From Saccharibacillus kuerlensis DSM 22868 (GTDB lineage Bacteria > Bacillota > Bacilli > Paenibacillales > Paenibacillaceae): DNA of 64,000 nucleotides. Shown here piece after piece: positions 1 to 64,000 of this stretch (position 1 is the stretch's first letter; each line of letters opens with the position of its first letter). A program made the translations under genes and the position numbers. The DNA lies in assembly GCF_000378145.1 (NCBI RefSeq), contig NZ_KB899291.1:1-64000 (forward strand). Direction: 5' to 3'. Under the pieces are notes generated by a model that had not been told where the DNA came from, did no database searches, and saw nothing but the letters and a program-made list of their open reading frames with translations.

Positions 1-1262
1 AGGTATCGGAAGAGCCGATCGATGAACCGGAAGAGCCTGAAGTGCCGGAAGAACCGATCGATGAACCGGAAGAGCCAGAGGTATCGGAAGAGCCGGTCGA
101 TGAACCGGAAGAGCCTGAAGTGCCGGAAGAGCCGATCGATGAACCGGAAGAGCCTGAGGTACCAGAAGAGCCGATCGATGAACCGGAAGAGCCTGAAGTG
201 CCGGAAGAACCGATCGATGAACCGGAAGAGCCTGAAGTACCGGTTAAAGGATTATCTGTAATGGATTTTGGTGCTATTGCCAATGATGATAATGACGATT
301 ATGAGGCTTTTGCTGCTGCTGCTGAAGAAGCCCGGTCAAAAAATGAGGCTTTGCATATCCCGGAAGGTGAGTTTAAACTGGGCAAAATATTGAAGGTTGA
401 CGGGATTCGTATGGAAGGTGTCGGCAAAGACAAAACGCTGCTAGTCTCGACCGACCCGGAGAATGGATCGATCGATCTGCTCGGTGACGGCGTACAGATC
501 CGCAACTTTAAGCATGCTTATCAGACGACCGTGCCAAGAGGAAACGGTTCGCATGATAAGAACAGTATCACGGTACGCAGTGCAACCAACTTTGTGATCG
601 ACAATATTCATGTTGATAGATCCAGTACGGCCGGCATCATGATCGCGTACGGTTCAAGCGACGGTACAATTTCGAACAATACGGTCGAAAACACGGGAGC
701 GGACGGCATTCATATGACGACCGAAAGTCACGACATTAAGGTAGTTAATAATAGAGTATCGAATGTCGGTGATGACGGAATTGCGGTTGTCAGCTACGGA
801 AGCAGCAAGGTTCCTGTTCGGGATATCCTCATCAAAGATAATTGGGTCGGCAATTTTTCCAAAGCACGCGGCATTTCCGTAGTCGGTGGAGAAGATGTGC
901 GAATCGAGGGAAACGAGATAAGCGATACGATGATGGCAGGCGTTTATATTGCGGCTGAAGGTTCCTATAACACATTGGATGTCCACAGAGTCCAGGTTAA
1001 CAACAATACAATTGATAGTACCGGCATTAAAAAGCCCGAGAATCATCCGAACGTGCTGGTGTATGCTTCGCATGGAGTTGTCGATGACGTCAAGTTTTAC
1101 GGCAACCTGATTCAGAATGGAGCGCACCGGGGCATTGGGGTATGGGGACAGGGCGAGATTGGGGACGTCGTTTTCGAACGCAATACTCTCATTAATGTTA
1201 ATGGGAGCGCGACAACTTTTGAGAACGGTAATATCAAGCTGATCGACAACATCGGTTTCTAA
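1..1262 (+). CDS. Secreted-type parallel beta-helix protein with Pro/Glu tandem repeats (5' partial)
   Basis: The reading frame is open from the left edge (first complete codon at base 3), so the true start lies outside the window; 419 codons are visible. Residues 1-78 are six tandem copies of a 13-residue acidic unit (V-P/S-E-E-P-I/V-D-E-P-E-E-P-E), an extended linker or cell-wall-spanning segment. The rest is a pectate-lyase-3/right-handed beta-helix domain: it opens with a DFGAIANDDNDDYEAF motif typical of polygalacturonase-like proteins, followed by recurrent N-N-x-I/V and G-I-x-V rungs. The fold usually binds or cleaves polysaccharides, but I cannot assign a substrate and see no defined catalytic triad. 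The gene ends before a clear terminator. Confident for the domain, not for the activity. Confidence 0.85.
   Translation, partial: VSEEPIDEPEEPEVPEEPIDEPEEPEVSEEPVDEPEEPEVPEEPIDEPEEPEVPEEPIDEPEEPEVPEEPIDEPEEPEVPVKGLSVMDFGAIANDDNDDYEAFAAAAEEARSKNEALHIPEGEFKLGKILKVDGIRMEGVGKDKTLLVSTDPENGSIDLLGDGVQIRNFKHAYQTTVPRGNGSHDKNSITVRSATNFVIDNIHVDRSSTAGIMIAYGSSDGTISNNTVENTGADGIHMTTESHDIKVVNNRVSNVGDDGIAVVSYGSSKVPVRDILIKDNWVGNFSKARGISVVGGEDVRIEGNEISDTMMAGVYIAAEGSYNTLDVHRVQVNNNTIDSTGIKKPENHPNVLVYASHGVVDDVKFYGNLIQNGAHRGIGVWGQGEIGDVVFERNTLINVNGSATTFENGNIKLIDNIGF
3..236 (+). repeat. Six in-frame 39-bp coding repeats
   Basis: Period is 39 bp, encoding 13 residues rich in Pro and Glu. Copies differ only at synonymous or conservative sites (VPEEP/VSEEP, PID/PVD, alternating gtg, gta and gag/gaa codons). 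The array probably continues left of the window. This is a protein repeat, not CRISPR, because there are no spacers. Confidence 0.9.
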
Positions 1263-1269
1263 ACACAGT

Positions 1270-1309
1270 AAAAACGAGCATCCGATTTTTCGTCGGAGGC
1301 TCGTTTTTT
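1270..1309 (+). terminator. Rho-independent terminator of the beta-helix gene
   Basis: AAAACGAGC..TCCGA pairs with TCGGA.GCTCGTTTT around a T-rich loop and is followed by T6, 8 bp after the stop codon. Confidence 0.85.
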
Positions 1310-1347
1310 GCTGTCAACTGTGATCCGGCAGCGCTTATTTTAACTAC

Positions 1348-2802
1348 TTACTTCTCGTTTAAATATTTACTTTTTAATGCAAAAATTCGTGTGAGACTCT
1401 CGTCAATGCGCTGCTCGGAAATCCTGCCGGATTTCACTGCCTGAGTGATCGCCTCAATCGCTTCGATCGCGTTGTCTGCACCATGTGCAACAAGAATAAT
1501 GTCGCTGCCCGCTTGGACGGAGTGAACTGCCGATTCGCCGATCCCATAGTTTTTTGCGATAGCGCCCATGGTCATATCATCGGTCATGACTACACCTTTG
1601 AAGCCAAGTTTACTACGCAGCAGATCGGTAATGACCGCTTTCGACATCGACGAAGGAAACTGCTGATCGAGCTTGGGCAGCAGAATGTGGGCAATCATGA
1701 CAACGTCTGCTCCTTCGTTAATCGCTTTTCGAAACGGAATCAGCTCCAGCTTGTTGAGTTCGGCCAAACTCTTGTTCACAACGGGGAGCGAGATATGCGA
1801 ATCAACCGACGTATCGCCGTGTCCCGGGAAATGTTTGACGACGGGAATGACTTTTTTGGATTCCAATCCTTGCATGACCGCAATGCCCATTTTCGATACC
1901 ATTGCTGCGCTGTCGCCGAACGAGCGATCGCCGATAACGGGGTTGTCGGGATTGCTGTTCACATCAAGCACCGGTGCGTAGTCGAGGTTAAATCCTTGGG
2001 ACTTGAGCTGTTCGCCCAGCTGCTCGCCGATCGAACGCGCATATTCCGTATCGTTCTTTCTGCCGACAGCCGCTGCCGTTGGAATTTTCTCTACGCCTTT
2101 GAGCCGTGCTACGCGTCCGCCTTCCTGATCGACGCTGATCAGCAGCGGCAGCTCTTTGTTGGGGTTGGCCGCTTTGATGCTGGCGGCGAATTTCTTCGTT
2201 TGCGCCGCGGATTGAATATTGTCCGCGTAGAAAATGACGCCGCCAATCCCGTAATCTTGAATAAGCTTCTTGTCTTCCGCACGCAGCGAAGTGCCTTCCA
2301 GACCGGCAAGGACCATCTGCCCGATCTTTTCTTCCAATGTCATACCGGTGATCGGGGAAGAAGCGTTGTCCGATTTAGCCGGGACGGCGGGAGCTGCCGT
2401 CTGTCCGGATTGATCGGAACCGGCATTGGGTGAATCCGCCTTCGGCTTAACTGGAGCGTTTGTTTTGCTGGAATCGGAAGAGTCTTCTTTGGAGGCATCT
2501 TTCGAATCTGAGACATTAGGCTTGGTACTACTAACCGTTTCCGCAGGCTCCTGGTTTGGCCGAGCAGAAGCTTCGGCTTGAGGTTCAGTCTGAGGGTTAG
2601 CTTGGGCATCAGCCTGCGTTTCTGAAGATGATGGAGACACCTGGGATGCCTGAGATGCTTGAGATGCCTGCGTAGATGTATCCGTGGCTGTATTGCTGCG
2701 CTCTCCGAACAAGAGCAGGCCACCTGTTGTGATGATTAGCATAAGCAGTATGGCCGAAATGATTTTGAATAATGGAGAGGAACTCCTGGGTTTGCGGGGC
2801 AT
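1348..2802 (-). CDS. Membrane-anchored GH3 beta-N-acetylhexosaminidase (NagZ-like)
   Basis: A 484-residue protein. The start chosen is the ATG preceded by GAAAGGAG (2811-2820); an in-frame ATG 11 codons upstream lacks a ribosome site. A signal-anchor helix (about residues 14-34) is followed by a Ser/Pro/Gln/Lys-rich linker of about 115 residues, then a GH3 N-terminal domain. Visible family motifs are SVDQEGGRV, the KHFPGHGDT loop with its catalytic His/Asp pair, and VMTDDM with the nucleophile Asp. GH3 enzymes with the KHFPGHG loop remove N-acetylglucosamine from muropeptides or chitin fragments; here the enzyme probably acts outside the membrane in wall recycling. There is no C-terminal second domain, as in NagZ. 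Convergent with the upstream beta-helix gene. Confidence 0.9.
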   Translation of the reverse strand: MPRKPRSSSPLFKIISAILLMLIITTGGLLLFGERSNTATDTSTQASQASQASQVSPSSSETQADAQANPQTEPQAEASARPNQEPAETVSSTKPNVSDSKDASKEDSSDSSKTNAPVKPKADSPNAGSDQSGQTAAPAVPAKSDNASSPITGMTLEEKIGQMVLAGLEGTSLRAEDKKLIQDYGIGGVIFYADNIQSAAQTKKFAASIKAANPNKELPLLISVDQEGGRVARLKGVEKIPTAAAVGRKNDTEYARSIGEQLGEQLKSQGFNLDYAPVLDVNSNPDNPVIGDRSFGDSAAMVSKMGIAVMQGLESKKVIPVVKHFPGHGDTSVDSHISLPVVNKSLAELNKLELIPFRKAINEGADVVMIAHILLPKLDQQFPSSMSKAVITDLLRSKLGFKGVVMTDDMTMGAIAKNYGIGESAVHSVQAGSDIILVAHGADNAIEAIEAITQAVKSGRISEQRIDESLTRIFALKSKYLNEK

Positions 2803-2895
2803 AAAGGTAGTGCTCCTTTCTAACATGGACTGCATAATGTGGAATAATGTTGACTGTATTGTTCATGAAAAGAAGCTTGGTGGCAGCCAGTCTGC

Positions 2896-3864
2896 TTACG
2901 TGGTCTCCCGAACAACCAATCCGAATTCCAATGGCTTTAATGGAAGAGGCTGCTTGAGCAGACCGGGAGAGAGCAGCGCAAACGCATTGTAAGCCTGATT
3001 TCGAATCGGATTCTGAACGCTGGTTAGGCCAAGCGTGCTGGCAATCTGCATATTGTCGAAGCTGACGATTCGCAGCTCGTTTGGCACGTCCCAGCCGAGT
3101 CGGCGCGCTTCACTGAGCACTCCCGCTGCCACATAGTCGTTTGCGCAGATAATGGCTTGCGGCTCTTCTCCAAGCCCCAACATTCTATGGACTACATTCT
3201 GTCCATCCGTAAGATGATAGGCAGACTTGAAATACCAGTCGCGCCGGACCTCGAGTCCATGTGCTGCCATCAAGTCCTCGTAAGCTTGAATCCGCCGCTG
3301 CGTATTCAGGCTCTCCGGGCGGCCGAACGCATTGGCGATTCGTGTGACGCCGCACGACAGCAGATGCTGGACGGCAAGCGCATAGCCGTCGTACTGGTCC
3401 ATTGCGACGGATGGAATATCCGGACGTTCCATTCGCTGCCATGAGACGATCGGACCGTACTTGCCGTAGGCGCTGATCACGGATAGATCGTTAACAGAGG
3501 TAATAATAAGCAGCCCGTCTACCCTTTTCTGCTTCAGATCCTCGAATGCCTGCAGCTCCCTTTGTTTGTCCAGATTCGACGTATAAATGATTGTCTGAAA
3601 TCCGTGTTCGGCAGCTGCTTCGACGAAACTGGTCATAAATGGAAGGATAATTTCGCTGATGTCTGCGGTGATCATGCCGATTTGCAGGGTTTTGCCTTTC
3701 GACAGAGAGACGGCGTTTCGGTTCGGCACATAATCCATTTCGCGGATAACACGCAGAACTTTCTCCCTGGTTTCCGGGCTGACATGACGGGATTTATTGA
3801 GCACACGCGAAACGGTCGCTTTGGAAAAGCCCGAAAGTTTCGCAATTTCTTCAAGATTGGACAT
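2896..3864 (-). CDS. LacI/GalR-family transcriptional regulator
   Basis: A 322-residue protein. The start MSNLEEIAK has AAGGAG 8 nt upstream; a longer reading frame beginning at 3903 would overlap the putative operator. The N-terminal HTH (residues 2-50) has the classical LacI sequence: LEEIAKLSGFSKATVSRVLN, then the hinge DYVPNRNAVSLSKGKT. A periplasmic-binding-protein-like effector domain follows (ICANDYVAAGVLSEA; VSFDNM). It is divergent from the GH1 gene, and the palindrome at 3889-3902 lies in the shared promoter region. I infer autoregulation and repression of the beta-glucosidase, relieved by a sugar ligand. Confidence 0.92.
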   Translation of the reverse strand: MSNLEEIAKLSGFSKATVSRVLNKSRHVSPETREKVLRVIREMDYVPNRNAVSLSKGKTLQIGMITADISEIILPFMTSFVEAAAEHGFQTIIYTSNLDKQRELQAFEDLKQKRVDGLLIITSVNDLSVISAYGKYGPIVSWQRMERPDIPSVAMDQYDGYALAVQHLLSCGVTRIANAFGRPESLNTQRRIQAYEDLMAAHGLEVRRDWYFKSAYHLTDGQNVVHRMLGLGEEPQAIICANDYVAAGVLSEARRLGWDVPNELRIVSFDNMQIASTLGLTSVQNPIRNQAYNAFALLSPGLLKQPLPLKPLEFGLVVRETT

Positions 3865-3882
3865 ACGATCGCTCCTTGGGGG

Positions 3883-3913
3883 TTGACGTGGAACGCGTTT
3901 CACGATTTATGCT
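3883..3913 (+). promoter_or_regulatory. GH1 promoter with embedded palindromic operator
   Basis: TTGACG (3883-3888) and TATGCT (3908-3913) are separated by 19 bp. The spacer holds TGGAACGCGTTTCA (3889-3902), an imperfect palindrome with an AACGCGTT core of the kind bound by LacI-family repressors. It sits between the divergent lacI-type gene and the GH1 gene, so it could silence both. It is not a canonical cre site, because the central CG spacing differs. Confidence 0.6.
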
Positions 3914-3954
3914 GTGTTTAAGAACTTCTTTCCTATTCTAACACACAGGAGTGA

Positions 3955-5394
<1,440 letters not shown>

Positions 5395-5404
5395 GTTTGA
5401 GCAC

Positions 5405-5686
5405 GTACATCCGACTAAAGCATAAAAAGACGCTTCCCTTTGGGAAGCGTCCTCAACATGTTGAGAAAGTCTTAATTAAAGTGAAGCGGATGTACGAAGA
5501 GGGGAATTCAGTGAAGGAACGATAGTGTTCGCCTTTGAAATCGGGAAAATTCCACTAAAATTCGATCCCTTTTCCCGATTTCAACACGCGACCGGAACGA
5601 ATTCCCCTCGCAGCTATTGAGCTTCTATAACAAATTGAACTTTCTCAACAGCCTTAGGACGCTTCCCACTCGGGAAGCGTCCTTTT
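5405..5686. repeat. Nested-palindrome intergenic element 1
   Basis: It fills the gap between two convergent genes. Inverted arms from outside inwards: GTACATCCG (5405-5413) with 5487-5495; a GACGCTTCCC hairpin (5429-5451) and a near-copy (5657-5682); GTTGAGAAAGT (5460-5470) with 5639-5649; GAGGGGAATTC (5499-5509) with 5599-5609; and a perfect 15-bp stem TTGAAATCGGGAAAA (5535-5549) with 5570-5584 around a 20-nt loop. The same architecture, spacing and core recur at 55478-55598. The right-hand hairpin ends in TTTT and can terminate transcription. Confidence 0.75.
5657..5686 (+). terminator. Terminator hairpin at the edge of palindrome element 1
   Basis: GGACGCTTCCC, four-base loop, GGGAAGCGTCC, then TTTTCT. 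It lies immediately 3' of the ccdC-like gene on the opposite strand and may serve both convergent transcripts. Confidence 0.7.
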
Positions 5687-5693
5687 CTATAAA

Positions 5694-6245
5694 TCAAGCT
5701 TTTGAAGCACCCGCCGGATTGTCGCCGTTCTGAGAACTTGCGGTCATCCGCTTGAACCGCCGGAGCATATTAAGCCGCCAATGCAGAATCATGCCAAAAG
5801 CAAGAATAAAGAATACGCCGCCAGTCTGGGGAAGTGTTACAAAACGTTCGACATAGCTGTGCAGTCCCAGTCGAATTACGATCAGCACAACGAGAATAAC
5901 GAGGAATGCTTTGGACCTTTTGACAAACAGATCGCTGCCGATCTGTTCGAATTGGGTGCCGAGAATCAGGGGGTAAGCAAACAGGAACCAGCCAACGAGG
6001 AATGCGATCAGAGCGCCGGTCCAAGGAATCTGGATATCACGAATCACAAACATAAAGAAACCGGTAGCCATACCGACCGGGGGCATCATGATCTTGCGGA
6101 CCGACAGCGGCCGCTTGCTGGCCTTTATGCGCATAACCAAGGCCATGGATGCCATACCGGCAAAGAACAGAGTGAACAGAACGCTGAGCAGAATCGGGTT
6201 CAGCGAGAACAATTTATCGAAGATCGAATTGATCCAGTCTATCAT
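5694..6245 (-). CDS. CcdC-family integral membrane protein
   Basis: 183 residues. The start (MIDWINS) is preceded by AGAGAAGAGG. There are about five hydrophobic helices and the CcdC/DUF1453 hallmark segment RKIMMPPVGMATGFFMFV. Family members are membrane proteins found near cytochrome-c maturation genes in Bacillus, although their biochemical role is undefined; none of those neighbours is present here. The C-terminus is a basic then Ser/Asn-rich cytoplasmic tail. Convergent with the GH1 gene across the palindromic element. Confidence 0.75.
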   Translation of the reverse strand: MIDWINSIFDKLFSLNPILLSVLFTLFFAGMASMALVMRIKASKRPLSVRKIMMPPVGMATGFFMFVIRDIQIPWTGALIAFLVGWFLFAYPLILGTQFEQIGSDLFVKRSKAFLVILVVLIVIRLGLHSYVERFVTLPQTGGVFFILAFGMILHWRLNMLRRFKRMTASSQNGDNPAGASKA

Positions 6246-6434
6246 TATAAGCCTCTTCTCTGTATAGAATTCGAAAGTAATTATTATGAAAAATGCAGTT
6301 CCAGTATACCACAAGCGGGATATGCTTTTTACAATTGTTGGGCGCGAAATATTAGTTTTTGGGTAAGATTAAGAAGTAATATCATATACGAACGGTTTCC
6401 AATCCGGGACACCGAAGCTGAACGGGGGACCCTA

Positions 6435-6494
6435 ATGAGCAGTTTTACGATTGCGGAGATCGGACCTCACAATGAAGGAGGCCCTCATGAATAA
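6435..6494 (+). CDS. Possible 19-codon upstream ORF coupled to the response regulator
   Basis: ATG at 6435 follows GGGGGA by 4 nt and reads MSSFTIAEIG..., ending at 6494, so it overlaps the regulator start at 6487 in another frame. The arrangement would permit translational coupling. It is short and unsupported by any family, so it is a weak call. Confidence 0.25.
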   Translation: MSSFTIAEIGPHNEGGPHE

Positions 6495-8298
6495 ATATCA
6501 GAAACTGTTTATCAGTCAAGCGGAAGAAAATTTGAACCGCATGTTGAGTTCGAATGCGCACACGGATGAACGCACCGTATACCGTATGCTGCATTCGATC
6601 AAAGGAACTTCCGGAACGATCGGTTTGCAGGACTGGTACGAAGTTTCGGTGCGTCTCCTGGAAGAGTTTCAGGAAGATGGTGAGCGCATCTTTACAAACG
6701 AAGAGCTGCAAGCACAGCTGGGCGATCTTGGGCTGCTGCTTCAGTCTTCCCGCGCGGCACTCCCGTCCAATGCTGCTGCGGCGGGAGAACAGGCGGAAAC
6801 TGGTGGAAGCAAAGGCAGCAAAGAAGCCGAACGCCAGCCGCCGGGCAGCGCATCTTCCGCTCTGAGCAGTCTTAGAAAAGCGATGACGAAGCGGAACAGC
6901 ACACAGGATAGTGCGGACATGACATCCTTGGAAGAAACGTCCGGGGAAGGACTGAAGACTTCGGAAGAAGCACAAAATGTGAAGGGGAGCGCTCTGGCGG
7001 AGGAAGAGAAAGTGTCCGAAGGCACTGTGCTGCTGCTTGACGATGACCTCGGCCTCTTGGCGCTGCTTAAGGATGAATTGGAATCCCGCGGATTTACAGT
7101 TTTCGCGACGCCTCGCTTCGACAAGGCAGTAGAATGGTTCTACGAGATGCGGCCTGACTGTGCCATACTCGATGTGCTGATGCCGGAACAAAGCGGCTTC
7201 GAACTCATGGAGCGGCTGCGGGAGCTGTGCGAACGTTATATGATCCCGGTCGTGCTGATGACGGCCAAGACCGATGATGCGACCCGGCTGCGCGCTTACG
7301 AAAGCGGAGTCGATGACTTCCTGACCAAGCCGCTGAATCTCGATGAATTTATTATTCGGATACGACGTCTGATACGGCGTCGGCACCGCCTGACCGGTCA
7401 ACTGCTGCTTGATCAGACCACCGGGGCTTATGGTATGGCGTTTCTGGAGCGGGAGCTCACGCGGCAGCTTGGTCTGCTCGGCGACTCTAGTGAACCGCTG
7501 GCGATCGCGTCCGTCCAACTGGAAGGGCTGCGTCGGCTCAATGAACGAACAGGCTACCGGGAAGGCGACCGTCTAATGAAAGCTTTCTCGGATCACGTAC
7601 GCCGGAAGCTGCGACCGCATGATATCTGGGCGCGGGACCGGGCCAATCGCTTCTTTTTGCTGCAGCCGGGAATCGGTGAAGTTCAGAGCAGTGCTTTTTT
7701 GCAAAAGATTCTGCTTGAAGAAGATTTGCTGGAGCTGCTTGATTCCAATGAAGTCAGCGTCGTCTATGGCCTGGAAGAGGTCAGACCCGGAATGTCCCGC
7801 CAGCTGGCACTTGCAGGAGCGGTAAGATCTCTCGAAGCAAAGCTCGCCCAATCTGCTGTAGGCAGTGAGCAGGAAACGCCCAATGAGCCGGCTTCCCGTC
7901 AATTGCGATTGGCGCTGATCGACGATGATGGGCTGATCCGAATGATCTTGGAGCGTCAGCTTCAGAGCCTGGAGGAGGAGTATGCGCTGGAGATCCGCTC
8001 CTTCTCCGATGGAGAGGAATTCCTGAGCGATCCTTGGCATGTGGGAGGCGCACATTATTTGCTGATTCTGGATCGCATGATGCCCCGAATGAATGGTATG
8101 GAAGTGCTGTCCCGTTTGCGGAGCGGAGAGTATGACCCGGTCTATACGGTGCTGATGCTGACTGGAATCAGCGATGAACGGGGGATTGCAGAAGCGATCC
8201 GGGCAGGTACGGACGATTACATGACCAAGCCGTTCAGCATGGTCGAACTTGAAGCGCGTGTCCGCAGACTGCTCGGGAAGGTAGGCACTGCCCTATGA
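6487..8298 (+). CDS. Multidomain regulator: HPt - REC - degenerate GGDEF - REC
   Basis: 603 residues; start at the ATG behind AAGGAGG. Residues 1-95 are an HPt domain with His36 (LHSIKGTSGTIGL). After an Ala/Ser/Glu-rich linker, REC1 (about 181-300) has the acidic LLDDD pocket, phosphoacceptor Asp229 and Lys281. Residues about 303-455 are GGDEF-like (TTGAYG..FLEREL, EGDRLMKAF), but the active-site loop reads RANRF at 384-388, so it should not make c-di-GMP. REC2 (474-600) has Asp529 and Lys581. It heads a four-gene operon with a GT2 synthase, so I infer a phosphorelay hub or c-di-GMP-independent scaffold controlling polysaccharide export. Confidence 0.88.
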   Translation: MNKYQKLFISQAEENLNRMLSSNAHTDERTVYRMLHSIKGTSGTIGLQDWYEVSVRLLEEFQEDGERIFTNEELQAQLGDLGLLLQSSRAALPSNAAAAGEQAETGGSKGSKEAERQPPGSASSALSSLRKAMTKRNSTQDSADMTSLEETSGEGLKTSEEAQNVKGSALAEEEKVSEGTVLLLDDDLGLLALLKDELESRGFTVFATPRFDKAVEWFYEMRPDCAILDVLMPEQSGFELMERLRELCERYMIPVVLMTAKTDDATRLRAYESGVDDFLTKPLNLDEFIIRIRRLIRRRHRLTGQLLLDQTTGAYGMAFLERELTRQLGLLGDSSEPLAIASVQLEGLRRLNERTGYREGDRLMKAFSDHVRRKLRPHDIWARDRANRFFLLQPGIGEVQSSAFLQKILLEEDLLELLDSNEVSVVYGLEEVRPGMSRQLALAGAVRSLEAKLAQSAVGSEQETPNEPASRQLRLALIDDDGLIRMILERQLQSLEEEYALEIRSFSDGEEFLSDPWHVGGAHYLLILDRMMPRMNGMEVLSRLRSGEYDPVYTVLMLTGISDERGIAEAIRAGTDDYMTKPFSMVELEARVRRLLGKVGTAL

Positions 8299-9395
8299 AC
8301 GATGCCGATATTCTGCGAATCCTCTGGATAGCTGCGGCTGTTCTGATTCTGCTGATCGGACTGATTCTGTTCTACCTGGTTGAGCGGAAGGTTCTGCGTA
8401 CCCGTTACCGGAAGCAGGTGGCGGAGGCGGTCGATAGGCTTGCCGCACCGGATTCGCCGCTTGTCGATTATCTAATGAGCGGCGAAAGATCTCGGCGGCT
8501 CGCTGCTTCCGGCGAAGGTTTGCGCCGGGAAGCGTTGGAGGAAGCACTGTTGAACCGGCTGACAGTCAGCGCATCGCAGATCGAACGGGAAAGAATCTAT
8601 GATTTTGCAGCGTACTATTTTACCGAGGAATATGCGTATATGCTGGAACAACGGCGCTGGAGCGACCGAATGAACGTCCTGCTGCACATCGAGAAATTTC
8701 AAATGACCGGATTGAAAGACAAGATTATCGACCGGCTCGACGGACTGAAAGAACACCCGAGTCATGACGACGAGCGCTTCCTGCTGGTTCGCACGCTGTC
8801 ATCTTTACAGGCAAAAGAAACGTTTGATTATTTTGATATTGCGGAGAAGCGATTTTCCGAGCTTCAGCTGATGCAGATGCTTCGTCCGCTGCAGGGCGAG
8901 CTGCTGGACCGCTTAATTCACGAATTTGAATGGTTTCCGATCCGGATTCGTTACTGCGTACTGGATACGCTGAGGCTGGGCAATGTGCGTACGAACGAAG
9001 TGCTGGAGCTGCTGGAAAACTGTATGCGTGTGGAGGACCGGGAGATGAGAATTCGGGCGCTCAAGGCATTGGCCAACTTCGGGTATATTACGCCGGCAGC
9101 TGCGGATCACCTCGAAGCGCGTATGATTGAAAGCGAGACAGTTTCCTGGCCGGAGCGGCTGATGCATGCTCGTTTGGCCGGTATGCTGCGCGAAGAACGT
9201 TTTGTTCCGCATTTGGAAACCATGATGGCCGATCCGTCCTACGAGGTGCGGCGGGAAGCGGCTTCTTCTCTAGCAAATTATCGGAATGGACTTGAGCGTA
9301 TCGGCCGGATCGCTGAAGAGCACCCAGACCGTTTTGCCCGTGATATGGCCATTGAGACACTGGAAAGGAGGGCCTATGAACGGAACGTGGGTTGA
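8295..9395 (+). CDS. Membrane-anchored HEAT-repeat protein
   Basis: 366 residues; the ATG overlaps the preceding stop (ATGA), which indicates translational coupling. One N-terminal transmembrane helix (about residues 9-29) is followed by a short basic stretch and a long helical solenoid. HEAT-like pairs are clearest toward the C-terminus (EMRIRALKALANFG; YEVRREAASSLANY). Such repeats usually bind protein partners. Lying between the phosphorelay regulator and the glycosyltransferase, it is a plausible adaptor that couples REC state to the synthase. No catalytic motif is visible. Confidence 0.7.
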   Translation: MNDADILRILWIAAAVLILLIGLILFYLVERKVLRTRYRKQVAEAVDRLAAPDSPLVDYLMSGERSRRLAASGEGLRREALEEALLNRLTVSASQIERERIYDFAAYYFTEEYAYMLEQRRWSDRMNVLLHIEKFQMTGLKDKIIDRLDGLKEHPSHDDERFLLVRTLSSLQAKETFDYFDIAEKRFSELQLMQMLRPLQGELLDRLIHEFEWFPIRIRYCVLDTLRLGNVRTNEVLELLENCMRVEDREMRIRALKALANFGYITPAAADHLEARMIESETVSWPERLMHARLAGMLREERFVPHLETMMADPSYEVRREAASSLANYRNGLERIGRIAEEHPDRFARDMAIETLERRAYERNVG

Positions 9396-10878
9396 TATTT
9401 TGATGGATGCCCATCGCATCTTCGGTATCCTGATTATTATTTACGTGGCCATGTCGGCTGCCGTTTATTTGATTCTGACCGCAGCGGCAGCTTTCAGTCT
9501 GTGGCGCGACCGTGACTTGAGTGAAATTCAATACAGCAGTGTGCTGGAGACAGAGTTTATCCCGCCGCTCAGCATTATTGTGCCTGCCTACAATGAAGAG
9601 ATTAATATTGTCGGAAGTGTGCGCTCTCTGCTTGGCATCAACTACAAACAGTTTGAAATTGTAGTCGTTAACGACGGTTCAAAAGACCGAACGGTCGAAA
9701 TTATGCGGGAAGAGTTCGATATGACGGAAGTGAAGAGCAGGGTTCCTTTTTCAGGACTCAAAAAAGAAACGAAGCCTATTCGCACTGTGTATCGTTCACT
9801 GCGCCATCCCAATCTGGTGCTCGTCGACAAGGAAAACGGAGGTAAAGCCGATGCGCTTAACGTAGGTATTAATGTGTGCCGGTACCCTTACTTTGTCTCG
9901 CTTGATGGGGATACCGTACTCGATCCGGATGCATTCATCAAAGTAGTCAAACCAATTATGGATGCCCGTCCCGGCGAAGAAATCGTAGCGACCGGCGGCA
10001 GTGTCGGCATCGCCAATGGAAGTATGGTCGACAGCGGTCATCTGAGCAGCGAAAGTGTCCGCTTGTCGAACAAACCTCTTGTCGTTATGCAGGTCGTCGA
10101 GTATCTCAGAGCCTTCCTGATGGGACGGATCGGGCTCAGCCGCTATAATATGCTGCTGCTTGTTTCCGGAGCGTTCGGCGTATTCAAGAAAAGTTGGGTT
10201 GTTGAGGTGGGTGGTTATGAGACCGGAACGATCGGCGAGGATATGGAACTGACTGTCCGTCTGCATGAACTGATCCGCCGGAAGAAGAGCAAAGCGCGTA
10301 TCGTTTATGTGCCGGAGCCGGTCTGCTGGACGGAAGCTCCGGAAAGCATGACCATCCTCAAACGGCAGCGTACAAGGTGGCATCGGGGCTTATACGAAAG
10401 TCTCAGGGCCCACAAAAAAATGATGTTCAATCCCCGTTACGGGCGAGTTGGATTGGTTTCGATGCCCTTTTTCCTGCTTGTTGAACTTTTGGGTCCGCTG
10501 GTTGAGCTTCTCGGGTACTTTACAGTCGTTTTCGGGTTCTTCCTGGGCCGAATCAATGTAGAAATCTCCCTAATGCTGGCGCTGGTTATGCTGCTGTTCG
10601 GCTCGCTGATGTCTACAATGAGCGTATTGTTTGAAGAATGGAGATTCCACAACTACAATCGGGTATCAGACACGTTCAAACTGTTTTTCTACGCCTTGAC
10701 CGAATCGTTCTGGTACCGCCCCGTGATGACATTATGGCGCACCCAAGGTTTGTTCCAAGCTATCCGGGGCAAAAAGCACGGCTGGGGCGAGATGACACGG
10801 GTCAACGTGCTGGGCGCCAACAAGAAGCCGGGCACCATTCAGGGGGCACACCCTGTTCCACCAGAGAAGAAGGAGTGA
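9376..10878 (+). CDS. Processive GT2 glycosyltransferase (polysaccharide synthase)
   Basis: 500 residues; AAAGGAGG precedes the ATG, which overlaps the upstream gene by 20 bp. The N-terminal helix (about 15-35) is followed by a GT-A domain: IIVPAYNEE, VVNDGSKD, SLDGDTVLDPDAF (the DxD metal site), GEDMELTVRL (catalytic acid) and QRTRW at 331-335. The full D, DxD, ED, QxxRW set marks processive synthases (cellulose, hyaluronan, PNAG). C-terminal helices at about 365-440 form the channel. The product is unknown; no BcsB, PgaB or deacetylase gene is adjacent. Confidence 0.88.
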   Translation: MNGTWVDILMDAHRIFGILIIIYVAMSAAVYLILTAAAAFSLWRDRDLSEIQYSSVLETEFIPPLSIIVPAYNEEINIVGSVRSLLGINYKQFEIVVVNDGSKDRTVEIMREEFDMTEVKSRVPFSGLKKETKPIRTVYRSLRHPNLVLVDKENGGKADALNVGINVCRYPYFVSLDGDTVLDPDAFIKVVKPIMDARPGEEIVATGGSVGIANGSMVDSGHLSSESVRLSNKPLVVMQVVEYLRAFLMGRIGLSRYNMLLLVSGAFGVFKKSWVVEVGGYETGTIGEDMELTVRLHELIRRKKSKARIVYVPEPVCWTEAPESMTILKRQRTRWHRGLYESLRAHKKMMFNPRYGRVGLVSMPFFLLVELLGPLVELLGYFTVVFGFFLGRINVEISLMLALVMLLFGSLMSTMSVLFEEWRFHNYNRVSDTFKLFFYALTESFWYRPVMTLWRTQGLFQAIRGKKHGWGEMTRVNVLGANKKPGTIQGAHPVPPEKKE

Positions 10879-10885
10879 GCCGGAG

Positions 10886-12094
10886 TTGAAGCAGAAAAAA
10901 AAGTTCCCTCGTTTTTGGGTCGGTCTTGGCGTACTCATGCTGCTTCTGCTGCTGCCGTGGATCATTTGGGAGGGGAAATCGGCAAAGAGCCTGTCTGTCG
11001 CGGTGCTCGACAAGACGGTAACGAACGACAGCTATCGTGAGCACAAAGGGTTATTCTGGATTCTGAATCAGCAGAAGTACCGAATGCCCGGAGGAGACAA
11101 GTATCTTTACGATCAGGACTACTATGGAAATTATCCCAAACAGAACGGTATTCGGCCGGAAGAGCGGACATTGGCCGAAATACCTCCGGATACGCAGCTG
11201 CTGTACGTGGCAGATACTTACGGACTGCTTGAAGCGGAAGAGGAGGATGAAGAAGTAACGGCTGATCGTGTGCCGGCCAATGCCGGAGGTTCTTCTCCTC
11301 GGGGACAAAACGGAGGAATGAAAATAGCCGACGTTCACGTCATGGAAGCTGCAGCTGCCCGCGGCACCATGCTTGTCGCCGAATTCAATTCGATCGCTAC
11401 GCCGACAACGGACTCCGTCCGCAGCCGAGCAAGCGCGCTGCTGGGTATGGAATGGACGGGCTGGACTGCGCGTTATTTCCCCGACCTGACGGCAGGAGTA
11501 GAGGTACCGGAATGGGTGCCTGCGCAGTATAAAGAAACGACCGGACAGGATTGGGCCTATACAGGCGCCGGATTTCTGTTCGTTCAAAAAGACGGCGATC
11601 TGTTTGTACTGCGCGAAGGCAGTGAAACGGAAGGCGGGGCCCGGATTTCGTTTACGCAGGCGGGACAGGACCGCTTCGGTATGAAACCCGGCAGTCGGTA
11701 CAATTATTGGTTTGATGTCGTCACTCCGGTTGGCGGCAGCGAGGTGCTAGCTGAGTATAATCTTCAACTGACGAGCACCGGACAAGCGATGCTGGCCGAG
11801 CGAGGACTTCGCGATCGCTTTCCGGCGATCATTCGGCGGGAAGCATCAGGAGCCGATACCGGAACATTCGGCTTTTCACCGGCTCTCGGGCAGGTCAGCT
11901 ATTATTTCGCCGGCGATTATGCGGATCATAATGAGTATCCGTTCTGGCGGCGATATGCAGGCTGGCCGATATTCAAAAGTTGGTTCACCTTTGACACACC
12001 AGGCAGTGAAGATGCTTTTTATTGGGATGTATACGTTCCACTAATGCAGAAGGTGCTTGAAGAAGCATTGTCGGTACAGCTGTCTTCCACTTGA
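10886..12094 (+). CDS. Anchored extracytoplasmic protein of the polysaccharide operon, unknown function
   Basis: 402 residues; TTG start with AAGGAG 10 nt upstream, 7 nt after the glycosyltransferase stop. There is one N-terminal signal-anchor helix (about 10-27), then a globular domain of about 370 residues outside the membrane. It begins with an Asp-rich segment and contains an acidic EAEEEDEEV loop and many aromatic residues (FWILNQQKYRMPGG; WTGWTARYFPDL; YPFWRRYAGWP), consistent with carbohydrate contact. I recognise no named family. Its position as last gene of the operon suggests a synthase accessory or polymer-binding subunit. Confidence 0.6.
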   Translation: MKQKKKFPRFWVGLGVLMLLLLLPWIIWEGKSAKSLSVAVLDKTVTNDSYREHKGLFWILNQQKYRMPGGDKYLYDQDYYGNYPKQNGIRPEERTLAEIPPDTQLLYVADTYGLLEAEEEDEEVTADRVPANAGGSSPRGQNGGMKIADVHVMEAAAARGTMLVAEFNSIATPTTDSVRSRASALLGMEWTGWTARYFPDLTAGVEVPEWVPAQYKETTGQDWAYTGAGFLFVQKDGDLFVLREGSETEGGARISFTQAGQDRFGMKPGSRYNYWFDVVTPVGGSEVLAEYNLQLTSTGQAMLAERGLRDRFPAIIRREASGADTGTFGFSPALGQVSYYFAGDYADHNEYPFWRRYAGWPIFKSWFTFDTPGSEDAFYWDVYVPLMQKVLEEALSVQLSST

Positions 12095-12203
12095 ATGCGT
12101 CAAATCGGCAAAGTTTTCCTCCGTTTTGGTAAAATAGGGATTCACAAAACGAAAAAGGCCGATTATAATGCAGATGTAAGCCCTTTCAATACAACCCTGA
12201 CTT

Positions 12204-12235
12204 GGAGTCTTCGTTTTGGCGAAGGCTCCCTTTTT
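12204..12235 (+). terminator. Terminator of the polysaccharide operon
   Basis: GGAGTCTTCG / CGAAGGCTCC stem with one mismatch, followed by CTTTTT, about 110 bp after the last stop codon. Confidence 0.75.
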
Positions 12236-12368
12236 ATGGTCTGCAGCCGGCGGTCTTTCAAATTAATCTTGCTCTTTTGTAAGTGGGAGAGTTACTTACC
12301 CGAAGCTCGTTGGGTAATAAGGGGGGAGTCTGTGTGACAGAGAAACAATGGAAATGGGAGGAACTCAA

Positions 12369-15362
12369 ATGAAGCATTCATCCGGCGGACCGATCTATGC
12401 GTATGAGCCTTGGACGGTGACCGAGCATACGTTGGACACCGAACAAAATTTGCGCGATGAAACGATTTTCGCCGTAGCGAACGGATATATCGGCGTACGC
12501 GGCAACTTCGAAGAGGGCTACTACGGTCCCGTGGGAACAACGCTGCGTGGAACATATATTAATGGCTTTTACGAATCGGGCCCGATCATTTACGGCGAGG
12601 AAGGTTACGGCTTTGCCCGTGATCGGGAAACGATGCTGAACGTGGCGGACGCTCAGATTATCCGGATCTGGCTTGAAGACGAGCCGGTGCATCTATTTCA
12701 GGGAACGCTGTTCGGTTACTGGCGCCAGCTTGATATGCGTAAAGGCTGCGTAACCCGTACCGTTCAGTGGAGGTCGCTGGAAGGGCGGGAAGTGGAGATT
12801 GTATTTGAACGGATGGCCTCGCTTGATGATCCGCATCTGCTGCTGCTGCGCTGCACGGTCAAGCCGATCAACTTCGAGGGGAAGATCCGCATCGAATCGG
12901 AAATCGACGGCAACGTCGTCAACCAGTCGTCGACGGGCGACCCGCGATCGGGATCATCCTTCTCGGGTCCTGTACTGACCACACTCGAGATGCGCGAAGA
13001 CCAGACATATGCGGGTATTATACAGCGCACCCGGGTTACAGGCTTTCATATCGCCTGCGCAGCCGAACACAAGTTGACCGGCGGCGAATATGAACTGGAA
13101 ACGGATTCGTCGAGTGGACGGGTAGAGAAGCGGTTCACTGTATCTGCCCAGCCTGGCGACGAGTTTGTTCTGGAAAAGTACGTGACTTATCACGCTTCCG
13201 AAAGCGCCAATACCGGCAGTTTGTGGACAGAGGCCATACATCATCTTGATGAGGCGATGGGTCGGGGATATGACAGCTACGCGGCAATTCAAGAAGGCAT
13301 TCTGGATGAATTCTGGATGTCCGCCGACATTGTCGTTGAAGGAGACGCCGCGCTGCAGCAGGGACTGCGCTTTAGCGCTTATCATGTTTTTCAATCTGTC
13401 GGTCGTGACGGACGGACCAATATGGCAGCGAAAGGACTGACGGGCGAAGGGTACGAAGGTCATTACTTCTGGGATACAGAGATGTATATCTTCCCTTTCT
13501 TCCTGCATACGGAGCCCGAAATTGCGCGCAAGCTGCTGGATTATCGGTACTACATTTTGCCGGAGGCACGGCGTCGTGCAGAGGAATTGAATTTCAAAGG
13601 CGCCATGTTCCCATGGCGGACAATCAGCGGAGAAGAGACGTCGGCTTATTTCCCGGCAGGTACCGCGCAGATTCATATCAATGCGGATGTCGCGCATGCG
13701 ATCAGGCTATATAACGAAGCCGTTAACGATGAGGAGTACAAATTTGGAGACGGGCTGGAAATTTTGATCGAAACGAGCCGCTTCTTTGCCGATTACGGAA
13801 GCTTTATTCCGGGGCGCGGATTCTGCATTAACGGTGTAACGGGGCCGGACGAGTATACAGCGCTCGTCAACAATAATACGTATACCAATGTGATGGTGCA
13901 GGATCAGCTTGAATACACCGTGCAGCTGTTGGAAGAAATGAAGCAGCGTCATGAAGGAGAATGCGAGGGACTGTGTGACCGCATGAATGTGACCGATGCC
14001 GAGATCGGTTCGTGGAAGAAGATGGCGGAGGAAATGTACATTCATCGGGAGCAGGGAATGATCGGGCAGGACGATTCGTTCCTCCATAAAGCCCCATGGA
14101 ACTTTGCGGATACGCCGAAAGAAAAATATCCGCTGCTGCTGCACTATCACCCGATGGACATCTATCGGCATCAGGTGCTGAAGCAGGCCGACCTGGTACT
14201 GGCATTCCATGTGCAGCCCGACCGATTCACACGGGGAGAAAAAGCACGCGGTTTTCTGTATTACGAAGGACTGACGACGCATGATTCCTCTCTGTCCGCT
14301 TGTGTCCATTCCATAGTGGCGGCAGAGCTTGGCTATATGGATCAGGCTTACGAATTCTTTATGGAGACGTCTAGGCTGGATCTTGACGACACGCATGGCA
14401 ACGTTAAGGATGGTATTCATGCCGCAGCGATGGCCGGCAGCCGCTTGTCAATCGTGAACGGATTTGCCGGGATGAAGCAGGACCCGGACAAACTGAGCTT
14501 CCGGCCAATTATTCCGGCACAATGGCCGCGCTACAGCTTCTCCCTGAAATGGAGAGGCCGCCGTCTGTATTTAAACATTTGCGAGGAATCGACCACGTAC
14601 CGCCTGCTTGAAGGCGAACCAATGAAGATCGAACACTTCGGAGTCGAGACAACACTTGAAGAAGAGTTGACGCTGCCGAACCGGATTCTGGCCGGGGTGC
14701 TGTTCGATCTTGACGGTGTGATTACGGATACGGCCGAGCTGCATTACAAAGCATGGAAAGAACTTGCCGATGAATTGGGCATTCCATTCGATCAAGCATA
14801 TAATGAGAAACTCAAAGGCGTCGATCGGATGTCTTCGCTGAGACTGATTCTGCAAAACAGCGACCGGAAATTTACGTTCGAGGAAATGGAAGAGCTCGCC
14901 AATCGCAAGAACGAGCGTTACAGAGAGCTGCTGACGACCTTAACGCCGGAAGCGCTGCTGCCGGGCGTGCGCAAGCTGCTCAAGGCACTTCGCCGCGAAG
15001 GTATACGCACTGCCGTAGCTTCGGCCAGCCGCAATGCTCCTACAGTGATCGAAAAACTCGGCGTTGCGGATCTGTTCGATTATGTAGCGGATGCGGGAGC
15101 AGTAGCTCTGCAGAAGCCGGATGCAGAGATTTTCCTCAAGGCTGCCGAAGGGCTGGGTGTGCATCCGCTGCGCTGTATCGGCATTGAAGACGCTGAAGCC
15201 GGCGTAATGTCGATTCATCGGGCGGGAATGCCGGCTGTAGGAATCGGCACACCGGAAACGCTGCCTGATGCCGACCACCATGTATCGGGACCTGGAGAGC
15301 TTACACCGGCACTGCTGCGGGAGTGGATGAAGCAGTTTCCGAAGCAGGAATTCACAAGCTAA
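12369..15362 (+). CDS. GH65 disaccharide phosphorylase fused to beta-phosphoglucomutase
   Basis: 997 residues; GGGAGG lies 7 nt before the ATG. Residues 1 to about 760 form a GH65 phosphorylase (maltose, kojibiose, nigerose or trehalose type) with the N-terminal beta-sandwich, (alpha/alpha)6 barrel and general acid Glu495 in VTGPDEYTALVNN. From about residue 775 a HAD-family beta-phosphoglucomutase begins: Asp780 and Asp782 in FDLDGVITDTAELHYKAW, the SASRNA motif II, QKPDAEIF (Lys) and GIEDAEAG. One polypeptide would turn disaccharide plus phosphate into glucose plus beta-G1P and then G6P. These are usually separate adjacent genes. The exact disaccharide cannot be read from sequence; maltose is most common in relatives. 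Confidence 0.9.
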   Translation: MKHSSGGPIYAYEPWTVTEHTLDTEQNLRDETIFAVANGYIGVRGNFEEGYYGPVGTTLRGTYINGFYESGPIIYGEEGYGFARDRETMLNVADAQIIRIWLEDEPVHLFQGTLFGYWRQLDMRKGCVTRTVQWRSLEGREVEIVFERMASLDDPHLLLLRCTVKPINFEGKIRIESEIDGNVVNQSSTGDPRSGSSFSGPVLTTLEMREDQTYAGIIQRTRVTGFHIACAAEHKLTGGEYELETDSSSGRVEKRFTVSAQPGDEFVLEKYVTYHASESANTGSLWTEAIHHLDEAMGRGYDSYAAIQEGILDEFWMSADIVVEGDAALQQGLRFSAYHVFQSVGRDGRTNMAAKGLTGEGYEGHYFWDTEMYIFPFFLHTEPEIARKLLDYRYYILPEARRRAEELNFKGAMFPWRTISGEETSAYFPAGTAQIHINADVAHAIRLYNEAVNDEEYKFGDGLEILIETSRFFADYGSFIPGRGFCINGVTGPDEYTALVNNNTYTNVMVQDQLEYTVQLLEEMKQRHEGECEGLCDRMNVTDAEIGSWKKMAEEMYIHREQGMIGQDDSFLHKAPWNFADTPKEKYPLLLHYHPMDIYRHQVLKQADLVLAFHVQPDRFTRGEKARGFLYYEGLTTHDSSLSACVHSIVAAELGYMDQAYEFFMETSRLDLDDTHGNVKDGIHAAAMAGSRLSIVNGFAGMKQDPDKLSFRPIIPAQWPRYSFSLKWRGRRLYLNICEESTTYRLLEGEPMKIEHFGVETTLEEELTLPNRILAGVLFDLDGVITDTAELHYKAWKELADELGIPFDQAYNEKLKGVDRMSSLRLILQNSDRKFTFEEMEELANRKNERYRELLTTLTPEALLPGVRKLLKALRREGIRTAVASASRNAPTVIEKLGVADLFDYVADAGAVALQKPDAEIFLKAAEGLGVHPLRCIGIEDAEAGVMSIHRAGMPAVGIGTPETLPDADHHVSGPGELTPALLREWMKQFPKQEFTS

Positions 15363-15416
15363 ATCCGGTCAATCCGGAATGAATAGCACAAGTTAACTAA
15401 GTATGGATTACAAGAG

Positions 15417-15460
15417 AAGCCGTACAGCATATCCTTAGAGGAGAAGCTGTACGGCTTTTT
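15417..15460 (+). terminator. Terminator of the GH65-PGM gene
   Basis: AAGCCGTACAGC pairs perfectly with GCTGTACGGCTT, followed by T-run. Confidence 0.85.
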
Positions 15461-15532
15461 ACTGTGTCCATGTAATGGACCGATTCATAGCAGGTGAAAT
15501 CCTTTTTTACATACGATTTTTTACTTGAATAT

Positions 15533-15560
15533 TGAAACTTTTTGCATAGCACTGTCCGTC
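15533..15560 (+). promoter_or_regulatory. Candidate ECF-sigma promoter (autoregulation)
   Basis: TGAAAC (15533-15538) and CGTC (15557-15560) resemble the ECF -35/-10 pair of SigM/W/X/V-type factors. The spacer of 18 bp is one or two longer than usual, so this is tentative. Confidence 0.4.
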
Positions 15561-15594
15561 ATAGCCATGCATGTTCACAAGAGGGGGAGAGAAG

Positions 15595-16128
15595 GTGGCC
15601 GAGACGTTGGGACTGGAAAAGGTGGAGAAGGCGGAGGATGAAGTTTACCGGAGTGCGGAAGAATTTTTTTTCGAACGGATCGACAGGCAGAGCGGGAAGC
15701 TGTACAGCATCGCTTACAGCTATCTGCGAAGTGAAGCGGACGCACTGGAGATGCTGCAGGAAGCGTCTTTTCGGGCTTGGTCCAAAAAGAAATCGTTAAA
15801 AGATGAAGCGCTGTTCGATTCGTGGCTGATCCGCATTCTGATCAACTGCTGTATGGATGAACTGAGACGACGTAAGAAAGTTGTGCCGCTTGAACGGGTC
15901 GGAGAAGAGAGAAGGCAGCCCGAGATGCAAAGCTCCAGTGCAATCGATCTGGAACATGCCATGCAGAAAATGCCGGAGAAATACAGACATGTACTCATCC
16001 TGCGCTTTTACCATGATATGACGCTGAATGAAATTGCACGAATTCTGAACAAGCCGGAAAGCACGATCAAGACGCGGTTGTACCGGGCTTTGAAGCAGAT
16101 CCGGACGAAGCTCGAAAATGACCATTAA
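15595..16128 (+). CDS. ECF-type RNA polymerase sigma factor (module 1)
   Basis: 177 residues from a GTG behind AGGGGGAG; an ATG at 15571 has no ribosome site. Sigma region 2 (FFFERIDRQSGKLYSIAYSYLRSEADALEMLQEASFRAW, -10 recognition) and region 4 (MPEKYRHVLILRFYHDMTLNEIARILNKPESTIKTRLYRAL, HTH for -35) are complete. Followed 21 bp later by a DUF4179 membrane protein, the usual anti-sigma partner. Paralogous to the sigma gene at 17843. The YSYLRSEADALE and INCCMDELRRRK segments are almost identical in the two. Confidence 0.92.
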   Translation: MAETLGLEKVEKAEDEVYRSAEEFFFERIDRQSGKLYSIAYSYLRSEADALEMLQEASFRAWSKKKSLKDEALFDSWLIRILINCCMDELRRRKKVVPLERVGEERRQPEMQSSSAIDLEHAMQKMPEKYRHVLILRFYHDMTLNEIARILNKPESTIKTRLYRALKQIRTKLENDH

Positions 16129-16149
16129 AAGAAAAGGAGTGAGAAGAAG

Positions 16150-17580
16150 ATGGAAAAATACCGTAAAGAAGAACGGCTGCTAATCGAAGATGCGGAGTCT
16201 GTCCGGAATAGTAACCGAATGCCTTCAGCCGCAGAGCGAAGCGCCGCAATCCGCAGAGGCATGCAGCGTGTGAACAGCGAGTCCCGACGGCGCAAAAGCT
16301 TTGCTTACGGAGGAGCCGGAGCTGTCGTTCTGGCAGCGGGCGCGCTGTTTCTGACAAATCCGGGCATCATGCCGAACGGTGAAGAAGGAGAAGTTACGAG
16401 TGTACAAGAGCCCAAGAGTGTTCCCCAAGCCGCTGCTCCGCAAGATGTCTCTTTGGAGCCGTTTCGGAAGTTGTTTAGCGGCAATGACATGTTAAGCGGT
16501 CCGTTGAATCGTGGCGATATAGAGAGGACCAACCTCATAGTGGAACAGAATGGATATACGGTTAAGATTCACGGATTGATTCGCGACAGCCGCAGCGTAA
16601 CATTGATGTACGAGACGGGAGCGCCCAACGGGGAAGAAGTCGAATTGAATGAATCGGCTCTGTTGAATGCTGCAACCGGGGAAATGCTGACATCATCAAT
16701 AAGACAATTCGGTTCCACTTCCTACGACAAGGCGAGTCGGACGACATACGGTTATGTCACAATGGTTTTCGAAAAAGGAACAGAGAATCGCTCGGAAGAC
16801 GTTAAGCTGCGTGCGTATGCTGCAGCCGGAGGCTCTGGAATTAATAAGGAACGCCTTCAGAATTTCGAGCTTCCAATGCACCTGGCTTCCACAGAAGCAA
16901 GCGAAGAGGAACTAGTATTTGACAAGCCGAAAACGTTGACTGCGGGAGGGCAGGAGTATCTGATCCATCGAGTGCTTCTAACCCCGCTTGCCGTATACTT
17001 GGAGTTTGAAGAAGACGCCGCTAATACGGACAAGCTTTTTGACTTTATCGATCCTCGTCTAGTGATGGAAAAAGATGAGAAACGATTGAAAATGGGGTTA
17101 CGCGGAACATCTGTCAGCCTCAATGAGAATGCCGGCGGAGAAATAAGCTTTGTTAATAAAGAAGGCATCGTCCGTCCCGATTCGCTGTCCTTCCAAGTCA
17201 AAGGCATTAATGCGCTGTCCAAACAAAAATTGTATTTTGTGATAGATACCGAGCAGGAAAAGGTTCTTCAGGCACCGGGAGAGGGCTTTACTGTACAGGT
17301 GCGCGACTTTGCGAAAGGGGTGCGGGAAATCAAGACGGAGTATAAGATCTCCCATGTACACAACCTACTCTTGTTAGATGAGACTTTCGTTGATGGGCAG
17401 GGCATAGAGCACGCAATGACGAATGCCGCCCCGAACGCGACACAAGGCGGGGAGGGATCAACAGAGGAAGGTACCCATTGGAGCTACATCGAGGACAAGA
17501 AATATCCGCAGCCGCTAACTTTTAAGATTCTCGCTTATCCCGCAGTAGAGATGGACGAACAGGAAGTACAGCTCAAGTAA
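16150..17580 (+). CDS. DUF4179 membrane protein, putative anti-sigma factor (module 1)
   Basis: 476 residues. The cytoplasmic N-terminus (1-55) with an AAIRRGMQRVNSESRRRK segment presumably contacts the sigma factor; one transmembrane helix (about 56-75) is followed by a large extracytoplasmic domain. DUF4179 proteins are typical partners of neighbouring ECF factors. The external domain is beta-rich with PLNRGDIE..V.QNGYTVKIHG near its start and a conserved KYPQPLTFKI..YP ending, both shared with the paralog at 18374. The signal sensed is unknown. Ribosome site AAAGGAG is 11 nt upstream. Confidence 0.8.
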   Translation: MEKYRKEERLLIEDAESVRNSNRMPSAAERSAAIRRGMQRVNSESRRRKSFAYGGAGAVVLAAGALFLTNPGIMPNGEEGEVTSVQEPKSVPQAAAPQDVSLEPFRKLFSGNDMLSGPLNRGDIERTNLIVEQNGYTVKIHGLIRDSRSVTLMYETGAPNGEEVELNESALLNAATGEMLTSSIRQFGSTSYDKASRTTYGYVTMVFEKGTENRSEDVKLRAYAAAGGSGINKERLQNFELPMHLASTEASEEELVFDKPKTLTAGGQEYLIHRVLLTPLAVYLEFEEDAANTDKLFDFIDPRLVMEKDEKRLKMGLRGTSVSLNENAGGEISFVNKEGIVRPDSLSFQVKGINALSKQKLYFVIDTEQEKVLQAPGEGFTVQVRDFAKGVREIKTEYKISHVHNLLLLDETFVDGQGIEHAMTNAAPNATQGGEGSTEEGTHWSYIEDKKYPQPLTFKILAYPAVEMDEQEVQLK

Positions 17581-17649
17581 ACGGATAGCAGAATTAACAA
17601 ACGGCATAGTTGTAAGTAAACGGAAAAGCTATAAATAGATCGGAACTTC

Positions 17650-17680
17650 AGGCTGTTTCCTATCAGGAGACAGTCTTTTT
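17650..17680 (+). terminator. Terminator after sigma module 1
   Basis: GCTGTTTCCT / AGGAGACAG hairpin followed by TCTTTTTC. Confidence 0.65.
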
Positions 17681-17842
17681 CACTTTTCACTCTCTTTTTC
17701 ATCATTTGTTAAAATAAATCAATCGTTTCATGAAGATCGTACGTCTTACAAACATCGGATTTTGCAAAAGACAGATAAGCAGATAGATCCAATGATATTG
17801 GCGAAGGCTGCTGCAGCGGCTGGGAGAAGAGGGGGAAAAGGA

Positions 17843-18358
17843 ATGGAGGACACGGCAGAACAGGTGGATCGGCAGGAAATGGATGGCACCGCAGTAACGG
17901 AGGAAGATTTGTTCTTCGATCAGATTGCCAGTCAGCACCACAAACTGTATGTCATCGCCTTCAGTTATTTGCGCAGCGAAGCGGACGCGCTGGAAGCAGT
18001 GCAGGAAGCATCGTGCCGGGCGTGGATCAAGCGCAAAAAATTAAAAAATCCGGACGTTTTCTCAAGCTGGCTGGTCCGGATTGTCATCAACTGCTGTATG
18101 GACGAATTAAGACGAAGAAAACGATCGTTTCCGACTGCAGAGGTGGAAGAAGGGTGTGCCGAGGAGATGCAAAGCAGTGACCGGATTGATCTGGAGCGGG
18201 CATTCGAACGCATGAAGCCCGATTATCGACATACGATTATGCTCAAGTATTATCATGGCATGACAGCGGCAGACATTTCGAGAGTGCTGAAGAAGCCGGA
18301 AGGTACGATTAAGACATGGGTGCGTGAAGGCTTGAAGCAGCTGCGGAAATACTTATGA
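17843..18358 (+). CDS. ECF-type sigma factor (module 2)
   Basis: 171 residues, starting at the ATG 8 nt after AGGGGG; an earlier in-frame ATG (17762) would add a low-complexity Ala-rich segment without a ribosome site. Regions 2 and 4 are complete and close to module 1, including FSYLRSEADALEAVQEAS and RIVINCCMDELRRRK. Region 4 ends GTIKTWVREGLKQLRKYL. The stop is followed within 16 bp by its own DUF4179 partner. This is probably a tandem duplicate of module 1 that has since diverged in the -35-reading helix. Confidence 0.9.
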   Translation: MEDTAEQVDRQEMDGTAVTEEDLFFDQIASQHHKLYVIAFSYLRSEADALEAVQEASCRAWIKRKKLKNPDVFSSWLVRIVINCCMDELRRRKRSFPTAEVEEGCAEEMQSSDRIDLERAFERMKPDYRHTIMLKYYHGMTAADISRVLKKPEGTIKTWVREGLKQLRKYL

Positions 18359-18373
18359 GGAGGTGTACAATAA

Positions 18374-19780
18374 ATGGACGAAAAAGTACAAAAAATGTTG
18401 CGGAGCGATGCCGAGGTCAACAGTGATCAGGCGGCCGGAATGTCCCGTGCCAAGCTGGATTCAGCGGTGCGAAGAGGAATCCGCGAAGGCAAGCTACGGG
18501 CTCGCCGCCGCTCGTTCTTCTATGCCTCCGGCGGAGTGCTTGCCTTTGCGGCGGCGCTGCTGCTGACTTTTGCTGCTCTGCAGCCTGCAGGGAATATGGC
18601 GGGTGATCCTACGGCTTCCGTTCAGCGAGATTGGGGAGAGTTCGAAGTGTTTCGGGAAAGTGCGGAAAATGATACTATGCTGACCGGCGCGTTGAACCGT
18701 GGAGAAATTCAACCTCTTGAGGCAGCGGTAGAAAAAAATGGGTATACCGTCACTCTGCACGGAGCTGTAGCGGACAGTCGGTCAATGATTCTGCTGTACA
18801 GCGTGAAGAATGATTCCGCAAATGCGGCGCTTTTGGATAACGCTGCGGTTGAGTACGAGGAGCCGGGATACGCAATGGGCAGTTCGTACAGCGGCGACAG
18901 ACGGGTAGCATCGGGCGAAACTTCGTATGAGATCGTGTCCGTTATATTGAATGGAGATATCGAGTATTCATCAGCCGCAGCGCTCAACCTGATCGTCACG
19001 ACCGATACCCCCGAGGCACTTCTGTCCAGCAGCTATAAATACCGGACAGAAATCAGCTTGCCGTTTGAATGGAATCCGAGTATGCTGGTCGCCAAAGAGC
19101 GCACATTGGAATATGACCGGGTTCTTACCGTAGACGGTCAGCAGATTCATGTTCTGCGCACTTTGTTGACACCAATTGGGACTTATGTCGATATCGCTTA
19201 CGACGATAATAACGCCAAAAAGATATTCAATGTCATTCGTCCGAGATTGTCCATTGTACATGATGGGAGAACTATGGAATTGATCTCGGACAGTTCTTTT
19301 TCAATAGGGGAATTGGACGGGGGAGAGTCGATACATTTCACCGGGGCTGTTCCGGAGAATGTCGATTCGGTCACGCTCGAAATCGACGGAATCTCGGCGC
19401 TGGAGCGCGAGAAGCTTAAACTCGTTATCGATACCGAGACCATGCGGGTATTGGAGGCGCCCGATGATAAAACCGGAGTGGAGCCGGCGGGACCGAGATA
19501 CGGCAAAGGAGTGATTGCAATCAAAAGAACCGGCGCACATGTGTCCGGCCTAGCCAGTAATATGCTGCTCGACAGCGTGTTTGAAGACGGAAGTGGGAAG
19601 CAGCACGATATGGAATCCGAGGGTCATCGCGGAGGTTCGACCGGTAGCATGAACGAGACGGAAGCGGAAACGTTTAGCTACTTCGATATCGGTGAAGAAA
19701 AGCTGCCGCAGCCGCTGACCTTCACCATCCAAAGTTATCCGAACCCGATTCTGGAAGCGGCTCGAATCCGAATCGATTGA
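18374..19780 (+). CDS. DUF4179 membrane protein, putative anti-sigma factor (module 2)
   Basis: 468 residues; AGGAGG 11 nt upstream of the ATG. The same plan as the product of 16150: cytoplasmic head with DSAVRRGIREGKLRARRR, one transmembrane helix (about 55-75), then an external beta-rich domain with TGALNRGEIQPLEAAVEKNGYTVTLHG and the closing LPQPLTFTIQSYP. Only the external sensor portion is strongly diverged from module 1, which suggests two different signals with parallel sigma outputs. Confidence 0.8.
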   Translation: MDEKVQKMLRSDAEVNSDQAAGMSRAKLDSAVRRGIREGKLRARRRSFFYASGGVLAFAAALLLTFAALQPAGNMAGDPTASVQRDWGEFEVFRESAENDTMLTGALNRGEIQPLEAAVEKNGYTVTLHGAVADSRSMILLYSVKNDSANAALLDNAAVEYEEPGYAMGSSYSGDRRVASGETSYEIVSVILNGDIEYSSAAALNLIVTTDTPEALLSSSYKYRTEISLPFEWNPSMLVAKERTLEYDRVLTVDGQQIHVLRTLLTPIGTYVDIAYDDNNAKKIFNVIRPRLSIVHDGRTMELISDSSFSIGELDGGESIHFTGAVPENVDSVTLEIDGISALEREKLKLVIDTETMRVLEAPDDKTGVEPAGPRYGKGVIAIKRTGAHVSGLASNMLLDSVFEDGSGKQHDMESEGHRGGSTGSMNETEAETFSYFDIGEEKLPQPLTFTIQSYPNPILEAARIRID

Positions 19781-19802
19781 TCCGGACGCCCAACATTGAC
19801 GA

Positions 19803-19831
19803 TTGCCCCTCAGACCAACTTTCGTTATAGT
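19803..19831 (+). promoter_or_regulatory. SigA-type promoter of the coiled-coil gene
   Basis: TTGCCC (19803-19808), 17-bp spacer, TATAGT (19826-19831), about 28 bp before the ATG at 19860. Confidence 0.55.
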
Positions 19832-19859
19832 AATAAAAAACGAAAAGAGGAGCGGAAAT

Positions 19860-20087
19860 ATGACCTATTCGCAGCGAGGCAGTTCGCAAGCCGGCACTTC
19901 TTCAAATATTGCGCATCTGGAATATCGGATCGGCGAGTTGAATGACCGAGTAGAGCGGCTGCACGGGGAAATCGAAGCGACTACAGGCGGATCGGAAGAG
20001 CGGATGGTCGATCTGAGAGCCGAATTGGAGCAGGCGCAAAAAGAACTTGGTGAATTGCAAAACGAACTCGAGGCATATGAGGAATAA
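19860..20087 (+). CDS. Small coiled-coil protein
   Basis: 75 residues; AGAGGAG 6 nt before the ATG. A Ser/Gln-rich head of about 15 residues is followed by a heptad-patterned coiled coil almost to the end (IAHLEYRIGELNDRVERL; DLRAELEQAQKELGELQ). It has no cysteine or membrane segment. The terminator stem overlaps its last codons. Function unknown; the protein probably oligomerises. Confidence 0.65.
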   Translation: MTYSQRGSSQAGTSSNIAHLEYRIGELNDRVERLHGEIEATTGGSEERMVDLRAELEQAQKELGELQNELEAYEE

Positions 20088-20106
20088 TGCCGCGAGTTCG
20101 TTTTTG
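20062..20106 (+). terminator. Terminator overlapping the coiled-coil gene 3' end
   Basis: AACGAACTCG.GGCAT pairs with ATGCC.CGAGTTCGTT; T5 follows. The left arm is coding. Confidence 0.75.
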
Positions 20107-20165
20107 TATCCGATATGTCCAGGCTGGAAAGCGGTGTGCTGCAAGTGATTATAGACTATAGGGTG

Positions 20166-21095
20166 TTAACCTTGAGAGTCTGGTCTCAGCGCATCCCGAT
20201 AATAGAGCCGGAATAAGATGTCCTGATTATAATTGCCAAAGCCGCTTCCGAATAACGTAACGCCGCCCACATGCTGTGCATTTTCGCGTACGCCGATACG
20301 GAATTTCCATTCTTTGCTCGACGGCGATATCTGGTCGAGCGTAACGGAAGACAGCGGTGTCCCGTCCATATAAGTACCGCTGCGGTCGATCTTGAGTCTT
20401 TTCAGCAGCCCATATTGATTAATATCATTCGGCCACCAGGCAGGGGTCAAATTGCCGCGCCGCGCTCCGTAATCGCCCGGGCTTGTCCATGTACCGAGTT
20501 CGACTCCGTTCAGGTGGAATGTGATGTCGGACGGCCAGTTCTCATCAATTCCCGGCGCCTCGGATGAAATTTCCATAGAAATCTCCAGTTCCTCCGGCGT
20601 TTGACTCGAAAGCAGGAAGTTTGGGGCGCGATATTCAACGAAACCTTGTCCAAACCAGAGAATAGAGGCGCTTACCCTTTCCGGTGACAAGAAAAATCGG
20701 GGATCGTCGAACTGACCGATCATCTTCTCTGTCGTAGCGAGACCACAGGTCGGATGAACCTCCCAGTCTGTAAAATGGCCGATCGGCACATTGACCGGAT
20801 GAACGGAGCGTCGGTCGCTGCCCGCTTTCGGCAAAATGATTTCGATCCGGTCCTCGGCCAGCGAGCAGACTTTGCGCGCGCCGCCCCGTCCGGACATTCG
20901 CTCCGTGCGAATCAATCCGGCTGTCTCCAGCTTGCGCACATGCATGGTCATGATCGCGCTGCTGAGTCCCGATGCTTCGGCCAGCTCGCGCACATTCATT
21001 GGCCGTTCAGCGAGCAGCGCCAACAGATTGAGACGAACTTTGCTGGCGAGTGCCTCGTAAACCGGCAGCGATTGTTCGGTAATATCCAGTTCCAT
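20166..21095 (-). CDS. ArsR-type winged-helix regulator with a large C-terminal domain
   Basis: 309 residues, starting at the ATG after GGAGGAAGCC. Residues 1-85 form an ArsR-like winged helix (ALASKVRLNLLALLAERPMNVRELAEASGLSSAIMTMHVRKLETAGLI). About 220 residues follow with no metal-site cysteines, rich in aromatic and beta-forming segments (WFGQGFVEYRAPNFLL; WWPNDINQYGLLKRL). Paenibacillaceae have many such long ArsR-like regulators beside sugar genes, and the C-terminal part may bind a carbohydrate. The target is not evident; the divergent lactonase gene is one candidate. Confidence 0.75.
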   Translation of the reverse strand: MELDITEQSLPVYEALASKVRLNLLALLAERPMNVRELAEASGLSSAIMTMHVRKLETAGLIRTERMSGRGGARKVCSLAEDRIEIILPKAGSDRRSVHPVNVPIGHFTDWEVHPTCGLATTEKMIGQFDDPRFFLSPERVSASILWFGQGFVEYRAPNFLLSSQTPEELEISMEISSEAPGIDENWPSDITFHLNGVELGTWTSPGDYGARRGNLTPAWWPNDINQYGLLKRLKIDRSGTYMDGTPLSSVTLDQISPSSKEWKFRIGVRENAQHVGGVTLFGSGFGNYNQDILFRLYYRDALRPDSQG

Positions 21096-21428
21096 GGCTT
21101 CCTCCAAATAGCAATAATTTTCAACTTTCCGATAAGTTAAGGCATGCGTGAGCACGCCCGGCGTCTTCCTACCAGTATATAATGCCGAACGTTCAAAAGC
21201 ACGAGTTAAGAACTTATTTCGTAAAAACCAAGCCCAGCAGCCGTAGGAGCTGCAAGGCTATAGGAAATACAACTTCTGCTAATCGGCGTTAATAGCGGAA
21301 AATCAGTCTAGCATTTATCGAATATAGGCGAATTTTAGCGAATTGGTTTCAGAACGGAGTTCTTCTCGTTAATAATGAAGCATAAAGCGGCTTTATAAGG
21401 TGAAGCTGCGAAAAAGGAGAATGAAGAT
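21096..21428. other. Divergent intergenic region, no gene seen
   Basis: It separates the ArsR-type gene from the lactonase gene. It is AT-richer than its flanks and carries short repeats of the form GCGAATT/AATCGGCG, but no convincing ORF, RNA or palindrome. Promoters of both genes must lie here. Confidence 0.5.
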
Positions 21429-22490
21429 ATGACGGCAGTCGACGGAAAAAAACATTTTTACGTAGGAACTTACGCCTCGCAAGAAGAGGAAGGTTTGTTC
21501 CATTGTACGTTGGATCGAAGCAGCGGAGAAATGCACGTTGTCTCTGGTATAAGCGGTATCGAAAATCCTTCATATTTGAGAGCGAGTGCTGAACTCGAAA
21601 ACATATATGCCGTGAGCGAAAAAGAATACGGCGAAATTTTTGTTTATACCATTGATTCGGAAAACGGCGAGCTGCGTCTGTATGACCGCAAGCCTTCAGA
21701 AGGGATATCGCCATGCTTCGTCGATACGACGCCGGATGGACGCACGCTGTTGGCGGCCAATTACGGCGGCTGCGTTGTGGCGCTTGCAATCCGAGACCGA
21801 GGCTTGTTAGAGCAGGCAAGCAGAGTCCAGCATGCGGGCGAGGGACCCAATAACGAAAGACAGGAAGGCCCGCATCCTCACTCATTCGTGTCTTCGCCCG
21901 ATGGTGTATTTCTGTTTGCAGCCGACCTTGGCGCCGACCGGATTGTGAAGTATACGTTGGAAGACGAGCGTCTGTTCAAGCAGGACGATACCGAGCTGCC
22001 GCCGGTCACAGGGCCGAGAACATTCGTTTTTCATCCAAGCGGCAGATGGGCCTACGTATCCGGAGAGCTGGATAACACGGTAACAGCCTTCGAGTATGAC
22101 CCGCCAAGCGGCCGACTCAAGGTGATGCAGCGCGAACTGCTGCTGCCTGAAGATCGGGCGGCGGACCCGAACAATACGGCTGCGCATGCGGCCGTATCGC
22201 CCTGCGGAAGATTTGTGTACGTGTCGAACCGCGGAGACGACAGCATCACTCAATTTGAAGTGAACTCCGATAGTGGAAGGCTGACGTTGGTTGAACGAGT
22301 GCCGTCGGGAGGACAAATTCCGCGTCACTTCGCTATTATGGACGGTTTCTTATTGGTGGCCAATCAGGAGAGCGGCAGCGTTGTATCTTTTGCCATCGGC
22401 GAGGAAGACGGCAGGTTGACCCCGACTGGATATTCGCTTGCTCTGAACCGTCCGGTCTGCATATGTCCTCTCCCGGAAATCAAGCACTGA
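21429..22490 (+). CDS. Lactonase-family beta-propeller protein (6-phosphogluconolactonase-like)
   Basis: 353 residues; AAAGGAG precedes the ATG by about 10 nt. Seven-bladed propeller of the YkgB/YbhE type: FYVGTYASQEEEGLF at the start, NPSYLRAS, PHPHSFV-type Ca/substrate segment GPHPHSFVSSPDG, HPSGRWAYV, RFVYVSNRGDDSI, GQIPRHFAI. Homologs hydrolyse 6-phosphogluconolactone in the oxidative pentose phosphate pathway, but many propeller relatives have other lactone substrates, so the reaction is likely but not certain. Confidence 0.85.
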   Translation: MTAVDGKKHFYVGTYASQEEEGLFHCTLDRSSGEMHVVSGISGIENPSYLRASAELENIYAVSEKEYGEIFVYTIDSENGELRLYDRKPSEGISPCFVDTTPDGRTLLAANYGGCVVALAIRDRGLLEQASRVQHAGEGPNNERQEGPHPHSFVSSPDGVFLFAADLGADRIVKYTLEDERLFKQDDTELPPVTGPRTFVFHPSGRWAYVSGELDNTVTAFEYDPPSGRLKVMQRELLLPEDRAADPNNTAAHAAVSPCGRFVYVSNRGDDSITQFEVNSDSGRLTLVERVPSGGQIPRHFAIMDGFLLVANQESGSVVSFAIGEEDGRLTPTGYSLALNRPVCICPLPEIKH

Positions 22491-22526
22491 ATCGGACGTT
22501 TCTGTGGTGAAAAAGGAGGACAGGCG

Positions 22527-22979
22527 ATGAAGAAGTTCGATTACGATCTCGACTACGAGCAGCTTGACCTGAGGAAACATCCTGAACTGTATAGGGTGGG
22601 ACGAGGCGAGCAGGGCGTCTTGCTCGTTCAGCCTTACAAAAATGAAATTTTGCCGCATTGGCGCTTCAAGACACCGGATATCGCGCGCGAATCATCGGAG
22701 AAGATCTATGCGATGTTTTTAACCTATAAGGAAGAAGGCGACTTTATAGGGATGGACATGGCGCGGAAGTTTTTGCAGATGGGCTATACAAGGGCACGGC
22801 GTTATACGAATTACAAAGGCGGAAGAAAATACGCGGAGAATGGGAGTCTGTCGATTCGCAAAGGCGATCCGCAGAAGGCGGAGTCGGCGGCGATCTTCAA
22901 AGAAGCATGGGAACGAGCGAAAACGGACCCGGATTATATACGCATGATGGAGGAGCATCGGTCAAAATACGAGCAATGA
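22527..22979 (+). CDS. DUF4385 family protein
   Basis: 150 residues; AAGGAGG upstream. The sequence opens FDYDLDYEQLDLRKHPELYRVGRGEQGVLLVQPYK and continues WRFKTPDIARESSEKIYAMF and FIGMDMARKFLQMGYTRARRY, all hallmarks of DUF4385. It is cytoplasmic and without known function. It lies 36 bp after the lactonase gene on the same strand and is probably co-transcribed with it. Confidence 0.8.
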   Translation: MKKFDYDLDYEQLDLRKHPELYRVGRGEQGVLLVQPYKNEILPHWRFKTPDIARESSEKIYAMFLTYKEEGDFIGMDMARKFLQMGYTRARRYTNYKGGRKYAENGSLSIRKGDPQKAESAAIFKEAWERAKTDPDYIRMMEEHRSKYEQ

Positions 22980-23049
22980 TAGTTGTGAAAGTATTGGATT
23001 TTAATGCAGCGTCGTTCAGTTAAAGAGATACAAAGTAGTTAAAGGGGGC

Positions 23050-23084
23050 AAAAAGGCCGGTGAGCACAATGCTCCCGGCCTTGC
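23050..23084 (-). terminator. Terminator for the 23.2-kb membrane-protein gene
   Basis: Read on the minus strand, GGCCGGGAGCA / TGCTCaCCGGCC is followed by TTTTTG. Confidence 0.7.
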
Positions 23085-23260
23085 TGTCGTACTCAATGTT
23101 AATTTGCAGTCCTGAGCTGCAAACCGGCCTTGCTGCCATATGCCGTACCCGGTGCGGATCTGCGGCCTGCAAATTGGTCTTAATGCCGAAGATCGGCTAT
23201 GTACGGTAGGCTGATGTACTGTTGTAACCCGAGCACGGGGTTCGAATCATTCCGCTGTAT

Positions 23261-24196
23261 TCAACGGGGCGCAAACACCGTCTTCGTCTCGCTGCTGGCA
23301 GAGGTGGAGGCGGCTTCCTGTGAAGAGGTACCGCGCGGACCGAGAGGCGCGGTATATTCTTCTTCAGCGCTCCACTTGGCAGAGGAGGGAAGCTGCGGCA
23401 CCGCTTCTGCCGGATGCAGCTGCGGCGAGAGGCCAGCATAGGGCCGTTCGCGCCGCTTGGCGTCGACATGCCGCAGCGCCCGGAAACCGAACGCCGCCAG
23501 CACGAACTGCGCGGCGAGCAGCCAGGGCGCCGCTTCCGCATTCAGCGGCAGGTTCAGCAGCGCCGGAGCGGCTGCCAGGAGCGGCACGACGCGCCGCAGC
23601 ACGGGCCGTTCGGCCCGATAGCCCGGCTCAAGCAGCCGGGCGGCGAGCAGTGCCGCCAGCAGCCAGGAGAGCAGGCGGCACAGTGGCAGCCACGAGGAGC
23701 CGTCGATCTCCGGCTCCCGGGCGAACTGCCAACCGGCGGCTCCAGCGGCCGCCAGCAGTGCCGGCACAAGTGCCGGCTTCAGCAGGCGCAGGAATCCGCC
23801 GCCCCAGGATGGCCGTTCTTCCATCTCGAGCAGCACACCGAGCTCGTGACGAGTCCGTTCCAATTCACGGTGCAGCGCCTCATGCAGCAGCGGCAGACGT
23901 GTCGAACCTCCTTCGTGCAAATACAGGGCCAACTGGCCGTCCAGTTCCGATGCAAATCCCTGCATGCCCTGACAGAGCAGCAGTCGTTCCCGAAGCCGAC
24001 TCTGCAGTGCGGCCGAAGGTGCCGAACCCGGTACAGCAAGCGCTTCATCAAGCGCGGCAGCTGCCATTCCCAGCGATTCCAGCGCTGCGCGAAGACGCCT
24101 TTCGCGGCTTGCAGCGCGCCGGCTCATAGCCCGGCGGGTCTGCTCGTAGATCCATATCGCAAACGCGGCTGTTGCCAACCAGACGTACGTTTCCAT
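23261..24196 (-). CDS. Membrane protein of unknown function, very GC-rich
   Basis: 311 residues from the ATG behind GAGAGGAAGG; an open frame extends 100 codons further upstream but without a start signal. N-terminal hydrophobic segment METYVWLATAAFAIWIY, a cytoplasmic helical region of about 140 residues rich in Arg/Leu/Ala, then three or four membrane helices (about 155-265) and a disordered Ser/Ala tail. Codon use is far more GC-rich than in adjacent genes. No family recognised. The plus-strand frames opposite it are antisense shadows. Confidence 0.55.
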   Translation of the reverse strand: METYVWLATAAFAIWIYEQTRRAMSRRAASRERRLRAALESLGMAAAALDEALAVPGSAPSAALQSRLRERLLLCQGMQGFASELDGQLALYLHEGGSTRLPLLHEALHRELERTRHELGVLLEMEERPSWGGGFLRLLKPALVPALLAAAGAAGWQFAREPEIDGSSWLPLCRLLSWLLAALLAARLLEPGYRAERPVLRRVVPLLAAAPALLNLPLNAEAAPWLLAAQFVLAAFGFRALRHVDAKRRERPYAGLSPQLHPAEAVPQLPSSAKWSAEEEYTAPLGPRGTSSQEAASTSASSETKTVFAPR

Positions 24197-24419
24197 TTCG
24201 ATTCGCCTTCCTCTCGCATAACCTGTCCTCTCCACTATTACACAAGCATGCGGGCTCTTCAAGCTGCAATAAAGCGAATTCATGGACAAAGCGTTCGGGC
24301 ACGGGTACAATTCGGGACGCGGGGACAATATGCGAAGGTGGACGAAGGTCCGATCGTCGGGGAAACGGGTATAACAATAAGGAAGCCGAACCGGCAAAAA
24401 AACGGCTGTAGGAGGCCAA

Positions 24420-25082
24420 ATGAAAGGACGGGAAATAATAATGGAAATGATGAAGATATTGGTGCTTGGAGCAGAAGGCCCAGTCGGCCGCCACATTGTG
24501 AAGGAAGCTCTGAAACGGAAGTGTGAGGTGACGGTGCTGCTGAGAGATCCGTCGCTGTTTAACGAAGAACATGCGGCACTTCATATCCGTACGGGTGACC
24601 TGCTGGCGCCTGGAGCAATCGCTTCTGCGGCTGTGGGCTGCGACGCGGTTCTGAGTGCATTCGGTTCGGAACCGGGCGAGGGTCCGCTTCTTCCGGAAGC
24701 GGCGCGCCTGATTATTGAAGGTACACGCGAGGCAGGCGTAAGCCGCCTCATTATTGCAGGAGGTTCGGGCACACTGCTGACAGCGCCGGGCGTCCGGCTG
24801 ATGGACAGCCCGGATTACCCGGAAGAGCTGCTTCCGCTGGCCCAGGCGCATGCCGACGCTTACGACATTTTTGCGCAGAGCGATCTGGAATGGACCTATG
24901 TCAGCCCGGCGGCATGGATTGAGCCAGGAAGACGCACCGGCAATTTCCGTATCGGAACGACACTGCTTGTCACGGACGACGAAGGGCACAGCCGGATCAG
25001 CGTCGAAGATTTCGCGGCAGCGATCATCGATGAGCTGGACGACCCGAACTTTATCCGTTCGCGCTTCACAGTAGCTTATTAA
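24420..25082 (+). CDS. NAD(P)-binding Rossmann oxidoreductase (SDR, NmrA/YwnB-like)
   Basis: 220 residues. GGAGG sits only 4 nt before this ATG, so the true start may be the ATG at 24441, which gives 213 residues. The nucleotide-binding loop LVLGAEGPVGRHIVKEAL is near the N-terminus and the LIIAGGSGTL strand follows; WTYVSPAAWIEPG resembles the substrate-side segment of atypical SDRs. There is no YxxxK catalytic pair, as in NmrA-like members. Probably a redox-sensing or small flavin/quinone-related reductase; the substrate is unknown. Confidence 0.75.
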   Translation: MKGREIIMEMMKILVLGAEGPVGRHIVKEALKRKCEVTVLLRDPSLFNEEHAALHIRTGDLLAPGAIASAAVGCDAVLSAFGSEPGEGPLLPEAARLIIEGTREAGVSRLIIAGGSGTLLTAPGVRLMDSPDYPEELLPLAQAHADAYDIFAQSDLEWTYVSPAAWIEPGRRTGNFRIGTTLLVTDDEGHSRISVEDFAAAIIDELDDPNFIRSRFTVAY

Positions 25083-25138
25083 ACGGCTGCACGGCGCGCA
25101 GAAGACGATCGTGACCTGAAAAGGAGAGTGATCCGACC

Positions 25139-26797
25139 ATGCAAATCGTAACGGCGCAGCAGATGAAACAGATTGACCGCTACACAATCGATGAGCTGGG
25201 CATTCCTGCTTTGGCACTGATGGAATCCGCAGGCCGGGCAGTTGCCGAAGAAGTGTTGGATTTATGCCGCAGCCGCCGGGGGATGGCCGAAGACGGGAGA
25301 ACAGGGGCGGGTACACGGCCGGACGGTTCGCTCAAGCGCGGGGTAACTTCGGACAATCCGATATTTGAGGATGACTTGATCGCACCTTTTGACGGAGCTG
25401 AGCGCGAGCATTGGCTTATTCTGACCGGCAAAGGCAATAATGGAGGCGATGGTTTGGCGGCCGCACGTTACCTGCAGGATGCCGGTGTCCGGGTGTCGAT
25501 TCTCTGTGCCGAGTCTCCAGATCGCTTCACGGAGGAAGCCGCCGTACAATTTGAAGCGGTACGGCGATCCGGCATTCTGATATTGGAGACGGGCCAAAAC
25601 CCAGCTGCAGCGGATTTCACCCCGTATACAGGTCTCGTCGATGCCCTGCTGGGCGTCGGGGCAAGCGGAGAACCGCGCGAACCGTATGCCGGGCTGATCA
25701 AGGCCGCCAACGGGAGCGGGCTGCCTATCGTAGCCGCTGACGTGCCGAGTGGTCTTGACGCGGACACGGGACAGACGCCGGAAGCTTGTATTCGGGCAGT
25801 GCGCACCGTATGTATCGCTTTTCTCAAAGCAGGACTGGTGCAGTACCCCGGAGCGGAAGCTGCCGGTGAGGTCAAGGTGCGGGCAGTCGGTATTCCGCAG
25901 CTGGCTTCTTCACGGATCGAAGAACGTTCGGATACTTACTTGATTACCGAGCGTTCGCTTCGTGTCACGCTGGGGATCGATACGTCACGTAAACGCGCAG
26001 AGGACAGTCATAAAGGAACTTACGGCCATGTACTGGTTGTCGGCGGCAGCCGCTTGATGAGCGGTGCCGGCTTTATGGCTTCGCGCGCCGCACTGCGTAT
26101 CGGCAGCGGGCTGGTGACATGGGCGCTGCCGAAAGCGCTGCTGCCGAATATCGTGGGTCATGTGCCTGAATTGATGGTAGCCGAAGCAGCGGAAGGCGAT
26201 GCTTGGAGACGCGATTCCGCCGGTACGATCTTGAAGCTGGCGGAGAGGATGGACGTCCTTGCCGTTGGTCCCGGGCTCGGCCGATTCGACGGCGATATGG
26301 ATTGGATGAAGGAGTTGTGGACCGGTTCGGATGTTCCGCTTGTGATTGACGCCGACGGTCTGAACATTTTGGCCGACGCAGGCGGCGCATTGAAAGATTG
26401 GGGTAGACGGGAAAACGTCGTCCTGACGCCGCACCCCGGCGAGATGGGCCGTCTCCTTGGGATACCGACCGCCGAACTGCAGAGAGACCGGATCGGGGCG
26501 GCACGCAAGTATGCTGCCGAATACGGCGTCACGCTTGTCCTGAAAGGAGCCCGTACGGTTGTTGCTTCGCCGGACGGAACGGTCTTTGTAAATACGACCG
26601 GTCATCCCGGAATGTCTACCGGCGGCACCGGAGACGTACTGACGGGAGCCATTTCAGGCTTAATCGCCCAAAAGCTCTCGCCGCTGCAGGCGGCTTCATT
26701 CGGCGTATATCTGCACGGACGTGCCGGCGAGCGTGCCGCGGAGCTGAGAGAACATCCTTCTTCGCTGTTGGCTGGAGACGTTATCGAAGCGCTGTAA
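25139..26797 (+). CDS. nnr: Bifunctional NAD(P)HX epimerase / ADP-dependent dehydratase
   Basis: 552 residues. The N-terminal YjeF_N epimerase (about 1-255) has MESAGRAVAEEV, TGKGNNGGDGLAAARYL and VAADVPSGLDADTG. The C-terminal carbohydrate-kinase-like dehydratase (about 270-550) has GHVLVVGGSRLMSGAG, AVGPGLG, LVIDADGLN, LTPHPGEMGRLLG and TGGTGDVLTGAI. Together they repair hydrated NADH and NADPH. An acidic insertion (about 40-75) enlarges the epimerase. It lies 56 bp after the SDR gene, possibly in one transcript. Confidence 0.95.
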   Translation: MQIVTAQQMKQIDRYTIDELGIPALALMESAGRAVAEEVLDLCRSRRGMAEDGRTGAGTRPDGSLKRGVTSDNPIFEDDLIAPFDGAEREHWLILTGKGNNGGDGLAAARYLQDAGVRVSILCAESPDRFTEEAAVQFEAVRRSGILILETGQNPAAADFTPYTGLVDALLGVGASGEPREPYAGLIKAANGSGLPIVAADVPSGLDADTGQTPEACIRAVRTVCIAFLKAGLVQYPGAEAAGEVKVRAVGIPQLASSRIEERSDTYLITERSLRVTLGIDTSRKRAEDSHKGTYGHVLVVGGSRLMSGAGFMASRAALRIGSGLVTWALPKALLPNIVGHVPELMVAEAAEGDAWRRDSAGTILKLAERMDVLAVGPGLGRFDGDMDWMKELWTGSDVPLVIDADGLNILADAGGALKDWGRRENVVLTPHPGEMGRLLGIPTAELQRDRIGAARKYAAEYGVTLVLKGARTVVASPDGTVFVNTTGHPGMSTGGTGDVLTGAISGLIAQKLSPLQAASFGVYLHGRAGERAAELREHPSSLLAGDVIEAL

Positions 26798-26848
26798 GAA
26801 GGATTGTATATTTAATTAAACAGTTCGTACAGAGCAGCGGATATGAAG

Positions 26849-26890
26849 AAAAGCCGGCTTTTCCCTTTTGGAGGGAAAGCCGGCTTTCTT
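26849..26890. terminator. Bidirectional terminator between nnr and the chemoreceptor
   Basis: AAAGCCGGCTTT.CCC pairs with GGGAAAGCCGGCTTT; A/T-rich on both sides, between convergent genes. Confidence 0.8.
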
Positions 26891-26956
26891 GGTTCAAAGA
26901 CTTAAAATGTCTGCTTATAGGTAATCTGAAACTGCTGTACCTGCTGCATCATCTAT

Positions 26957-28543
26957 TTATACGCGGAATTTCGAGACAGACAGATGCAGTTGATCCGCAA
27001 GCTGTGCAAGCACCTGGGAAGAAGCCGCAGTCTGTTCGCTGGCCGCTGCCGATTCTTCACTGGCGGCTGTAATGCCCTGAAGCGTCTGCATCACTTCGGT
27101 AGCTTGAGCGGATTGTTCTTCGCTGGCAGCAGCAATGCCGTTGACCTTGAGCGATGTGCTGCCTACACGCTCAATGATATCGTTGAATGCGCGTCCGGAT
27201 TCTTCCGACTGCTGCAGATTCAAATTGACAGCTTCTACGCTCTTCCCAATATTGAACTGCATAGAGCGGATGATGGTCGTAATTTCTTTCGTAGCTGCGC
27301 CGCTGCGTTCCGCCAACTTGCGGACTTCGTCCGCGACTACGGCAAAGCCCAGACCCGATTCGCCGGCACGTGCAGCTTCAATAGCCGCGTTCAGTGCAAG
27401 CAGGTTGGTTTGCGCAGAGATGTCGTCGATTACGCCAATAATGTCACCGATCTTGGTCGAGTGTTCTTCAAGCTTGCCGACCTGTTCGGTTACATCTTCC
27501 ATACTGTGCAGGGCAAGCTGAATGGTTTCTCCGCCGGAATGTGCCATTTCAACCGTGGCATTCGACAGCTCAGCCGCGTCTTCCGCGCCTTTGGCTACAT
27601 CTTCGATGGCGGTTACCATGTCCTGGAACAGCTCATTGATCGAGCGTGCCGACTCCATCTGCACGGACGTACCGCTGGCAATCTGCTGAGTGCTGGCCGA
27701 GATTTGCTCCGAGGAGGCAGCGACGTTCTGGGCAGAATCCTGAATGCCGCCAATCAGGGAGGACAGCGTGTCGGCCATCTTGCTTACGGACAGGGACAGC
27801 TCGCCAATCTCGTCTTTGGCTGTGTAATTGGATGTCTCGCGCAGATCGCCGTCGGCAATCTTTTTCAATACATCATTGATCCGTTTGACCGGAGTGCTGA
27901 TCATCGTTGTGACCAGAGCGACGAGCAGCAGTCCGACAACAAGCGAAGCTGCGATAATAATCATGGTCCAGAACGAAGCACGAGCAACATCGGCTTTGGA
28001 AGAAGCGTCGGCTTCGGCCGCCAGGTTTTCGTTAAGCGTACCGAGCTGTTCGATAGATTCGTAGACCAGAGTGCTGACGGCTGCAACTTCCTCAGCCACG
28101 TATATCTGGAAAGCCGAACTGTTCGATGTCTCGGCGAGTTCAATAGCTTTCCCGTAAACTTCCTGATATTCAGACCAATTTTTATCGAAATCGGCCAGCA
28201 GGGCAGCCTCTTCCGGTGTCATCTGGATCAATCGGTAAGCGTCGATGCTTGCCGTTACCTCTTCAATCAGCGGAGCGATCGTTTCGGCAATTTCATTCTT
28301 CTCGGCCTGTGTACTGGCAATGGCGATGTCTCGTGAAGTGATGCGAAGCTTCAACAGCGCACTTTCGGTGGCCGCCAGGTGACGGATTGGCATCATGTTT
28401 TCACTGTAAAGCTTATTGAGATTGTCACGCATCAAATTGATGTTGCTGAGACCATACAATCCTACCCCTGCGGTAAGCAGGGTCAAAGCCATAACGACAA
28501 CCATTAATTTCGTGAAAATCTTTCGATTTCTGAACCACTGCAT
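26957..28543 (-). CDS. Methyl-accepting chemotaxis protein
   Basis: 528 residues; ACGGAGTGA 8 nt before the ATG. TM1 (about 11-31), a four-helix-bundle periplasmic sensor (32-190, 4HB_MCP type), TM2 (about 190-212), HAMP (about 213-265) and an MCP signalling domain with the conserved hairpin tip [43 protein letters not shown]. Glu/Gln-rich methylation helices flank it. It is complete, with no partner che genes nearby. The ligand is unknown. Confidence 0.95.
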
Positions 28544-28702
28544 AATATCACTCCGTCTTATTATTGAGTCCTAGGACACATATTTTATAGTTCATTGTAT
28601 ATATGCTTTTTCGTCAGGAAGACAATCTTTTTTGATACCATTCTCAAACAAATGTAAAAAAATATATTTTTCAGGATTGAAAAAACCAGTTCTGCCAAAA
28701 GG

Positions 28703-28745
28703 AAAACGGCCCTTCACCCATCAAATGATGGATAAAGGGCCGTTT
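28703..28745 (-). terminator. serS terminator
   Basis: AAACGGCCCTT.ACCCATCA pairs with TGATGG.TAAAGGGCCGTTT. It is about 75 bp past the serS stop and upstream of the chemoreceptor promoter. Confidence 0.7.
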
Positions 28746-28817
28746 GATTAAACTAATGATCCCAGGGAAGGGAAGCGGCGTGTATTATTCCGCAATGCAG
28801 ATTAAAGGCATTTCCGT

Positions 28818-30098
28818 CTACGGCGCAGTTAGAAATTCACGGCCTCCCATATAAGGGCGAAGTGCCGGAGGCAGATAGATCGAGCCGTCTTCCCGCTGAT
28901 GATTTTCCAGCAGTGGAATTAGCAGGCGAGGGACTGCGGCAGCCGTATTGTTCAACGTGTGGCAGTAATGCATGGCGCCGTCTTCGCCTCGGTAGCGAAG
29001 TCCGGCGCGCCGTGCTTGGAAGTCGCCCACATTAGACGACGAGTGGGTCTCTCCATAGGCGTTCCGGCTGGGCATCCAGGTCTCGATATCATACTGTTTG
29101 AAATTTTTCTGCGACATGTCTCCGATACAAACGGCCACTTTGCGGTATGGAAGTTCAAGCAGGTCCAGCAGATCTTCGGCGTTGCGCGTCATTTCCTGAA
29201 GCAGGCGTTCCGATTCCTCGGCGTCGCCTCGGCAGATTATAACTTGTTCGACTTTGGCAAACTGATGAACCCGGTACAACCCGCGCACATCTCGTCCGGC
29301 CGAACCGACTTCGCTCCGGAAGCAGGTCGAGACTCCGGCAACTCTGATCGGCTCCTTCATATCCAGCGTTTCATCCGCAAAATAGGCGATCAGCGGAACT
29401 TCCGAAGTCCCGACCAGCCAAGCATCTTCTCCTTCGATTCGATAAGCCTGGTCCTGACCGGTCGGGAAAAATCCGGTGTCTCGCATAGCTTTGGTCCGGA
29501 CTATTAGAGGCACGTCCATGCCGGTAAAGCCTCGTTCCTCCAACAGATCGAGTGCCAACTGCTGAACGGCACGCTGCAGTTTCAATCCATCGCCTTTAAG
29601 GAAATAATTGCGTGCTCCGGCTACTTTGACACCACGCTCGATATCGAACAGTTGGTGCAGTTCGCCGAGTTCGATATGATCCCGCGGCTCAAAATCGAAC
29701 TCAGGAGGCTGTCCGCTTACGTGCACCGTCACATTGTCATCGTCCGAAGCGCCGGGAGGCGTATCGGCCGAGACCAGATTCGGTACGAGATCCATCAGAT
29801 CGCGATAGTGCTGAAGAACAGTGTCCAATTCGGCTTCAATCGCCGCAAGTTCCGCTTTGTCCGCACGAATCTGTTCCTTTTCAAGAGCTGCTTCCTGCTG
29901 TTCTCCCGAAGCTAATTTTGCTCCGATCGCTGCACTGCGGCGGTTGCGCCGTGCACGAAGATCTTCGGCTTGTCCGGCCAGCTCTCGCCTGCGCTCATCT
30001 GTCTCTAACAGTTCCACAATCGATATCGTAATCTTTTTGCCATCCGCAGCCGCCTGAAATTCCGCCGCCCGTTCCCGAATATTCCGAATGTCCATCAT
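28818..30098 (-). CDS. serS: Seryl-tRNA synthetase
   Basis: 426 residues, class II synthetase. AGAGGAG is 11 nt before the first of two ATGs (MMDIRN). The N-terminal long coiled-coil arm (about 30-105) grips tRNA-Ser. Motif 2 (STCFRSEVGSAGRDVRGLYRVHQF) and motif 3 (HTLNNTAAAVPRLLIPLLENHQ, atypically TAAAVPR in place of the usual GxAxGR) frame the active site, and TSEVPL binds serine/AMP. It charges tRNA-Ser with serine. Controlled by the T-box leader upstream. Confidence 0.95.
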   Translation of the reverse strand: MMDIRNIRERAAEFQAAADGKKITISIVELLETDERRRELAGQAEDLRARRNRRSAAIGAKLASGEQQEAALEKEQIRADKAELAAIEAELDTVLQHYRDLMDLVPNLVSADTPPGASDDDNVTVHVSGQPPEFDFEPRDHIELGELHQLFDIERGVKVAGARNYFLKGDGLKLQRAVQQLALDLLEERGFTGMDVPLIVRTKAMRDTGFFPTGQDQAYRIEGEDAWLVGTSEVPLIAYFADETLDMKEPIRVAGVSTCFRSEVGSAGRDVRGLYRVHQFAKVEQVIICRGDAEESERLLQEMTRNAEDLLDLLELPYRKVAVCIGDMSQKNFKQYDIETWMPSRNAYGETHSSSNVGDFQARRAGLRYRGEDGAMHYCHTLNNTAAAVPRLLIPLLENHQREDGSIYLPPALRPYMGGREFLTAP

Positions 30099-30128
30099 GT
30101 TCGTACACGCTCCTCTGAGTAATTGGGT

Positions 30129-30362
30129 TAAAAAAACGCAAAAACGCCCTCTCGTTTGGGACGAGGGGCGTATCATTTACGCTCGCGGTGCCACCCAACT
30201 TGACCGTTCACAAGGAACGATCCGCTCTGGAGTATCGCGATAACGGGCGAATACCGGTTGACTTAGGATGTCCTGCAGGCGATGCTAACGTTCTGCGGAA
30301 TCTTGACGAAAACGCCTCGGAGTTGGATTCTCTTCATCGGCATGGTCTGTTCTCAAATTGTG
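30129..30362 (-). promoter_or_regulatory. T-box riboswitch of serS
   Basis: On the minus strand the antiterminator sequence GGGTGGCACCGCG (complement of about 30184-30196) is followed by a terminator (30144-30171; CGCCCCTCG..CGAGaGGGCG and a T-rich tail). The upstream leader contains a stem-I-like region. Uncharged tRNA-Ser would stabilise the antiterminator and let serS be read. Serine specificity is inferred from the gene, not from an assigned specifier codon. Confidence 0.85.
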
Positions 30363-30368
30363 ATTCCA

Positions 30369-30397
30369 AGTATAAAGCCGCAAGTAGGGAGCGTCAA
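30369..30397 (-). promoter_or_regulatory. SigA-type promoter of the T-box-serS transcript
   Basis: On the minus strand TTGACG (30397-30392), 17-bp spacer, TATACT (30374-30369): near-consensus, placed just upstream of the T-box leader. Confidence 0.8.
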
Positions 30398-30409
30398 CCC
30401 TGATCATAC

Positions 30410-30443
30410 AAAAAAGGCCCGGATTCGGGGGAATCCGGAGCCT
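30410..30443 (-). terminator. Minus-strand terminator upstream of serS promoter
   Basis: GGCTCCGGATTC / GAATCCGGGCC followed by T6 on the minus strand. It insulates the serS promoter from transcripts arriving from the IDEAL-domain gene. Confidence 0.65.
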
Positions 30444-30501
30444 GGAGATGTACCTTGCTGCATAGAGTGGGGAGGGTACATCGGAAGAGAAGGAGAAAGA
30501 T

Positions 30502-30648
30502 ATGATGAAGCGGGTCCCAGCAAACGGAAGTGAAGTCTGGAAGAAGAGTACCGGCCGGGAAGCCGCGGAACACCCTAAGGTGAGAAAGCAGGAACATAAG
30601 CTTTGGCGGACATGTAATAAAGGGAGAAAGGGTGTCCGGTTTTGTTGA
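30502..30648 (+). CDS. Possible 48-residue basic peptide
   Basis: ATG at 30502 is 7 nt after AGAAGGAG. The product is lysine/arginine-rich (MMKRVPANGSEVWKKSTG..., ending ..KGRKGVRFC) and has no known family. It lies in an otherwise empty 270-bp gap, antisense to the space between serS and the IDEAL gene. The ribosome site is strong, but codon bias cannot be judged at this length, so it is low confidence. Confidence 0.3.
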   Translation: MMKRVPANGSEVWKKSTGREAAEHPKVRKQEHKLWRTCNKGRKGVRFC

Positions 30649-30717
30649 ATTTATGGTTTGAAAAATGTGTCCAAACGATTCTCTTGAGTCCGGCTTGATC
30701 CGGAGTGAAGCTTGATA

Positions 30718-31170
30718 TTAAGCGGTGATCCCGTTGTAACGGTTTGTCAGTTCCTCGAACCACTCTCTGTCCTTCAACTGCAGTGCGAGATCGATCAGGT
30801 TGTTGAGTTCGCCGCGTTCCAATTCGACCTGGTCGTTGAAAGTAATGTTGGCGGAGATCGTAATGCGCTCTTCAGCATTCTCGGAAAGGTCAAAGTCGAC
30901 ATTTACTTCAACATCAGCGTCCATATATTCTTTCTTCAGGAAGTAGATCACTTCGCAGAGGATAACCGGTCTAACATAGCTTTCGAAGGAGCAGTCCATA
31001 ACTTTAACCCAGTAGTGTGGGTTGGAGAAGTGCAGCGTCTGTCCGGCTTCCATGTCCTGACCGTTTTGGATATCGCGAGTTAGTTCGAGCAGAACAGGCT
31101 CCGCTTCAAAAAATCTCGTAATTTGTTTGTTGAGAATTTCCATAATTCCTTGTGTATTCAGCTTGATCAT
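30718..31170 (-). CDS. IDEAL-domain protein
   Basis: 150 residues; GAGAGGTG before the ATG. A YpiB-like N-terminal part (FEAEPVLLELTRDIQNG; HYWVKVMDCSFESYV) is followed by the C-terminal IDEAL motif, here LIDLALQLKDREWFEELTNRY (residues about 120-145). IDEAL proteins are small Firmicute adaptors; some help control protein turnover or competence. No partner gene is adjacent. Confidence 0.75.
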   Translation of the reverse strand: MIKLNTQGIMEILNKQITRFFEAEPVLLELTRDIQNGQDMEAGQTLHFSNPHYWVKVMDCSFESYVRPVILCEVIYFLKKEYMDADVEVNVDFDLSENAEERITISANITFNDQVELERGELNNLIDLALQLKDREWFEELTNRYNGITA

Positions 31171-31443
31171 GACTGCTGCACCTCTCTCTTCAGTATTTGT
31201 GGTTGATCATTTGTTTATCGTTGGGTGAATGACTTTGTCGATTTTTGTTGTTTTGTCTTCTTGAATTATTTATCGGTGCAGGGATTTGAAAGTTTATAGT
31301 TTTTTTTAAAATGATTTCGCAAAATCTACTCGTAAAAGATTAATAGGAAGATGTTCCGATACGCACCAATTTTCACGCATAAAAAAAGTACCGAAGAGTC
31401 CTAGAAAGGACCTTTCGGTACTGGGAAGTGGTAGGCTATGAGA
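31171..31443. other. AT-rich intergenic stretch
   Basis: It holds the promoter region of the IDEAL gene and the terC terminator. No ORF with a ribosome site is visible. Confidence 0.5.
31382..31425 (-). terminator. terC terminator
   Basis: AGTACCGAA.GGTCCTTT / AGGAC.CTTCGGTACT with a T7 tail on the minus strand. Confidence 0.8.
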
Positions 31444-32286
31444 TTATTTGTCGAGATTAGGCAGCTTCTTCGCCTGCTCTTCAACTTCGCGAACCGGATC
31501 TTCATGCGTTTTCTCTTCAACCTTTTTCGAAGTGAACCAGCCAATCAGTGCAATCGCCACAAGAACAATGTAGAAGGTCGTCTTCCAGATCGTTCCTTCA
31601 ACAAAATCATGTGGTACGACGCCGATAGCTTCATGGCCCAGCGTATGCATACCGAGCTTTACACCGACCCAGCCGACAATAACGAAAGCTGCCGTTTCAA
31701 GGCCCGGGCGGGAGTGAAGCAGTCCAACGAACAGGTTCGCTGCAAAACGCATGATAACGAGACCGATAAAGCCGCCTGCGAAGATAACTGCGAATTGTCC
31801 GGAATCCAAGCCGCCGATGGTGCCCCAGTTTGTCGGAGGCAGTGCCACCGCGAGAGCTACGGCTGCGAGAATGGAATCGACTGCGAACGCAAGATCCGCA
31901 ATTTCGACTTTAAGGACAACGCCCCAGAAACTGACTTGTTTCTTGCCGACGCCTTTGCCTTCCGCGGACTCTTCCGCTTCGTCGGTTTCAGATTTCTTGT
32001 TTCGGAACGCCCTAATAATATGATTCAACGATATGAACAGCAGGTAAGCTGCGCCGATCGCCTGAATCCACCATACGTCCACGAGGAACGAAATGATGAA
32101 CAGGGAGCCGAAACGAAGCACGAACGCTCCAAGAAGACCGTAGAACAAAGCTTTCTTGCGCTGTTCTTCCGGCAGAGGTTTAACCATAATAGCCAGTACG
32201 AGCGCGTTATCTGCGGCAAGCAGACCCTCCAGCGCGATGAGTACGAGCAGTACCCATCCGTATTCCAGCGCCAACGACAAATCCAT
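31444..32286 (-). CDS. TerC-family membrane protein, Mn2+ efflux type (YkoY-like)
   Basis: 280 residues with seven to eight transmembrane helices; AAAGGAGAG upstream. TerC signatures: LEGLLAADNALVLAIMV with the metal-binding ADNA, and LKVEIADLAFAVDSILAA. A charged cytoplasmic loop (about 95-118) separates the two halves. TerC/YkoY proteins export manganese and metallate secreted enzymes. The upstream yybP-ykoY riboswitch supports a manganese role. Confidence 0.9.
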   Translation of the reverse strand: MDLSLALEYGWVLLVLIALEGLLAADNALVLAIMVKPLPEEQRKKALFYGLLGAFVLRFGSLFIISFLVDVWWIQAIGAAYLLFISLNHIIRAFRNKKSETDEAEESAEGKGVGKKQVSFWGVVLKVEIADLAFAVDSILAAVALAVALPPTNWGTIGGLDSGQFAVIFAGGFIGLVIMRFAANLFVGLLHSRPGLETAAFVIVGWVGVKLGMHTLGHEAIGVVPHDFVEGTIWKTTFYIVLVAIALIGWFTSKKVEEKTHEDPVREVEEQAKKLPNLDK

Positions 32287-32344
32287 GTGCTTCTCTCCTT
32301 TTGGGTGTGGGATTGTACTCCCTTATCTTTATCCATGAAAAGCC

Positions 32345-32520
32345 CCCAATAAAACAAAAGAGACTTTTACCGCCAAAGGTTACGATTGTGTAGGTGCACA
32401 CAAACAAACGTAACCTGAAGCGGTAAAAGTCTCGCTAACAACGATGGTTGCCAACAAAGCCGGGGATATGCTCCCGTATTGACGACTTTGATGTAAAAGC
32501 TACTCCCTCTTACCCGGTTA
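32345..32520 (-). promoter_or_regulatory. yybP-ykoY manganese riboswitch
   Basis: On the minus strand the aptamer shows the conserved GGGAGTAGC (complement of 32499-32507), TTGGCAACC and GCGAGAC strings. A long expression-platform hairpin follows (32361-32433): AGACTTTTACCGC..AGGTTACG pairs with CGTAACCT..GCGGTAAAAGTCT, then a CTTTTGTTTT tail. Mn2+ binding would favour terC transcription. Confidence 0.85.
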
Positions 32521-32619
32521 AGGAAAGATCAAGTATTCAGTTATTGGGTCTTCCATAAATTTAACTTCATATTAAGGGATAGACCTTCGGTCTGTCAACA
32601 GGAAAAGGCGGAACTGGAT

Positions 32620-33147
32620 TTATAGGGAAGATCGCGATGCTGTTCTGTCCCATAAGACAACCTTACCATGTTTCAAACTTTCGGGAATGCAGATCAGACG
32701 TTGGTTGGAGCTGCCCCGGTACAGCAGCGATACGTCGCGCAGTTGCTGCATGAACTTTCCGTCGACAAGCACTTGTCCGCGCTTCAACAATTCGTACTCA
32801 TTGGAACCGGGCATACTCGCGAGCTGTTCGAAGGTATAACCGGTGTACAGCCAGACATCGAGAGTCGGGATGCTTTCACGTGCCAGATCGACAAAGGCGG
32901 CAGCTTCACGCGCGGAGAAGAACGGGTCGCCCCCGGCTAGCGTCAATCCGTCCAGCAGCGGATTGTCCGCCATTTCGCGAATAATCCGCTGCTGCCAATT
33001 CCGGTCGAAAGGCTCGCCGTAATTGAAATTCCAAGTGCGCGTGCTGAAGCAGCCGGGGCAGCCATGCCGGCAGCCGCTGATGAAGACGGAAGCGCGCAGT
33101 CCTTCACCTTCATTGATGGATTCGGGATAATATCCGCAGATATTCAT
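32620..33147 (-). CDS. nrdG: Anaerobic ribonucleotide reductase activating protein
   Basis: 175 residues, radical-SAM activase. CRHGCPGC is the CxxxCxxC ligand set for the 4Fe-4S cluster, and LTLAGGDPFFS is the SAM-contacting GGDP motif. It abstracts hydrogen from the glycyl-radical site of NrdD. AAAGGAGG precedes the ATG. It lies 69 bp after nrdD and shares its NrdR-controlled promoter. Confidence 0.93.
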   Translation of the reverse strand: MNICGYYPESINEGEGLRASVFISGCRHGCPGCFSTRTWNFNYGEPFDRNWQQRIIREMADNPLLDGLTLAGGDPFFSAREAAAFVDLARESIPTLDVWLYTGYTFEQLASMPGSNEYELLKRGQVLVDGKFMQQLRDVSLLYRGSSNQRLICIPESLKHGKVVLWDRTASRSSL

Positions 33148-33216
33148 GCGTATGACCTCCTTTTTTTCAGGCTTGGTAAACGACTTCGACTACTTCGGTT
33201 GCTGCAATTATTGCAA

Positions 33217-35325
33217 TTACTGCGGCGGCTGCGAAGATCCCGTGTGCTTGACTCGATCTCGTACTTCCGCCTGTTTGGCTCCGTTGAAGCGGGTCTGGTA
33301 GTCGCCTGTCAGGTAGCCCGTTACGCGGCGCAGCCGGGAGATATGGACTTCGGTTTCCAGACATCCGCAGGACGGGCAGGATGCGCCGATAATGCCTTCG
33401 TAACCGCAGGACGTGCAGCGATCGATCGGATGGTTGATGCTGAAGTAGCTAACGTTCTGCTCTAGTGTGTAAGTGACGATTTTGCGAAACGCCTCCGGAT
33501 TGCTGCGTACGCTGCCGTCCAGCTCGATGTATGAGATGGCTCCGGCGCTGCATAGTTCGTGGAACGGCGCTTCCAGCGAAATCTTGCGTGCAGCTGTGGT
33601 CGGGTAATAGACCGGCACATGAAAAGAGTTGGTGTAATATGGACGATCCGTGACGCCGGGAATCGAACCGTACTGCGCGGCATCGTTCTTCGTGAACTTG
33701 CCTGACAGCCCTTCGGCGGGGGTGGCAAACAGAGTGATGTTCAAGTTGTGTTTGTCGCTCATTGCGTCGCAGAAAGCCCGCATATGGCGGACAATCTCCA
33801 ACGCTTTTGTATAGACCTCGTCGTCTTCCGCATGATGTTTGCCGTACATGGCTTTCATGGCTTCCGCAATGCCAATAAAGCCGATAGACAGACTGCCGTG
33901 CTTAAGCAGCACTTCGACCCGGTCGTCCGGTCCCAATGCTTCGCCGCCTTCCCAGACGCCTTCGCGCATCATGAAGTCGGAGGCCTTAGCCGGTTGACTG
34001 GCCTGAATCCGGTAGCGGTGAAGCAGTCCGGCTAGTGCGATATTCAGCGCTTCGTCCAGCATGGCGTAGAAGCCTGCTTCATCCGCCTGATTGCGAGCTC
34101 CAAGCACAATGCCGTTTTCAATACCGAGCTTCACCAGGTTGATCGTATTGAATGAGAGATTGCCTTTGCCCGACAAGTGGTTGCGGCCGAACCGATCCGC
34201 GATGACACGCGTGCGGCATCCCATTGTCGCAAATTCCGTATCGGGATCGCCCGGTATGTAATGTTCAAGATTGATCGGTGCGTCCAGATTGGCGAAGTTC
34301 GGATACAGCCGCTTGGTTGAGCATTCGATCGCTTTCAGGAACAGATCGTAGTTGGGCTCGCCGGGCTGCTGATTGACGCCTTTTTTACATTTGATGATTT
34401 GGATCGGGAAGATCGGCGTCTGGCCCTGTCCCAGACCTCGCATCGTCGCTTCCATCAGACTCTCCATAACAAGGCGGCCTTCGCTGGAGGTGCAGGTGCC
34501 GTAATTGATACTTGTAAACGGAATCTGTCCGCCGCCGCGGCTCGACATGGTATTGAGGTTATGAATAAGGCTTTCGGCCGCTTGAAAGGTCTCCTGGCGC
34601 GTCTCTTGGTAGGCGTAACGGTAAGCGTGGGGGTAGCGATCGCGCAGCTCTATATTGTCTATACGGATATCTTCGTCGGCTGGAACGGCGTTTTTTGCTT
34701 CATTAAATGGGGCTGTATTTGTCAGATTGTGATTGGAACAGTTTGTATCGTACAACTTCGTATCGGATAGACTCTCAGAGAGCTCTGAACGTTCTCCGGC
34801 GAAGCTTTCGAAATACGCCAGTCCTTTGCGGAAATGCTTCAGAAACGAACGGCCGACATAAGGCGCCAGATCGTGATCAAGCTTATTGGCCGACACGCCG
34901 CCGTACTGCGCATTTTGCTGGCATTGGAAAATGATCGCGGTCAGTGCCATCGCCGTCATGATCGTTTGAGGAGTGCGCAGATCGCCGTTTCCCGTGCTGA
35001 ACCCTTGGGCAAGCAGTTTATCGAACGGGATAAAGATGCAGTTGGTCATCCCTACCGCGTAATGATCCAGATCGTGTACGTAGACCGTATTGCCGCGAAT
35101 AGCTGCTTCCACTTCCTTCGGGAGAAGGTGAAGGCGGGCATACCATTTGGCGTATTCGCTGCCGAATTTGCTCATTTTGCCGGAAAAGCTGTCTCCGTTC
35201 AGGTTGGCGTTTTCCCGCAGCGTCTCCGTATCGAGACTGTCGGCGATGTCCCGGCCAAGCCGGGTGATTTCCTCAAGCATATCGTGCTCGCTGTATGGCG
35301 GAGAGAAAGAAAGTGTTGGGCTCAT
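33217..35325 (-). CDS. nrdD: Anaerobic ribonucleoside-triphosphate reductase (class III)
   Basis: 702 residues. The radical glycine lies in RRVTGYLTGD near the C-terminus, preceded by a four-Cys zinc site CTSCGYEG..CPSCGC. TNCSNHNLTNT and the substrate-site cysteine in MGCRTRV are present. The N-terminus starts close to the catalytic domain (LGRDIADSLDTETLRENANLNGDSFSG), so the ATP-cone found in longer homologs appears absent and allosteric activity control may be missing. It supplies dNTPs without oxygen. The start is weaker than most (AAAGGAATG). Confidence 0.95.
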   Translation of the reverse strand: MSPTLSFSPPYSEHDMLEEITRLGRDIADSLDTETLRENANLNGDSFSGKMSKFGSEYAKWYARLHLLPKEVEAAIRGNTVYVHDLDHYAVGMTNCIFIPFDKLLAQGFSTGNGDLRTPQTIMTAMALTAIIFQCQQNAQYGGVSANKLDHDLAPYVGRSFLKHFRKGLAYFESFAGERSELSESLSDTKLYDTNCSNHNLTNTAPFNEAKNAVPADEDIRIDNIELRDRYPHAYRYAYQETRQETFQAAESLIHNLNTMSSRGGGQIPFTSINYGTCTSSEGRLVMESLMEATMRGLGQGQTPIFPIQIIKCKKGVNQQPGEPNYDLFLKAIECSTKRLYPNFANLDAPINLEHYIPGDPDTEFATMGCRTRVIADRFGRNHLSGKGNLSFNTINLVKLGIENGIVLGARNQADEAGFYAMLDEALNIALAGLLHRYRIQASQPAKASDFMMREGVWEGGEALGPDDRVEVLLKHGSLSIGFIGIAEAMKAMYGKHHAEDDEVYTKALEIVRHMRAFCDAMSDKHNLNITLFATPAEGLSGKFTKNDAAQYGSIPGVTDRPYYTNSFHVPVYYPTTAARKISLEAPFHELCSAGAISYIELDGSVRSNPEAFRKIVTYTLEQNVSYFSINHPIDRCTSCGYEGIIGASCPSCGCLETEVHISRLRRVTGYLTGDYQTRFNGAKQAEVRDRVKHTGSSQPPQ

Positions 35326-35433
35326 TGTAGATTCATTCCTTTCGATCGGTATGATGTAAGGCAGTGGCGATTCGTGTGGAGCGGGGAAAGGGTTGGCATG
35401 GTTTCGGAATTTAGATGCTGAACCTGCTCCCCA

Positions 35434-35481
35434 ATACTATATTTAGAATTATCATGCTCAATTTACACCTATATATAGTGG
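35434..35481 (-). promoter_or_regulatory. Tandem NrdR boxes upstream of nrdDG
   Basis: ATACTATATTTAGAAT (35434-35449) and CACCTATATATAGTGG (35466-35481) each match 12 of 16 positions of the NrdR box ACACWATATATWGTGT. Their start-to-start distance is 32 bp, three helical turns, which is the standard NrdR arrangement. Repression of nrdDG when dATP is high is inferred. Confidence 0.8.
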
Positions 35482-35695
35482 GTGTGAAGCAGGTGAGGAG
35501 GAGCTGCCACATAATGGACATAAAGCTGCATCGAAAATTTAATCAAATTGTCAAAGTTGAAAAAGATATTTTGGAAGAGAATAGGCAGCGGCGCGCCATA
35601 AATGGAAATTCGATTTCGCGGCAAAACGGGTATACAATGGAAAGACCAACAAAAGCAGCGGACAAGGATCTGTCCGTCAGGAGGAGGAAGGGCAA

Positions 35696-36028
35696 ATGGC
35701 AATTGCGGAAGTGACAATCATCCCGATCGGGACGGGCACAACGAGCTTGAGCGCTTACGTGGCGAACATGCAGCGAAAGCTGGAAACCCTTGAAGGCATT
35801 CAATACGAACTGACATCGATGAGCACCATCATTGAAGGACCGCTGGACAGGATTCTGGAAGCGGTGCAGGCGCTGCATGAACATACATTCGAGTCGGGAG
35901 CGCAGCGGGTATCGACATCGATCAAGATCGACGACCGGCGGGACAAGGAAGGTTCCTCTATTCAGAAGCTGGCCTCGGTTCGTGCCAAGCTGAGCGAGCA
36001 TGACGGAACTGGGCAGAGCGGTGAGTAA
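35696..36028 (+). CDS. MTH1187/YqgV-family thiamine-binding protein
   Basis: 110 residues; GGAGGAGGAAGGG upstream. A ferredoxin-like small domain with the family pattern TIIPIGTGTTSLSAYVANMQRKLE, YELTSMSTIIEGPLDRILEAVQALHE, RVSTSIKIDDRRD. Homologs bind thiamine or its precursors in the cytoplasm. No TPP riboswitch was found upstream. Confidence 0.85.
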   Translation: MAIAEVTIIPIGTGTTSLSAYVANMQRKLETLEGIQYELTSMSTIIEGPLDRILEAVQALHEHTFESGAQRVSTSIKIDDRRDKEGSSIQKLASVRAKLSEHDGTGQSGE

Positions 36029-36102
36029 AAACAGAGCGGAAAATACTGCAAATTGAAGAGCGAAAAGACACGAGAATTCCAGATTTTTTTGCTCCCAAAT
36101 AC

Positions 36103-36130
36103 TTGCGGATTTTCCGGATTGGTGTATAAT
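36103..36130 (+). promoter_or_regulatory. tRNA-Thr promoter
   Basis: TTGCGG (36103-36108), 16-bp spacer, TATAAT (36125-36130), 42 bp before the tRNA. Confidence 0.75.
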
Positions 36131-36172
36131 AAATTTCGTTGTTGTTCAAGACAGCAAGAAAAAACCACATAT

Positions 36173-36244
36173 GCTGATGTAGCTCAGGGGTAGAGCAACG
36201 CACTCGTAATGCGTAGGTCGGGGGTTCAATTCCCTTCATCAGCA
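36173..36244 (+). tRNA. tRNA-Thr (CGT anticodon)
   Basis: 72 nt cloverleaf: acceptor GCTGATG/CATCAGC with discriminator A; D arm GCTC..GAGC; anticodon stem ACGCA/TGCGT with loop CTCGTAA, so anticodon CGT reads ACG; T arm GGGGGTTCAATTCCC. CCA is not encoded. Its 3' 32 bases form the left attachment repeat of the adjacent island, and the gene remains intact. Confidence 0.95.
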
Positions 36245-36246
36245 TC
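36213..36246 (+). repeat. attL: 34-bp island direct repeat in tRNA-Thr 3' end
   Basis: The stretch from GTAGGTCGGGGG to CATCAGCATC is repeated exactly at 40101-40134. It covers the T arm and acceptor 3' strand, the usual target for tyrosine recombinases. Confidence 0.92.
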
Positions 36247-36269
36247 TCAACGCAAATATCCTGTAATAT

Positions 36270-36349
36270 CAACGTTTGTTAGCAGTAAGTGTCTCGGAAG
36301 GCTGCTTGCAAGAGCAACGCAATCCAGCCTGAAAAGTGCTAAAACGTTG
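36270..36349. promoter_or_regulatory. Inverted repeat upstream of the integrase
   Basis: CAACGTTTGTTAGCA (36270-36284) and TGCTAAAACGTTG (36337-36349) are near-perfect inverted copies separated by 52 bp. They may be arm-type recombinase sites or a regulator site. Confidence 0.45.
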
Positions 36350-36373
36350 GTGCTAATTACGGGTCACACGAAG

Positions 36374-36404
36374 CCTTCTACGAATAATCGTAGGAGGTTT
36401 TTTT
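36374..36404 (+). terminator. Terminator-like hairpin that contains the integrase ribosome site
   Basis: CCTTCTACGA / TCGTAGGAGG (one G-U position) followed by T7. The right arm is the AGGAGG ribosome site of the integrase (ATG at 36407), so it could end tRNA read-through and also mask translation. Confidence 0.65.
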
Positions 36405-36406
36405 GT

Positions 36407-37456
36407 ATGGCAATTGATCCACGTAAAGGGAAAGCAACGGTCGCCAGTAAGCGTACAATTCAGTCGGAAGGTTCGCGTTCAAGTCAAATTTCACTCTCGC
36501 TGGCCTTTGACATGTATTACAATGCCAAACGAGCGGAAGGCTTGAGAGAGCGAACGTTGGCGGATTGCAGAAGTTACTGGCGCTACTTTTTGGAATGGCT
36601 TGAGCAGGATCGTCCAGAGGTTGTTGAGGTTGACCAGATTACAACGGAAGTTGTCCGATCCTATGTTGGTTATATGATGCACGATCATACGCGCTACGGT
36701 TCTGTAGAGTCACGTAAGAAGGACTCGCGTAAGTTATCTCCAGCTACGGTATCGTCTAGGCTGCGAGCGGTTCAATCCATGTGCAAGTTCTGGGAAGGCG
36801 AGGGACTACTCCTGAGCGATCCTGCGGCCAAGATTAAGCCCCCGCGCATGGATGTGAAGGAGAAGCCGATCATGACGGAGGAAGAGCTGTCTGCGCTCCT
36901 GAACGCTCCTGACGTCGACACCTACGCTGGCTATCGGGACTATGTTCTGATCCTGCTACTCGCAGATACGGGATTGCGTATTAACGAAGCTTTGAACCTT
37001 CGTGAGCTGCACATCGACGTAAATGCACGCTGTATACGTCTGCCTGCTGAGCTGAATAAGAACCGTAAGCCTCGCATCATCCCACTGTCTGTTACTGTCC
37101 TACGTGAACTTATCAAGCTGGTGGAGGAGACGCGGAGTTACTTCGACACTGATTACTGCTTCGTGGCGAATTACGGAGAACCGCTTAAAGCGGATCATTT
37201 CAGAAAACGACTACTTCAACATGCTTGTGAGGCTGGAATCGATGTTAAGAAGAAGCCAGTTACTCCGCATAGATTAAGGGATTACTTCTGCACGCAATAT
37301 TTGTTGAATGGAGGCGATCTGTTTACGTTACAGCGTATCGTTGCTCATGCCGATATCAAAACGACGCAAGGATATGTAAAGCCTAATGAAGCGGCCATTC
37401 GAAATAGTCATGAGCAGTTTTCGCTGTTATCACGGATAGGGAGACGGCGTAGGTGA
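36407..37456 (+). CDS. Tyrosine recombinase / integrase of the island
   Basis: 349 residues. SAM-like N-terminal core-binding domain (about 30-150: LSLAFDMYYNAKRAEGLRERTL), then the catalytic domain with Arg in DTGLRINEAL, HRLRD (H-x-x-R), HADIK and nucleophile Tyr in TQGYVKP. All active-site elements are intact. The reading frame is open upstream into the tRNA, but AGGAGG fixes the start at 36407. It probably catalyses site-specific integration into tRNA-Thr. Its base composition is closer to the chromosome than that of the cargo. Confidence 0.93.
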   Translation: MAIDPRKGKATVASKRTIQSEGSRSSQISLSLAFDMYYNAKRAEGLRERTLADCRSYWRYFLEWLEQDRPEVVEVDQITTEVVRSYVGYMMHDHTRYGSVESRKKDSRKLSPATVSSRLRAVQSMCKFWEGEGLLLSDPAAKIKPPRMDVKEKPIMTEEELSALLNAPDVDTYAGYRDYVLILLLADTGLRINEALNLRELHIDVNARCIRLPAELNKNRKPRIIPLSVTVLRELIKLVEETRSYFDTDYCFVANYGEPLKADHFRKRLLQHACEAGIDVKKKPVTPHRLRDYFCTQYLLNGGDLFTLQRIVAHADIKTTQGYVKPNEAAIRNSHEQFSLLSRIGRRRR

Positions 37457-37644
37457 AAGCAAACCTTAGATAAAGATCTTATGTACAAAGGTGGATGTTT
37501 AAGTGCTTAAATTCATATGAGAAATAATTTTAAACATGTTCTCATATATTTTAGAATCCATAAATTATCATTTGTGATATAATTTTTTAAAACGAAATTA
37601 TTGCTAACTTGCTTTTGTTTATGCAAATATATGGGGGTAGAGTG

Positions 37645-38781
37645 ATGAGAGAAGGAAAATTCAAGAGAATTGTAAAAAGTAAGATGTTTTTAAAAATTGC
37701 TTCAGGGATTCTTATTTGTGGGATTATCGCAATATATGTAGCAACCTCTTCGCTTCGGCAATATTCTTCAGCTAAATCAATGATGAATAAACAAAATTAC
37801 GAAGGCGCGATTACAAGTTTTTCTGCATTAGGAGATTATAAAAACTCGTATACACTTTTGAAAGAAAGCCGTTATCTACTTGGAGAACAATTCTTGGAAA
37901 ACAAAGATTATATACAAGCAAAAGCAGTATTTGAGGAGTTAAAGTCTTATGAAAATAGTGAAATGAATCTTCTGGAGACAAATTATCAGATAGGTATTCA
38001 ACAATTTGATGACCAAGATTACGAAGGAGCAATAGAAACGTTTAATCTTACAGAAGGTTATAAAGAAACTGAACAATGGATAAATGAGTCTAAGTACAAC
38101 CATGGAAAGATTTTGATGAGTGAACAAAATTATGAAGGGGCAAGAGTAGTATTTGAAAGTCTTGGTAAATTCGAAGACTCTACTGAACTAGTAATGAATG
38201 CTAAATATAATGCAGGAGTAAAACAATTTAATGAAGGAAATTTCGATAGTTCAAAATTAAGCTTTCGAAGTCTTGAAAAAGAATATAAAGACTCACAAGT
38301 CTATTTAGATAAGATAGCAAAACATTTCAGTGATGTTGCATTGATTCGACCGTTTATCGGTACATGGGAAGATGAAAACGGTTGGCATCAATTAATTTTT
38401 ACAGATAATAAAGTTTCAAGTGTTTTTTATCCTGACTCACACGATACTCAAGTGTATACGTTTGATCTGAAAGTAGAAAACAATAGAGTAGTAAGCAGCG
38501 GTACTTCTTATTTTATAGAAAACAATAAATTGTACGAAGTTCATGAATATAATAATGACCCAACTAGCTACTCGAAAACTGCTAGTTCAACAAGCGTGCC
38601 AGAAGAGAAGCCATCGCCAACGATTGGTATGACCGCTAGTGAAGTGAGAGCATCTAACTGGGGCAGTCCAATTGACATTAATACGACAACAACAGAATAT
38701 GTTGTACTTGAGCAGTGGGTTTACAATGATTATAAGTACATTTATTTAGAAGATGGCATTGTCACATCGATTTCAGAATAA
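37645..38781 (+). CDS. Membrane-anchored TPR-like protein, island cargo
   Basis: 378 residues from an ATG after GGGGTAGAG. A basic N-terminus and one transmembrane helix (about 14-34) are followed by five degenerate TPR-like units with the recurring pattern N/D-Y-E-G-A-I..F..L..YK/ED-S (about 45-230). A lipocalin-like strand-rich region follows (IGTWEDENGWHQLIF), then a short C-terminal domain (GMTASEVRASNWGSPIDINT..EQWVY..YIYLEDGIVTSI) of the type seen in SmpA/BamE-like or phage-associated proteins. Very AT-rich, typical of acquired DNA. Function unknown. Confidence 0.7.
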   Translation: MREGKFKRIVKSKMFLKIASGILICGIIAIYVATSSLRQYSSAKSMMNKQNYEGAITSFSALGDYKNSYTLLKESRYLLGEQFLENKDYIQAKAVFEELKSYENSEMNLLETNYQIGIQQFDDQDYEGAIETFNLTEGYKETEQWINESKYNHGKILMSEQNYEGARVVFESLGKFEDSTELVMNAKYNAGVKQFNEGNFDSSKLSFRSLEKEYKDSQVYLDKIAKHFSDVALIRPFIGTWEDENGWHQLIFTDNKVSSVFYPDSHDTQVYTFDLKVENNRVVSSGTSYFIENNKLYEVHEYNNDPTSYSKTASSTSVPEEKPSPTIGMTASEVRASNWGSPIDINTTTTEYVVLEQWVYNDYKYIYLEDGIVTSISE

Positions 38782-38827
38782 GATTGCGGTTGATGATAGT
38801 GTATTCTCATAGAGAAGTGATCAATTT

Positions 38828-38869
38828 GAACACAGAAGCGATTACTTATCGTCTCTGTGTTCTCTTTTG
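38828..38869 (+). terminator. Terminator of the TPR-like gene
   Basis: GAACACAGA / TCTGTGTTC with an interior loop, followed by TCTTTTGTTT. Confidence 0.65.
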
Positions 38870-38881
38870 TTTATACTGGAG

Positions 38882-39019
38882 GAATGGATCTTACAGCGGA
38901 TTGTTGGTCATAAGGATATCAAAATGACACAAGTGTATGTGAAGCGTAGTGAGGTAGCAATAAGGTATAGCCATGAACAGTTTTCGCCGTTATCGCGAGT
39001 AGGGAAGCGGAAGAAATAA
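38882..39019 (+). pseudogene. C-terminal remnant of a second tyrosine recombinase
   Basis: In frame from 38882: EEWILQRIVGHKDIKMTQVYVKR..., ending ..FSPLSRVGKRKK and a stop at 39019. It aligns with the last 45 residues of the island integrase (LQRIVAHADIKTTQGYVKP...), including the catalytic tyrosine. The upstream catalytic and binding domains are missing and there is no ribosome site. Confidence 0.85.
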
Positions 39020-39255
39020 GCGCTATCCGATCTTATTGCACTCTTACTGGGAAATTAATAAAGTTTTCCTAATATAAGTAGATTAGTTAGTCGATATAAA
39101 TTGTATTACATAGTACTTGTTAAGAGGGATTTTACATATTCACTTTAATATGTAGCAGAGAGGATTTTCATTGAGAATGTTAAAGTGGAATCGAGCTCTT
39201 TGCCTGCGTTGTAAGCTGTTCATTGTCCGATAACTAGATAAAGGGTTGATTAATT

Positions 39256-39885
39256 ATGGAAGAAAGATTTAGAGAAATATCATCAACGAAACTGTTGAGA
39301 AAATCTTATAAAGCTACTGGATTAGCGTGGGGATTTGGGAAAATCAGCTTGAATACAGACTACCGTGTGAAAAAAGAATTAATTACTGAGAACTCTTTTT
39401 CTCAGTTAGGTAGCATTAAATCAGGTCTAGTGAGCTCTGTAGAAACATTCAAGCAACTAGGTATAGTATTTGCTATTATCACTTTTCTTTTGACAACGAT
39501 ACTGGGAACTCTACCAATGTATATGCCACAGTATTTCAGAACAGTAGATTGGACACATCAAGTAAATCTCTTGCTTATTGAAGATGCAATATCTGGTATG
39601 AGTAATGATGAAAAACAAAAATATATTATAGATAAACATGACGAAGAGGTAAGTAGCTACAATCAAGAATTAAGCGATGTTCAAAATGAACATTATAATA
39701 TGTTGAATATCATTTTATGGCCAATAGTGATAATATTCGCAGTGATTTTTTTTCGTTTTAGATGGCTCTTAAGTGTTCAAGCTTGTGTTAATGAAGCATA
39801 TCAAGAGAAAGAAAAAATAATTCAAGAAGAGAAAGAGAAGCTGCAAAAAATAAAGCAGCGACGAGAGTCAGTATTGCAAAAATAA
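39256..39885 (+). CDS. Two-TM protein of unknown function, island cargo
   Basis: 209 residues; AAAGGG 10 nt before the ATG. Cytoplasmic N-terminus of about 65 residues, TM1 (about 70-92, LGIVFAIITFLLTTILGTLP), an extracytoplasmic loop rich in Asp/Glu/Lys (about 95-145), TM2 (about 147-168) and a cytoplasmic coiled-coil tail (EKEKIIQEEKEKLQKIKQRR). No family recognised. Low GC. The layout would fit a membrane effector or sensor, but that is speculation. Confidence 0.65.
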   Translation: MEERFREISSTKLLRKSYKATGLAWGFGKISLNTDYRVKKELITENSFSQLGSIKSGLVSSVETFKQLGIVFAIITFLLTTILGTLPMYMPQYFRTVDWTHQVNLLLIEDAISGMSNDEKQKYIIDKHDEEVSSYNQELSDVQNEHYNMLNIILWPIVIIFAVIFFRFRWLLSVQACVNEAYQEKEKIIQEEKEKLQKIKQRRESVLQK

Positions 39886-39902
39886 TAGAAGGAAATTAAA
39901 GA

Positions 39903-40094
39903 TTGAATATTTGTATAGAAATATTACTTGTCGTTTCTATATCTTTCTTTTGCCTACTATGCGAACAACGTGTAAGGGGTTGTTTACAAATCGAATTTAA
40001 TTTAAATGATAAACATGTAATAAAGGTATCTTCAGCGTCATATTCTTCTGCAAAGATTGTAAGTGTCTTAAAGACTAGTGTTGATTCTAACTAA
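39903..40094 (+). CDS. Possible 63-residue membrane peptide
   Basis: TTG start 17 bp after the previous gene, with GAAGGAA upstream. A hydrophobic N-terminus (ILLVVSISFFCLLCEQ) could be a signal peptide; the rest is short and Ser/Lys/Val-rich. It ends 6 bp before the right attachment repeat. No homolog recognised. Confidence 0.35.
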   Translation: MNICIEILLVVSISFFCLLCEQRVRGCLQIEFNLNDKHVIKVSSASYSSAKIVSVLKTSVDSN

Positions 40095-40100
40095 GTTGGT

Positions 40101-40134
40101 GTAGGTCGGGGGTTCAATTCCCTTCATCAGCATC
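40101..40134 (+). repeat. attR: right copy of the 34-bp island repeat
   Basis: Exact copy of 36213-36246 without the tRNA 5' two thirds, marking the right island boundary. Confidence 0.92.
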
Positions 40135-40145
40135 GGGTAAGACAA

Positions 40146-40188
40146 GAAAAGCGCGAGCCTCGATTCCTCGAAGTTCGCGCTTCTTTGT
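40146..40188. terminator. Bidirectional terminator, probable original tRNA-Thr terminator
   Basis: GAAAAGCGCGA.C.TCGA pairs with TCGA.G.TCGCGCTTCTTTG just outside attR. It lies between the displaced tRNA 3' end and the convergent permease gene. Confidence 0.7.
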
Positions 40189-40205
40189 TACATGCATCGA
40201 TGGAT

Positions 40206-42194
40206 TTATACCATAACGTTTTTGAGCTGCTTGAGGTAGCGATGGCGGGCAATTCCGAAATACAGAAGCTGCAGCACCAGGAAAGTTCCGGTTGTGATGA
40301 AGATGGGCCAGGGGGCTGCTTCCATTTGAGCCAGAGTTAAGACCGGTCTTAAGACGATTAGCGCCTGAATCGTCGCAACCGCAATCGGCAGGAAGAACAG
40401 AAGCGCCATTTGGATCGTGGCCGAGTTCTTCATCTCGCCGACGCTGAGTCCAATCTTGGATAGCGAGTTATAAACCCGTGAATCGCGTGCAAGTTCCGCA
40501 AACAGCTTGAAGTATAGAAAGCTTGCCGAAGCGAATGAGAACATGAATGTGATGAATATTCCGATAAAGCCGATCATCGACAGTTCCTGCATGGAGTCCA
40601 GGTATGTTATGCCTGTGCTTCGAACAATTCGAGTAGGAGACACTTCGCCAGGTATGTTGCTTCCCCATTTAACTAATTGCCGGCCTACCCGATCTTCTTG
40701 ACCCCCTCTTTCAAGCTTAGAAAAGGTCCAATCGGGTATATTGTAATTTACTTGCACGATTTCTGTACTGCCGAAAGGAGCCAGCTTGCGTTTTACACCA
40801 TGTGCATAGGATTGATCAGACACCACTAACAAAAATGAAATATTCATGTACCGTAATCGTTCCAGTTCGCTCGCAGAAGTCAGCTGGAAGGTTATGTTGG
40901 AATTATTAAGTGTCATTGATTGTCCGACTGAAGGCAGGGTCTGATTCGTGGTGCTGTATGCTTTGAACGCACGTTTGTCGTAAAGGAGCATAGTTTCGTC
41001 TTTCCCGTTCAACTCGGCAGGCGGCGCGTTCCACTGTGGGGCTGACGAATCATAGACGGATTTCGACATTACGGTAATTGGAACCTGGGGATTCCCATAC
41101 CAGTCATACAGTTTAGTAAAACGTTCCGAGTAGTAAGTTACTCCAGCATGCGCTAAGCGATCGTTGATTTCGGAAATATCCTGCTCTACACGTCTCTGCT
41201 TATTAGTGAGCCCACTACTTTCAATCATAATCAGAGAGTAAGGGTTATCGATATAAGAGCTGCGTGCATCACGGAAGGAAGCAATCAGAAAAGCAGAACA
41301 AATTGCGGCTGCCACAAGCATAATAGTCGTGAGGAACAAGACAAGCGAGTTGTTTTTGCTCTTGTACGCCATCTCTGAGATCCAGAGTAGGCGTGTCTTC
41401 CGCCATGTGAACGTACGGTTGTGCTTGAGCAGACGCAGCACGAAAATCGACAGCTGGGAATAGAACAAATAGGTTCCGCCGATAAGCGCGGCAATCAGGA
41501 GGATAACGATGCTCAGTTTCATTCGGAATGCATGGTTTAACCCGATAATGAGGGTGGCAATCAGAACCACGCACAAAAGAACCAATAAGATCGAGACTCG
41601 AGGTTCCTTTTTGGGACCGACATCGCCTTTCAACCAATCCAACACATTCTTTTTACTGACAAATAGCAAAGTGAACAGCGAGATCACAAGAAATAACGCA
41701 GCGAACGAAAATGCTGTAAGCCCGATCGCCTGCAGCGGCCAGTAAAAGGGGAGGTCAGGAAGTCCCGCTATTCGTGCGCTAATAAGGAGAAAAAATTTGG
41801 AGGATGGCAATCCGAGAATGATGCCACTCATAATCGCAACCGAGCCGATGAGCATGTTTTCCAAAAAGACTAGCGAATTTAACTGTTTACGGGACGCACC
41901 CAGCATGGATAGCAAACCGAACTCTTTTCTCCGACTTTTCAGAAAAACGCTAATTGAATAGAGGATGAACAGAAAAGCAAAGATAAAAATGATATATTCG
42001 GCGATCAACATAAACTTATAGGCTGTCCGATTAAGTTCAATAAGAACCTCTTTATTATTCTTAATCCAGGGATGATGAATAAACACCGCGAACGAGAAAA
42101 AGATCATGACCATGAAGGTGCTGCTCAGCAGATAGGCTAGGTAAGCTCGTGCATTCCGAAGCACATTGTTATAAGCGAACCGAGGAAAGTTCAG
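40206..42194 (-). CDS. BceB-type ABC transporter permease (FtsX-like), apparent CTG start
   Basis: 662 residues if translation begins at CTG (42194), which lies 6 nt after AGGAGGAG. The encoded NFPRFAYNNVLRNARAYLAYLLSS matches the usual start of this family; the first standard codon (GTG, 42164) lies 10 codons inside it without a ribosome site. Ten transmembrane helices: four N-terminal with the FtsX segment (LSMLGASRKQLNSLVFLENMLIG), a large external sensor domain (about 300-500) and the C-terminal FtsX unit. BceAB transporters detect and free wall precursors from antimicrobial peptides. The ATPase and BceRS-type two-component system are absent from both flanks. Confidence 0.85.
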   Translation of the reverse strand: MNFPRFAYNNVLRNARAYLAYLLSSTFMVMIFFSFAVFIHHPWIKNNKEVLIELNRTAYKFMLIAEYIIFIFAFLFILYSISVFLKSRRKEFGLLSMLGASRKQLNSLVFLENMLIGSVAIMSGIILGLPSSKFFLLISARIAGLPDLPFYWPLQAIGLTAFSFAALFLVISLFTLLFVSKKNVLDWLKGDVGPKKEPRVSILLVLLCVVLIATLIIGLNHAFRMKLSIVILLIAALIGGTYLFYSQLSIFVLRLLKHNRTFTWRKTRLLWISEMAYKSKNNSLVLFLTTIMLVAAAICSAFLIASFRDARSSYIDNPYSLIMIESSGLTNKQRRVEQDISEINDRLAHAGVTYYSERFTKLYDWYGNPQVPITVMSKSVYDSSAPQWNAPPAELNGKDETMLLYDKRAFKAYSTTNQTLPSVGQSMTLNNSNITFQLTSASELERLRYMNISFLLVVSDQSYAHGVKRKLAPFGSTEIVQVNYNIPDWTFSKLERGGQEDRVGRQLVKWGSNIPGEVSPTRIVRSTGITYLDSMQELSMIGFIGIFITFMFSFASASFLYFKLFAELARDSRVYNSLSKIGLSVGEMKNSATIQMALLFFLPIAVATIQALIVLRPVLTLAQMEAAPWPIFITTGTFLVLQLLYFGIARHRYLKQLKNVMV

Positions 42195-42605
42195 CGGTAT
42201 CTCCTCCTAGATTGGATTTACTTAAGTCGGATGTTTCCAATAACAGCATCGATATTTCTCCTTTTGTATAAAAAAAGTGCTAATCATAAGGGGGAGGTTT
42301 GTGATTTATATTCTTATGTAAGTAAAAGCTCTGCTCTTGTTGAACAACCCCAAAATGGAAATGGTTAGGGATGAACAGGAAATTATTTTGAAGATTGGAC
42401 TTTAGTAGTTAACATTAGAGATTAGAGTATCTTTAAAGGAAGTGTGAACTTGATCGCTGTTGAAACGCAGGTTTCCGATTATTGGAAGCCTGCGTTTTTT
42501 GTTTCTTTCATTTAATTCGATCAATTATCTAAAAAATCGACAAATTATGCCGTAATATAGAAAGAAAGCAACTCGGCAGCGATCGGCAGACAATCGCTTG
42601 AAAAG
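42195..42605. other. Intergenic region between the permease and the cyclase
   Basis: AT-rich and without a gene over 25 codons. It has a GGGGGAGG ribosome-like motif followed by a GTG that opens a six-codon frame at about 42300, and a strong terminator at 42463-42500, so a small plus-strand transcript is possible. No ATPase remnant was recognised. Confidence 0.4.
42463..42500 (+). terminator. Isolated strong terminator
   Basis: AAACGCAGG.TTCC / GGAA.CCTGCGTTT followed by T-run. There is no obvious upstream plus-strand gene, so it may end a small RNA or prevent read-through into the cyclase. Confidence 0.75.
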
Positions 42606-42608
42606 GTG

Positions 42609-44234
42609 ATGGAGAAAGTGACAAAGAGGGCGTCGGAAGGTCGTAAAAAGGGCCTTAGCGAGCGTTTTTACTATACAAGAGGCAAAGTTAGTCTGCGTGC
42701 GCTTTTTTCAGGGCTTGTCATCTTGACCTTTGTAATGACACTGACCCTGACATTGTTTGCTTCGTATCGTTCAGAACAAAAACTTCTGGAAGAACGTACG
42801 CTCAGTGCGAATTTTCGAGAATCGGATCGGGTCGCTCAAGCGATAAATCTGCTCTTTATTTCGATCAAGAACAATCTGAACGCTTTTTCGGGCGAATTCG
42901 TGGAAACGACATCACTTGACGCATCGAATAAGAATGTGGACCGGCTAAAACTGCTGTACGACAGCGGCGGTTATTATGCTGCAGTATTCGCTGCGCAAGC
43001 GGACGGCGAGATCAGTATCATGTACCAAGGCAGCGGGGAGAAGACAGAGCGTGAAAAGGTCGAGGCAGCGGCGCTGGAAAATGCTTTGGAAGCCAGAGCC
43101 TCGTTTCAGTCTCTTCCTTATACCGACCCGCATGGCGGAGTAGCGGTGCTGCTTTCGGAACCGGTATACACGGAGAGCGGCGAATATTTGGGGATTGTCG
43201 GAGGGGTACTGCACCTGCAGACTTTAAATGTTTTGAGCAATCTTTTCCACGAAAATGCACTTGAACACACAGGTTCTTATTCGTATGTGGTCGATATGAA
43301 CGGCAAAATCGTTTACCATCCCGATAAGGAAAGAATCGGGGAAGATGTCGGCTGCAATTCGGCGGTCGCACATTTAATAAATGGGGAAAGCGGCCAGGAG
43401 AAGATTCTTAATTCAAAAGATATTACTTTTTTGGCGGGGTATGTAACAGTATCAGCGGCAGGCTGGGGAGTTATAACGCAGACGCCGACCAGCCTGATCA
43501 GCGAGCAGCAGATGGAACAGGTAAGAGGAACGCTGCTTGTTGTACTGGTGCCGTTTCTAATCTTGGCCGCTTCGGCTCTGTTTCTGGCCCGCCGGCTTAC
43601 GGCTCCGTTTGTCTACTTGGCCAATTTTGTGGCGGGAGCGGCGGATCGGCCGGGTGAAGCGATGCCTTCGATACGGCGTCACTGGAACAGAGAGGCGGAT
43701 CTGCTGAACCAGGCAGTGCTCCGAACAGTTCGCGAAATGAAGCAGCAGCATCAGGATCTGAATGACGTTGCGTTCAAAGACCCGTTGACCGGACTTTTGA
43801 ACCGGCGGGCTCTGGATGAAGCATTGGATAAACTGGAGAGAGAGGGCTCAACGTTTTCGCTGCTGCTGATCGATATCGATTATTTCAAATCAGTTAACGA
43901 CACGTACGGGCATGCGGCTGGCGACGAAGTATTAAGGATGGTGGCTCATACGTTGGAAAAAACAATAGACAGCATGGATTTCTGCGGACGCTATGGCGGC
44001 GAGGAATTCGTCGTTCTGCTGCCGGACCGCAGTATACCGGAAACGTACGAAATGGCAGAACGTCTGCGTATGGCGGTTGCCAATCATAAAAATTCGCTGC
44101 AAATTCCTATTACGCTGTCGATTGGCGCTTCGATATGTCCGCTTCAGGCCAAACGTCTCGGCGATCTGTTCGATCTTGCGGATCGGGCACTGTATCGCGC
44201 AAAAGAAGGCGGACGCAATCGAGTTGTCATTTAA
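42609..44234 (+). CDS. Membrane dCache-GGDEF diguanylate cyclase
   Basis: 541 residues from the ATG (a GTG three bases earlier is also possible; the ribosome site is weak). TM1 (about 32-55), a double-Cache external sensor (about 60-295; YSYVVDMNGKIVYHPDKERIG is the distal Cache motif), TM2 (about 305-328), a linker and a GGDEF domain (about 385-540). The active site is intact (DPLTGLLNRRAL, LLIDIDYFKSVNDTYGHAAGDEVL, RYGGEEF), but the RxxD product-inhibition site is replaced by DSMD. It should make c-di-GMP without feedback inhibition through that site. Confidence 0.92.
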   Translation: MEKVTKRASEGRKKGLSERFYYTRGKVSLRALFSGLVILTFVMTLTLTLFASYRSEQKLLEERTLSANFRESDRVAQAINLLFISIKNNLNAFSGEFVETTSLDASNKNVDRLKLLYDSGGYYAAVFAAQADGEISIMYQGSGEKTEREKVEAAALENALEARASFQSLPYTDPHGGVAVLLSEPVYTESGEYLGIVGGVLHLQTLNVLSNLFHENALEHTGSYSYVVDMNGKIVYHPDKERIGEDVGCNSAVAHLINGESGQEKILNSKDITFLAGYVTVSAAGWGVITQTPTSLISEQQMEQVRGTLLVVLVPFLILAASALFLARRLTAPFVYLANFVAGAADRPGEAMPSIRRHWNREADLLNQAVLRTVREMKQQHQDLNDVAFKDPLTGLLNRRALDEALDKLEREGSTFSLLLIDIDYFKSVNDTYGHAAGDEVLRMVAHTLEKTIDSMDFCGRYGGEEFVVLLPDRSIPETYEMAERLRMAVANHKNSLQIPITLSIGASICPLQAKRLGDLFDLADRALYRAKEGGRNRVVI

Positions 44235-44340
44235 CTAACGGATACCACTCACGCGGATAAGCTCAAGCGATACGTCCTGTGAGCTCAACCGGTATGTTTG
44301 AATAAATGCAGCTGCAAAAATAGGCATATAAAAACAAGAA

Positions 44341-44392
44341 AACAAAAAGAACGCGTTTTTTCCGATCCGGGAAATTACGCGTTCTTTTTGTT
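44341..44392. terminator. Long bidirectional terminator
   Basis: A perfect 16-bp inverted repeat (AACAAAAAGAACGCGT) around a 20-nt loop, between the cyclase and the convergent Gly-rich gene. Confidence 0.85.
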
Positions 44393-44469
44393 CAGACGTT
44401 TAATGAAATAGCCTGGAGGAAGTAAAAGTTCGGTCAGTCGTTCGAGCGGGTCAGCGTCGGAAGTTCTGT

Positions 44470-44709
44470 TCATTCTCCACCACCGCCGCCACCGTCTCCG
44501 CAGCTCCCGCCATCGTAGGAAGAGGAAGTGCCGCAGTTTGTGGAAGAATTAGAGCTGCCGAAACCACCAAAAAATCCTGGGCCGGAATCACTGTGGGCCA
44601 TGCCGGAATGTTTTTTTCTGCGGGGATGAGTTTTCGGCCGCTTCGAATTGCCGAGAGAAACCAGCAGCAGCAGCGGAACGAAAATAACGAGAAGCCAAAC
44701 GATCGTCAT
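44470..44709 (-). CDS. Small membrane protein with Gly/Ser/Cys-rich tail
   Basis: 79 residues; GAGGAGG 8 nt before the ATG. One transmembrane helix (residues 2-20), a basic stretch (SKRPKTHPRRKKH) and a low-complexity C-terminus ending CGTSSSYDGGSCGDGGGGGGE with two Cys. Similar short Gly-rich tailed proteins occur in Bacillales without known function. Confidence 0.6.
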   Translation of the reverse strand: MTIVWLLVIFVPLLLLVSLGNSKRPKTHPRRKKHSGMAHSDSGPGFFGGFGSSNSSTNCGTSSSYDGGSCGDGGGGGGE

Positions 44710-44924
44710 AATAAAATCCTCCTCTGTATACATGTTGTAAGTCTATATAGAAGGAAGCGAAGCAGGAAAAGCTGCGCTTCCTTACCTCATAAACGTAATG
44801 AATAGGGGAGGGGTTTCTCTTTTTACAAAAAAAGAAAGGTGTATCTCCAAAGTTTGTCATTCATTCAATTTCCCTTCTTACGAGCTGAGCGTCAAATTTT
44901 CCATCTGTGATGGCTCTATACGAA

Positions 44925-46220
44925 TCAGTCAATTTTTATCCATGAAGCTCCGGTTGAAGTGAATCCTTTATCCGTCGATTGGATGTCCACCGTTACCGGA
45001 ACTGTTGAATTTGGAGAACCGCTGCGCCGTATATCAGACTTCTCGCCGCTGAAGCCCGACAGAATGGCCCAGTATTGGACACCTTTTGACGAGCGATAGC
45101 GGCCCGGTGCAATATCTGTGCCCACTATATAAGTTCCGGCTCCGAATTCCGTTTTGGGCGAACTTTTGCCGGATGATACCGGCCTCCAGCGTCCGGAACC
45201 TTTGGAAATAAATCCGATATCCGAATCCTGAATTTCGACGATTGTCTGACCTGTCGGGACAAAACGAACAATCCGGTCTTTGTCTGTGCCGGACAATCCC
45301 GAGGTGCGCTCCCAATAGTCGATGCTGCCGGTAGAACGGTAAAGTCCCGGCTGGATATGTTTGCCGATTCGGTAGTGTCCGCTGCCCGGAATAACGGAAG
45401 AGTCTCTGGAACGCTCGGTGAAGGGTGCCGGTCCATTCCAATCAGGATTCTGCGCCGGACGATTCTGTTCTTCTTTCGGGCTGACTGTCTTCTCTGAAGG
45501 ACGGTCTTGTTCGGCAGGCGCCGCATCTTCGGGTCGGACGGTTTCGCTGCTCTTGCGGCTGTTTTCGTTGTTGTCCTCGGAACTGTCGGTCGGCCGCTGG
45601 CGCTCATTCGGCGCAGACTGCTTCACATCGGATTCCGCTTGGCTGTCCGAAGCATTTGGCCGGCTCTGTTCCTTCACAGTATCGCGCGATTGGGGTTCTT
45701 CCGCCGTGCTTCTCGTATCCGATTCCTGGACTTCATCAGCGGGTCGGCTGCCCTCCGTCGGTCGACTGTACGTCGCGCTTTCCTGAGCAGGCGATTCTTT
45801 GGTTGGCCTTTCTTTCTCACGCACTGGCTCACGTATTGGCTCCTGCTGCGTCACAGCTTCGCCGTTGTCCGGCCGGCTCTGCTCGCTGGGCGCGTGTTCG
45901 TCGGCAGCTGGCTCGTCGGTCGGTTCCTGCGGACGACGGGACTCTGTCGGTGCAGCTGTATTGCCGACGTCCTCTTCGGCCGGTCGCGTATGCTCATCCG
46001 CCGAAGTTGGCCCCGCCTGATCCGCCGGAACCTCTTCCGGTCGTGTCCGCTCTACGGCCCCCGACCCGCTGGATTCTGCAGGTCGCTGACTTTCGGCGGA
46101 AGAGGTTCCGCTATACGTTGTGTCGCTCCTGCCGTCTCCCGAACAGGCACTCAGCACGGCAATGAGGGATGCCGCGAGCAGAATTGCACCTGTGCTCCGT
46201 TTTGTTCCGCTGCGCTTCAT
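44925..46220 (-). CDS. Lipoprotein with periodic RP-motif linker and two C-terminal beta repeats
   Basis: 431 residues; GGAGGGGAG upstream. The lipobox LSAC places the lipidated Cys at 26. Residues 30-285 are disordered and acidic, with at least 13 x-R-P motifs (QRP, TRP, SRP, ERP, NRP) spaced roughly 10-30 residues apart. Residues about 290-431 are two repeats of the form G-x-Y-x-I/V-G-x-x-I-x-PG-x-YRS, YW-x-x-x-SG-x-SG, D-x-GF-x-S-x-G, a secreted beta-domain common in Gram-positive surface proteins. No enzyme motif is present. Probably a wall-spanning surface protein. Confidence 0.75.
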   Translation of the reverse strand: MKRSGTKRSTGAILLAASLIAVLSACSGDGRSDTTYSGTSSAESQRPAESSGSGAVERTRPEEVPADQAGPTSADEHTRPAEEDVGNTAAPTESRRPQEPTDEPAADEHAPSEQSRPDNGEAVTQQEPIREPVREKERPTKESPAQESATYSRPTEGSRPADEVQESDTRSTAEEPQSRDTVKEQSRPNASDSQAESDVKQSAPNERQRPTDSSEDNNENSRKSSETVRPEDAAPAEQDRPSEKTVSPKEEQNRPAQNPDWNGPAPFTERSRDSSVIPGSGHYRIGKHIQPGLYRSTGSIDYWERTSGLSGTDKDRIVRFVPTGQTIVEIQDSDIGFISKGSGRWRPVSSGKSSPKTEFGAGTYIVGTDIAPGRYRSSKGVQYWAILSGFSGEKSDIRRSGSPNSTVPVTVDIQSTDKGFTSTGASWIKID

Positions 46221-46296
46221 GGTTCTCCCCTCCAGTCCGCTCTGAAGCTGATGTGCGGTTTGAGTTCGGGCATACTCATAAAAAGATCGTAATAAA

Positions 46297-46779
46297 TCAG
46301 CTCCGGGCCTCGTTCAAAAACCGCCGTATTCCGGCTGTGACCAGATCATGATCTTCTTGATCGGGCAGTCCTGATACGGTGATGGTGCCTACCGGTCCTT
46401 CACCGGCGATCAGCAGCGGAAAAGCGCCGCCTGCCAGTACGAATTCGTTATCGCTCAGCCCGTAATCGTCTGAAAGTGTCCGGCCTTCACTGCGGAACAT
46501 AAGAGCTGTGTGCCAGGAGCTTTTCGCAAAGCGGCCGACCGTATTGTTTTTGCGTCGAATCCAGTCTTCATTCTCCGGCGAAGTACCCTCCATGGCATGA
46601 AGAAACAGCCGATGCCCGCCGCGGGTAATGTCCACCGTAATCTTCTTGCCGGTCAGGCGAGCTTCGTCGATCAGAATGAGACCCAGCTGAAGTGCTGTTT
46701 CGGAATCGAACGTGGAGAAACGAAGTTCTTCTTCTTCCTGCCGCATTTGCAGCAGTCTTTCTTCGATGGTCAGGGACAT
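46297..46779 (-). CDS. UPF0303 / heme-binding GlcG-like protein
   Basis: 160 residues, starting at the ATG 12 nt after AAAGGAGA. The sequence ERLLQMRQEEEELRFSTFDSETALQLG, VDITRGGHRLF, NTVGRFAKSSWHTALMF and FVLAGGAFPLLI..GPVGTITVSGLP matches the UPF0303/DUF336 group related to heme-utilisation proteins. The cytoplasmic role is unproven. It lies 60 bp after hepT and may be its read-through partner. Confidence 0.8.
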   Translation of the reverse strand: MSLTIEERLLQMRQEEEELRFSTFDSETALQLGLILIDEARLTGKKITVDITRGGHRLFLHAMEGTSPENEDWIRRKNNTVGRFAKSSWHTALMFRSEGRTLSDDYGLSDNEFVLAGGAFPLLIAGEGPVGTITVSGLPDQEDHDLVTAGIRRFLNEARS

Positions 46780-46816
46780 GAGGATCTCTATCTCCTTTGA
46801 AGTCAAATTGTTCAAT

Positions 46817-46854
46817 GATTCAAAACTTTCGTTCTGATTCAAAACTTTCGTTCT
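46817..46854. repeat. Two exact 19-bp direct repeats at the hepT stop
   Basis: GATTCAAAACTTTCGTTCT occurs head to tail at 46817-46835 and 46836-46854. The right copy contains the hepT stop codon and last codons; the left copy is non-coding. Looks like a recent slippage duplication. Confidence 0.85.
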
Positions 46855-47828
46855 CCGAAATAATCGGCCAGTGTCAGCAGGTCCTGATAGGCTGCGTAAT
46901 TCTTCAGCGAGCGGGCAATCTCCCGGGCTTGTTCCAGCTCCGTTTCGCAAAATGTCTCGGCACGCTGCAGAACATCACTTGCGCGAATCTTAATCAGCAG
47001 AGATTGGATATCTGTGGGGAGGGATGTTGGTCCTATACTGCGGATTTCGGCAGCCAGCACCGGATCTTCCAGCGCATACAGAATAGGCAGCGTTACCTGG
47101 CCGACAAGCAGGTCACTGCCGGCGGGTTTGCCGATCTGCTCAGCCGACGAGGTGAAGTCCAGCAGATCGTCCCGCAGCTGGAATGACAAGCCCAGATGCT
47201 CACCGAATGTGTACAATTGGCTGCTGATCTCTTCGGGAGCCCCCGCAGCACGGGCTCCGAATTCCAACGAAACGGCTATCAAGTGGGCGGTTTTGTTTCT
47301 GGATTTGAGAAGGTAATCGTCGAGACTCAGATTATAATCGTAAGCGTGTTCAAGTTGTTCGTATTCTCCAAGACAGAGCTTGGCTGTAGCGGCTGCAGTA
47401 AAGCTCTGTCTGCCGTCTCCAAACGGATCTTCCGTATGCTCTGCATTCGCGAGCAGTTCGACAACGCGAGCCGACATATAATTGCCAACGTAGACCGCTT
47501 TAGCCGGTCCGATCACGGTGTGCAGCGAAGGTTCTCCTCGCCGCAGCGGGGAGCGGTCAATCAGGTCGTCATGAATAAGCGAGGCGGTATGAATAAATTC
47601 CGCGGCCGCGGCCAGCTGCACAAGGCGGCCTTCATCGGATCGCTTGCCGAAACGGCTCCCTACGAGCACGAGCATCGGCCGAAGGCGTTTGCCTCCAGCT
47701 TCAATTGTTCGAAGCAGAGCGCGTTCCAGCTCGGAATTCGGCGGAACATCATTGTCATACTTTACTATTCGCTTCATTTCCCGCTCGATGCGGCGCAGGT
47801 CGATGCGAAGCTTTTTATGCAGTTCCAT
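46839..47828 (-). CDS. hepT: Heptaprenyl diphosphate synthase component 2 (polyprenyl synthetase)
   Basis: 329 residues, all-alpha isoprenyl synthase. First aspartate-rich motif HDDLIDRSPLRRG, second QLRDDLLDF; GGKRLRPML near the N-terminus. It elongates FPP with IPP to make the menaquinone side chain, normally with HepS. Starts 2 bp after hepS. In Bacillus subtilis, menG separates the two genes; here it does not. Chain length is inferred from the partner. Confidence 0.88.
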   Translation of the reverse strand: MELHKKLRIDLRRIEREMKRIVKYDNDVPPNSELERALLRTIEAGGKRLRPMLVLVGSRFGKRSDEGRLVQLAAAAEFIHTASLIHDDLIDRSPLRRGEPSLHTVIGPAKAVYVGNYMSARVVELLANAEHTEDPFGDGRQSFTAAATAKLCLGEYEQLEHAYDYNLSLDDYLLKSRNKTAHLIAVSLEFGARAAGAPEEISSQLYTFGEHLGLSFQLRDDLLDFTSSAEQIGKPAGSDLLVGQVTLPILYALEDPVLAAEIRSIGPTSLPTDIQSLLIKIRASDVLQRAETFCETELEQAREIARSLKNYAAYQDLLTLADYFGERKF

Positions 47829-47830
47829 GC

Positions 47831-48262
47831 TTATCTCGTCTCCTTCCGACTCATCAGTACCTGTTCGAAAGCGGAGAGCAAAGGGACTTCGCCGTTTCTG
47901 CCGAGTGCCCGGGCAATTTGGATCTTTTTGACGAAAGGAGACAATCCGCGCATCAATGATCCTTCCCTACATTTGAGTGCGTATTGGATGTAAAGACTGT
48001 ACAGATAGTCACCATCGAGAATGCGGCGAGTCAGCTCGGCGTCTTCCAATTCCATAGGTTCGGCATGGCGGTCGAGAGCAGAGGACAGCAGAATGTAGAC
48101 AGTCAACAGTCCCGGCAGCCGCTGTCGTTCGACACCGCAGCGTTCAAAGACGGTCAGAGCCTCCGCAAGTGCAGCCTGATCCGGAGACAATCGGATACGT
48201 GTGACCGGATCAATCTCGGTCTGCAGACGCTCCAGTGCTTCCCGGATTATAGTATCTTTCAT
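47831..48262 (-). CDS. hepS: Heptaprenyl diphosphate synthase component 1-like, short
   Basis: 143 residues; AAGGGGTG 6 nt before the ATG. LLTVYILLSSALDRHAEP and ILDGDYLYSLYIQYALKCREG..MRGLSPFVKKIQIAR match the HEPPP_synt_1 core. HepS proteins are usually about 250 residues; this one ends where the C-terminal third would begin, with no frameshifted remainder because hepT follows at once. It is either a naturally short lineage variant or a truncated subunit. Confidence 0.7.
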   Translation of the reverse strand: MKDTIIREALERLQTEIDPVTRIRLSPDQAALAEALTVFERCGVERQRLPGLLTVYILLSSALDRHAEPMELEDAELTRRILDGDYLYSLYIQYALKCREGSLMRGLSPFVKKIQIARALGRNGEVPLLSAFEQVLMSRKETR

Positions 48263-48568
48263 TAAGGCACCCCTTGACGGACTAACAAAATAACGAACCG
48301 GCGCGTGCGCCAAATTATTGAGATTCCTTCACATTATGAGACAAATTGTGTGATTATGCAAAGGTTGAGTACAGGCTTTCTGCATATGGCAGTCGCTTGG
48401 GTTTGGAAACTTGTTCTTTCATAAATGAAGAGAGGATTTCAGTCTTTTTCACTTCTTCTATTCTCCTTAATTTAATGCATTTGGACAGTTCTTGCCGGGT
48501 CGATTCAGGAGAATGGAGCGAGGGTAATTCAAATTAAACGGATTCCCAACCAGTGAGGAGCTGACTTC

Positions 48569-48796
48569 ATGATTAATCCGATTGAAGAAAAAGTAATCAA
48601 AGGTAGATGGAACCAGACGCGTAATGAAGCGAAGAAACAATGGAGCAAACTGACGGAGGAAGATTTGGACTATATCAATGGAGATCGTGACAAACTCATT
48701 GAGAAAGTCCGGGAAAGATATGGACATGACGCCGAATCGGCGGAGCTGGAGTACAAGTCTTGGGCATCGGCTCTGATAATGGGCAGCAACCGCTGA
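48569..48796 (+). CDS. CsbD-family stress protein
   Basis: 75 residues; GTGAGGAG upstream. Typical CsbD sequence: KVIKGRWNQTRNEAKKQWSKLTEEDLDYINGDRDKLIEKVRERYG. Small hydrophilic general-stress proteins of this family are commonly under SigB, but no convincing SigB promoter was identified here. Confidence 0.9.
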   Translation: MINPIEEKVIKGRWNQTRNEAKKQWSKLTEEDLDYINGDRDKLIEKVRERYGHDAESAELEYKSWASALIMGSNR

Positions 48797-48884
48797 CCCG
48801 ATAAAGCAGAGATAGGCGCTGCCGGATAACATTCCTTTTGTCCGGCAGCTTGACGTTTGGAACAGAAAAGAGGGGGGCGCAGCC

Positions 48885-49148
48885 ATGTTGGAATCACGTA
48901 TTGTATCCGGCAAGGTCATTGAGCAGCGCGGGCATATTGTCATTACCGTGCAAGGCGGTCTTGTAAGTTCTTACGATCTGCGTTATTACAAGCTTCCCGA
49001 GGAAGATGTTGAAGAGCTGCTCGGGTTCGATGGGAATGCGGCGGAGCTTCGTTCCTCCGCTTCTCCTGTCGTACTGTCCAATTGGAAGCGTCATGCGTTC
49101 TCCCCCCCTTCTGAACAGGAAAACGAAAAGAGTGCTTACCGCGCCTGA
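48885..49148 (+). CDS. Hypothetical 87-residue protein
   Basis: AGAGGGGGG precedes the ATG. A beta-rich N-terminal part (SRIVSGKVIEQRGHIVITVQGG) is followed by an acidic helix (EEDVEELLGFDGNAAEL) and a disordered tail. No family recognised. Its 3' end overlaps the terminator shared with the convergent GNAT gene. Confidence 0.55.
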   Translation: MLESRIVSGKVIEQRGHIVITVQGGLVSSYDLRYYKLPEEDVEELLGFDGNAAELRSSASPVVLSNWKRHAFSPPSEQENEKSAYRA

Positions 49149-49171
49149 AGGCGCGGTCGCACTCTTTTTTG
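49129..49171. terminator. Terminator between the hypothetical gene and the GNAT gene
   Basis: GAGTGC..ACCGCGC / GCGCGGT.GCACTC followed by T6; the left arm overlaps coding sequence. Confidence 0.8.
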
Positions 49172-49192
49172 CATACAAAAGGTTGAATCCGC

Positions 49193-49861
49193 TTATAAAG
49201 GGAGCAGCTCAATCCGGTCTTGGCGTTCAAGCGATTCAACCATTTTGGTCCATAGATCCGGCTTGGGCTCAAGAACGCTGTAATACGTGCGCAAAAACTT
49301 GGCGATAAACGACCCGGGAAGTGAGGAGGCTTCTTCATAAGGCAGGAAACACAGGTCCAGGCCTCCGACCGCTTCTCCGTCCCCCTGCCAGGAAGGGTGG
49401 ACATAGTCGAAATTGAGACGGCGATAACCGAGGTGGGCAAGCACTTCGCGCCGAACGAACGGATCCATCGGCTTTACGCCGCCAAATTCATGTTCGCCAG
49501 CCTGATAAGGGTCGTAAATTTCGGCGAACATGCCCTTGAGCTTTCCTCCGGCTTCGGAAGCCAGACGCTTCAAATCCGCTTCGCGGCGAGAAGCAAGGAA
49601 AGGTCCGATTCCGAGACCGGGACGTCCAATGATGGTGAAGTCGGTCATGGCAATATCGTCGTCCGTATAATAACGATATTCCGTTGCTCCTACAACTTCC
49701 CCTTCATGAACAGCAACAAAGACTCGAATACCCGGATCTTCCAGCGGTTCTTTCCAGAGATCGAACGCCAGCACTTCTTCCCGCGGAAAGATCTCGCTCA
49801 TCAACCGGTGAAGACCGGCGAACAACGGATCTGCAATATCGGTAACTCGAATATATTCCAT
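49193..49861 (-). CDS. GNAT-fold acetyltransferase-like protein
   Basis: 222 residues; AGGAGGAG upstream. EEVLAFDLWKEPLEDPGIRVFVAVHEGEVVGATEYRYY and TDFTIIGRPGLGIGPFLASRREADL resemble the GNAT core with the acetyl-CoA loop. The C-terminal 90 residues are lineage-specific. The substrate is unknown. It lies just downstream of the second GNAT gene and the nitrilase gene, probably one transcript. Confidence 0.7.
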   Translation of the reverse strand: MEYIRVTDIADPLFAGLHRLMSEIFPREEVLAFDLWKEPLEDPGIRVFVAVHEGEVVGATEYRYYTDDDIAMTDFTIIGRPGLGIGPFLASRREADLKRLASEAGGKLKGMFAEIYDPYQAGEHEFGGVKPMDPFVRREVLAHLGYRRLNFDYVHPSWQGDGEAVGGLDLCFLPYEEASSLPGSFIAKFLRTYYSVLEPKPDLWTKMVESLERQDRIELLPL

Positions 49862-49947
49862 TATGCACTCCTCCTGTAACTGAGTTTCTTGTGTTGACCG
49901 ATGAATGATAATGAAGTCGATGTATCAGGTTGCATTCCGCCTGCCGT

Positions 49948-50646
49948 TCAGCGTTCTCGCAGCGCAAGCAGCGGATTACGCCACTCCATCAATACGGCAT
50001 GATTGGCCGACTCTTCGTCTTCCAGATAATCCGGTACGACTGTCAGCGGCGTCCGTCCGCAGTGCAGCAGAAATCCGATAACGGGATCACGGCGCCGTCC
50101 GTGCAGAACGTCGTCAAGATATTGCTCCGGCGTCACTTCCGGATGCACGGCTCCATAACTGGGCATGCGGCCGCCTCCGAGCAGCCGCTCCAAGCCGAGT
50201 CCGACGACCAATTCGTAAGCCGATTGAAGCATCTGTTTGCCCAGACCCAGACCGCGGGCGGAGGGAGACACGCTGATGTCTACGACATAGAGTGTGTCTC
50301 CGTTAGGATCATGCGTACCGATGTATCCGTTGTCCGTCATCTCTGCCCAATTGTGGTTGGGATGCTTCGGGTTGAAAGATGTAATCATGGTAGTCAGGGA
50401 GCCGACCAATCGACCGTCGACTTCCGCACACAGCGCACCTGCCGGAAAGCGCTCCATATGACGGAGCAGTTGATCCCGGTTCCACCACAGTTCGGATGGA
50501 TACGGCGGAGGGAAACATTCTCGCTGAATATCGATCAGCGCTTCAATATCGTTTTCCGTATAGCTGCGGATTCGCAGTTTTTCGGGAAGGTCGTCCCGAA
50601 AAACGTAACACTTCTTATCGTAAGGGTGTTCACGGTTCACGAACAT
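49948..50646 (-). CDS. GNAT N-acetyltransferase (YhcX N-domain-like)
   Basis: 232 residues, starting 4 nt after the nitrilase stop and without its own strong ribosome site, so translational coupling is likely. RIRSYTENDIEALIDIQRECFPPPYPSELWW, TLYVVDISVSPSARGLGLGKQMLQSAYELV (acetyl-CoA R/Q-x-x-G-x-G/A loop) and GRMPSYGAVHPEVTPEQYLDDVLHGRRRDPVIGFLL match the GNAT half of Bacillus YhcX. Probably acts with the adjacent hydrolase on an amide or amine metabolite. Confidence 0.8.
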   Translation of the reverse strand: MFVNREHPYDKKCYVFRDDLPEKLRIRSYTENDIEALIDIQRECFPPPYPSELWWNRDQLLRHMERFPAGALCAEVDGRLVGSLTTMITSFNPKHPNHNWAEMTDNGYIGTHDPNGDTLYVVDISVSPSARGLGLGKQMLQSAYELVVGLGLERLLGGGRMPSYGAVHPEVTPEQYLDDVLHGRRRDPVIGFLLHCGRTPLTVVPDYLEDEESANHAVLMEWRNPLLALRER

Positions 50647-50650
50647 TGTT

Positions 50651-51508
50651 CTAGGACCAATCCGTATAGAGGTCGGTACGACGATCGCGCCAAGTCGTGA
50701 CGGAGCCTCTGGCCCGAACTTGTTCCAGCAAATCCAGATCCAGATCCGCGACGATGATCATGTCGTCGTTGATCTCTCCTTCAGCGACAATACCGCGCGG
50801 AGGGAAAGGGACGTCGTTCGGCGAGATCACCGCTGCCTGACCGAAATTACCGCGCATAAAGTCGACAGTCGGAAGAGAACCGACCGTACCGGTCGTGACG
50901 ACATAAATCTGATTCTCGATTGCCCGGGCATGGCAGGTGTAGCGAACCCGATGAAAACCGTGTCGGTCATCTGTGCAGGAAGGACAGAACACGATATCGG
51001 CGCCTTTTGCTCGGGCCATGCGGACGATCTCGGGAAACTCGATATCGTAGCAGGTGAGCAGCGCAATCGTACCTTTGTCGGTCTCAAACACAGAAAGGCC
51101 ATCGCCGCGGGCCATATTCCATTCGTGAACCTCGGTCGGCGTAATGTGGATTTTCTCTTGGGAAGCTACGCGGCCATCGGGATAAAACAGGTGGGCCGTA
51201 TTGTAGAGTTTGCCTTCCCGGCGTACAACATGCGTCCCTGCAATGATGTGCATACCGGACTTAGAAGCAAGGTTTCGAAACAAATCGAGATAAGCTTGCG
51301 TATAATCAGGGAGACTCTCAATCCCGCGGGCTTTGCCCTGCTCATCGGGAATGGAGAGAAGCTGGGTCGTGAAAAATTCGGGGAAGAGTAAAAATTCGGT
51401 ATCGAATTCCTGTGCCGTTTTCACATAGTGTTCGGCTTGTGCGGCAAATTCGTCAAAGGACGAGATCGTATGCAGGTGATACTGCACAGCTGCTGCGCGC
51501 ATTTTCAT
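50651..51508 (-). CDS. Nitrilase-superfamily carbon-nitrogen hydrolase (YhcX C-domain-like)
   Basis: 285 residues; GAGGAGG 9 nt before ATG. The Glu-Lys-Cys triad is visible in LFPEFFTTQ, SQEKIHITPTE and LLTCYDIEFPE. RYTCHARAIENQIYVVTTGTVG and the DVPFPPRGIVAEG end fit the family. It cleaves a non-peptide C-N bond; the natural substrate is unknown. In B. subtilis YhcX this domain is C-terminal to the GNAT domain; here the two are separate genes with the hydrolase first. Confidence 0.88.
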   Translation of the reverse strand: MKMRAAAVQYHLHTISSFDEFAAQAEHYVKTAQEFDTEFLLFPEFFTTQLLSIPDEQGKARGIESLPDYTQAYLDLFRNLASKSGMHIIAGTHVVRREGKLYNTAHLFYPDGRVASQEKIHITPTEVHEWNMARGDGLSVFETDKGTIALLTCYDIEFPEIVRMARAKGADIVFCPSCTDDRHGFHRVRYTCHARAIENQIYVVTTGTVGSLPTVDFMRGNFGQAAVISPNDVPFPPRGIVAEGEINDDMIIVADLDLDLLEQVRARGSVTTWRDRRTDLYTDWS

Positions 51509-51582
51509 CAGCGCAAACCTCCTCAATTTAAGATAGCTTCATCATAACAAATCAGATGTGAGGCGGCCAGGCGCGCTTTTTC

Positions 51583-51610
51583 TTGACAAAAAATGTATCG
51601 CGAATAAAAT
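51583..51610 (+). promoter_or_regulatory. SigA promoter of the histidine kinase
   Basis: TTGACA (51583-51588), 16-bp spacer, TAAAAT (51605-51610): near-consensus, giving an untranslated leader of about 105 nt. Confidence 0.8.
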
Positions 51611-51722
51611 TAAAAGATCATACGTTCGAGAAAAGACCTCCACTACTTTTTGGTCCAGTCTTCATGTTATGATGGAGCCAATAACAGACGAAACGGAAGA
51701 TTTAGGAAACAGAGGCGAAGAT

Positions 51723-53117
51723 ATGGAACTCTCCAAAATGTTTGTGCAAAATATGGCGGTGCTGGTTACCTGCGCTTACATTGCCAATTTGATTTATAAG
51801 TACATGATCTTTCGTACGTCCGGTCTCGTCAAATACATAAGTTCCGTTTTGCTGCTCATTGCAGGAGGATGGGCCGCCATGTTATTTGGGTTCCCTCTGC
51901 TGGAAGGCGTAATCCTTGATATGAGGCTCGTTCCTCTGCTGATTGCGATTTTTGTCTATAAACGGCCGCCAATCGTGTTTTTGGTCGGTCTAGGTATAGG
52001 GTTAACCCGGTTTATTTTTGGCTGGAACGAGGCTGCAGTAGCAGGATTTATTAATCTTACGCTTCTCGGCGTCGCAGGCGCACTGCTGAATGTTTGGCTG
52101 CGCCGCAAAACATGGAGCTTTGGCCGTCAGGTGAGCATCGTTATCGTTTTGATGAATCTTCTGAACTGCGTAAATATTTTTATTTTCGGCGTTCTTCCCA
52201 AAGACTATTACCTCTCGCATATTTTGCCGTATACGCTGCCGACCAGCATTGTTCTGTGCGGACTCTTTGCTTTTATTTTGCGGGATTTCCAGAAAGATCA
52301 GCAGCGGGCAGTTGCGCTTGAAGAAGCGAATGCTCTGCTGCAGAAGCAGGCTGAGGAGCTTGGCAAGAACAAAATTATATTGGAGGAACGGGCCAAACAG
52401 CTGCTGCTCGCTTCGCAGTATAAATCGGAGTTTCTGGCGAATATGTCGCATGAACTGCGTACTCCCCTCAACAGCATCATCAATCTGGCGCAGTTTATTT
52501 CCGATTCCGCGGAAGATACGCCCAGCGACGAAATGGCTCGATATGGCCAGCTCATCTATCATTCCGGAGAAGATTTGCTCAAGATCATCAGCGATATTCT
52601 CGATCTGTCCAAAGTAGAAGCGGGCAAGCTGGAAATTGTCAACGAGGCAATCAGTTTGACCGAAATTCCAAACTGGCTGGGTCCGTATTTCGAATTGACC
52701 GCTCAGCGCAAGCACTTGGAGTTCGATATACGTATAGGGGACGGACTGCCTGATACTATTCATTCCGATCCGCAGAGGGTGCAGCAGATTTTGCGCAATT
52801 TGCTCGCAAACGCCTTTAAATTTACGGAGAAGGGCAGGGTCGAGCTGAGTATCTACAAAGCCGAAGAACCGCAGCTTAAAGGGGAATGGGTCGTTTTTGC
52901 GGTCCGCGATACAGGAATCGGTATTCCGCCGGAGAAGCATTTTACGGTTTTCGAAGCTTTTCAGCAGGCAGATAATCAGGTAGCCAAAAAGTACGGCGGT
53001 ACGGGGTTGGGATTGTCGATCAGCCGCGATCTATCGAGGCTTCTGGGTGGATTTATTCGAATGGAGAGCGTGGAGGGAGAAGGCAGTACGTTTTCGCTCT
53101 TTCTTCCGCTTTCTTAA
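51723..53117 (+). CDS. Orphan membrane sensor histidine kinase
   Basis: 464 residues, starting at the ATG after AGAGGCGAAG; earlier in-frame ATGs lie in poorly supported sequence. Five to six transmembrane helices (about 8-190) resemble 5TM-LytS-type sensors. A coiled coil (about 205-245) leads to HisKA (FLANMSHELRTPLNSI, phospho-His) and HATPase_c with N box (QILRNLLANAFKFTEKG), DTGIGIP and GGTGLGLSIS. No response regulator is adjacent, so its partner lies elsewhere. Confidence 0.9.
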   Translation: MELSKMFVQNMAVLVTCAYIANLIYKYMIFRTSGLVKYISSVLLLIAGGWAAMLFGFPLLEGVILDMRLVPLLIAIFVYKRPPIVFLVGLGIGLTRFIFGWNEAAVAGFINLTLLGVAGALLNVWLRRKTWSFGRQVSIVIVLMNLLNCVNIFIFGVLPKDYYLSHILPYTLPTSIVLCGLFAFILRDFQKDQQRAVALEEANALLQKQAEELGKNKIILEERAKQLLLASQYKSEFLANMSHELRTPLNSIINLAQFISDSAEDTPSDEMARYGQLIYHSGEDLLKIISDILDLSKVEAGKLEIVNEAISLTEIPNWLGPYFELTAQRKHLEFDIRIGDGLPDTIHSDPQRVQQILRNLLANAFKFTEKGRVELSIYKAEEPQLKGEWVVFAVRDTGIGIPPEKHFTVFEAFQQADNQVAKKYGGTGLGLSISRDLSRLLGGFIRMESVEGEGSTFSLFLPLS

Positions 53118-53258
53118 GAACATGCAGCAAGTTATCGAGTTATTCGGCAGGCTATTTCGCAGCTGCGCCTAGACGTCAAATTCTTGGATTCGTTTTTCGG
53201 CCCGTGAAGGGTTGGGTAAATGAAAGGGAAAGAAACTTCCTGAAAAAGCATCAAGGAG

Positions 53259-54584
53259 GTGTCCCTTATCAAAGCACCCATTGTTATCCGAAACAGACCG
53301 AAACGTAAATTATCCATGCAGCGTCAGCAGCTGCGCAATGTCACGGTAGAGGGCATCCCGGCGATTGTATTCCAGACTCTTCTTGCTGGTCCCTTTCTGA
53401 CCGGTTATCTGCTGTATCTTGGCGCCAGTGCATCTCAGATAGGTTTTGTACTGGCTATAACGACTTTCGTCAATATTGCTCAGGTAGCCGTCGCTTTTCT
53501 GATCCAGCGCCTTGAAAAAAGAAAGAAATTATTCGTCACTTTCGGCGTTGTACAGCGGCTGATCTGGGGCGTGACCGGTCTTGTTCCATTTTTATTCGAC
53601 CGTTCGCTCTGGGTTGCCGCTTTTATCGTATTGTATGTCGCGGCATTCTTCGCCAATACCGTTGTTACGGTTCTCTGGACGTCGATTGTCAGCGATCTTG
53701 TCCCTCCGGCGGTCAGAGGCCGTTACTTCGGAATGCGCAATACGATTGTCAATGCGGTTGGCAGTGTAACGCTGTTTGTTGGCGGAATTATTCTGGATGC
53801 CAATCCGGGAGGATCGGGCTTTCTGATCCTCTATGCTATTGTATGGACATGCATACTCATTAACATTTTGGTCCTGATCAGATTTCCCGATGTGCCGTTT
53901 GAGCGCTCTGCAGAAACAAAATTTATACCGATGCTGCGCAAGCCGCTGCATGACGTGCCGTTTATCAAGGCGACAGCGTTCCTCTCGTTCTTCCTGCTGC
54001 TGCAGACGATCGTCGTGCCGCTGTACTCCTATGCCATGCTTGATATTCTTGGCTTGAGCTACAAAACGGTATCGACGATGACCGTTGTGCAGACGCTCTG
54101 CATGATGGCCAGTTTCTATGCCTGGGGCAGCCTGAACGCTCGCTTCAGCAGTAAGCAGCTGCTGTATTGGACGCTGCCGATCGTTGCGCTCTCCTGCATG
54201 GCATGGGGGCTTCAGGCCTTTCTGCCCGTTATTGCGGCGTTGGTGATCGTCCATATGCTGCTCGGCGTTGGCATAGGCGGATTTAACCAGCTGTCATTCA
54301 ATTTTATTATTGGGGATACGCCGAAAAGAGAACGTCCGATGTTCACGGCCGTGTACTCGGCGGCTACCGGACTAATGTCGTTCTTCGGACCACTTATCGG
54401 CGGGCAGGTATACGAGTGGATCGCCGATGCGCCGTATTGGATTCAGGCTTACGGCGTACAGATGACGGTCGGAACGCTGCTGCTTGTCTTTTCCGTCACT
54501 GTCGGACGTCCGGTACTGGTTGGACAGCGACTTGGTGCATCGTCGCTGCGCCGTTTGAAGCGACGAAAAGCACTGCGGGCCTGA
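53259..54584 (+). CDS. MFS transporter
   Basis: Up to 441 residues, twelve transmembrane helices, with VRGRYFGMRNTIVNAVGS as loop 2-3 type motif and a Lys/Arg-rich end. The start is uncertain: the GTG at 53259 lies inside the AAGGAGG ribosome site, ATC at 53268 has ideal spacing, and the first clear ATG is at 53316 with a weak site. The substrate is unknown. It follows the kinase gene by 140 bp without a terminator. Confidence 0.82.
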   Translation: MSLIKAPIVIRNRPKRKLSMQRQQLRNVTVEGIPAIVFQTLLAGPFLTGYLLYLGASASQIGFVLAITTFVNIAQVAVAFLIQRLEKRKKLFVTFGVVQRLIWGVTGLVPFLFDRSLWVAAFIVLYVAAFFANTVVTVLWTSIVSDLVPPAVRGRYFGMRNTIVNAVGSVTLFVGGIILDANPGGSGFLILYAIVWTCILINILVLIRFPDVPFERSAETKFIPMLRKPLHDVPFIKATAFLSFFLLLQTIVVPLYSYAMLDILGLSYKTVSTMTVVQTLCMMASFYAWGSLNARFSSKQLLYWTLPIVALSCMAWGLQAFLPVIAALVIVHMLLGVGIGGFNQLSFNFIIGDTPKRERPMFTAVYSAATGLMSFFGPLIGGQVYEWIADAPYWIQAYGVQMTVGTLLLVFSVTVGRPVLVGQRLGASSLRRLKRRKALRA

Positions 54585-54767
54585 CGGGGCTGCCCGTCCG
54601 CATGAATTGGAAGGGTGCACGGGTGCGTCCGCCCTTCGAAGACAGCTTGCTAGATGCCTGTTCACCCCTTAAACTGTCTCTATATGCGAAAAGCAGAAAC
54701 CGCCGTTTCGCCGGCTTCGAACGGGCAAAACGGCGGACAACATTTAAGACGAAAAGGATGGGATATC

Positions 54768-55154
54768 ATGTCGAACACCAAAAAGCCGATCGTCACCGAC
54801 CAAGCGCCGAGTGCAATCGGTCCTTACTCGCAGGCCGTTGCAGCGGGAGGATTTATTTTCGCTTCCGGACAACTCGGATTGGACCCGGTAACGGGCGAAT
54901 TCCCGTCCGGTGTCGAAGCGCAGGCCAAGCAGTCCTTGGAAAACGTACGCGCGCTTCTTGAAGCCGCAGGCAGCAGCCTTGACCGTGTTGTCAAAGCGAC
55001 CGTGTTCCTGAAGGATATGAACGATTTTGCTGCCGCCAACGCTGTATACGGCACGTTCTTCGTTGAACCTTTCCCGGCCCGCAGCACGATCGAAGTGGCG
55101 CGTCTGCCGAAAGATGCCCTGATCGAGATCGAGGTTATCGCTCTGGCCGACTAA
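54768..55154 (+). CDS. ridA: RidA-family enamine/imine deaminase
   Basis: 128 residues; AAAGGATGG upstream. Complete YjgF/RidA signature: QAPSAIGPYSQAV, FASGQLGLDPVTGEF, ENVRALLEAAGSSLDRVVKATVFLKDM and the catalytic Arg in PFPARSTIEVARLPKDALIEIEVIA. It clears reactive 2-aminoacrylate formed by PLP enzymes. Single-gene transcript with its own terminator. Confidence 0.95.
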   Translation: MSNTKKPIVTDQAPSAIGPYSQAVAAGGFIFASGQLGLDPVTGEFPSGVEAQAKQSLENVRALLEAAGSSLDRVVKATVFLKDMNDFAAANAVYGTFFVEPFPARSTIEVARLPKDALIEIEVIALAD

Positions 55155-55190
55155 CGCTTCGCGCGTTCGCCTGCCGATTTCTCCGGCGTC

Positions 55191-55223
55191 AAAAGCCGAC
55201 TGCAGTACGCAGTCGGCTTTTTG
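55191..55223 (+). terminator. ridA terminator
   Basis: AAAGCCGACTG / CAGTCGGCTTT followed by TTG. Confidence 0.85.
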
Positions 55224-55232
55224 CGTTCTCCG

Positions 55233-55358
55233 CAGGACCAGGCGCGGGCTGCCGCCGAAGTCCTGCCCGTATCTCTACAGGACCAGGCGTGCTTTGCCGC
55301 CAAAGTCCTGTCCGTATCTCTACAGGACCAGGCGCGCGCTGCCGCCGAAGTCCTGTCC
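55233..55358. repeat. Three tandem 45-bp repeats
   Basis: Units start at 55233, 55278 and 55323 with CAGGACCAGGCG and contain GCCGCC(G/A)AAGTCCTG; the third is partial. AGGAC and GTCCT in each unit are self-complementary. Period 45 keeps both strands open, but no ribosome site supports coding. Lies in a gene-free gap. Confidence 0.85.
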
Positions 55359-55428
55359 TCCCCTCCTCCAACCGGAGGACGGACCCGTATGGAGAGGGAC
55401 CGCCTTCGAGGCGCGGTCTTCTCCTGCC

Positions 55429-55460
55429 AAAAAGCCGCGCCTCGAAGGGCGCGGCTTTCC
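55429..55460 (-). terminator. Minus-strand terminator beyond the TspO-like gene
   Basis: On the minus strand AAAGCCGCGCC / GGCGCGGCTTTTT. It lies between the 45-bp repeats and palindrome element 2. Confidence 0.7.
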
Positions 55461-55477
55461 CGCGGCGTAACTCCGCA

Positions 55478-55598
55478 GGGGCAAACGTTTGAGGCGAACA
55501 GCGGAGCGGCCGCATCTAAAACCGGGAAATTCCCTCATGACCTGGCTTCAATCCAAATTTCCCGGTTTTAGCGGCGGGTGAGCCCAAACGTTTGCCCC
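55478..55598. repeat. Nested-palindrome intergenic element 2
   Basis: Outer arms GGGGCAAACGTTTG (55478-55491) and its complement (55585-55598); a perfect 16-bp inner stem CTAAAACCGGGAAATT (55516-55531) with 55556-55571; 24-nt loop. Gaps between outer and inner arms are 24 and 13 nt, against 25 and 14 nt in element 1. The core CGGGAAA..TTCC..TTC(G/A)ATCC..TTTCCCG is shared, and three stem pairs differ by compensatory change. It also lies between convergent genes. Confidence 0.8.
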
Positions 55599-55664
55599 TC
55601 CACCGAGCCTGCCGTCCAATCCGCTCCCGTACCCGCGTGCTCCCCAAGGCGAGGTCCCCGCGCC

Positions 55665-56429
55665 TCAGTCCCGATCCGTGAGGGACCGGACGAACATCCA
55701 TAGAGCAAAGACAGCTAAGGCGATCGATGCTACCAGCGCCGTCGTTTGTACAGCCTGAACGGTATCCGACTGTTCGACCGAGATGGCGTACAGTCCCCAA
55801 GCGATGACAAGCGGATAGACGCCGTCGCGGAAGCGGAAACCGATAATAAAGGCCAGCAGCACGGCTGCGATCAGGATTGTTATCGCCCATCCGGTCTCGC
55901 CCAGCCCGACGTCGCCAAAGTCGTACTTGGCGACAAGCGAAGCAATGTTGACAATTGTGGCAACGCTGATCCAGCCCAGATAGAGACTGAACGGCAGCTT
56001 AACGAAGATAATATCCAGCACTTCAAGTCGCTCGTGATCCAATCGTGTCCGCAGATAAATCATAATGAGCGAGACGAGCAGCAGCAGCATAACGACGACG
56101 GACAGTTCGATCAGCAGATAGTGCCAGCAGAACAACCAGGCAATGTTCAACACGCAGCTGATCGCAAACCACGGTCCCGGCGCGGCGGCAGTAGACCGAC
56201 CTTTTCGTTCTGCGTAGAAAGCGTACGCCACGAAACCGAGCAGCAGTAAATAAATAACGGACCAGATTAAGAATGCAAAGCCTGCCGGCGTAAGCAGATT
56301 TTTGTACATGTCCGAGATCTGCCCAGTGTCCCGCCCCCCAAGAGGCAGACTATTGGACAGCAGGTTAACCGCCAGAGCAGCAATTAATAAAATGACGTTC
56401 AACCATTTGTACGGATTTCTTGACGCCAA
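55665..56429 (-). CDS. TspO/MBR-related tryptophan-rich sensory membrane protein
   Basis: 254 residues from a TTG start, 9 nt after AAAGGAG. Seven hydrophobic helices; TPAGFAFLIWSVIYLLLLGF corresponds to the TspO TP-x-W-x-FP-type segment, and WLFCWHYLL and VKLPFSLYLGWISVATIVN match this longer family. Members are thought to sense or bind porphyrins or lipids, unproven here. The palindrome at 56484-56503 lies in its leader. Confidence 0.75.
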   Translation of the reverse strand: MASRNPYKWLNVILLIAALAVNLLSNSLPLGGRDTGQISDMYKNLLTPAGFAFLIWSVIYLLLLGFVAYAFYAERKGRSTAAAPGPWFAISCVLNIAWLFCWHYLLIELSVVVMLLLLVSLIMIYLRTRLDHERLEVLDIIFVKLPFSLYLGWISVATIVNIASLVAKYDFGDVGLGETGWAITILIAAVLLAFIIGFRFRDGVYPLVIAWGLYAISVEQSDTVQAVQTTALVASIALAVFALWMFVRSLTDRD

Positions 56430-56483
56430 TGACGACAGCTCCTTTCGTAAGTAAGTTTGTATTTTGACTCTTCAGATCCTCGA

Positions 56484-56503
56484 AAATGACCAGCAGGTCA
56501 TTT
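56484..56503. promoter_or_regulatory. Palindrome in the TspO-like leader
   Basis: AAATGACC-AGCA-GGTCATTT, a perfect 8-bp inverted repeat just downstream of a TATATT-like -10 on the minus strand. Could be a repressor site; the regulator is unknown. Confidence 0.45.
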
Positions 56504-56601
56504 CATTCACATCCATAATATACCCTATTTGGATACTCGTGCACCTCCTTTCGAAATTTTTGATTGCGAACAGCTGGCAAAAGTGGCATAATCGGTGAAT
56601 A

Positions 56602-56615
56602 AGATAGCGTTTTCA
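56602..56615. promoter_or_regulatory. cre site (CcpA) upstream of the GH31 gene
   Basis: The complement TGAAAACGCTATCT matches every position of the cre consensus TGWAARCGYTWNCW. It lies about 50 bp upstream of the GH31 -35. Carbon catabolite control by CcpA is inferred. Confidence 0.7.
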
Positions 56616-56665
56616 TTCTATTAAAGCAATGCGATCTAGATGATAAATTGAGATGGTTTAGCCTT

Positions 56666-56693
56666 TTGTGCAAACGTTTGCTCAAAATATAAG
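56666..56693 (+). promoter_or_regulatory. GH31 promoter with LacI-type operator
   Basis: TTGTGC (56666-56671), 16-bp spacer, TATAAG (56688-56693). The perfect palindrome GCAAACGTTTGC (56670-56681) overlaps the -35 end and spacer and matches MalR/PurR-type LacI-family operators, suiting an alpha-glucosidase induced by maltose-type sugars. Confidence 0.7.
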
Positions 56694-56844
56694 CGAAAAG
56701 CGATGAGAGTATTCGTTCAGATCTCAAAATAACGGTGAATAGGAGAACATAGCCGGCATTTACCGAAAAAGCAACACCGAAAACATACCGTCTCAATATC
56801 CGACTCGCGGATAGAGACAGGTTTTACAAGGAGCTGAGGCAGAT

Positions 56845-59286
56845 ATGGATACAAGTGAAGCGATACATCCCGACCGAGTAGGACCGATCGTGGTACAAGA
56901 AGCCTGGGGGACAATTGGCAGGGCGAGAGCGCTGGATCATATGAACGGTGTATACGTGCTCCGGGGAGAGCGCGCATCGCTGGCGTTCGTTTTTTTGGAA
57001 GAGAAAGTTTTTCGAATGAAAATGTTCATGGGCAGAGAAGTCGATCTATCGACAACGATTGCCGTGCTGCCGCGCAAAGGTGAGCCGCTTCAGGCGGAAG
57101 TGGAAGAAACAGAGCGGTCGTGGAAGCTGAGCTGCGGCGAGCTGGTGCTTGAGATTGAAAAGAAAACTTCTGCGCTGTCCGTATTCGACCGCGAGGAACG
57201 TATGATTGCCCGGCAGAATACGGTGAGCTGGAATCCTCGAGGTGCAGTCCATTCCGTTTACGATATGCCGGGCGACTCTCACTTTTACGGATTGGGAGAG
57301 AAGGCCAGCTTCCTCGACAAGAAAGGCGAACGCTACACAATGTGGAACACTGACGTATATGCGCCTCATATGCCGGAGATCGAAGCGCTGTATGAGTCGA
57401 TTCCGCTGCTGGTGCATATGCACGGCAAATGTTCTTACGGAATTTTCCTCGATAATCCGGGCCGCACCGATTTCGATATGCGTTCGCATGGTATTTCGTA
57501 TACAATAGGCTGCTCGACGGGCGATTATGATATCTACTTCGTCTATGGACCGGCGCTGAAGGAAGTTGTACGGGGGTATACCGGGCTGACCGGAAGGATT
57601 GCGCTTCCGCCCAAATGGGCGCTCGGTTATCATCAATCGCGTTACAGCTATATGGATCAGAGTGAAGTGCTGCATCTGGCAAGAACGTTCCGGGAAAAAG
57701 AAATTCCGTGCGACGTGATCTACCTGGATATTCACTATATGGACGAGTATCGGGTATTCACGTTCGATCCTGTGCGGTTTCCCGATCCCGAGGGGATGAT
57801 GGCCGAACTGAAATCATTGGGCATCCGTATTGTTCCAATTGTTGATCCCGGTGTGAAAAAAGATCCGAAATATGCCGTTTACCGCGAGGGCGTAGAAAAA
57901 GGCTATTTCAGCCGAAAGCTTGAAGGTGATATTTTCTTCGGAGACGTTTGGCCGGGTACCAGCGCATTTCCGGATTTCACAGACGACAAAGCCGCCGAAT
58001 GGTGGGGCAATATGCATAAATATTATACGGATATGGGTATTCCCGGTATCTGGAACGATATGAACGAACCGGCCGTATTCAACAATTCCAAAACGATGGA
58101 TCTTGACGTAATGCACGGTAATAATGGCAATCCGAAAACGCATGAAGAGCTGCATAATCTATACGGCATGCTGATGTCCAAGGCGACCTACGAAGGATTA
58201 AAGCGCAATATGGACGGTCAGCGGCCGTTCGTCCTGACGCGTGCCGGATATTCCGGCATTCAACGCTATGCGGCTGTCTGGACAGGCGACAACCGCAGTT
58301 TCTGGGAACATATGGCGCTCGCCATGCCGATGGTGCTTAACATGGGATTGTCAGGTCTTGCCTTCTCGGGACCGGATATTGGCGGCTTCGCGCATCATAC
58401 GTCGGCCGAACTGCTTGTGCGCTGGACACAGATGGGCGTGCTTTTCCCTTACTGCCGCAATCACTCGTCGATCGGAACGATGCGTCAGGAACCTTGGTCG
58501 TTCGGGCCGGAGATTGAAAGCATTCTGCGCGAATATATCGGTCTGCGTTATCGCTGGATGCCGCATCTGTACAATTTGTTCCACGAGGCAGCTGAAACAG
58601 GACTTCCGCCAATGAGACCGCTTCTGCTGGAATATCAGGATGATCCCAACGTGACCAACCTGTGCGATCAATTCCTGGTGGGCAGTGATGTACTGGCGGC
58701 ACCGATCTATCGTCCGAACACGGAGCACCGTGCCGTCTATCTGCCGGAAGGGCAGTGGATCGATTATTGGAGCGGCGAGATCCTGGAAGGGGGACGCCAT
58801 ATTCTGGCCCATGCACCGCTCAGCGTTATGCCTCTATATATTCGCGCGGGCGCGGTAATTGCCGAAGGTTCGCCGAAGCTGTATGCGGATGATCGGAGTG
58901 ACGAGACATTGACGCTGCGTGTGTATGGAGCGAAAGCAGAGGCCGGATTCCATGCGTCGTACAGCCTTTATGAAGATGACGGTGCAAGTTTCGATTACGT
59001 CAGCGGCGTCTCTTCAATGATTCGATTCGAGCTGCGCGGTGGGGAAAATGAATTGGAGCTGAGTTATCGTTACGAAAGGCACGGCTACACCGCCAATCGC
59101 AATCTGGTCCGCTTTGCACTCGTCTGCACGGCATTCAAGCCGGCGGAGATCGAGGGTTTGAAAGAACTGAATCCGGAAGAAGCGGAGCACGGACAGGAAG
59201 GTTGGTATATCGACAGACAGACCGGGGGCTTGGTTCTCCAGATTCAGGATAGAACCCAAGGAGCGACATTCAAGCTAAAAGGATAA
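56845..59286 (+). CDS. GH31 alpha-glucosidase
   Basis: 813 residues. N-terminal beta-sandwich with GLGEKASFLDKKGERYTMWNTD (substrate-shaping loop), (beta/alpha)8 barrel with PPKWALGYHQSRYSY, CDVIYLDIHYMD and nucleophile Asp405 in GIWNDMNEPAVF; WTGDNRSFWEH carries the acid/base region and GFAHHTSAELLVRW follows. C-terminal beta domains complete the family length. It hydrolyses terminal alpha-glucosides, probably in the cytoplasm because no signal peptide is seen. GGAG lies about 12 nt before the ATG. Promoter carries cre and LacI-type sites. Confidence 0.92.
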   Translation: MDTSEAIHPDRVGPIVVQEAWGTIGRARALDHMNGVYVLRGERASLAFVFLEEKVFRMKMFMGREVDLSTTIAVLPRKGEPLQAEVEETERSWKLSCGELVLEIEKKTSALSVFDREERMIARQNTVSWNPRGAVHSVYDMPGDSHFYGLGEKASFLDKKGERYTMWNTDVYAPHMPEIEALYESIPLLVHMHGKCSYGIFLDNPGRTDFDMRSHGISYTIGCSTGDYDIYFVYGPALKEVVRGYTGLTGRIALPPKWALGYHQSRYSYMDQSEVLHLARTFREKEIPCDVIYLDIHYMDEYRVFTFDPVRFPDPEGMMAELKSLGIRIVPIVDPGVKKDPKYAVYREGVEKGYFSRKLEGDIFFGDVWPGTSAFPDFTDDKAAEWWGNMHKYYTDMGIPGIWNDMNEPAVFNNSKTMDLDVMHGNNGNPKTHEELHNLYGMLMSKATYEGLKRNMDGQRPFVLTRAGYSGIQRYAAVWTGDNRSFWEHMALAMPMVLNMGLSGLAFSGPDIGGFAHHTSAELLVRWTQMGVLFPYCRNHSSIGTMRQEPWSFGPEIESILREYIGLRYRWMPHLYNLFHEAAETGLPPMRPLLLEYQDDPNVTNLCDQFLVGSDVLAAPIYRPNTEHRAVYLPEGQWIDYWSGEILEGGRHILAHAPLSVMPLYIRAGAVIAEGSPKLYADDRSDETLTLRVYGAKAEAGFHASYSLYEDDGASFDYVSGVSSMIRFELRGGENELELSYRYERHGYTANRNLVRFALVCTAFKPAEIEGLKELNPEEAEHGQEGWYIDRQTGGLVLQIQDRTQGATFKLKG

Positions 59287-59404
59287 AATACGGATAGCAA
59301 ACAGCATAATTAAGGTCGAAAGCGGTCCATCCGGGCCGTTTTCGGCTTTTTCGATATAATAGAAGGAAGCACGGATAAACGCGAAGCGGGAGCTGAAGAA
59401 AGAT

Positions 59405-59911
59405 ATGTGGAAAATCATTGAGGCATACGACCAAATTAATGCGTGGATCCGGGCGAGCGAAGGAAGCTTTATTGAGCTTGAGAACGGAGAACCGTACCGA
59501 TTTTCCAGACGCCGAACTTTTTCGGGAAAAGAGTTGGAGGCGTTCGAACGGAGTTCGGGACTTGAGCTGCCGGCCGAATATAAACGTCTGCTGATCGGAG
59601 TGGGAGCGGTCGAGCTGTTCGCAGGGCCGCTTAGCGGAGGAATTGAAATTCTGGGTCCCGACGAAATTGCGGACTTCTCGAAAAAAGTATTCGACGGTTA
59701 CGGGAAGAACCCCTATCCCGAACTGCTGCTTGGCGTGTCGATCCCTAAGTTCGGTTCATTCGGTGGATTCAGACCGGGCAGGGAACGCCATGAACGGTAC
59801 GGCGTTTTTCATTCCGAAATATCGCCTGAGCAATGGATGGAAACTTGCAGTTTCACAGCGTTCGACGATTGGATCGTCAAGCTGGTAGAGAGCCGCGGAG
59901 CTGTTATCTGA
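59405..59911 (+). CDS. SMI1/KNR4 (SUKH) family protein
   Basis: 168 residues. GKELEAFERSSGLELPAEYKRLLIGVGAVELFAGPLSGGIEILGPDEIADFS is the SMI1/KNR4 core. Members often serve as immunity proteins for contact-dependent or polymorphic toxins, but no toxin gene is adjacent, so it may be an orphan immunity or a housekeeping member. GGAG lies 12 nt before the ATG. Confidence 0.8.
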   Translation: MWKIIEAYDQINAWIRASEGSFIELENGEPYRFSRRRTFSGKELEAFERSSGLELPAEYKRLLIGVGAVELFAGPLSGGIEILGPDEIADFSKKVFDGYGKNPYPELLLGVSIPKFGSFGGFRPGRERHERYGVFHSEISPEQWMETCSFTAFDDWIVKLVESRGAVI

Positions 59912-59940
59912 GAAGCTGCCAGTCCTATTGAACGGCAGAT

Positions 59941-59975
59941 AAAAAAACCGAACGCGCAATGCGTTCGGCTTTTTT
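59941..59975. terminator. Bidirectional terminator
   Basis: AAAAAACCGAACGC / GCGTTCGG.TTTTTT between convergent genes. Confidence 0.85.
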
Positions 59976-60450
59976 ATATTTCGGGCTTGCGGTAAATCAA
60001 GAAGTATAGGAATAATACGCCCATAGCCAGCTTGAAGCGCTTTTCGGCAGCAACTTTTCTTCCGGCGAGAAAACGTTCGGCATCCGAAGGCTCGACTCCG
60101 CTTTGCAGCGCGAGCGTTTCTGCGGTAAAGCCGAAGCTCTCCGATAGGCCCTGCATAATCGCTTTGAGACGTTCCTCGGGCAGAATTTGCGGCGTATTAA
60201 TACCCATACCGAGAAAAGCGATCAGATCGAACGCAGCGGAGCGCTTCCCGGCATCTATATGTTCCAGATCGGTATCGCCGCTCAGATAGGCTTCCCAATC
60301 GTCCCGGCCGATTGCGGTGAGTCGCTCTAACGATTCGTAAGAGATTTTGTACGTGTCCATGGCCCGATGAAGCAGATCGACACTGCCGATAGTGTCATGG
60401 GGAAGCGGTTCTTCGTCTATTTCGATGATGCGCTTGCGATTTTCGTTCAT
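59974..60450 (-). CDS. Helical protein with two HTH-like repeats, unknown function
   Basis: 158 residues; AAGGAGG 8 nt before the ATG. Two helix-turn-helix-like units occur: ISYESLERLTAIGRDDWEAYLSGD (about 33-56) and FTAETLALQSGVEPSDAERFLAGR (about 113-136), separated by a hydrophobic helix. A C-terminal hydrophobic stretch (MGVLFLYFLIYR) follows. It may bind DNA or protein. No named family is confidently assigned. Confidence 0.6.
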   Translation of the reverse strand: MNENRKRIIEIDEEPLPHDTIGSVDLLHRAMDTYKISYESLERLTAIGRDDWEAYLSGDTDLEHIDAGKRSAAFDLIAFLGMGINTPQILPEERLKAIMQGLSESFGFTAETLALQSGVEPSDAERFLAGRKVAAEKRFKLAMGVLFLYFLIYRKPEI

Positions 60451-60604
60451 GGCAGGAGCCTCCTTGCAAAAAATAGAATAAATTAGAATGAAAATGAGGC
60501 AGACAACCCCATTATACACCAGTCGGGCCGGAGACTCTCAAATGCTGGAAAGGAACAGAAGACAAGAAAAGTTCAACAAAGAAGTTCAACAAAGAAGTTC
60601 GATA

Positions 60605-60634
60605 AACAAGCTGAGCGAAAGCGCTCAGCTTGTT
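60605..60634. terminator. Hairpin 3' of the AraC-like pseudogene
   Basis: AACAAGCTGAGC / GCTCAGCTTGTT, perfect 12-bp stem. A 13-bp direct repeat (AAGTTCAACAAAG) precedes it at about 60568-60595. Confidence 0.65.
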
Positions 60635-60889
60635 GGGATAACCGGAATCCACAGCTCATTTCGGTGCTCCTCGGGAGGGAGGTAACATTCAACGGCCGGA
60701 AGGTCTACCAGTTCCTCAAATGCCTGCTCCGTATTCAAAGTATGGACTTCCGTGACAAAGGCGAACATGTGCTGAAAATGCTGGGCCGGACAGCAGACAG
60801 CTCTTGCCGCTGCGGTATACGAAATTCTCCTTGGCCAAGCGTGTCTCAATATAATCGAAAGCCGCATTCATACGGTTCATCCAATCCAT
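60625..60889 (-). pseudogene. Degraded AraC-family regulator with GyrI-like effector end
   Basis: A start with ribosome site (AGGAAGGA, ATG at 60889) reads MDWMNRMNAAFDYIETRLAKENF, the AraC HTH opening. The frame then shifts to ISYTAAARAVCCPAQHFQHMFAFVTEV, the HTH continuation, and jumps to VDLPAVECYLPPEEHRNELWIPV, the end of a GyrI-like effector domain. The second HTH helix pair and most of the effector domain are deleted. Clearly non-functional as a regulator. Confidence 0.75.
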
Positions 60890-61304
60890 CCCATCTGTCC
60901 TTCCTATACCGGCTTGTCGCAGGCTGCATTCAGTCGATTGAAGTACGCTTTCCGCGCAGCTGTTTGGCGAGGCGAGCTCCACTTGTCTCCCGGTTCTTTC
61001 ATTTCCAGCATAATCGGTCCTGAACATACGAGTCTTGCAGAACATGCACTGTTTTTGCAAGGTTCCGCTTTCGAGAAGGCGTTTGAAACGTGTATTTTCT
61101 TTTGTGTATTCTGTGTTTAGTCTTTTTATCTTGAAGCGGAGCTGTCGATCCGGTCAAGTTTTTTTGCCGAAAAAACGGGACGGTATATGGATTGTCTTGC
61201 AGAATCAGTCGAAAAAATGACGAATATCGTTTAGAATGGGGAGAAGGGCAATTTTGGCTTATTTTTGATTTTGCATAAAAAAGCGGACAAGACGGGGGAC
61301 AAAC
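60890..61304. other. Intergenic region upstream of the SNF2 gene
   Basis: No supported gene. AT-rich at about 61080-61290 with poly-T tracts; the SNF2 promoter should lie here, but no clear -35/-10 pair was identified. Long minus-strand frames entering from the helicase gene are antisense shadows. Confidence 0.5.
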
Positions 61305-64000
61305 ATGAATCAACCGCTTTATGGAATATGGCTGGGAGACGTCTTCTTCTGCTTCTCTGGCGAAACGTCGGAGCCGAAGGTAGACGCTTGGACCCGGCAG
61401 GTGAGAAAACTGGATATTCATGGCGAAAAACCGCTGCGGCAGGCAGCGCTCCGGCTGGCCGAGCTGCGCTGGCCGGGCGCGTCTTCGCGCCGTGGACGCA
61501 GCCGCGGCTTCGGCGGCCGAACGCTTGAAGGGCTGGCGCTGCCCGCGACCGCAGCCTTTACGCTGCTGTCGGAATTCGACGAAAGCAAATTCGCTGCACA
61601 GGGCTTTGCACTGGGCGCGGAGATGCGTTATTGGGGTGCTGCAGTGCGCTTTGCACGCGATCTGCTGGCTGCCGGTTGCTTTGCGCCGGCAGCGGATCCT
61701 CCGGCGAGGGTCAGTGCACGGAGAGCATCCGAGCTGACCTTCACCGGTACATGGAAGCCGCTTCTGGAGCGGGCGGAAGACCGTGAGCGCTTTGCCGCGC
61801 TGGCTGCGGCGATGCCGCCAATTGGACTGACGGCGCCCGGTGCCGTAGGCGACGAGGAAGAATCGCCTCCACTTGGACGGGCACGCGAGCTGGTGCTGCA
61901 TTCGTTCCTGTCCGCACTGATCGACGGACAAATGCGAATGATGCTCGGCAGCATGCGCAGTGCGCTGCCGCAGATGCGGCTGCCTTATCGGCGAGGGTAT
62001 TCGCCGCTGTCTGCACTGTGGTGGAACAGTCTGCTCGATCCGCAGCGGGAAACCAAAGTGCAGGGCGGTTCGGAAGATATCGAAGAGCTGGAGCAGCAGA
62101 TTGCAGCGCTGGGCGGTTCGGTACCGCAGAGCGAGGAAGGTGACGAATCGGCAAGCGCGCAGCTCCGTCTGGGGCTTCGGCTGGAGCCGCGTATTTCCGA
62201 TCCGGACGGTCCGGCAGAGGATCGCTGGCGGCTGGAATTTCGTGCCGAGGATGAGCTGGAAGCCGGAGCTTCTCTGCCGGCTTCGGAAATCTGGCGGCTG
62301 ACGGAGAACGAGCTGGTGCTGCGTGGACGCCGCTATGAGGATCCCAAGCGGCAGCTGCTGACGCTGTTGGGCCGAGCCGCAGAACAGGTTCCGCAGCTGC
62401 AGATGGCGCTTGTTCGGCCGCATCCGGAGGAAGCTTGGCTCGACGCACAGGAAATGTTCGATTTTCTGATGGCTGGCGTATCCGCTCTTCGGGCCGCCGG
62501 CGTGCGGATCGAAATGCCGTCAAGATTCACGAAGAGAGGAAGACGCAGCGCAGGCGTAAAGCTCAAGGCACGGCTGGAGCCAGGCCGCAGCGGCGAAGGC
62601 GAAGCGGCGCTCGGTATCAAGCAGTTGGTCGAGTTCGACCTGGAAGCGACAATTGGCGAGACTTCGATCGGTCTTGAAGAACTTCGCCGGATTGCCGAAG
62701 ACGGTGTGCCGCTGGTATTCCTGAACGGCGAGTGGGTTGAGGTGGATATCAAAGAGGTTCGTCAAGTGCTGCGTCTGCTCAAAAAACAGACCGTTCACGA
62801 GATGACCTTCGGCGAACTGCTTAAGCTGTCAGCCGCAGAAGACGACTCCGTCTGGAATGGAGTCGGCGTCTCGGGCATCGAGACCTATGGTCTGCTGTAC
62901 GACCTGCTGCGAGGCGGAGGCAGATCTTCTTCCGAGCATTCCGTACCCGAAGCGCTGAACGGTACGCTGCGTCCTTACCAGGAACGAGGCTACCGTTGGC
63001 TGTCTTCCATGCGGGAAATGGGATTCGGCGCTTGTCTGGCCGACGACATGGGTCTAGGCAAGACGGTGCAGGTTATCGCTTGTCTGCTTGACCATCCGAT
63101 GCCGGGACCGAAGCTGATCGTCTGTCCGACATCGCTGCTCGGCAACTGGCAGCGTGAGATCCAGCGATTCGCTCCGAAGTTTACGGTCCATGTGCATCAC
63201 GGCACCCAGCGGCTGAAAGGCGAATCGTTCGAACACTGTGTGCGCGAACACGATATCATTCTGACCACGTATCCGCTGATCGGCCGCGATGTCGAAGAAT
63301 TCCGAGGCATCGTCTGGGCATCGGTAGTATTGGACGAAGCGCAGTCGATCAAAAACTACGGTACGAAACAGGCGCAGAACGTCATGAAGTTGAACTCGCC
63401 GCATCGGATTGCCGTAACCGGGACTCCGGTCGAGAACCGTCTGGCCGAGCTGTGGTCGATCTTTCAGTTCATGAATCCCGGTTATTTGGGTTCGGCGGCT
63501 TCGTTCCGACGCCGTTTTGGCGCCAACGCGCCGCATGTGCCGGAGGAGAGCGACAAGCTGCGTACGATGGTGGCACCGTTTATGCTGAGACGTCTGAAGA
63601 GCGATCCGGATATCCGCAAGGATCTGCCGGAGAAGATTGAACTGAAGTCTTACTGCGAGCTGTCGATCGACCAGGCGGGCATGTATCAATCGGTCGTCGG
63701 CGAGCTGATGCAGAAGGTCGAAAGCCAGGAGGCTTCAAGCCGGACAGTCCGGCAGGGAATCGTATTATCGGCACTGACGCGGCTCAAGCAGATCTGTGAT
63801 CATCCGGCGCTTGTCAAAGAGCATACCGGCGCATTCAAGGCGGAGAAGTCCGGCAAGCTGATGCAGCTGATCGAGCTGCTTGACCGCATTCGCGACAATG
63901 GCGAATCGGTGCTTATTTTTACCCAGTACGTCCGAATGGGCAAGCTGCTGGCGGAAGAACTGCACCGGCGTTATGGCGAGGAGCCGATGTTCCTGCACGG
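61305..64000 (+). CDS. SNF2-family DEAD/DEAH helicase (3' partial)
   Basis: 898 complete codons to the window edge; GGGGGA lies 5 nt before the ATG. N-terminal region of about 530 residues includes the SNF2-associated bacterial domain (AVRFARDLLAAGCFAPA; LVEFDLEATIGETSIGLEELRRIAEDGVPLVFLNGEWVEVD). The helicase core then shows LRPYQERGYRWL (Q-like), Walker A DDMGLGKTVQ, VCPTSLLGNWQREIQRF (Ia), VLDEAQSIKN (motif II, DEAQ), VTGTPVENRLAELWSIFQF (III) and MLRRLKSDPDI. Helicase C-terminal motifs begin (VLIFTQYVRMG) and run off the window. Translocates on DNA to remodel protein-DNA or RNA polymerase complexes. Confidence 0.93.
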   Translation, partial: MNQPLYGIWLGDVFFCFSGETSEPKVDAWTRQVRKLDIHGEKPLRQAALRLAELRWPGASSRRGRSRGFGGRTLEGLALPATAAFTLLSEFDESKFAAQGFALGAEMRYWGAAVRFARDLLAAGCFAPAADPPARVSARRASELTFTGTWKPLLERAEDRERFAALAAAMPPIGLTAPGAVGDEEESPPLGRARELVLHSFLSALIDGQMRMMLGSMRSALPQMRLPYRRGYSPLSALWWNSLLDPQRETKVQGGSEDIEELEQQIAALGGSVPQSEEGDESASAQLRLGLRLEPRISDPDGPAEDRWRLEFRAEDELEAGASLPASEIWRLTENELVLRGRRYEDPKRQLLTLLGRAAEQVPQLQMALVRPHPEEAWLDAQEMFDFLMAGVSALRAAGVRIEMPSRFTKRGRRSAGVKLKARLEPGRSGEGEAALGIKQLVEFDLEATIGETSIGLEELRRIAEDGVPLVFLNGEWVEVDIKEVRQVLRLLKKQTVHEMTFGELLKLSAAEDDSVWNGVGVSGIETYGLLYDLLRGGGRSSSEHSVPEALNGTLRPYQERGYRWLSSMREMGFGACLADDMGLGKTVQVIACLLDHPMPGPKLIVCPTSLLGNWQREIQRFAPKFTVHVHHGTQRLKGESFEHCVREHDIILTTYPLIGRDVEEFRGIVWASVVLDEAQSIKNYGTKQAQNVMKLNSPHRIAVTGTPVENRLAELWSIFQFMNPGYLGSAASFRRRFGANAPHVPEESDKLRTMVAPFMLRRLKSDPDIRKDLPEKIELKSYCELSIDQAGMYQSVVGELMQKVESQEASSRTVRQGIVLSALTRLKQICDHPALVKEHTGAFKAEKSGKLMQLIELLDRIRDNGESVLIFTQYVRMGKLLAEELHRRYGEEPMFLH

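Follow-up and report, generated by a model that had tools for sequence, protein, structure and literature searches.

The window analysed here, a stretch of 64,000 nucleotides from Saccharibacillus kuerlensis DSM 22868, has two gaps between convergent genes (as delimited by the gene caller) in which a sequence-only reading had described one and the same nested palindrome. In the first gap, a 6-phospho-beta-glucosidase gene (3955..5394, + strand, NCBIfam) faces a gene on the minus strand that was found by the gene caller and has no NCBIfam match (5694..6314). Between them lies E1, a MITE-like element of 202 bp (5454..5655, + strand) with the ends CAACATGTTGAGAAAGTC ... CTTTCTCAACAGCCTT. Its limits and its terminal inverted repeats (left, 5454..5471; right, 5638..5655; both + strand) were set by aligned copies, and the element extends beyond the outer arms of the palindrome described within 5405-5686. 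Inside the element, a structured core (5495..5617, + strand), supported by covariation and scoring 136.6 bits with model R1, for which it is itself a training row, consists of an outer stem (5501-5509/5599-5607), a small 5' hairpin and an inner stem (5535-5549/5570-5584). The outer arms, GGGGAATTC at 5501-5509 and GAATTCCCC at 5599-5607 (sequence and inverted-repeat search), enclose a 25-nt gap, the inner stem, which is perfect over its 15 bp and closes a 20-nt loop, and a gap of 14 nt. Directly outside the element are two terminator hairpins (inverted-repeat pair I2 and sequence; no strand assigned), at 5428..5453 and at 5656..5683, the latter followed by a T-tract. They have the same 10-bp stem, GACGCTTCCC/GGGAAGCGTC, and different loops; the left one has kept its outer A-tract and lost its T-tract.

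The second gap separates a Rid-family gene (TIGR00004; 54654..55154, + strand, NCBIfam) from a minus-strand gene without NCBIfam match (55665..56429, gene caller). It contains E2, a diverged core (55477..55599, + strand; 82.8 bits with R1, again as a training row) with outer arms at 55477-55491/55585-55599, a 16-bp stem at 55516-55531/55556-55571 and a 24-nt loop, the stem ends being taken from the sequence. The nested inverted repeats and their spacing are present in both gaps, as had been proposed from the sequence, and so are the compensatory two-sided differences between E1 and E2 at stem pairs 1, 3 and 7. In the window, CGGGAAA-N15-45-TTTCCCG, a pattern for the inner stem, is found twice where shuffled sequence predicts 0.02 occurrences; genome-wide it has 20 matches, and the same pattern written in reverse has 3. 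What the two gaps share is a homologous folded core; the idea of a common architecture goes no further, since E1 is transposon-like and E2, a distant relative of the E1 core, lacks both terminal repeats and a target duplication. The terminator hairpins said to flank both are likewise present on both sides of E1, but as two copies of one hairpin, and at E2 on the left side only (a terminator-like hairpin at 55434..55455, + strand; sequence, overlapping inverted-repeat pair I23). We rejected the view that the same element occurs twice, because a BLAST search of the genome gives a single further clear match for E2, against about 40 places for E1.

The approximately 40 places related to the E1 region are dispersed over a 4.70-Mb genome. 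E1-type BLAST matches were also found in nine of the 15 sister species (19-30 scored matches each) and in none of the other six. A pattern scan of a set of bacterial and archaeal genomes gave at least 103 stretches, and 102 of those listed carry Saccharibacillus titles; the remaining listed one is from a metagenome bin whose label is Gammaproteobacteria, and a search of that bin with the element profile gave no match. By DNA similarity, E1 has no match among plasmids. The 226 placed matches were reduced to 193 distinct copies by removing repeats of identical core sequence, so that two loci with identical cores count once. Of the 193, 114 are near full length at their ends with 60 nt or more of flanking sequence, and the own genome contributes 25 of these. 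Aligned copies of the family end in CAACGTGTCGAGAAAGTC ... GACTTTCTCGACAGCCTG. Near-full copies mostly measure about 202 bp between the ends, and 20 of the 114 are 35-115 bp longer; in L034, L045, L046 and L049, inserted sequence can be seen close to the inner stem or within the right arm. At L034 (C25:43127-43359) and L045 (C17:69329-69492), a hairpin insert of about 42 bp (GTGCAAGTTCAC...GTGAACTTGCAC) separates the inner stem from the 5' portion of the core. In the draft genome G000, four contigs break inside a copy of the family (C17, C23 and C30 at their starts, C37 at its end), so it was probably the repeat that interrupted the assembly.

The hairpins flanking E1 are a target-site duplication, and the clearest proof is an orthologous site that is filled in one genome and empty in another. 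Behind the orthologous glucosidase gene, G002 has no element and one hairpin, ACGCCTTCCTGAGAGGAAGGCGT, whereas G003 has ACGCCTTCCTTATTAGAGGAAGGCGTC on both sides of the element, and the sequence beyond is alike in G002. A single hairpin is also found at the same orthologous site in G008 and G009. Across the family, the flanking repeats lie above the 99% null, obtained by pairing flanks from different loci in an ungapped comparison, in 85 of the 114 near-full copies. The duplications are 17-38 nt long in 84 of these and 9 nt in one, which was left out of the hairpin-boundary, G-U and tract counts (n = 84). A target duplication of fixed length was rejected because the lengths run from 17 to 38 nt; IS1202, for its part, makes a duplication of 24-29 bp. 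An IS1272-type insertion, in which the hairpin is replaced and nothing is duplicated, was also rejected, as the hairpin is found twice in the filled site and once in the empty one.

The length of the duplication tends to follow that of the hairpin. In 63 of the 84 cases, a separate stem finder puts each element end no more than 2 nt away from a hairpin's outermost G-C pair, and the other 21 include long stems cut short by the finder at A-T runs and also a few poor ones. The correlation between duplication length and the finder's hairpin length is only 0.48, in part because the finder stops at such runs; the two lengths are within 4 nt of each other in 84.5% of cases, a share that drops to 54.6% if the hairpin lengths are permuted across loci. 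An outer A-tract (at least 4 of 6) is present at the left copy in 61/84, an outer T-tract at the right copy in 59/84 and both in 43/84, while a T-rich start directly after the left copy occurs once. The 29 near-full copies that lack an above-null ungapped duplication include the window's own E1 (row L012), whose two hairpins differ in loop length and which for this reason falls below the threshold; others look decayed or inserted elsewhere.

Members of the E1 family, at about 202 bp, have no room for a transposase gene, and no full transposase gene was found between E1-type terminal repeats in the own genome. Matches to IS1182-family transposases occur in 7 of the 16 Saccharibacillus genomes, four of them over the curated NCBIfam cut-off. 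One type of insertion sequence (IS) is 1568 bp long, with the ends CAGAGTGTCGAGAAACCC or CAGAATGTCGAGAAACCC, and GAGTTTCTCGACAGCCTG. Its ends resemble those of the E1 family, at 17 of 18 positions on the right (GACTTTCTCGACAGCCTG compared with GAGTTTCTCGACAGCCTG) and at 13 of 18 on the left (CAACGTGTCGAGAAAGTC compared with CAGAGTGTCGAGAAACCC). Both ends were recognised in four copies, three of which (L217, L225 and L229) are flanked by perfect hairpin duplications of 31, 21 and 20 nt; the fourth (L216) has no duplication. A piece of its transposase scores over the NCBIfam cut-off for IS1182. Since this IS has E1-type ends and makes the same duplication in three of four copies, E1 was likely mobilised by an IS1182-type enzyme, and the 1568-bp element is the likely source.

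In four copies (G002, G003, G006), the transposase of this IS gives two overlapping matches in different frames, near the run GGAAAAAAGC. The split lies at L217:2260-2280 on the minus strand and is also seen in L216, L225, L229 and their partners; judging from the sequence, it could be a programmed -1 frameshift. Two other elements were seen. A decayed relative of the IS in the own genome (C30) lies between two different hairpins, and a second IS1182-type element, in G011 (L215), has other ends and is also placed within a terminator-like repeat. In the latter locus (L215:1080-3080), a copy of the E1 family stands beside the IS1182-type element, and pieces of one terminator-like repeat separate and flank both.

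The core is much more widespread than E1. Model R1 rests on a consensus alignment of E1, E2 and 24 other cores, and with 30 candidates scored per genome it detects the core in 100 of the 118 genomes of the family and in 14 of its 19 genera; outside the genus of the window, the count is 89 of 107 genomes, one of which (G016) supplied a training row. Six genomes scored more deeply (150 candidates) have 15-66 core matches each. In a survey of 101 genomes of the phylum, three match, all from the same family, and the 20 listed among the 98 without match are all from other families. Five Saccharibacillus genomes in which BLAST gave no E1-type match (G001, G004, G005, G010 and G012) have 2-29 core matches each, which indicates that the core is older than the E1 ends. 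It occurs on its own and predates these ends, and E2 is such a core.

Its pairs covary strongly. The consensus has 30 pairs, with two-sided changes in 22, and 94.4% of the cells of the 26-core alignment can pair; the shuffled control gives 82.4% and the slid control no more than 56.4%. In a larger alignment of 122 matches from 87 loci (86 from other genera, plus L272 from the same genus; 13 of the 122 rows read a place already included from its other strand), the paired fraction of cells is 95.4%, against 66.5% in the shuffled control, and two-sided changes affect 27 of the 30 pairs, although this alignment was fitted to the model and therefore leans towards it. Unpaired and junction bases are conserved between genera, whereas the stems vary, the outer stem freely. 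The covariance-model search proposed from the sequence has thus yielded further copies in the genome and its relatives, with conserved spacing and with covariation far above two kinds of control. The accompanying claim of selection on structure, as opposed to simple duplication, stands only in part, since the copies do proliferate and paired changes can also arise when one arm of a palindrome is corrected against the other. No Rfam family reaches the gathering score at E1 or E2. In the window, a tRNA is the only Rfam 15 match at that score, and 14 core-bearing loci of other genera gave just two, a purine riboswitch and a PyrR site, neither of which overlaps a core; at a relaxed score, the matches over E1 are weak and far below gathering, the best two being on the flanking hairpins. 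We therefore rejected a known RNA family.

Outside Saccharibacillus, the cores have other surroundings. The best repeated word was found on 8 left and 8 right sides of the 27 elements in G066, about 40 nt from the core, and on 8 left and 13 right sides of the 30 elements in G108 (sides counted separately; shuffled rates about 0.05 in both). This suggests, from the sequence, that a minority of these cores carry other terminal repeats. We found no duplication of terminator-type hairpins there: 4 of 80 are above the 99% null, in a sample restricted to elements away from edges, from N and from neighbouring elements. A core from genus g23 has no match among phages and plasmids by DNA similarity, and at the site of one core-only copy in that genus the relatives have no comparable gap. 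Several arrangements of the core can be added. In G051 (C43:254774-255417; L249), three core copies are in tandem with a spacing of exactly 260 bp. In G066 (L326, L336 and L338), the loop or an arm of one core copy seems to contain a further core-bearing element, which means that elements of this kind insert into one another. At the G042 locus L265, partial, stem-less repeats of the conserved flanks (CAATTGCTGTTGTCAGCGCTCCG) lie to the left of a full core at 1501-1620.

The E2 locus shows how such a core behaves among relatives. The E2 orthologues of G008 and G011, neither of them a training row, score 75.4 and 72.9 bits with R1. At the same locus, G015 and G006 have only the outer hairpin around a short loop, the inner part of about 75 nt being absent, and G014 has an E1-type core without terminal repeats in the gap; the same gap in G002, G003, G009 and G013 yielded no core of this kind. 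E2 is thus a standing member of the core family, and gain or loss can affect its inner part of about 75 nt. To the left of the E2 orthologue in L363 and L364 (G015 and G006), the gap has a long stretch of GAGCC pentamers.

According to our own gene caller, 50 of 111 E1-family copies lie between convergent genes, 58 between tandem genes and 3 between divergent ones (of the 114 near-full copies, 2 at the edge of their locus and 1 placed within a gene call were left out), against 41, 132 and 62 of 235 control gaps; divergent gaps are thus avoided, and the convergent excess is significant (Fisher p = 1.2e-7). The suggested bias to convergent gene ends is hence clear for the E1 family and weak outside Saccharibacillus (19/103 against 3/34 control gaps). 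The 103 placed cores outside the E1 set (109 places, minus 6 at edges) are divided into 77 tandem, 19 convergent and 7 divergent contexts. None of the 109 elements is inside a gene when genes are called with codon scoring; the 41 of 109 given by another caller were judged an artefact of spurious reading frames. One could argue that the hairpins at E1 are simply two separate terminators of convergent genes, with the element merely between them, for which two terminators are indeed plausible. We consider this very improbable, as more than half of the family's copies are between tandem genes, empty orthologous sites have one hairpin, and the hairpins are alike within a locus (identical in 30 of 84 pairs) and unlike those of other loci. 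E1 is very probably a non-autonomous, MITE-like transposon copy with IS1182-type ends that duplicates terminators and has an older folded core at its centre.

The nature of this core is harder to specify. It could be a noncoding RNA family, transcribed and acting at gene ends, with copies near terminators by chance. The strong covariation, the junction bases conserved between genera, the presence in 14 of 19 genera and the orientation of the E1 family in tandem gene pairs (42 along transcription, 16 against) would all fit such an RNA. Against it, the E1 family has terminal repeats and target duplications, orientation is near even outside Saccharibacillus (45 sense, 32 antisense), and no Rfam model matches. 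The G-U pairs are also few, at 2.3% of the standard core pairs (first 108 of the 122 rows) against 6.1% in the folds of E1-locus terminators, a figure that includes flank pairs, though the core reaches 4.4% on minimum-energy folds; this leans weakly towards pairing at the DNA level or arm correction. We regard an RNA family as rather unlikely. The core may instead be a passive palindrome without a function of its own, whose arms stay perfectly complementary through mutual correction (template switching). Among standard core pairs 97.7% are Watson-Crick, the outer stem varies freely, and G015 and G006 lost or never had the inner part at the E2 locus while keeping the outer hairpin, as one would expect of such a palindrome. 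Yet arm correction alone does not explain the conservation of unpaired and junction bases between genera, and the 15-66 copies in the deeply scored genomes speak against passivity, so that we see this as a somewhat doubtful, if serious, alternative. Our tentative guess, somewhat less likely than not, is that the core acts as folded DNA which must be present in cis for the element to be mobilised or copied. More speculatively, the core of about 120 nt, present in many copies in most members of the family, may represent a new class of structured mobile module, a folded DNA combined with varied and fast-changing ends and transposases; IS1182-type ends would have joined it in one genus, where it would spread by integration guided by structure, the target hairpin would set the length of the duplication and bidirectional termination would be kept.

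For E1 as a transposon copy, the mechanism might be the following. An IS1182-type transposase would join the element at the 5' feet of a hairpin, and the whole stem-loop would be duplicated. Since the left hairpin keeps its A-tract and the right one its T-tract, transcription entering from the left or the right should read past the first hairpin it meets, cross the element and end at the second, and an insertion with such termination would cost the host little. This suggests how a selfish element can settle cheaply at gene ends, the duplicated terminator being able to serve both directions. The tens of natural insertions, together with the empty site and the candidate partner transposases, also offer a way to test a proposed process in which a shape-reading transposase duplicates an entire stem-loop. 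The core, in turn, is a widespread covarying repeat without a name in Rfam, and structure-based screens could mistake it for a noncoding RNA.

Several known systems resemble parts of this picture. Group IIC introns insert downstream of intrinsic terminators, and Rfam holds group II intron models; E1 differs from these introns by its inverted terminal repeats and target duplication, and the Rfam search of the window gave tRNA only, so we rejected a group IIC intron. Long duplications are recorded in ISfinder for some members of the IS1182 family. Like E1, bacterial MITEs are short, dispersed in gene gaps, bounded by terminal repeats and folded when transcribed (PMC10969869); the passages of that article on such elements name none that duplicates a terminator, whereas E1 duplicates a hairpin of variable length and, unlike them, has at its centre a covarying core found across a family. 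The pneumococcal repeats BOX, RUP and SPRITE are also short, structured and dispersed in gene gaps, and SPRITE has terminator-like sequence (PMC3049150, PMC10969869). Among the titles listed in searches of open-licence literature, none describes the E1 element or the family-wide core. Close parallels are IS1272 and TnSha1 of staphylococci, which also have IS1182-type transposases and hairpin targets, confirmed terminators included, with no sequence preference (PMC4923244, PMC5678879). Other members of the IS1182 family are said to target palindromes (Siguier et al. 2015, cited in PMC4923244 and PMC5678879), as is the case at the Saccharibacillus insertions. The targets of TnSha1 are hairpins, several of them terminators, and are partially deleted without duplication (PMC4923244); for IS1272, joining at the 3' feet of a cruciform target is inferred to replace the stem-loop, and joining at the 5' feet would duplicate it (PMC5678879). 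The stem-loop is thus replaced or partly deleted in staphylococci, without target duplication, but duplicated in Saccharibacillus (PMC4923244, PMC5678879). In the open-licence sources consulted, hairpin-seeking IS1182 elements are already known, whole-hairpin duplication appears only as a model, and such a duplication with its empty site is not described. Judged from their sequences, the Saccharibacillus insertions would be what the 5'-foot pathway of PMC5678879 predicts.
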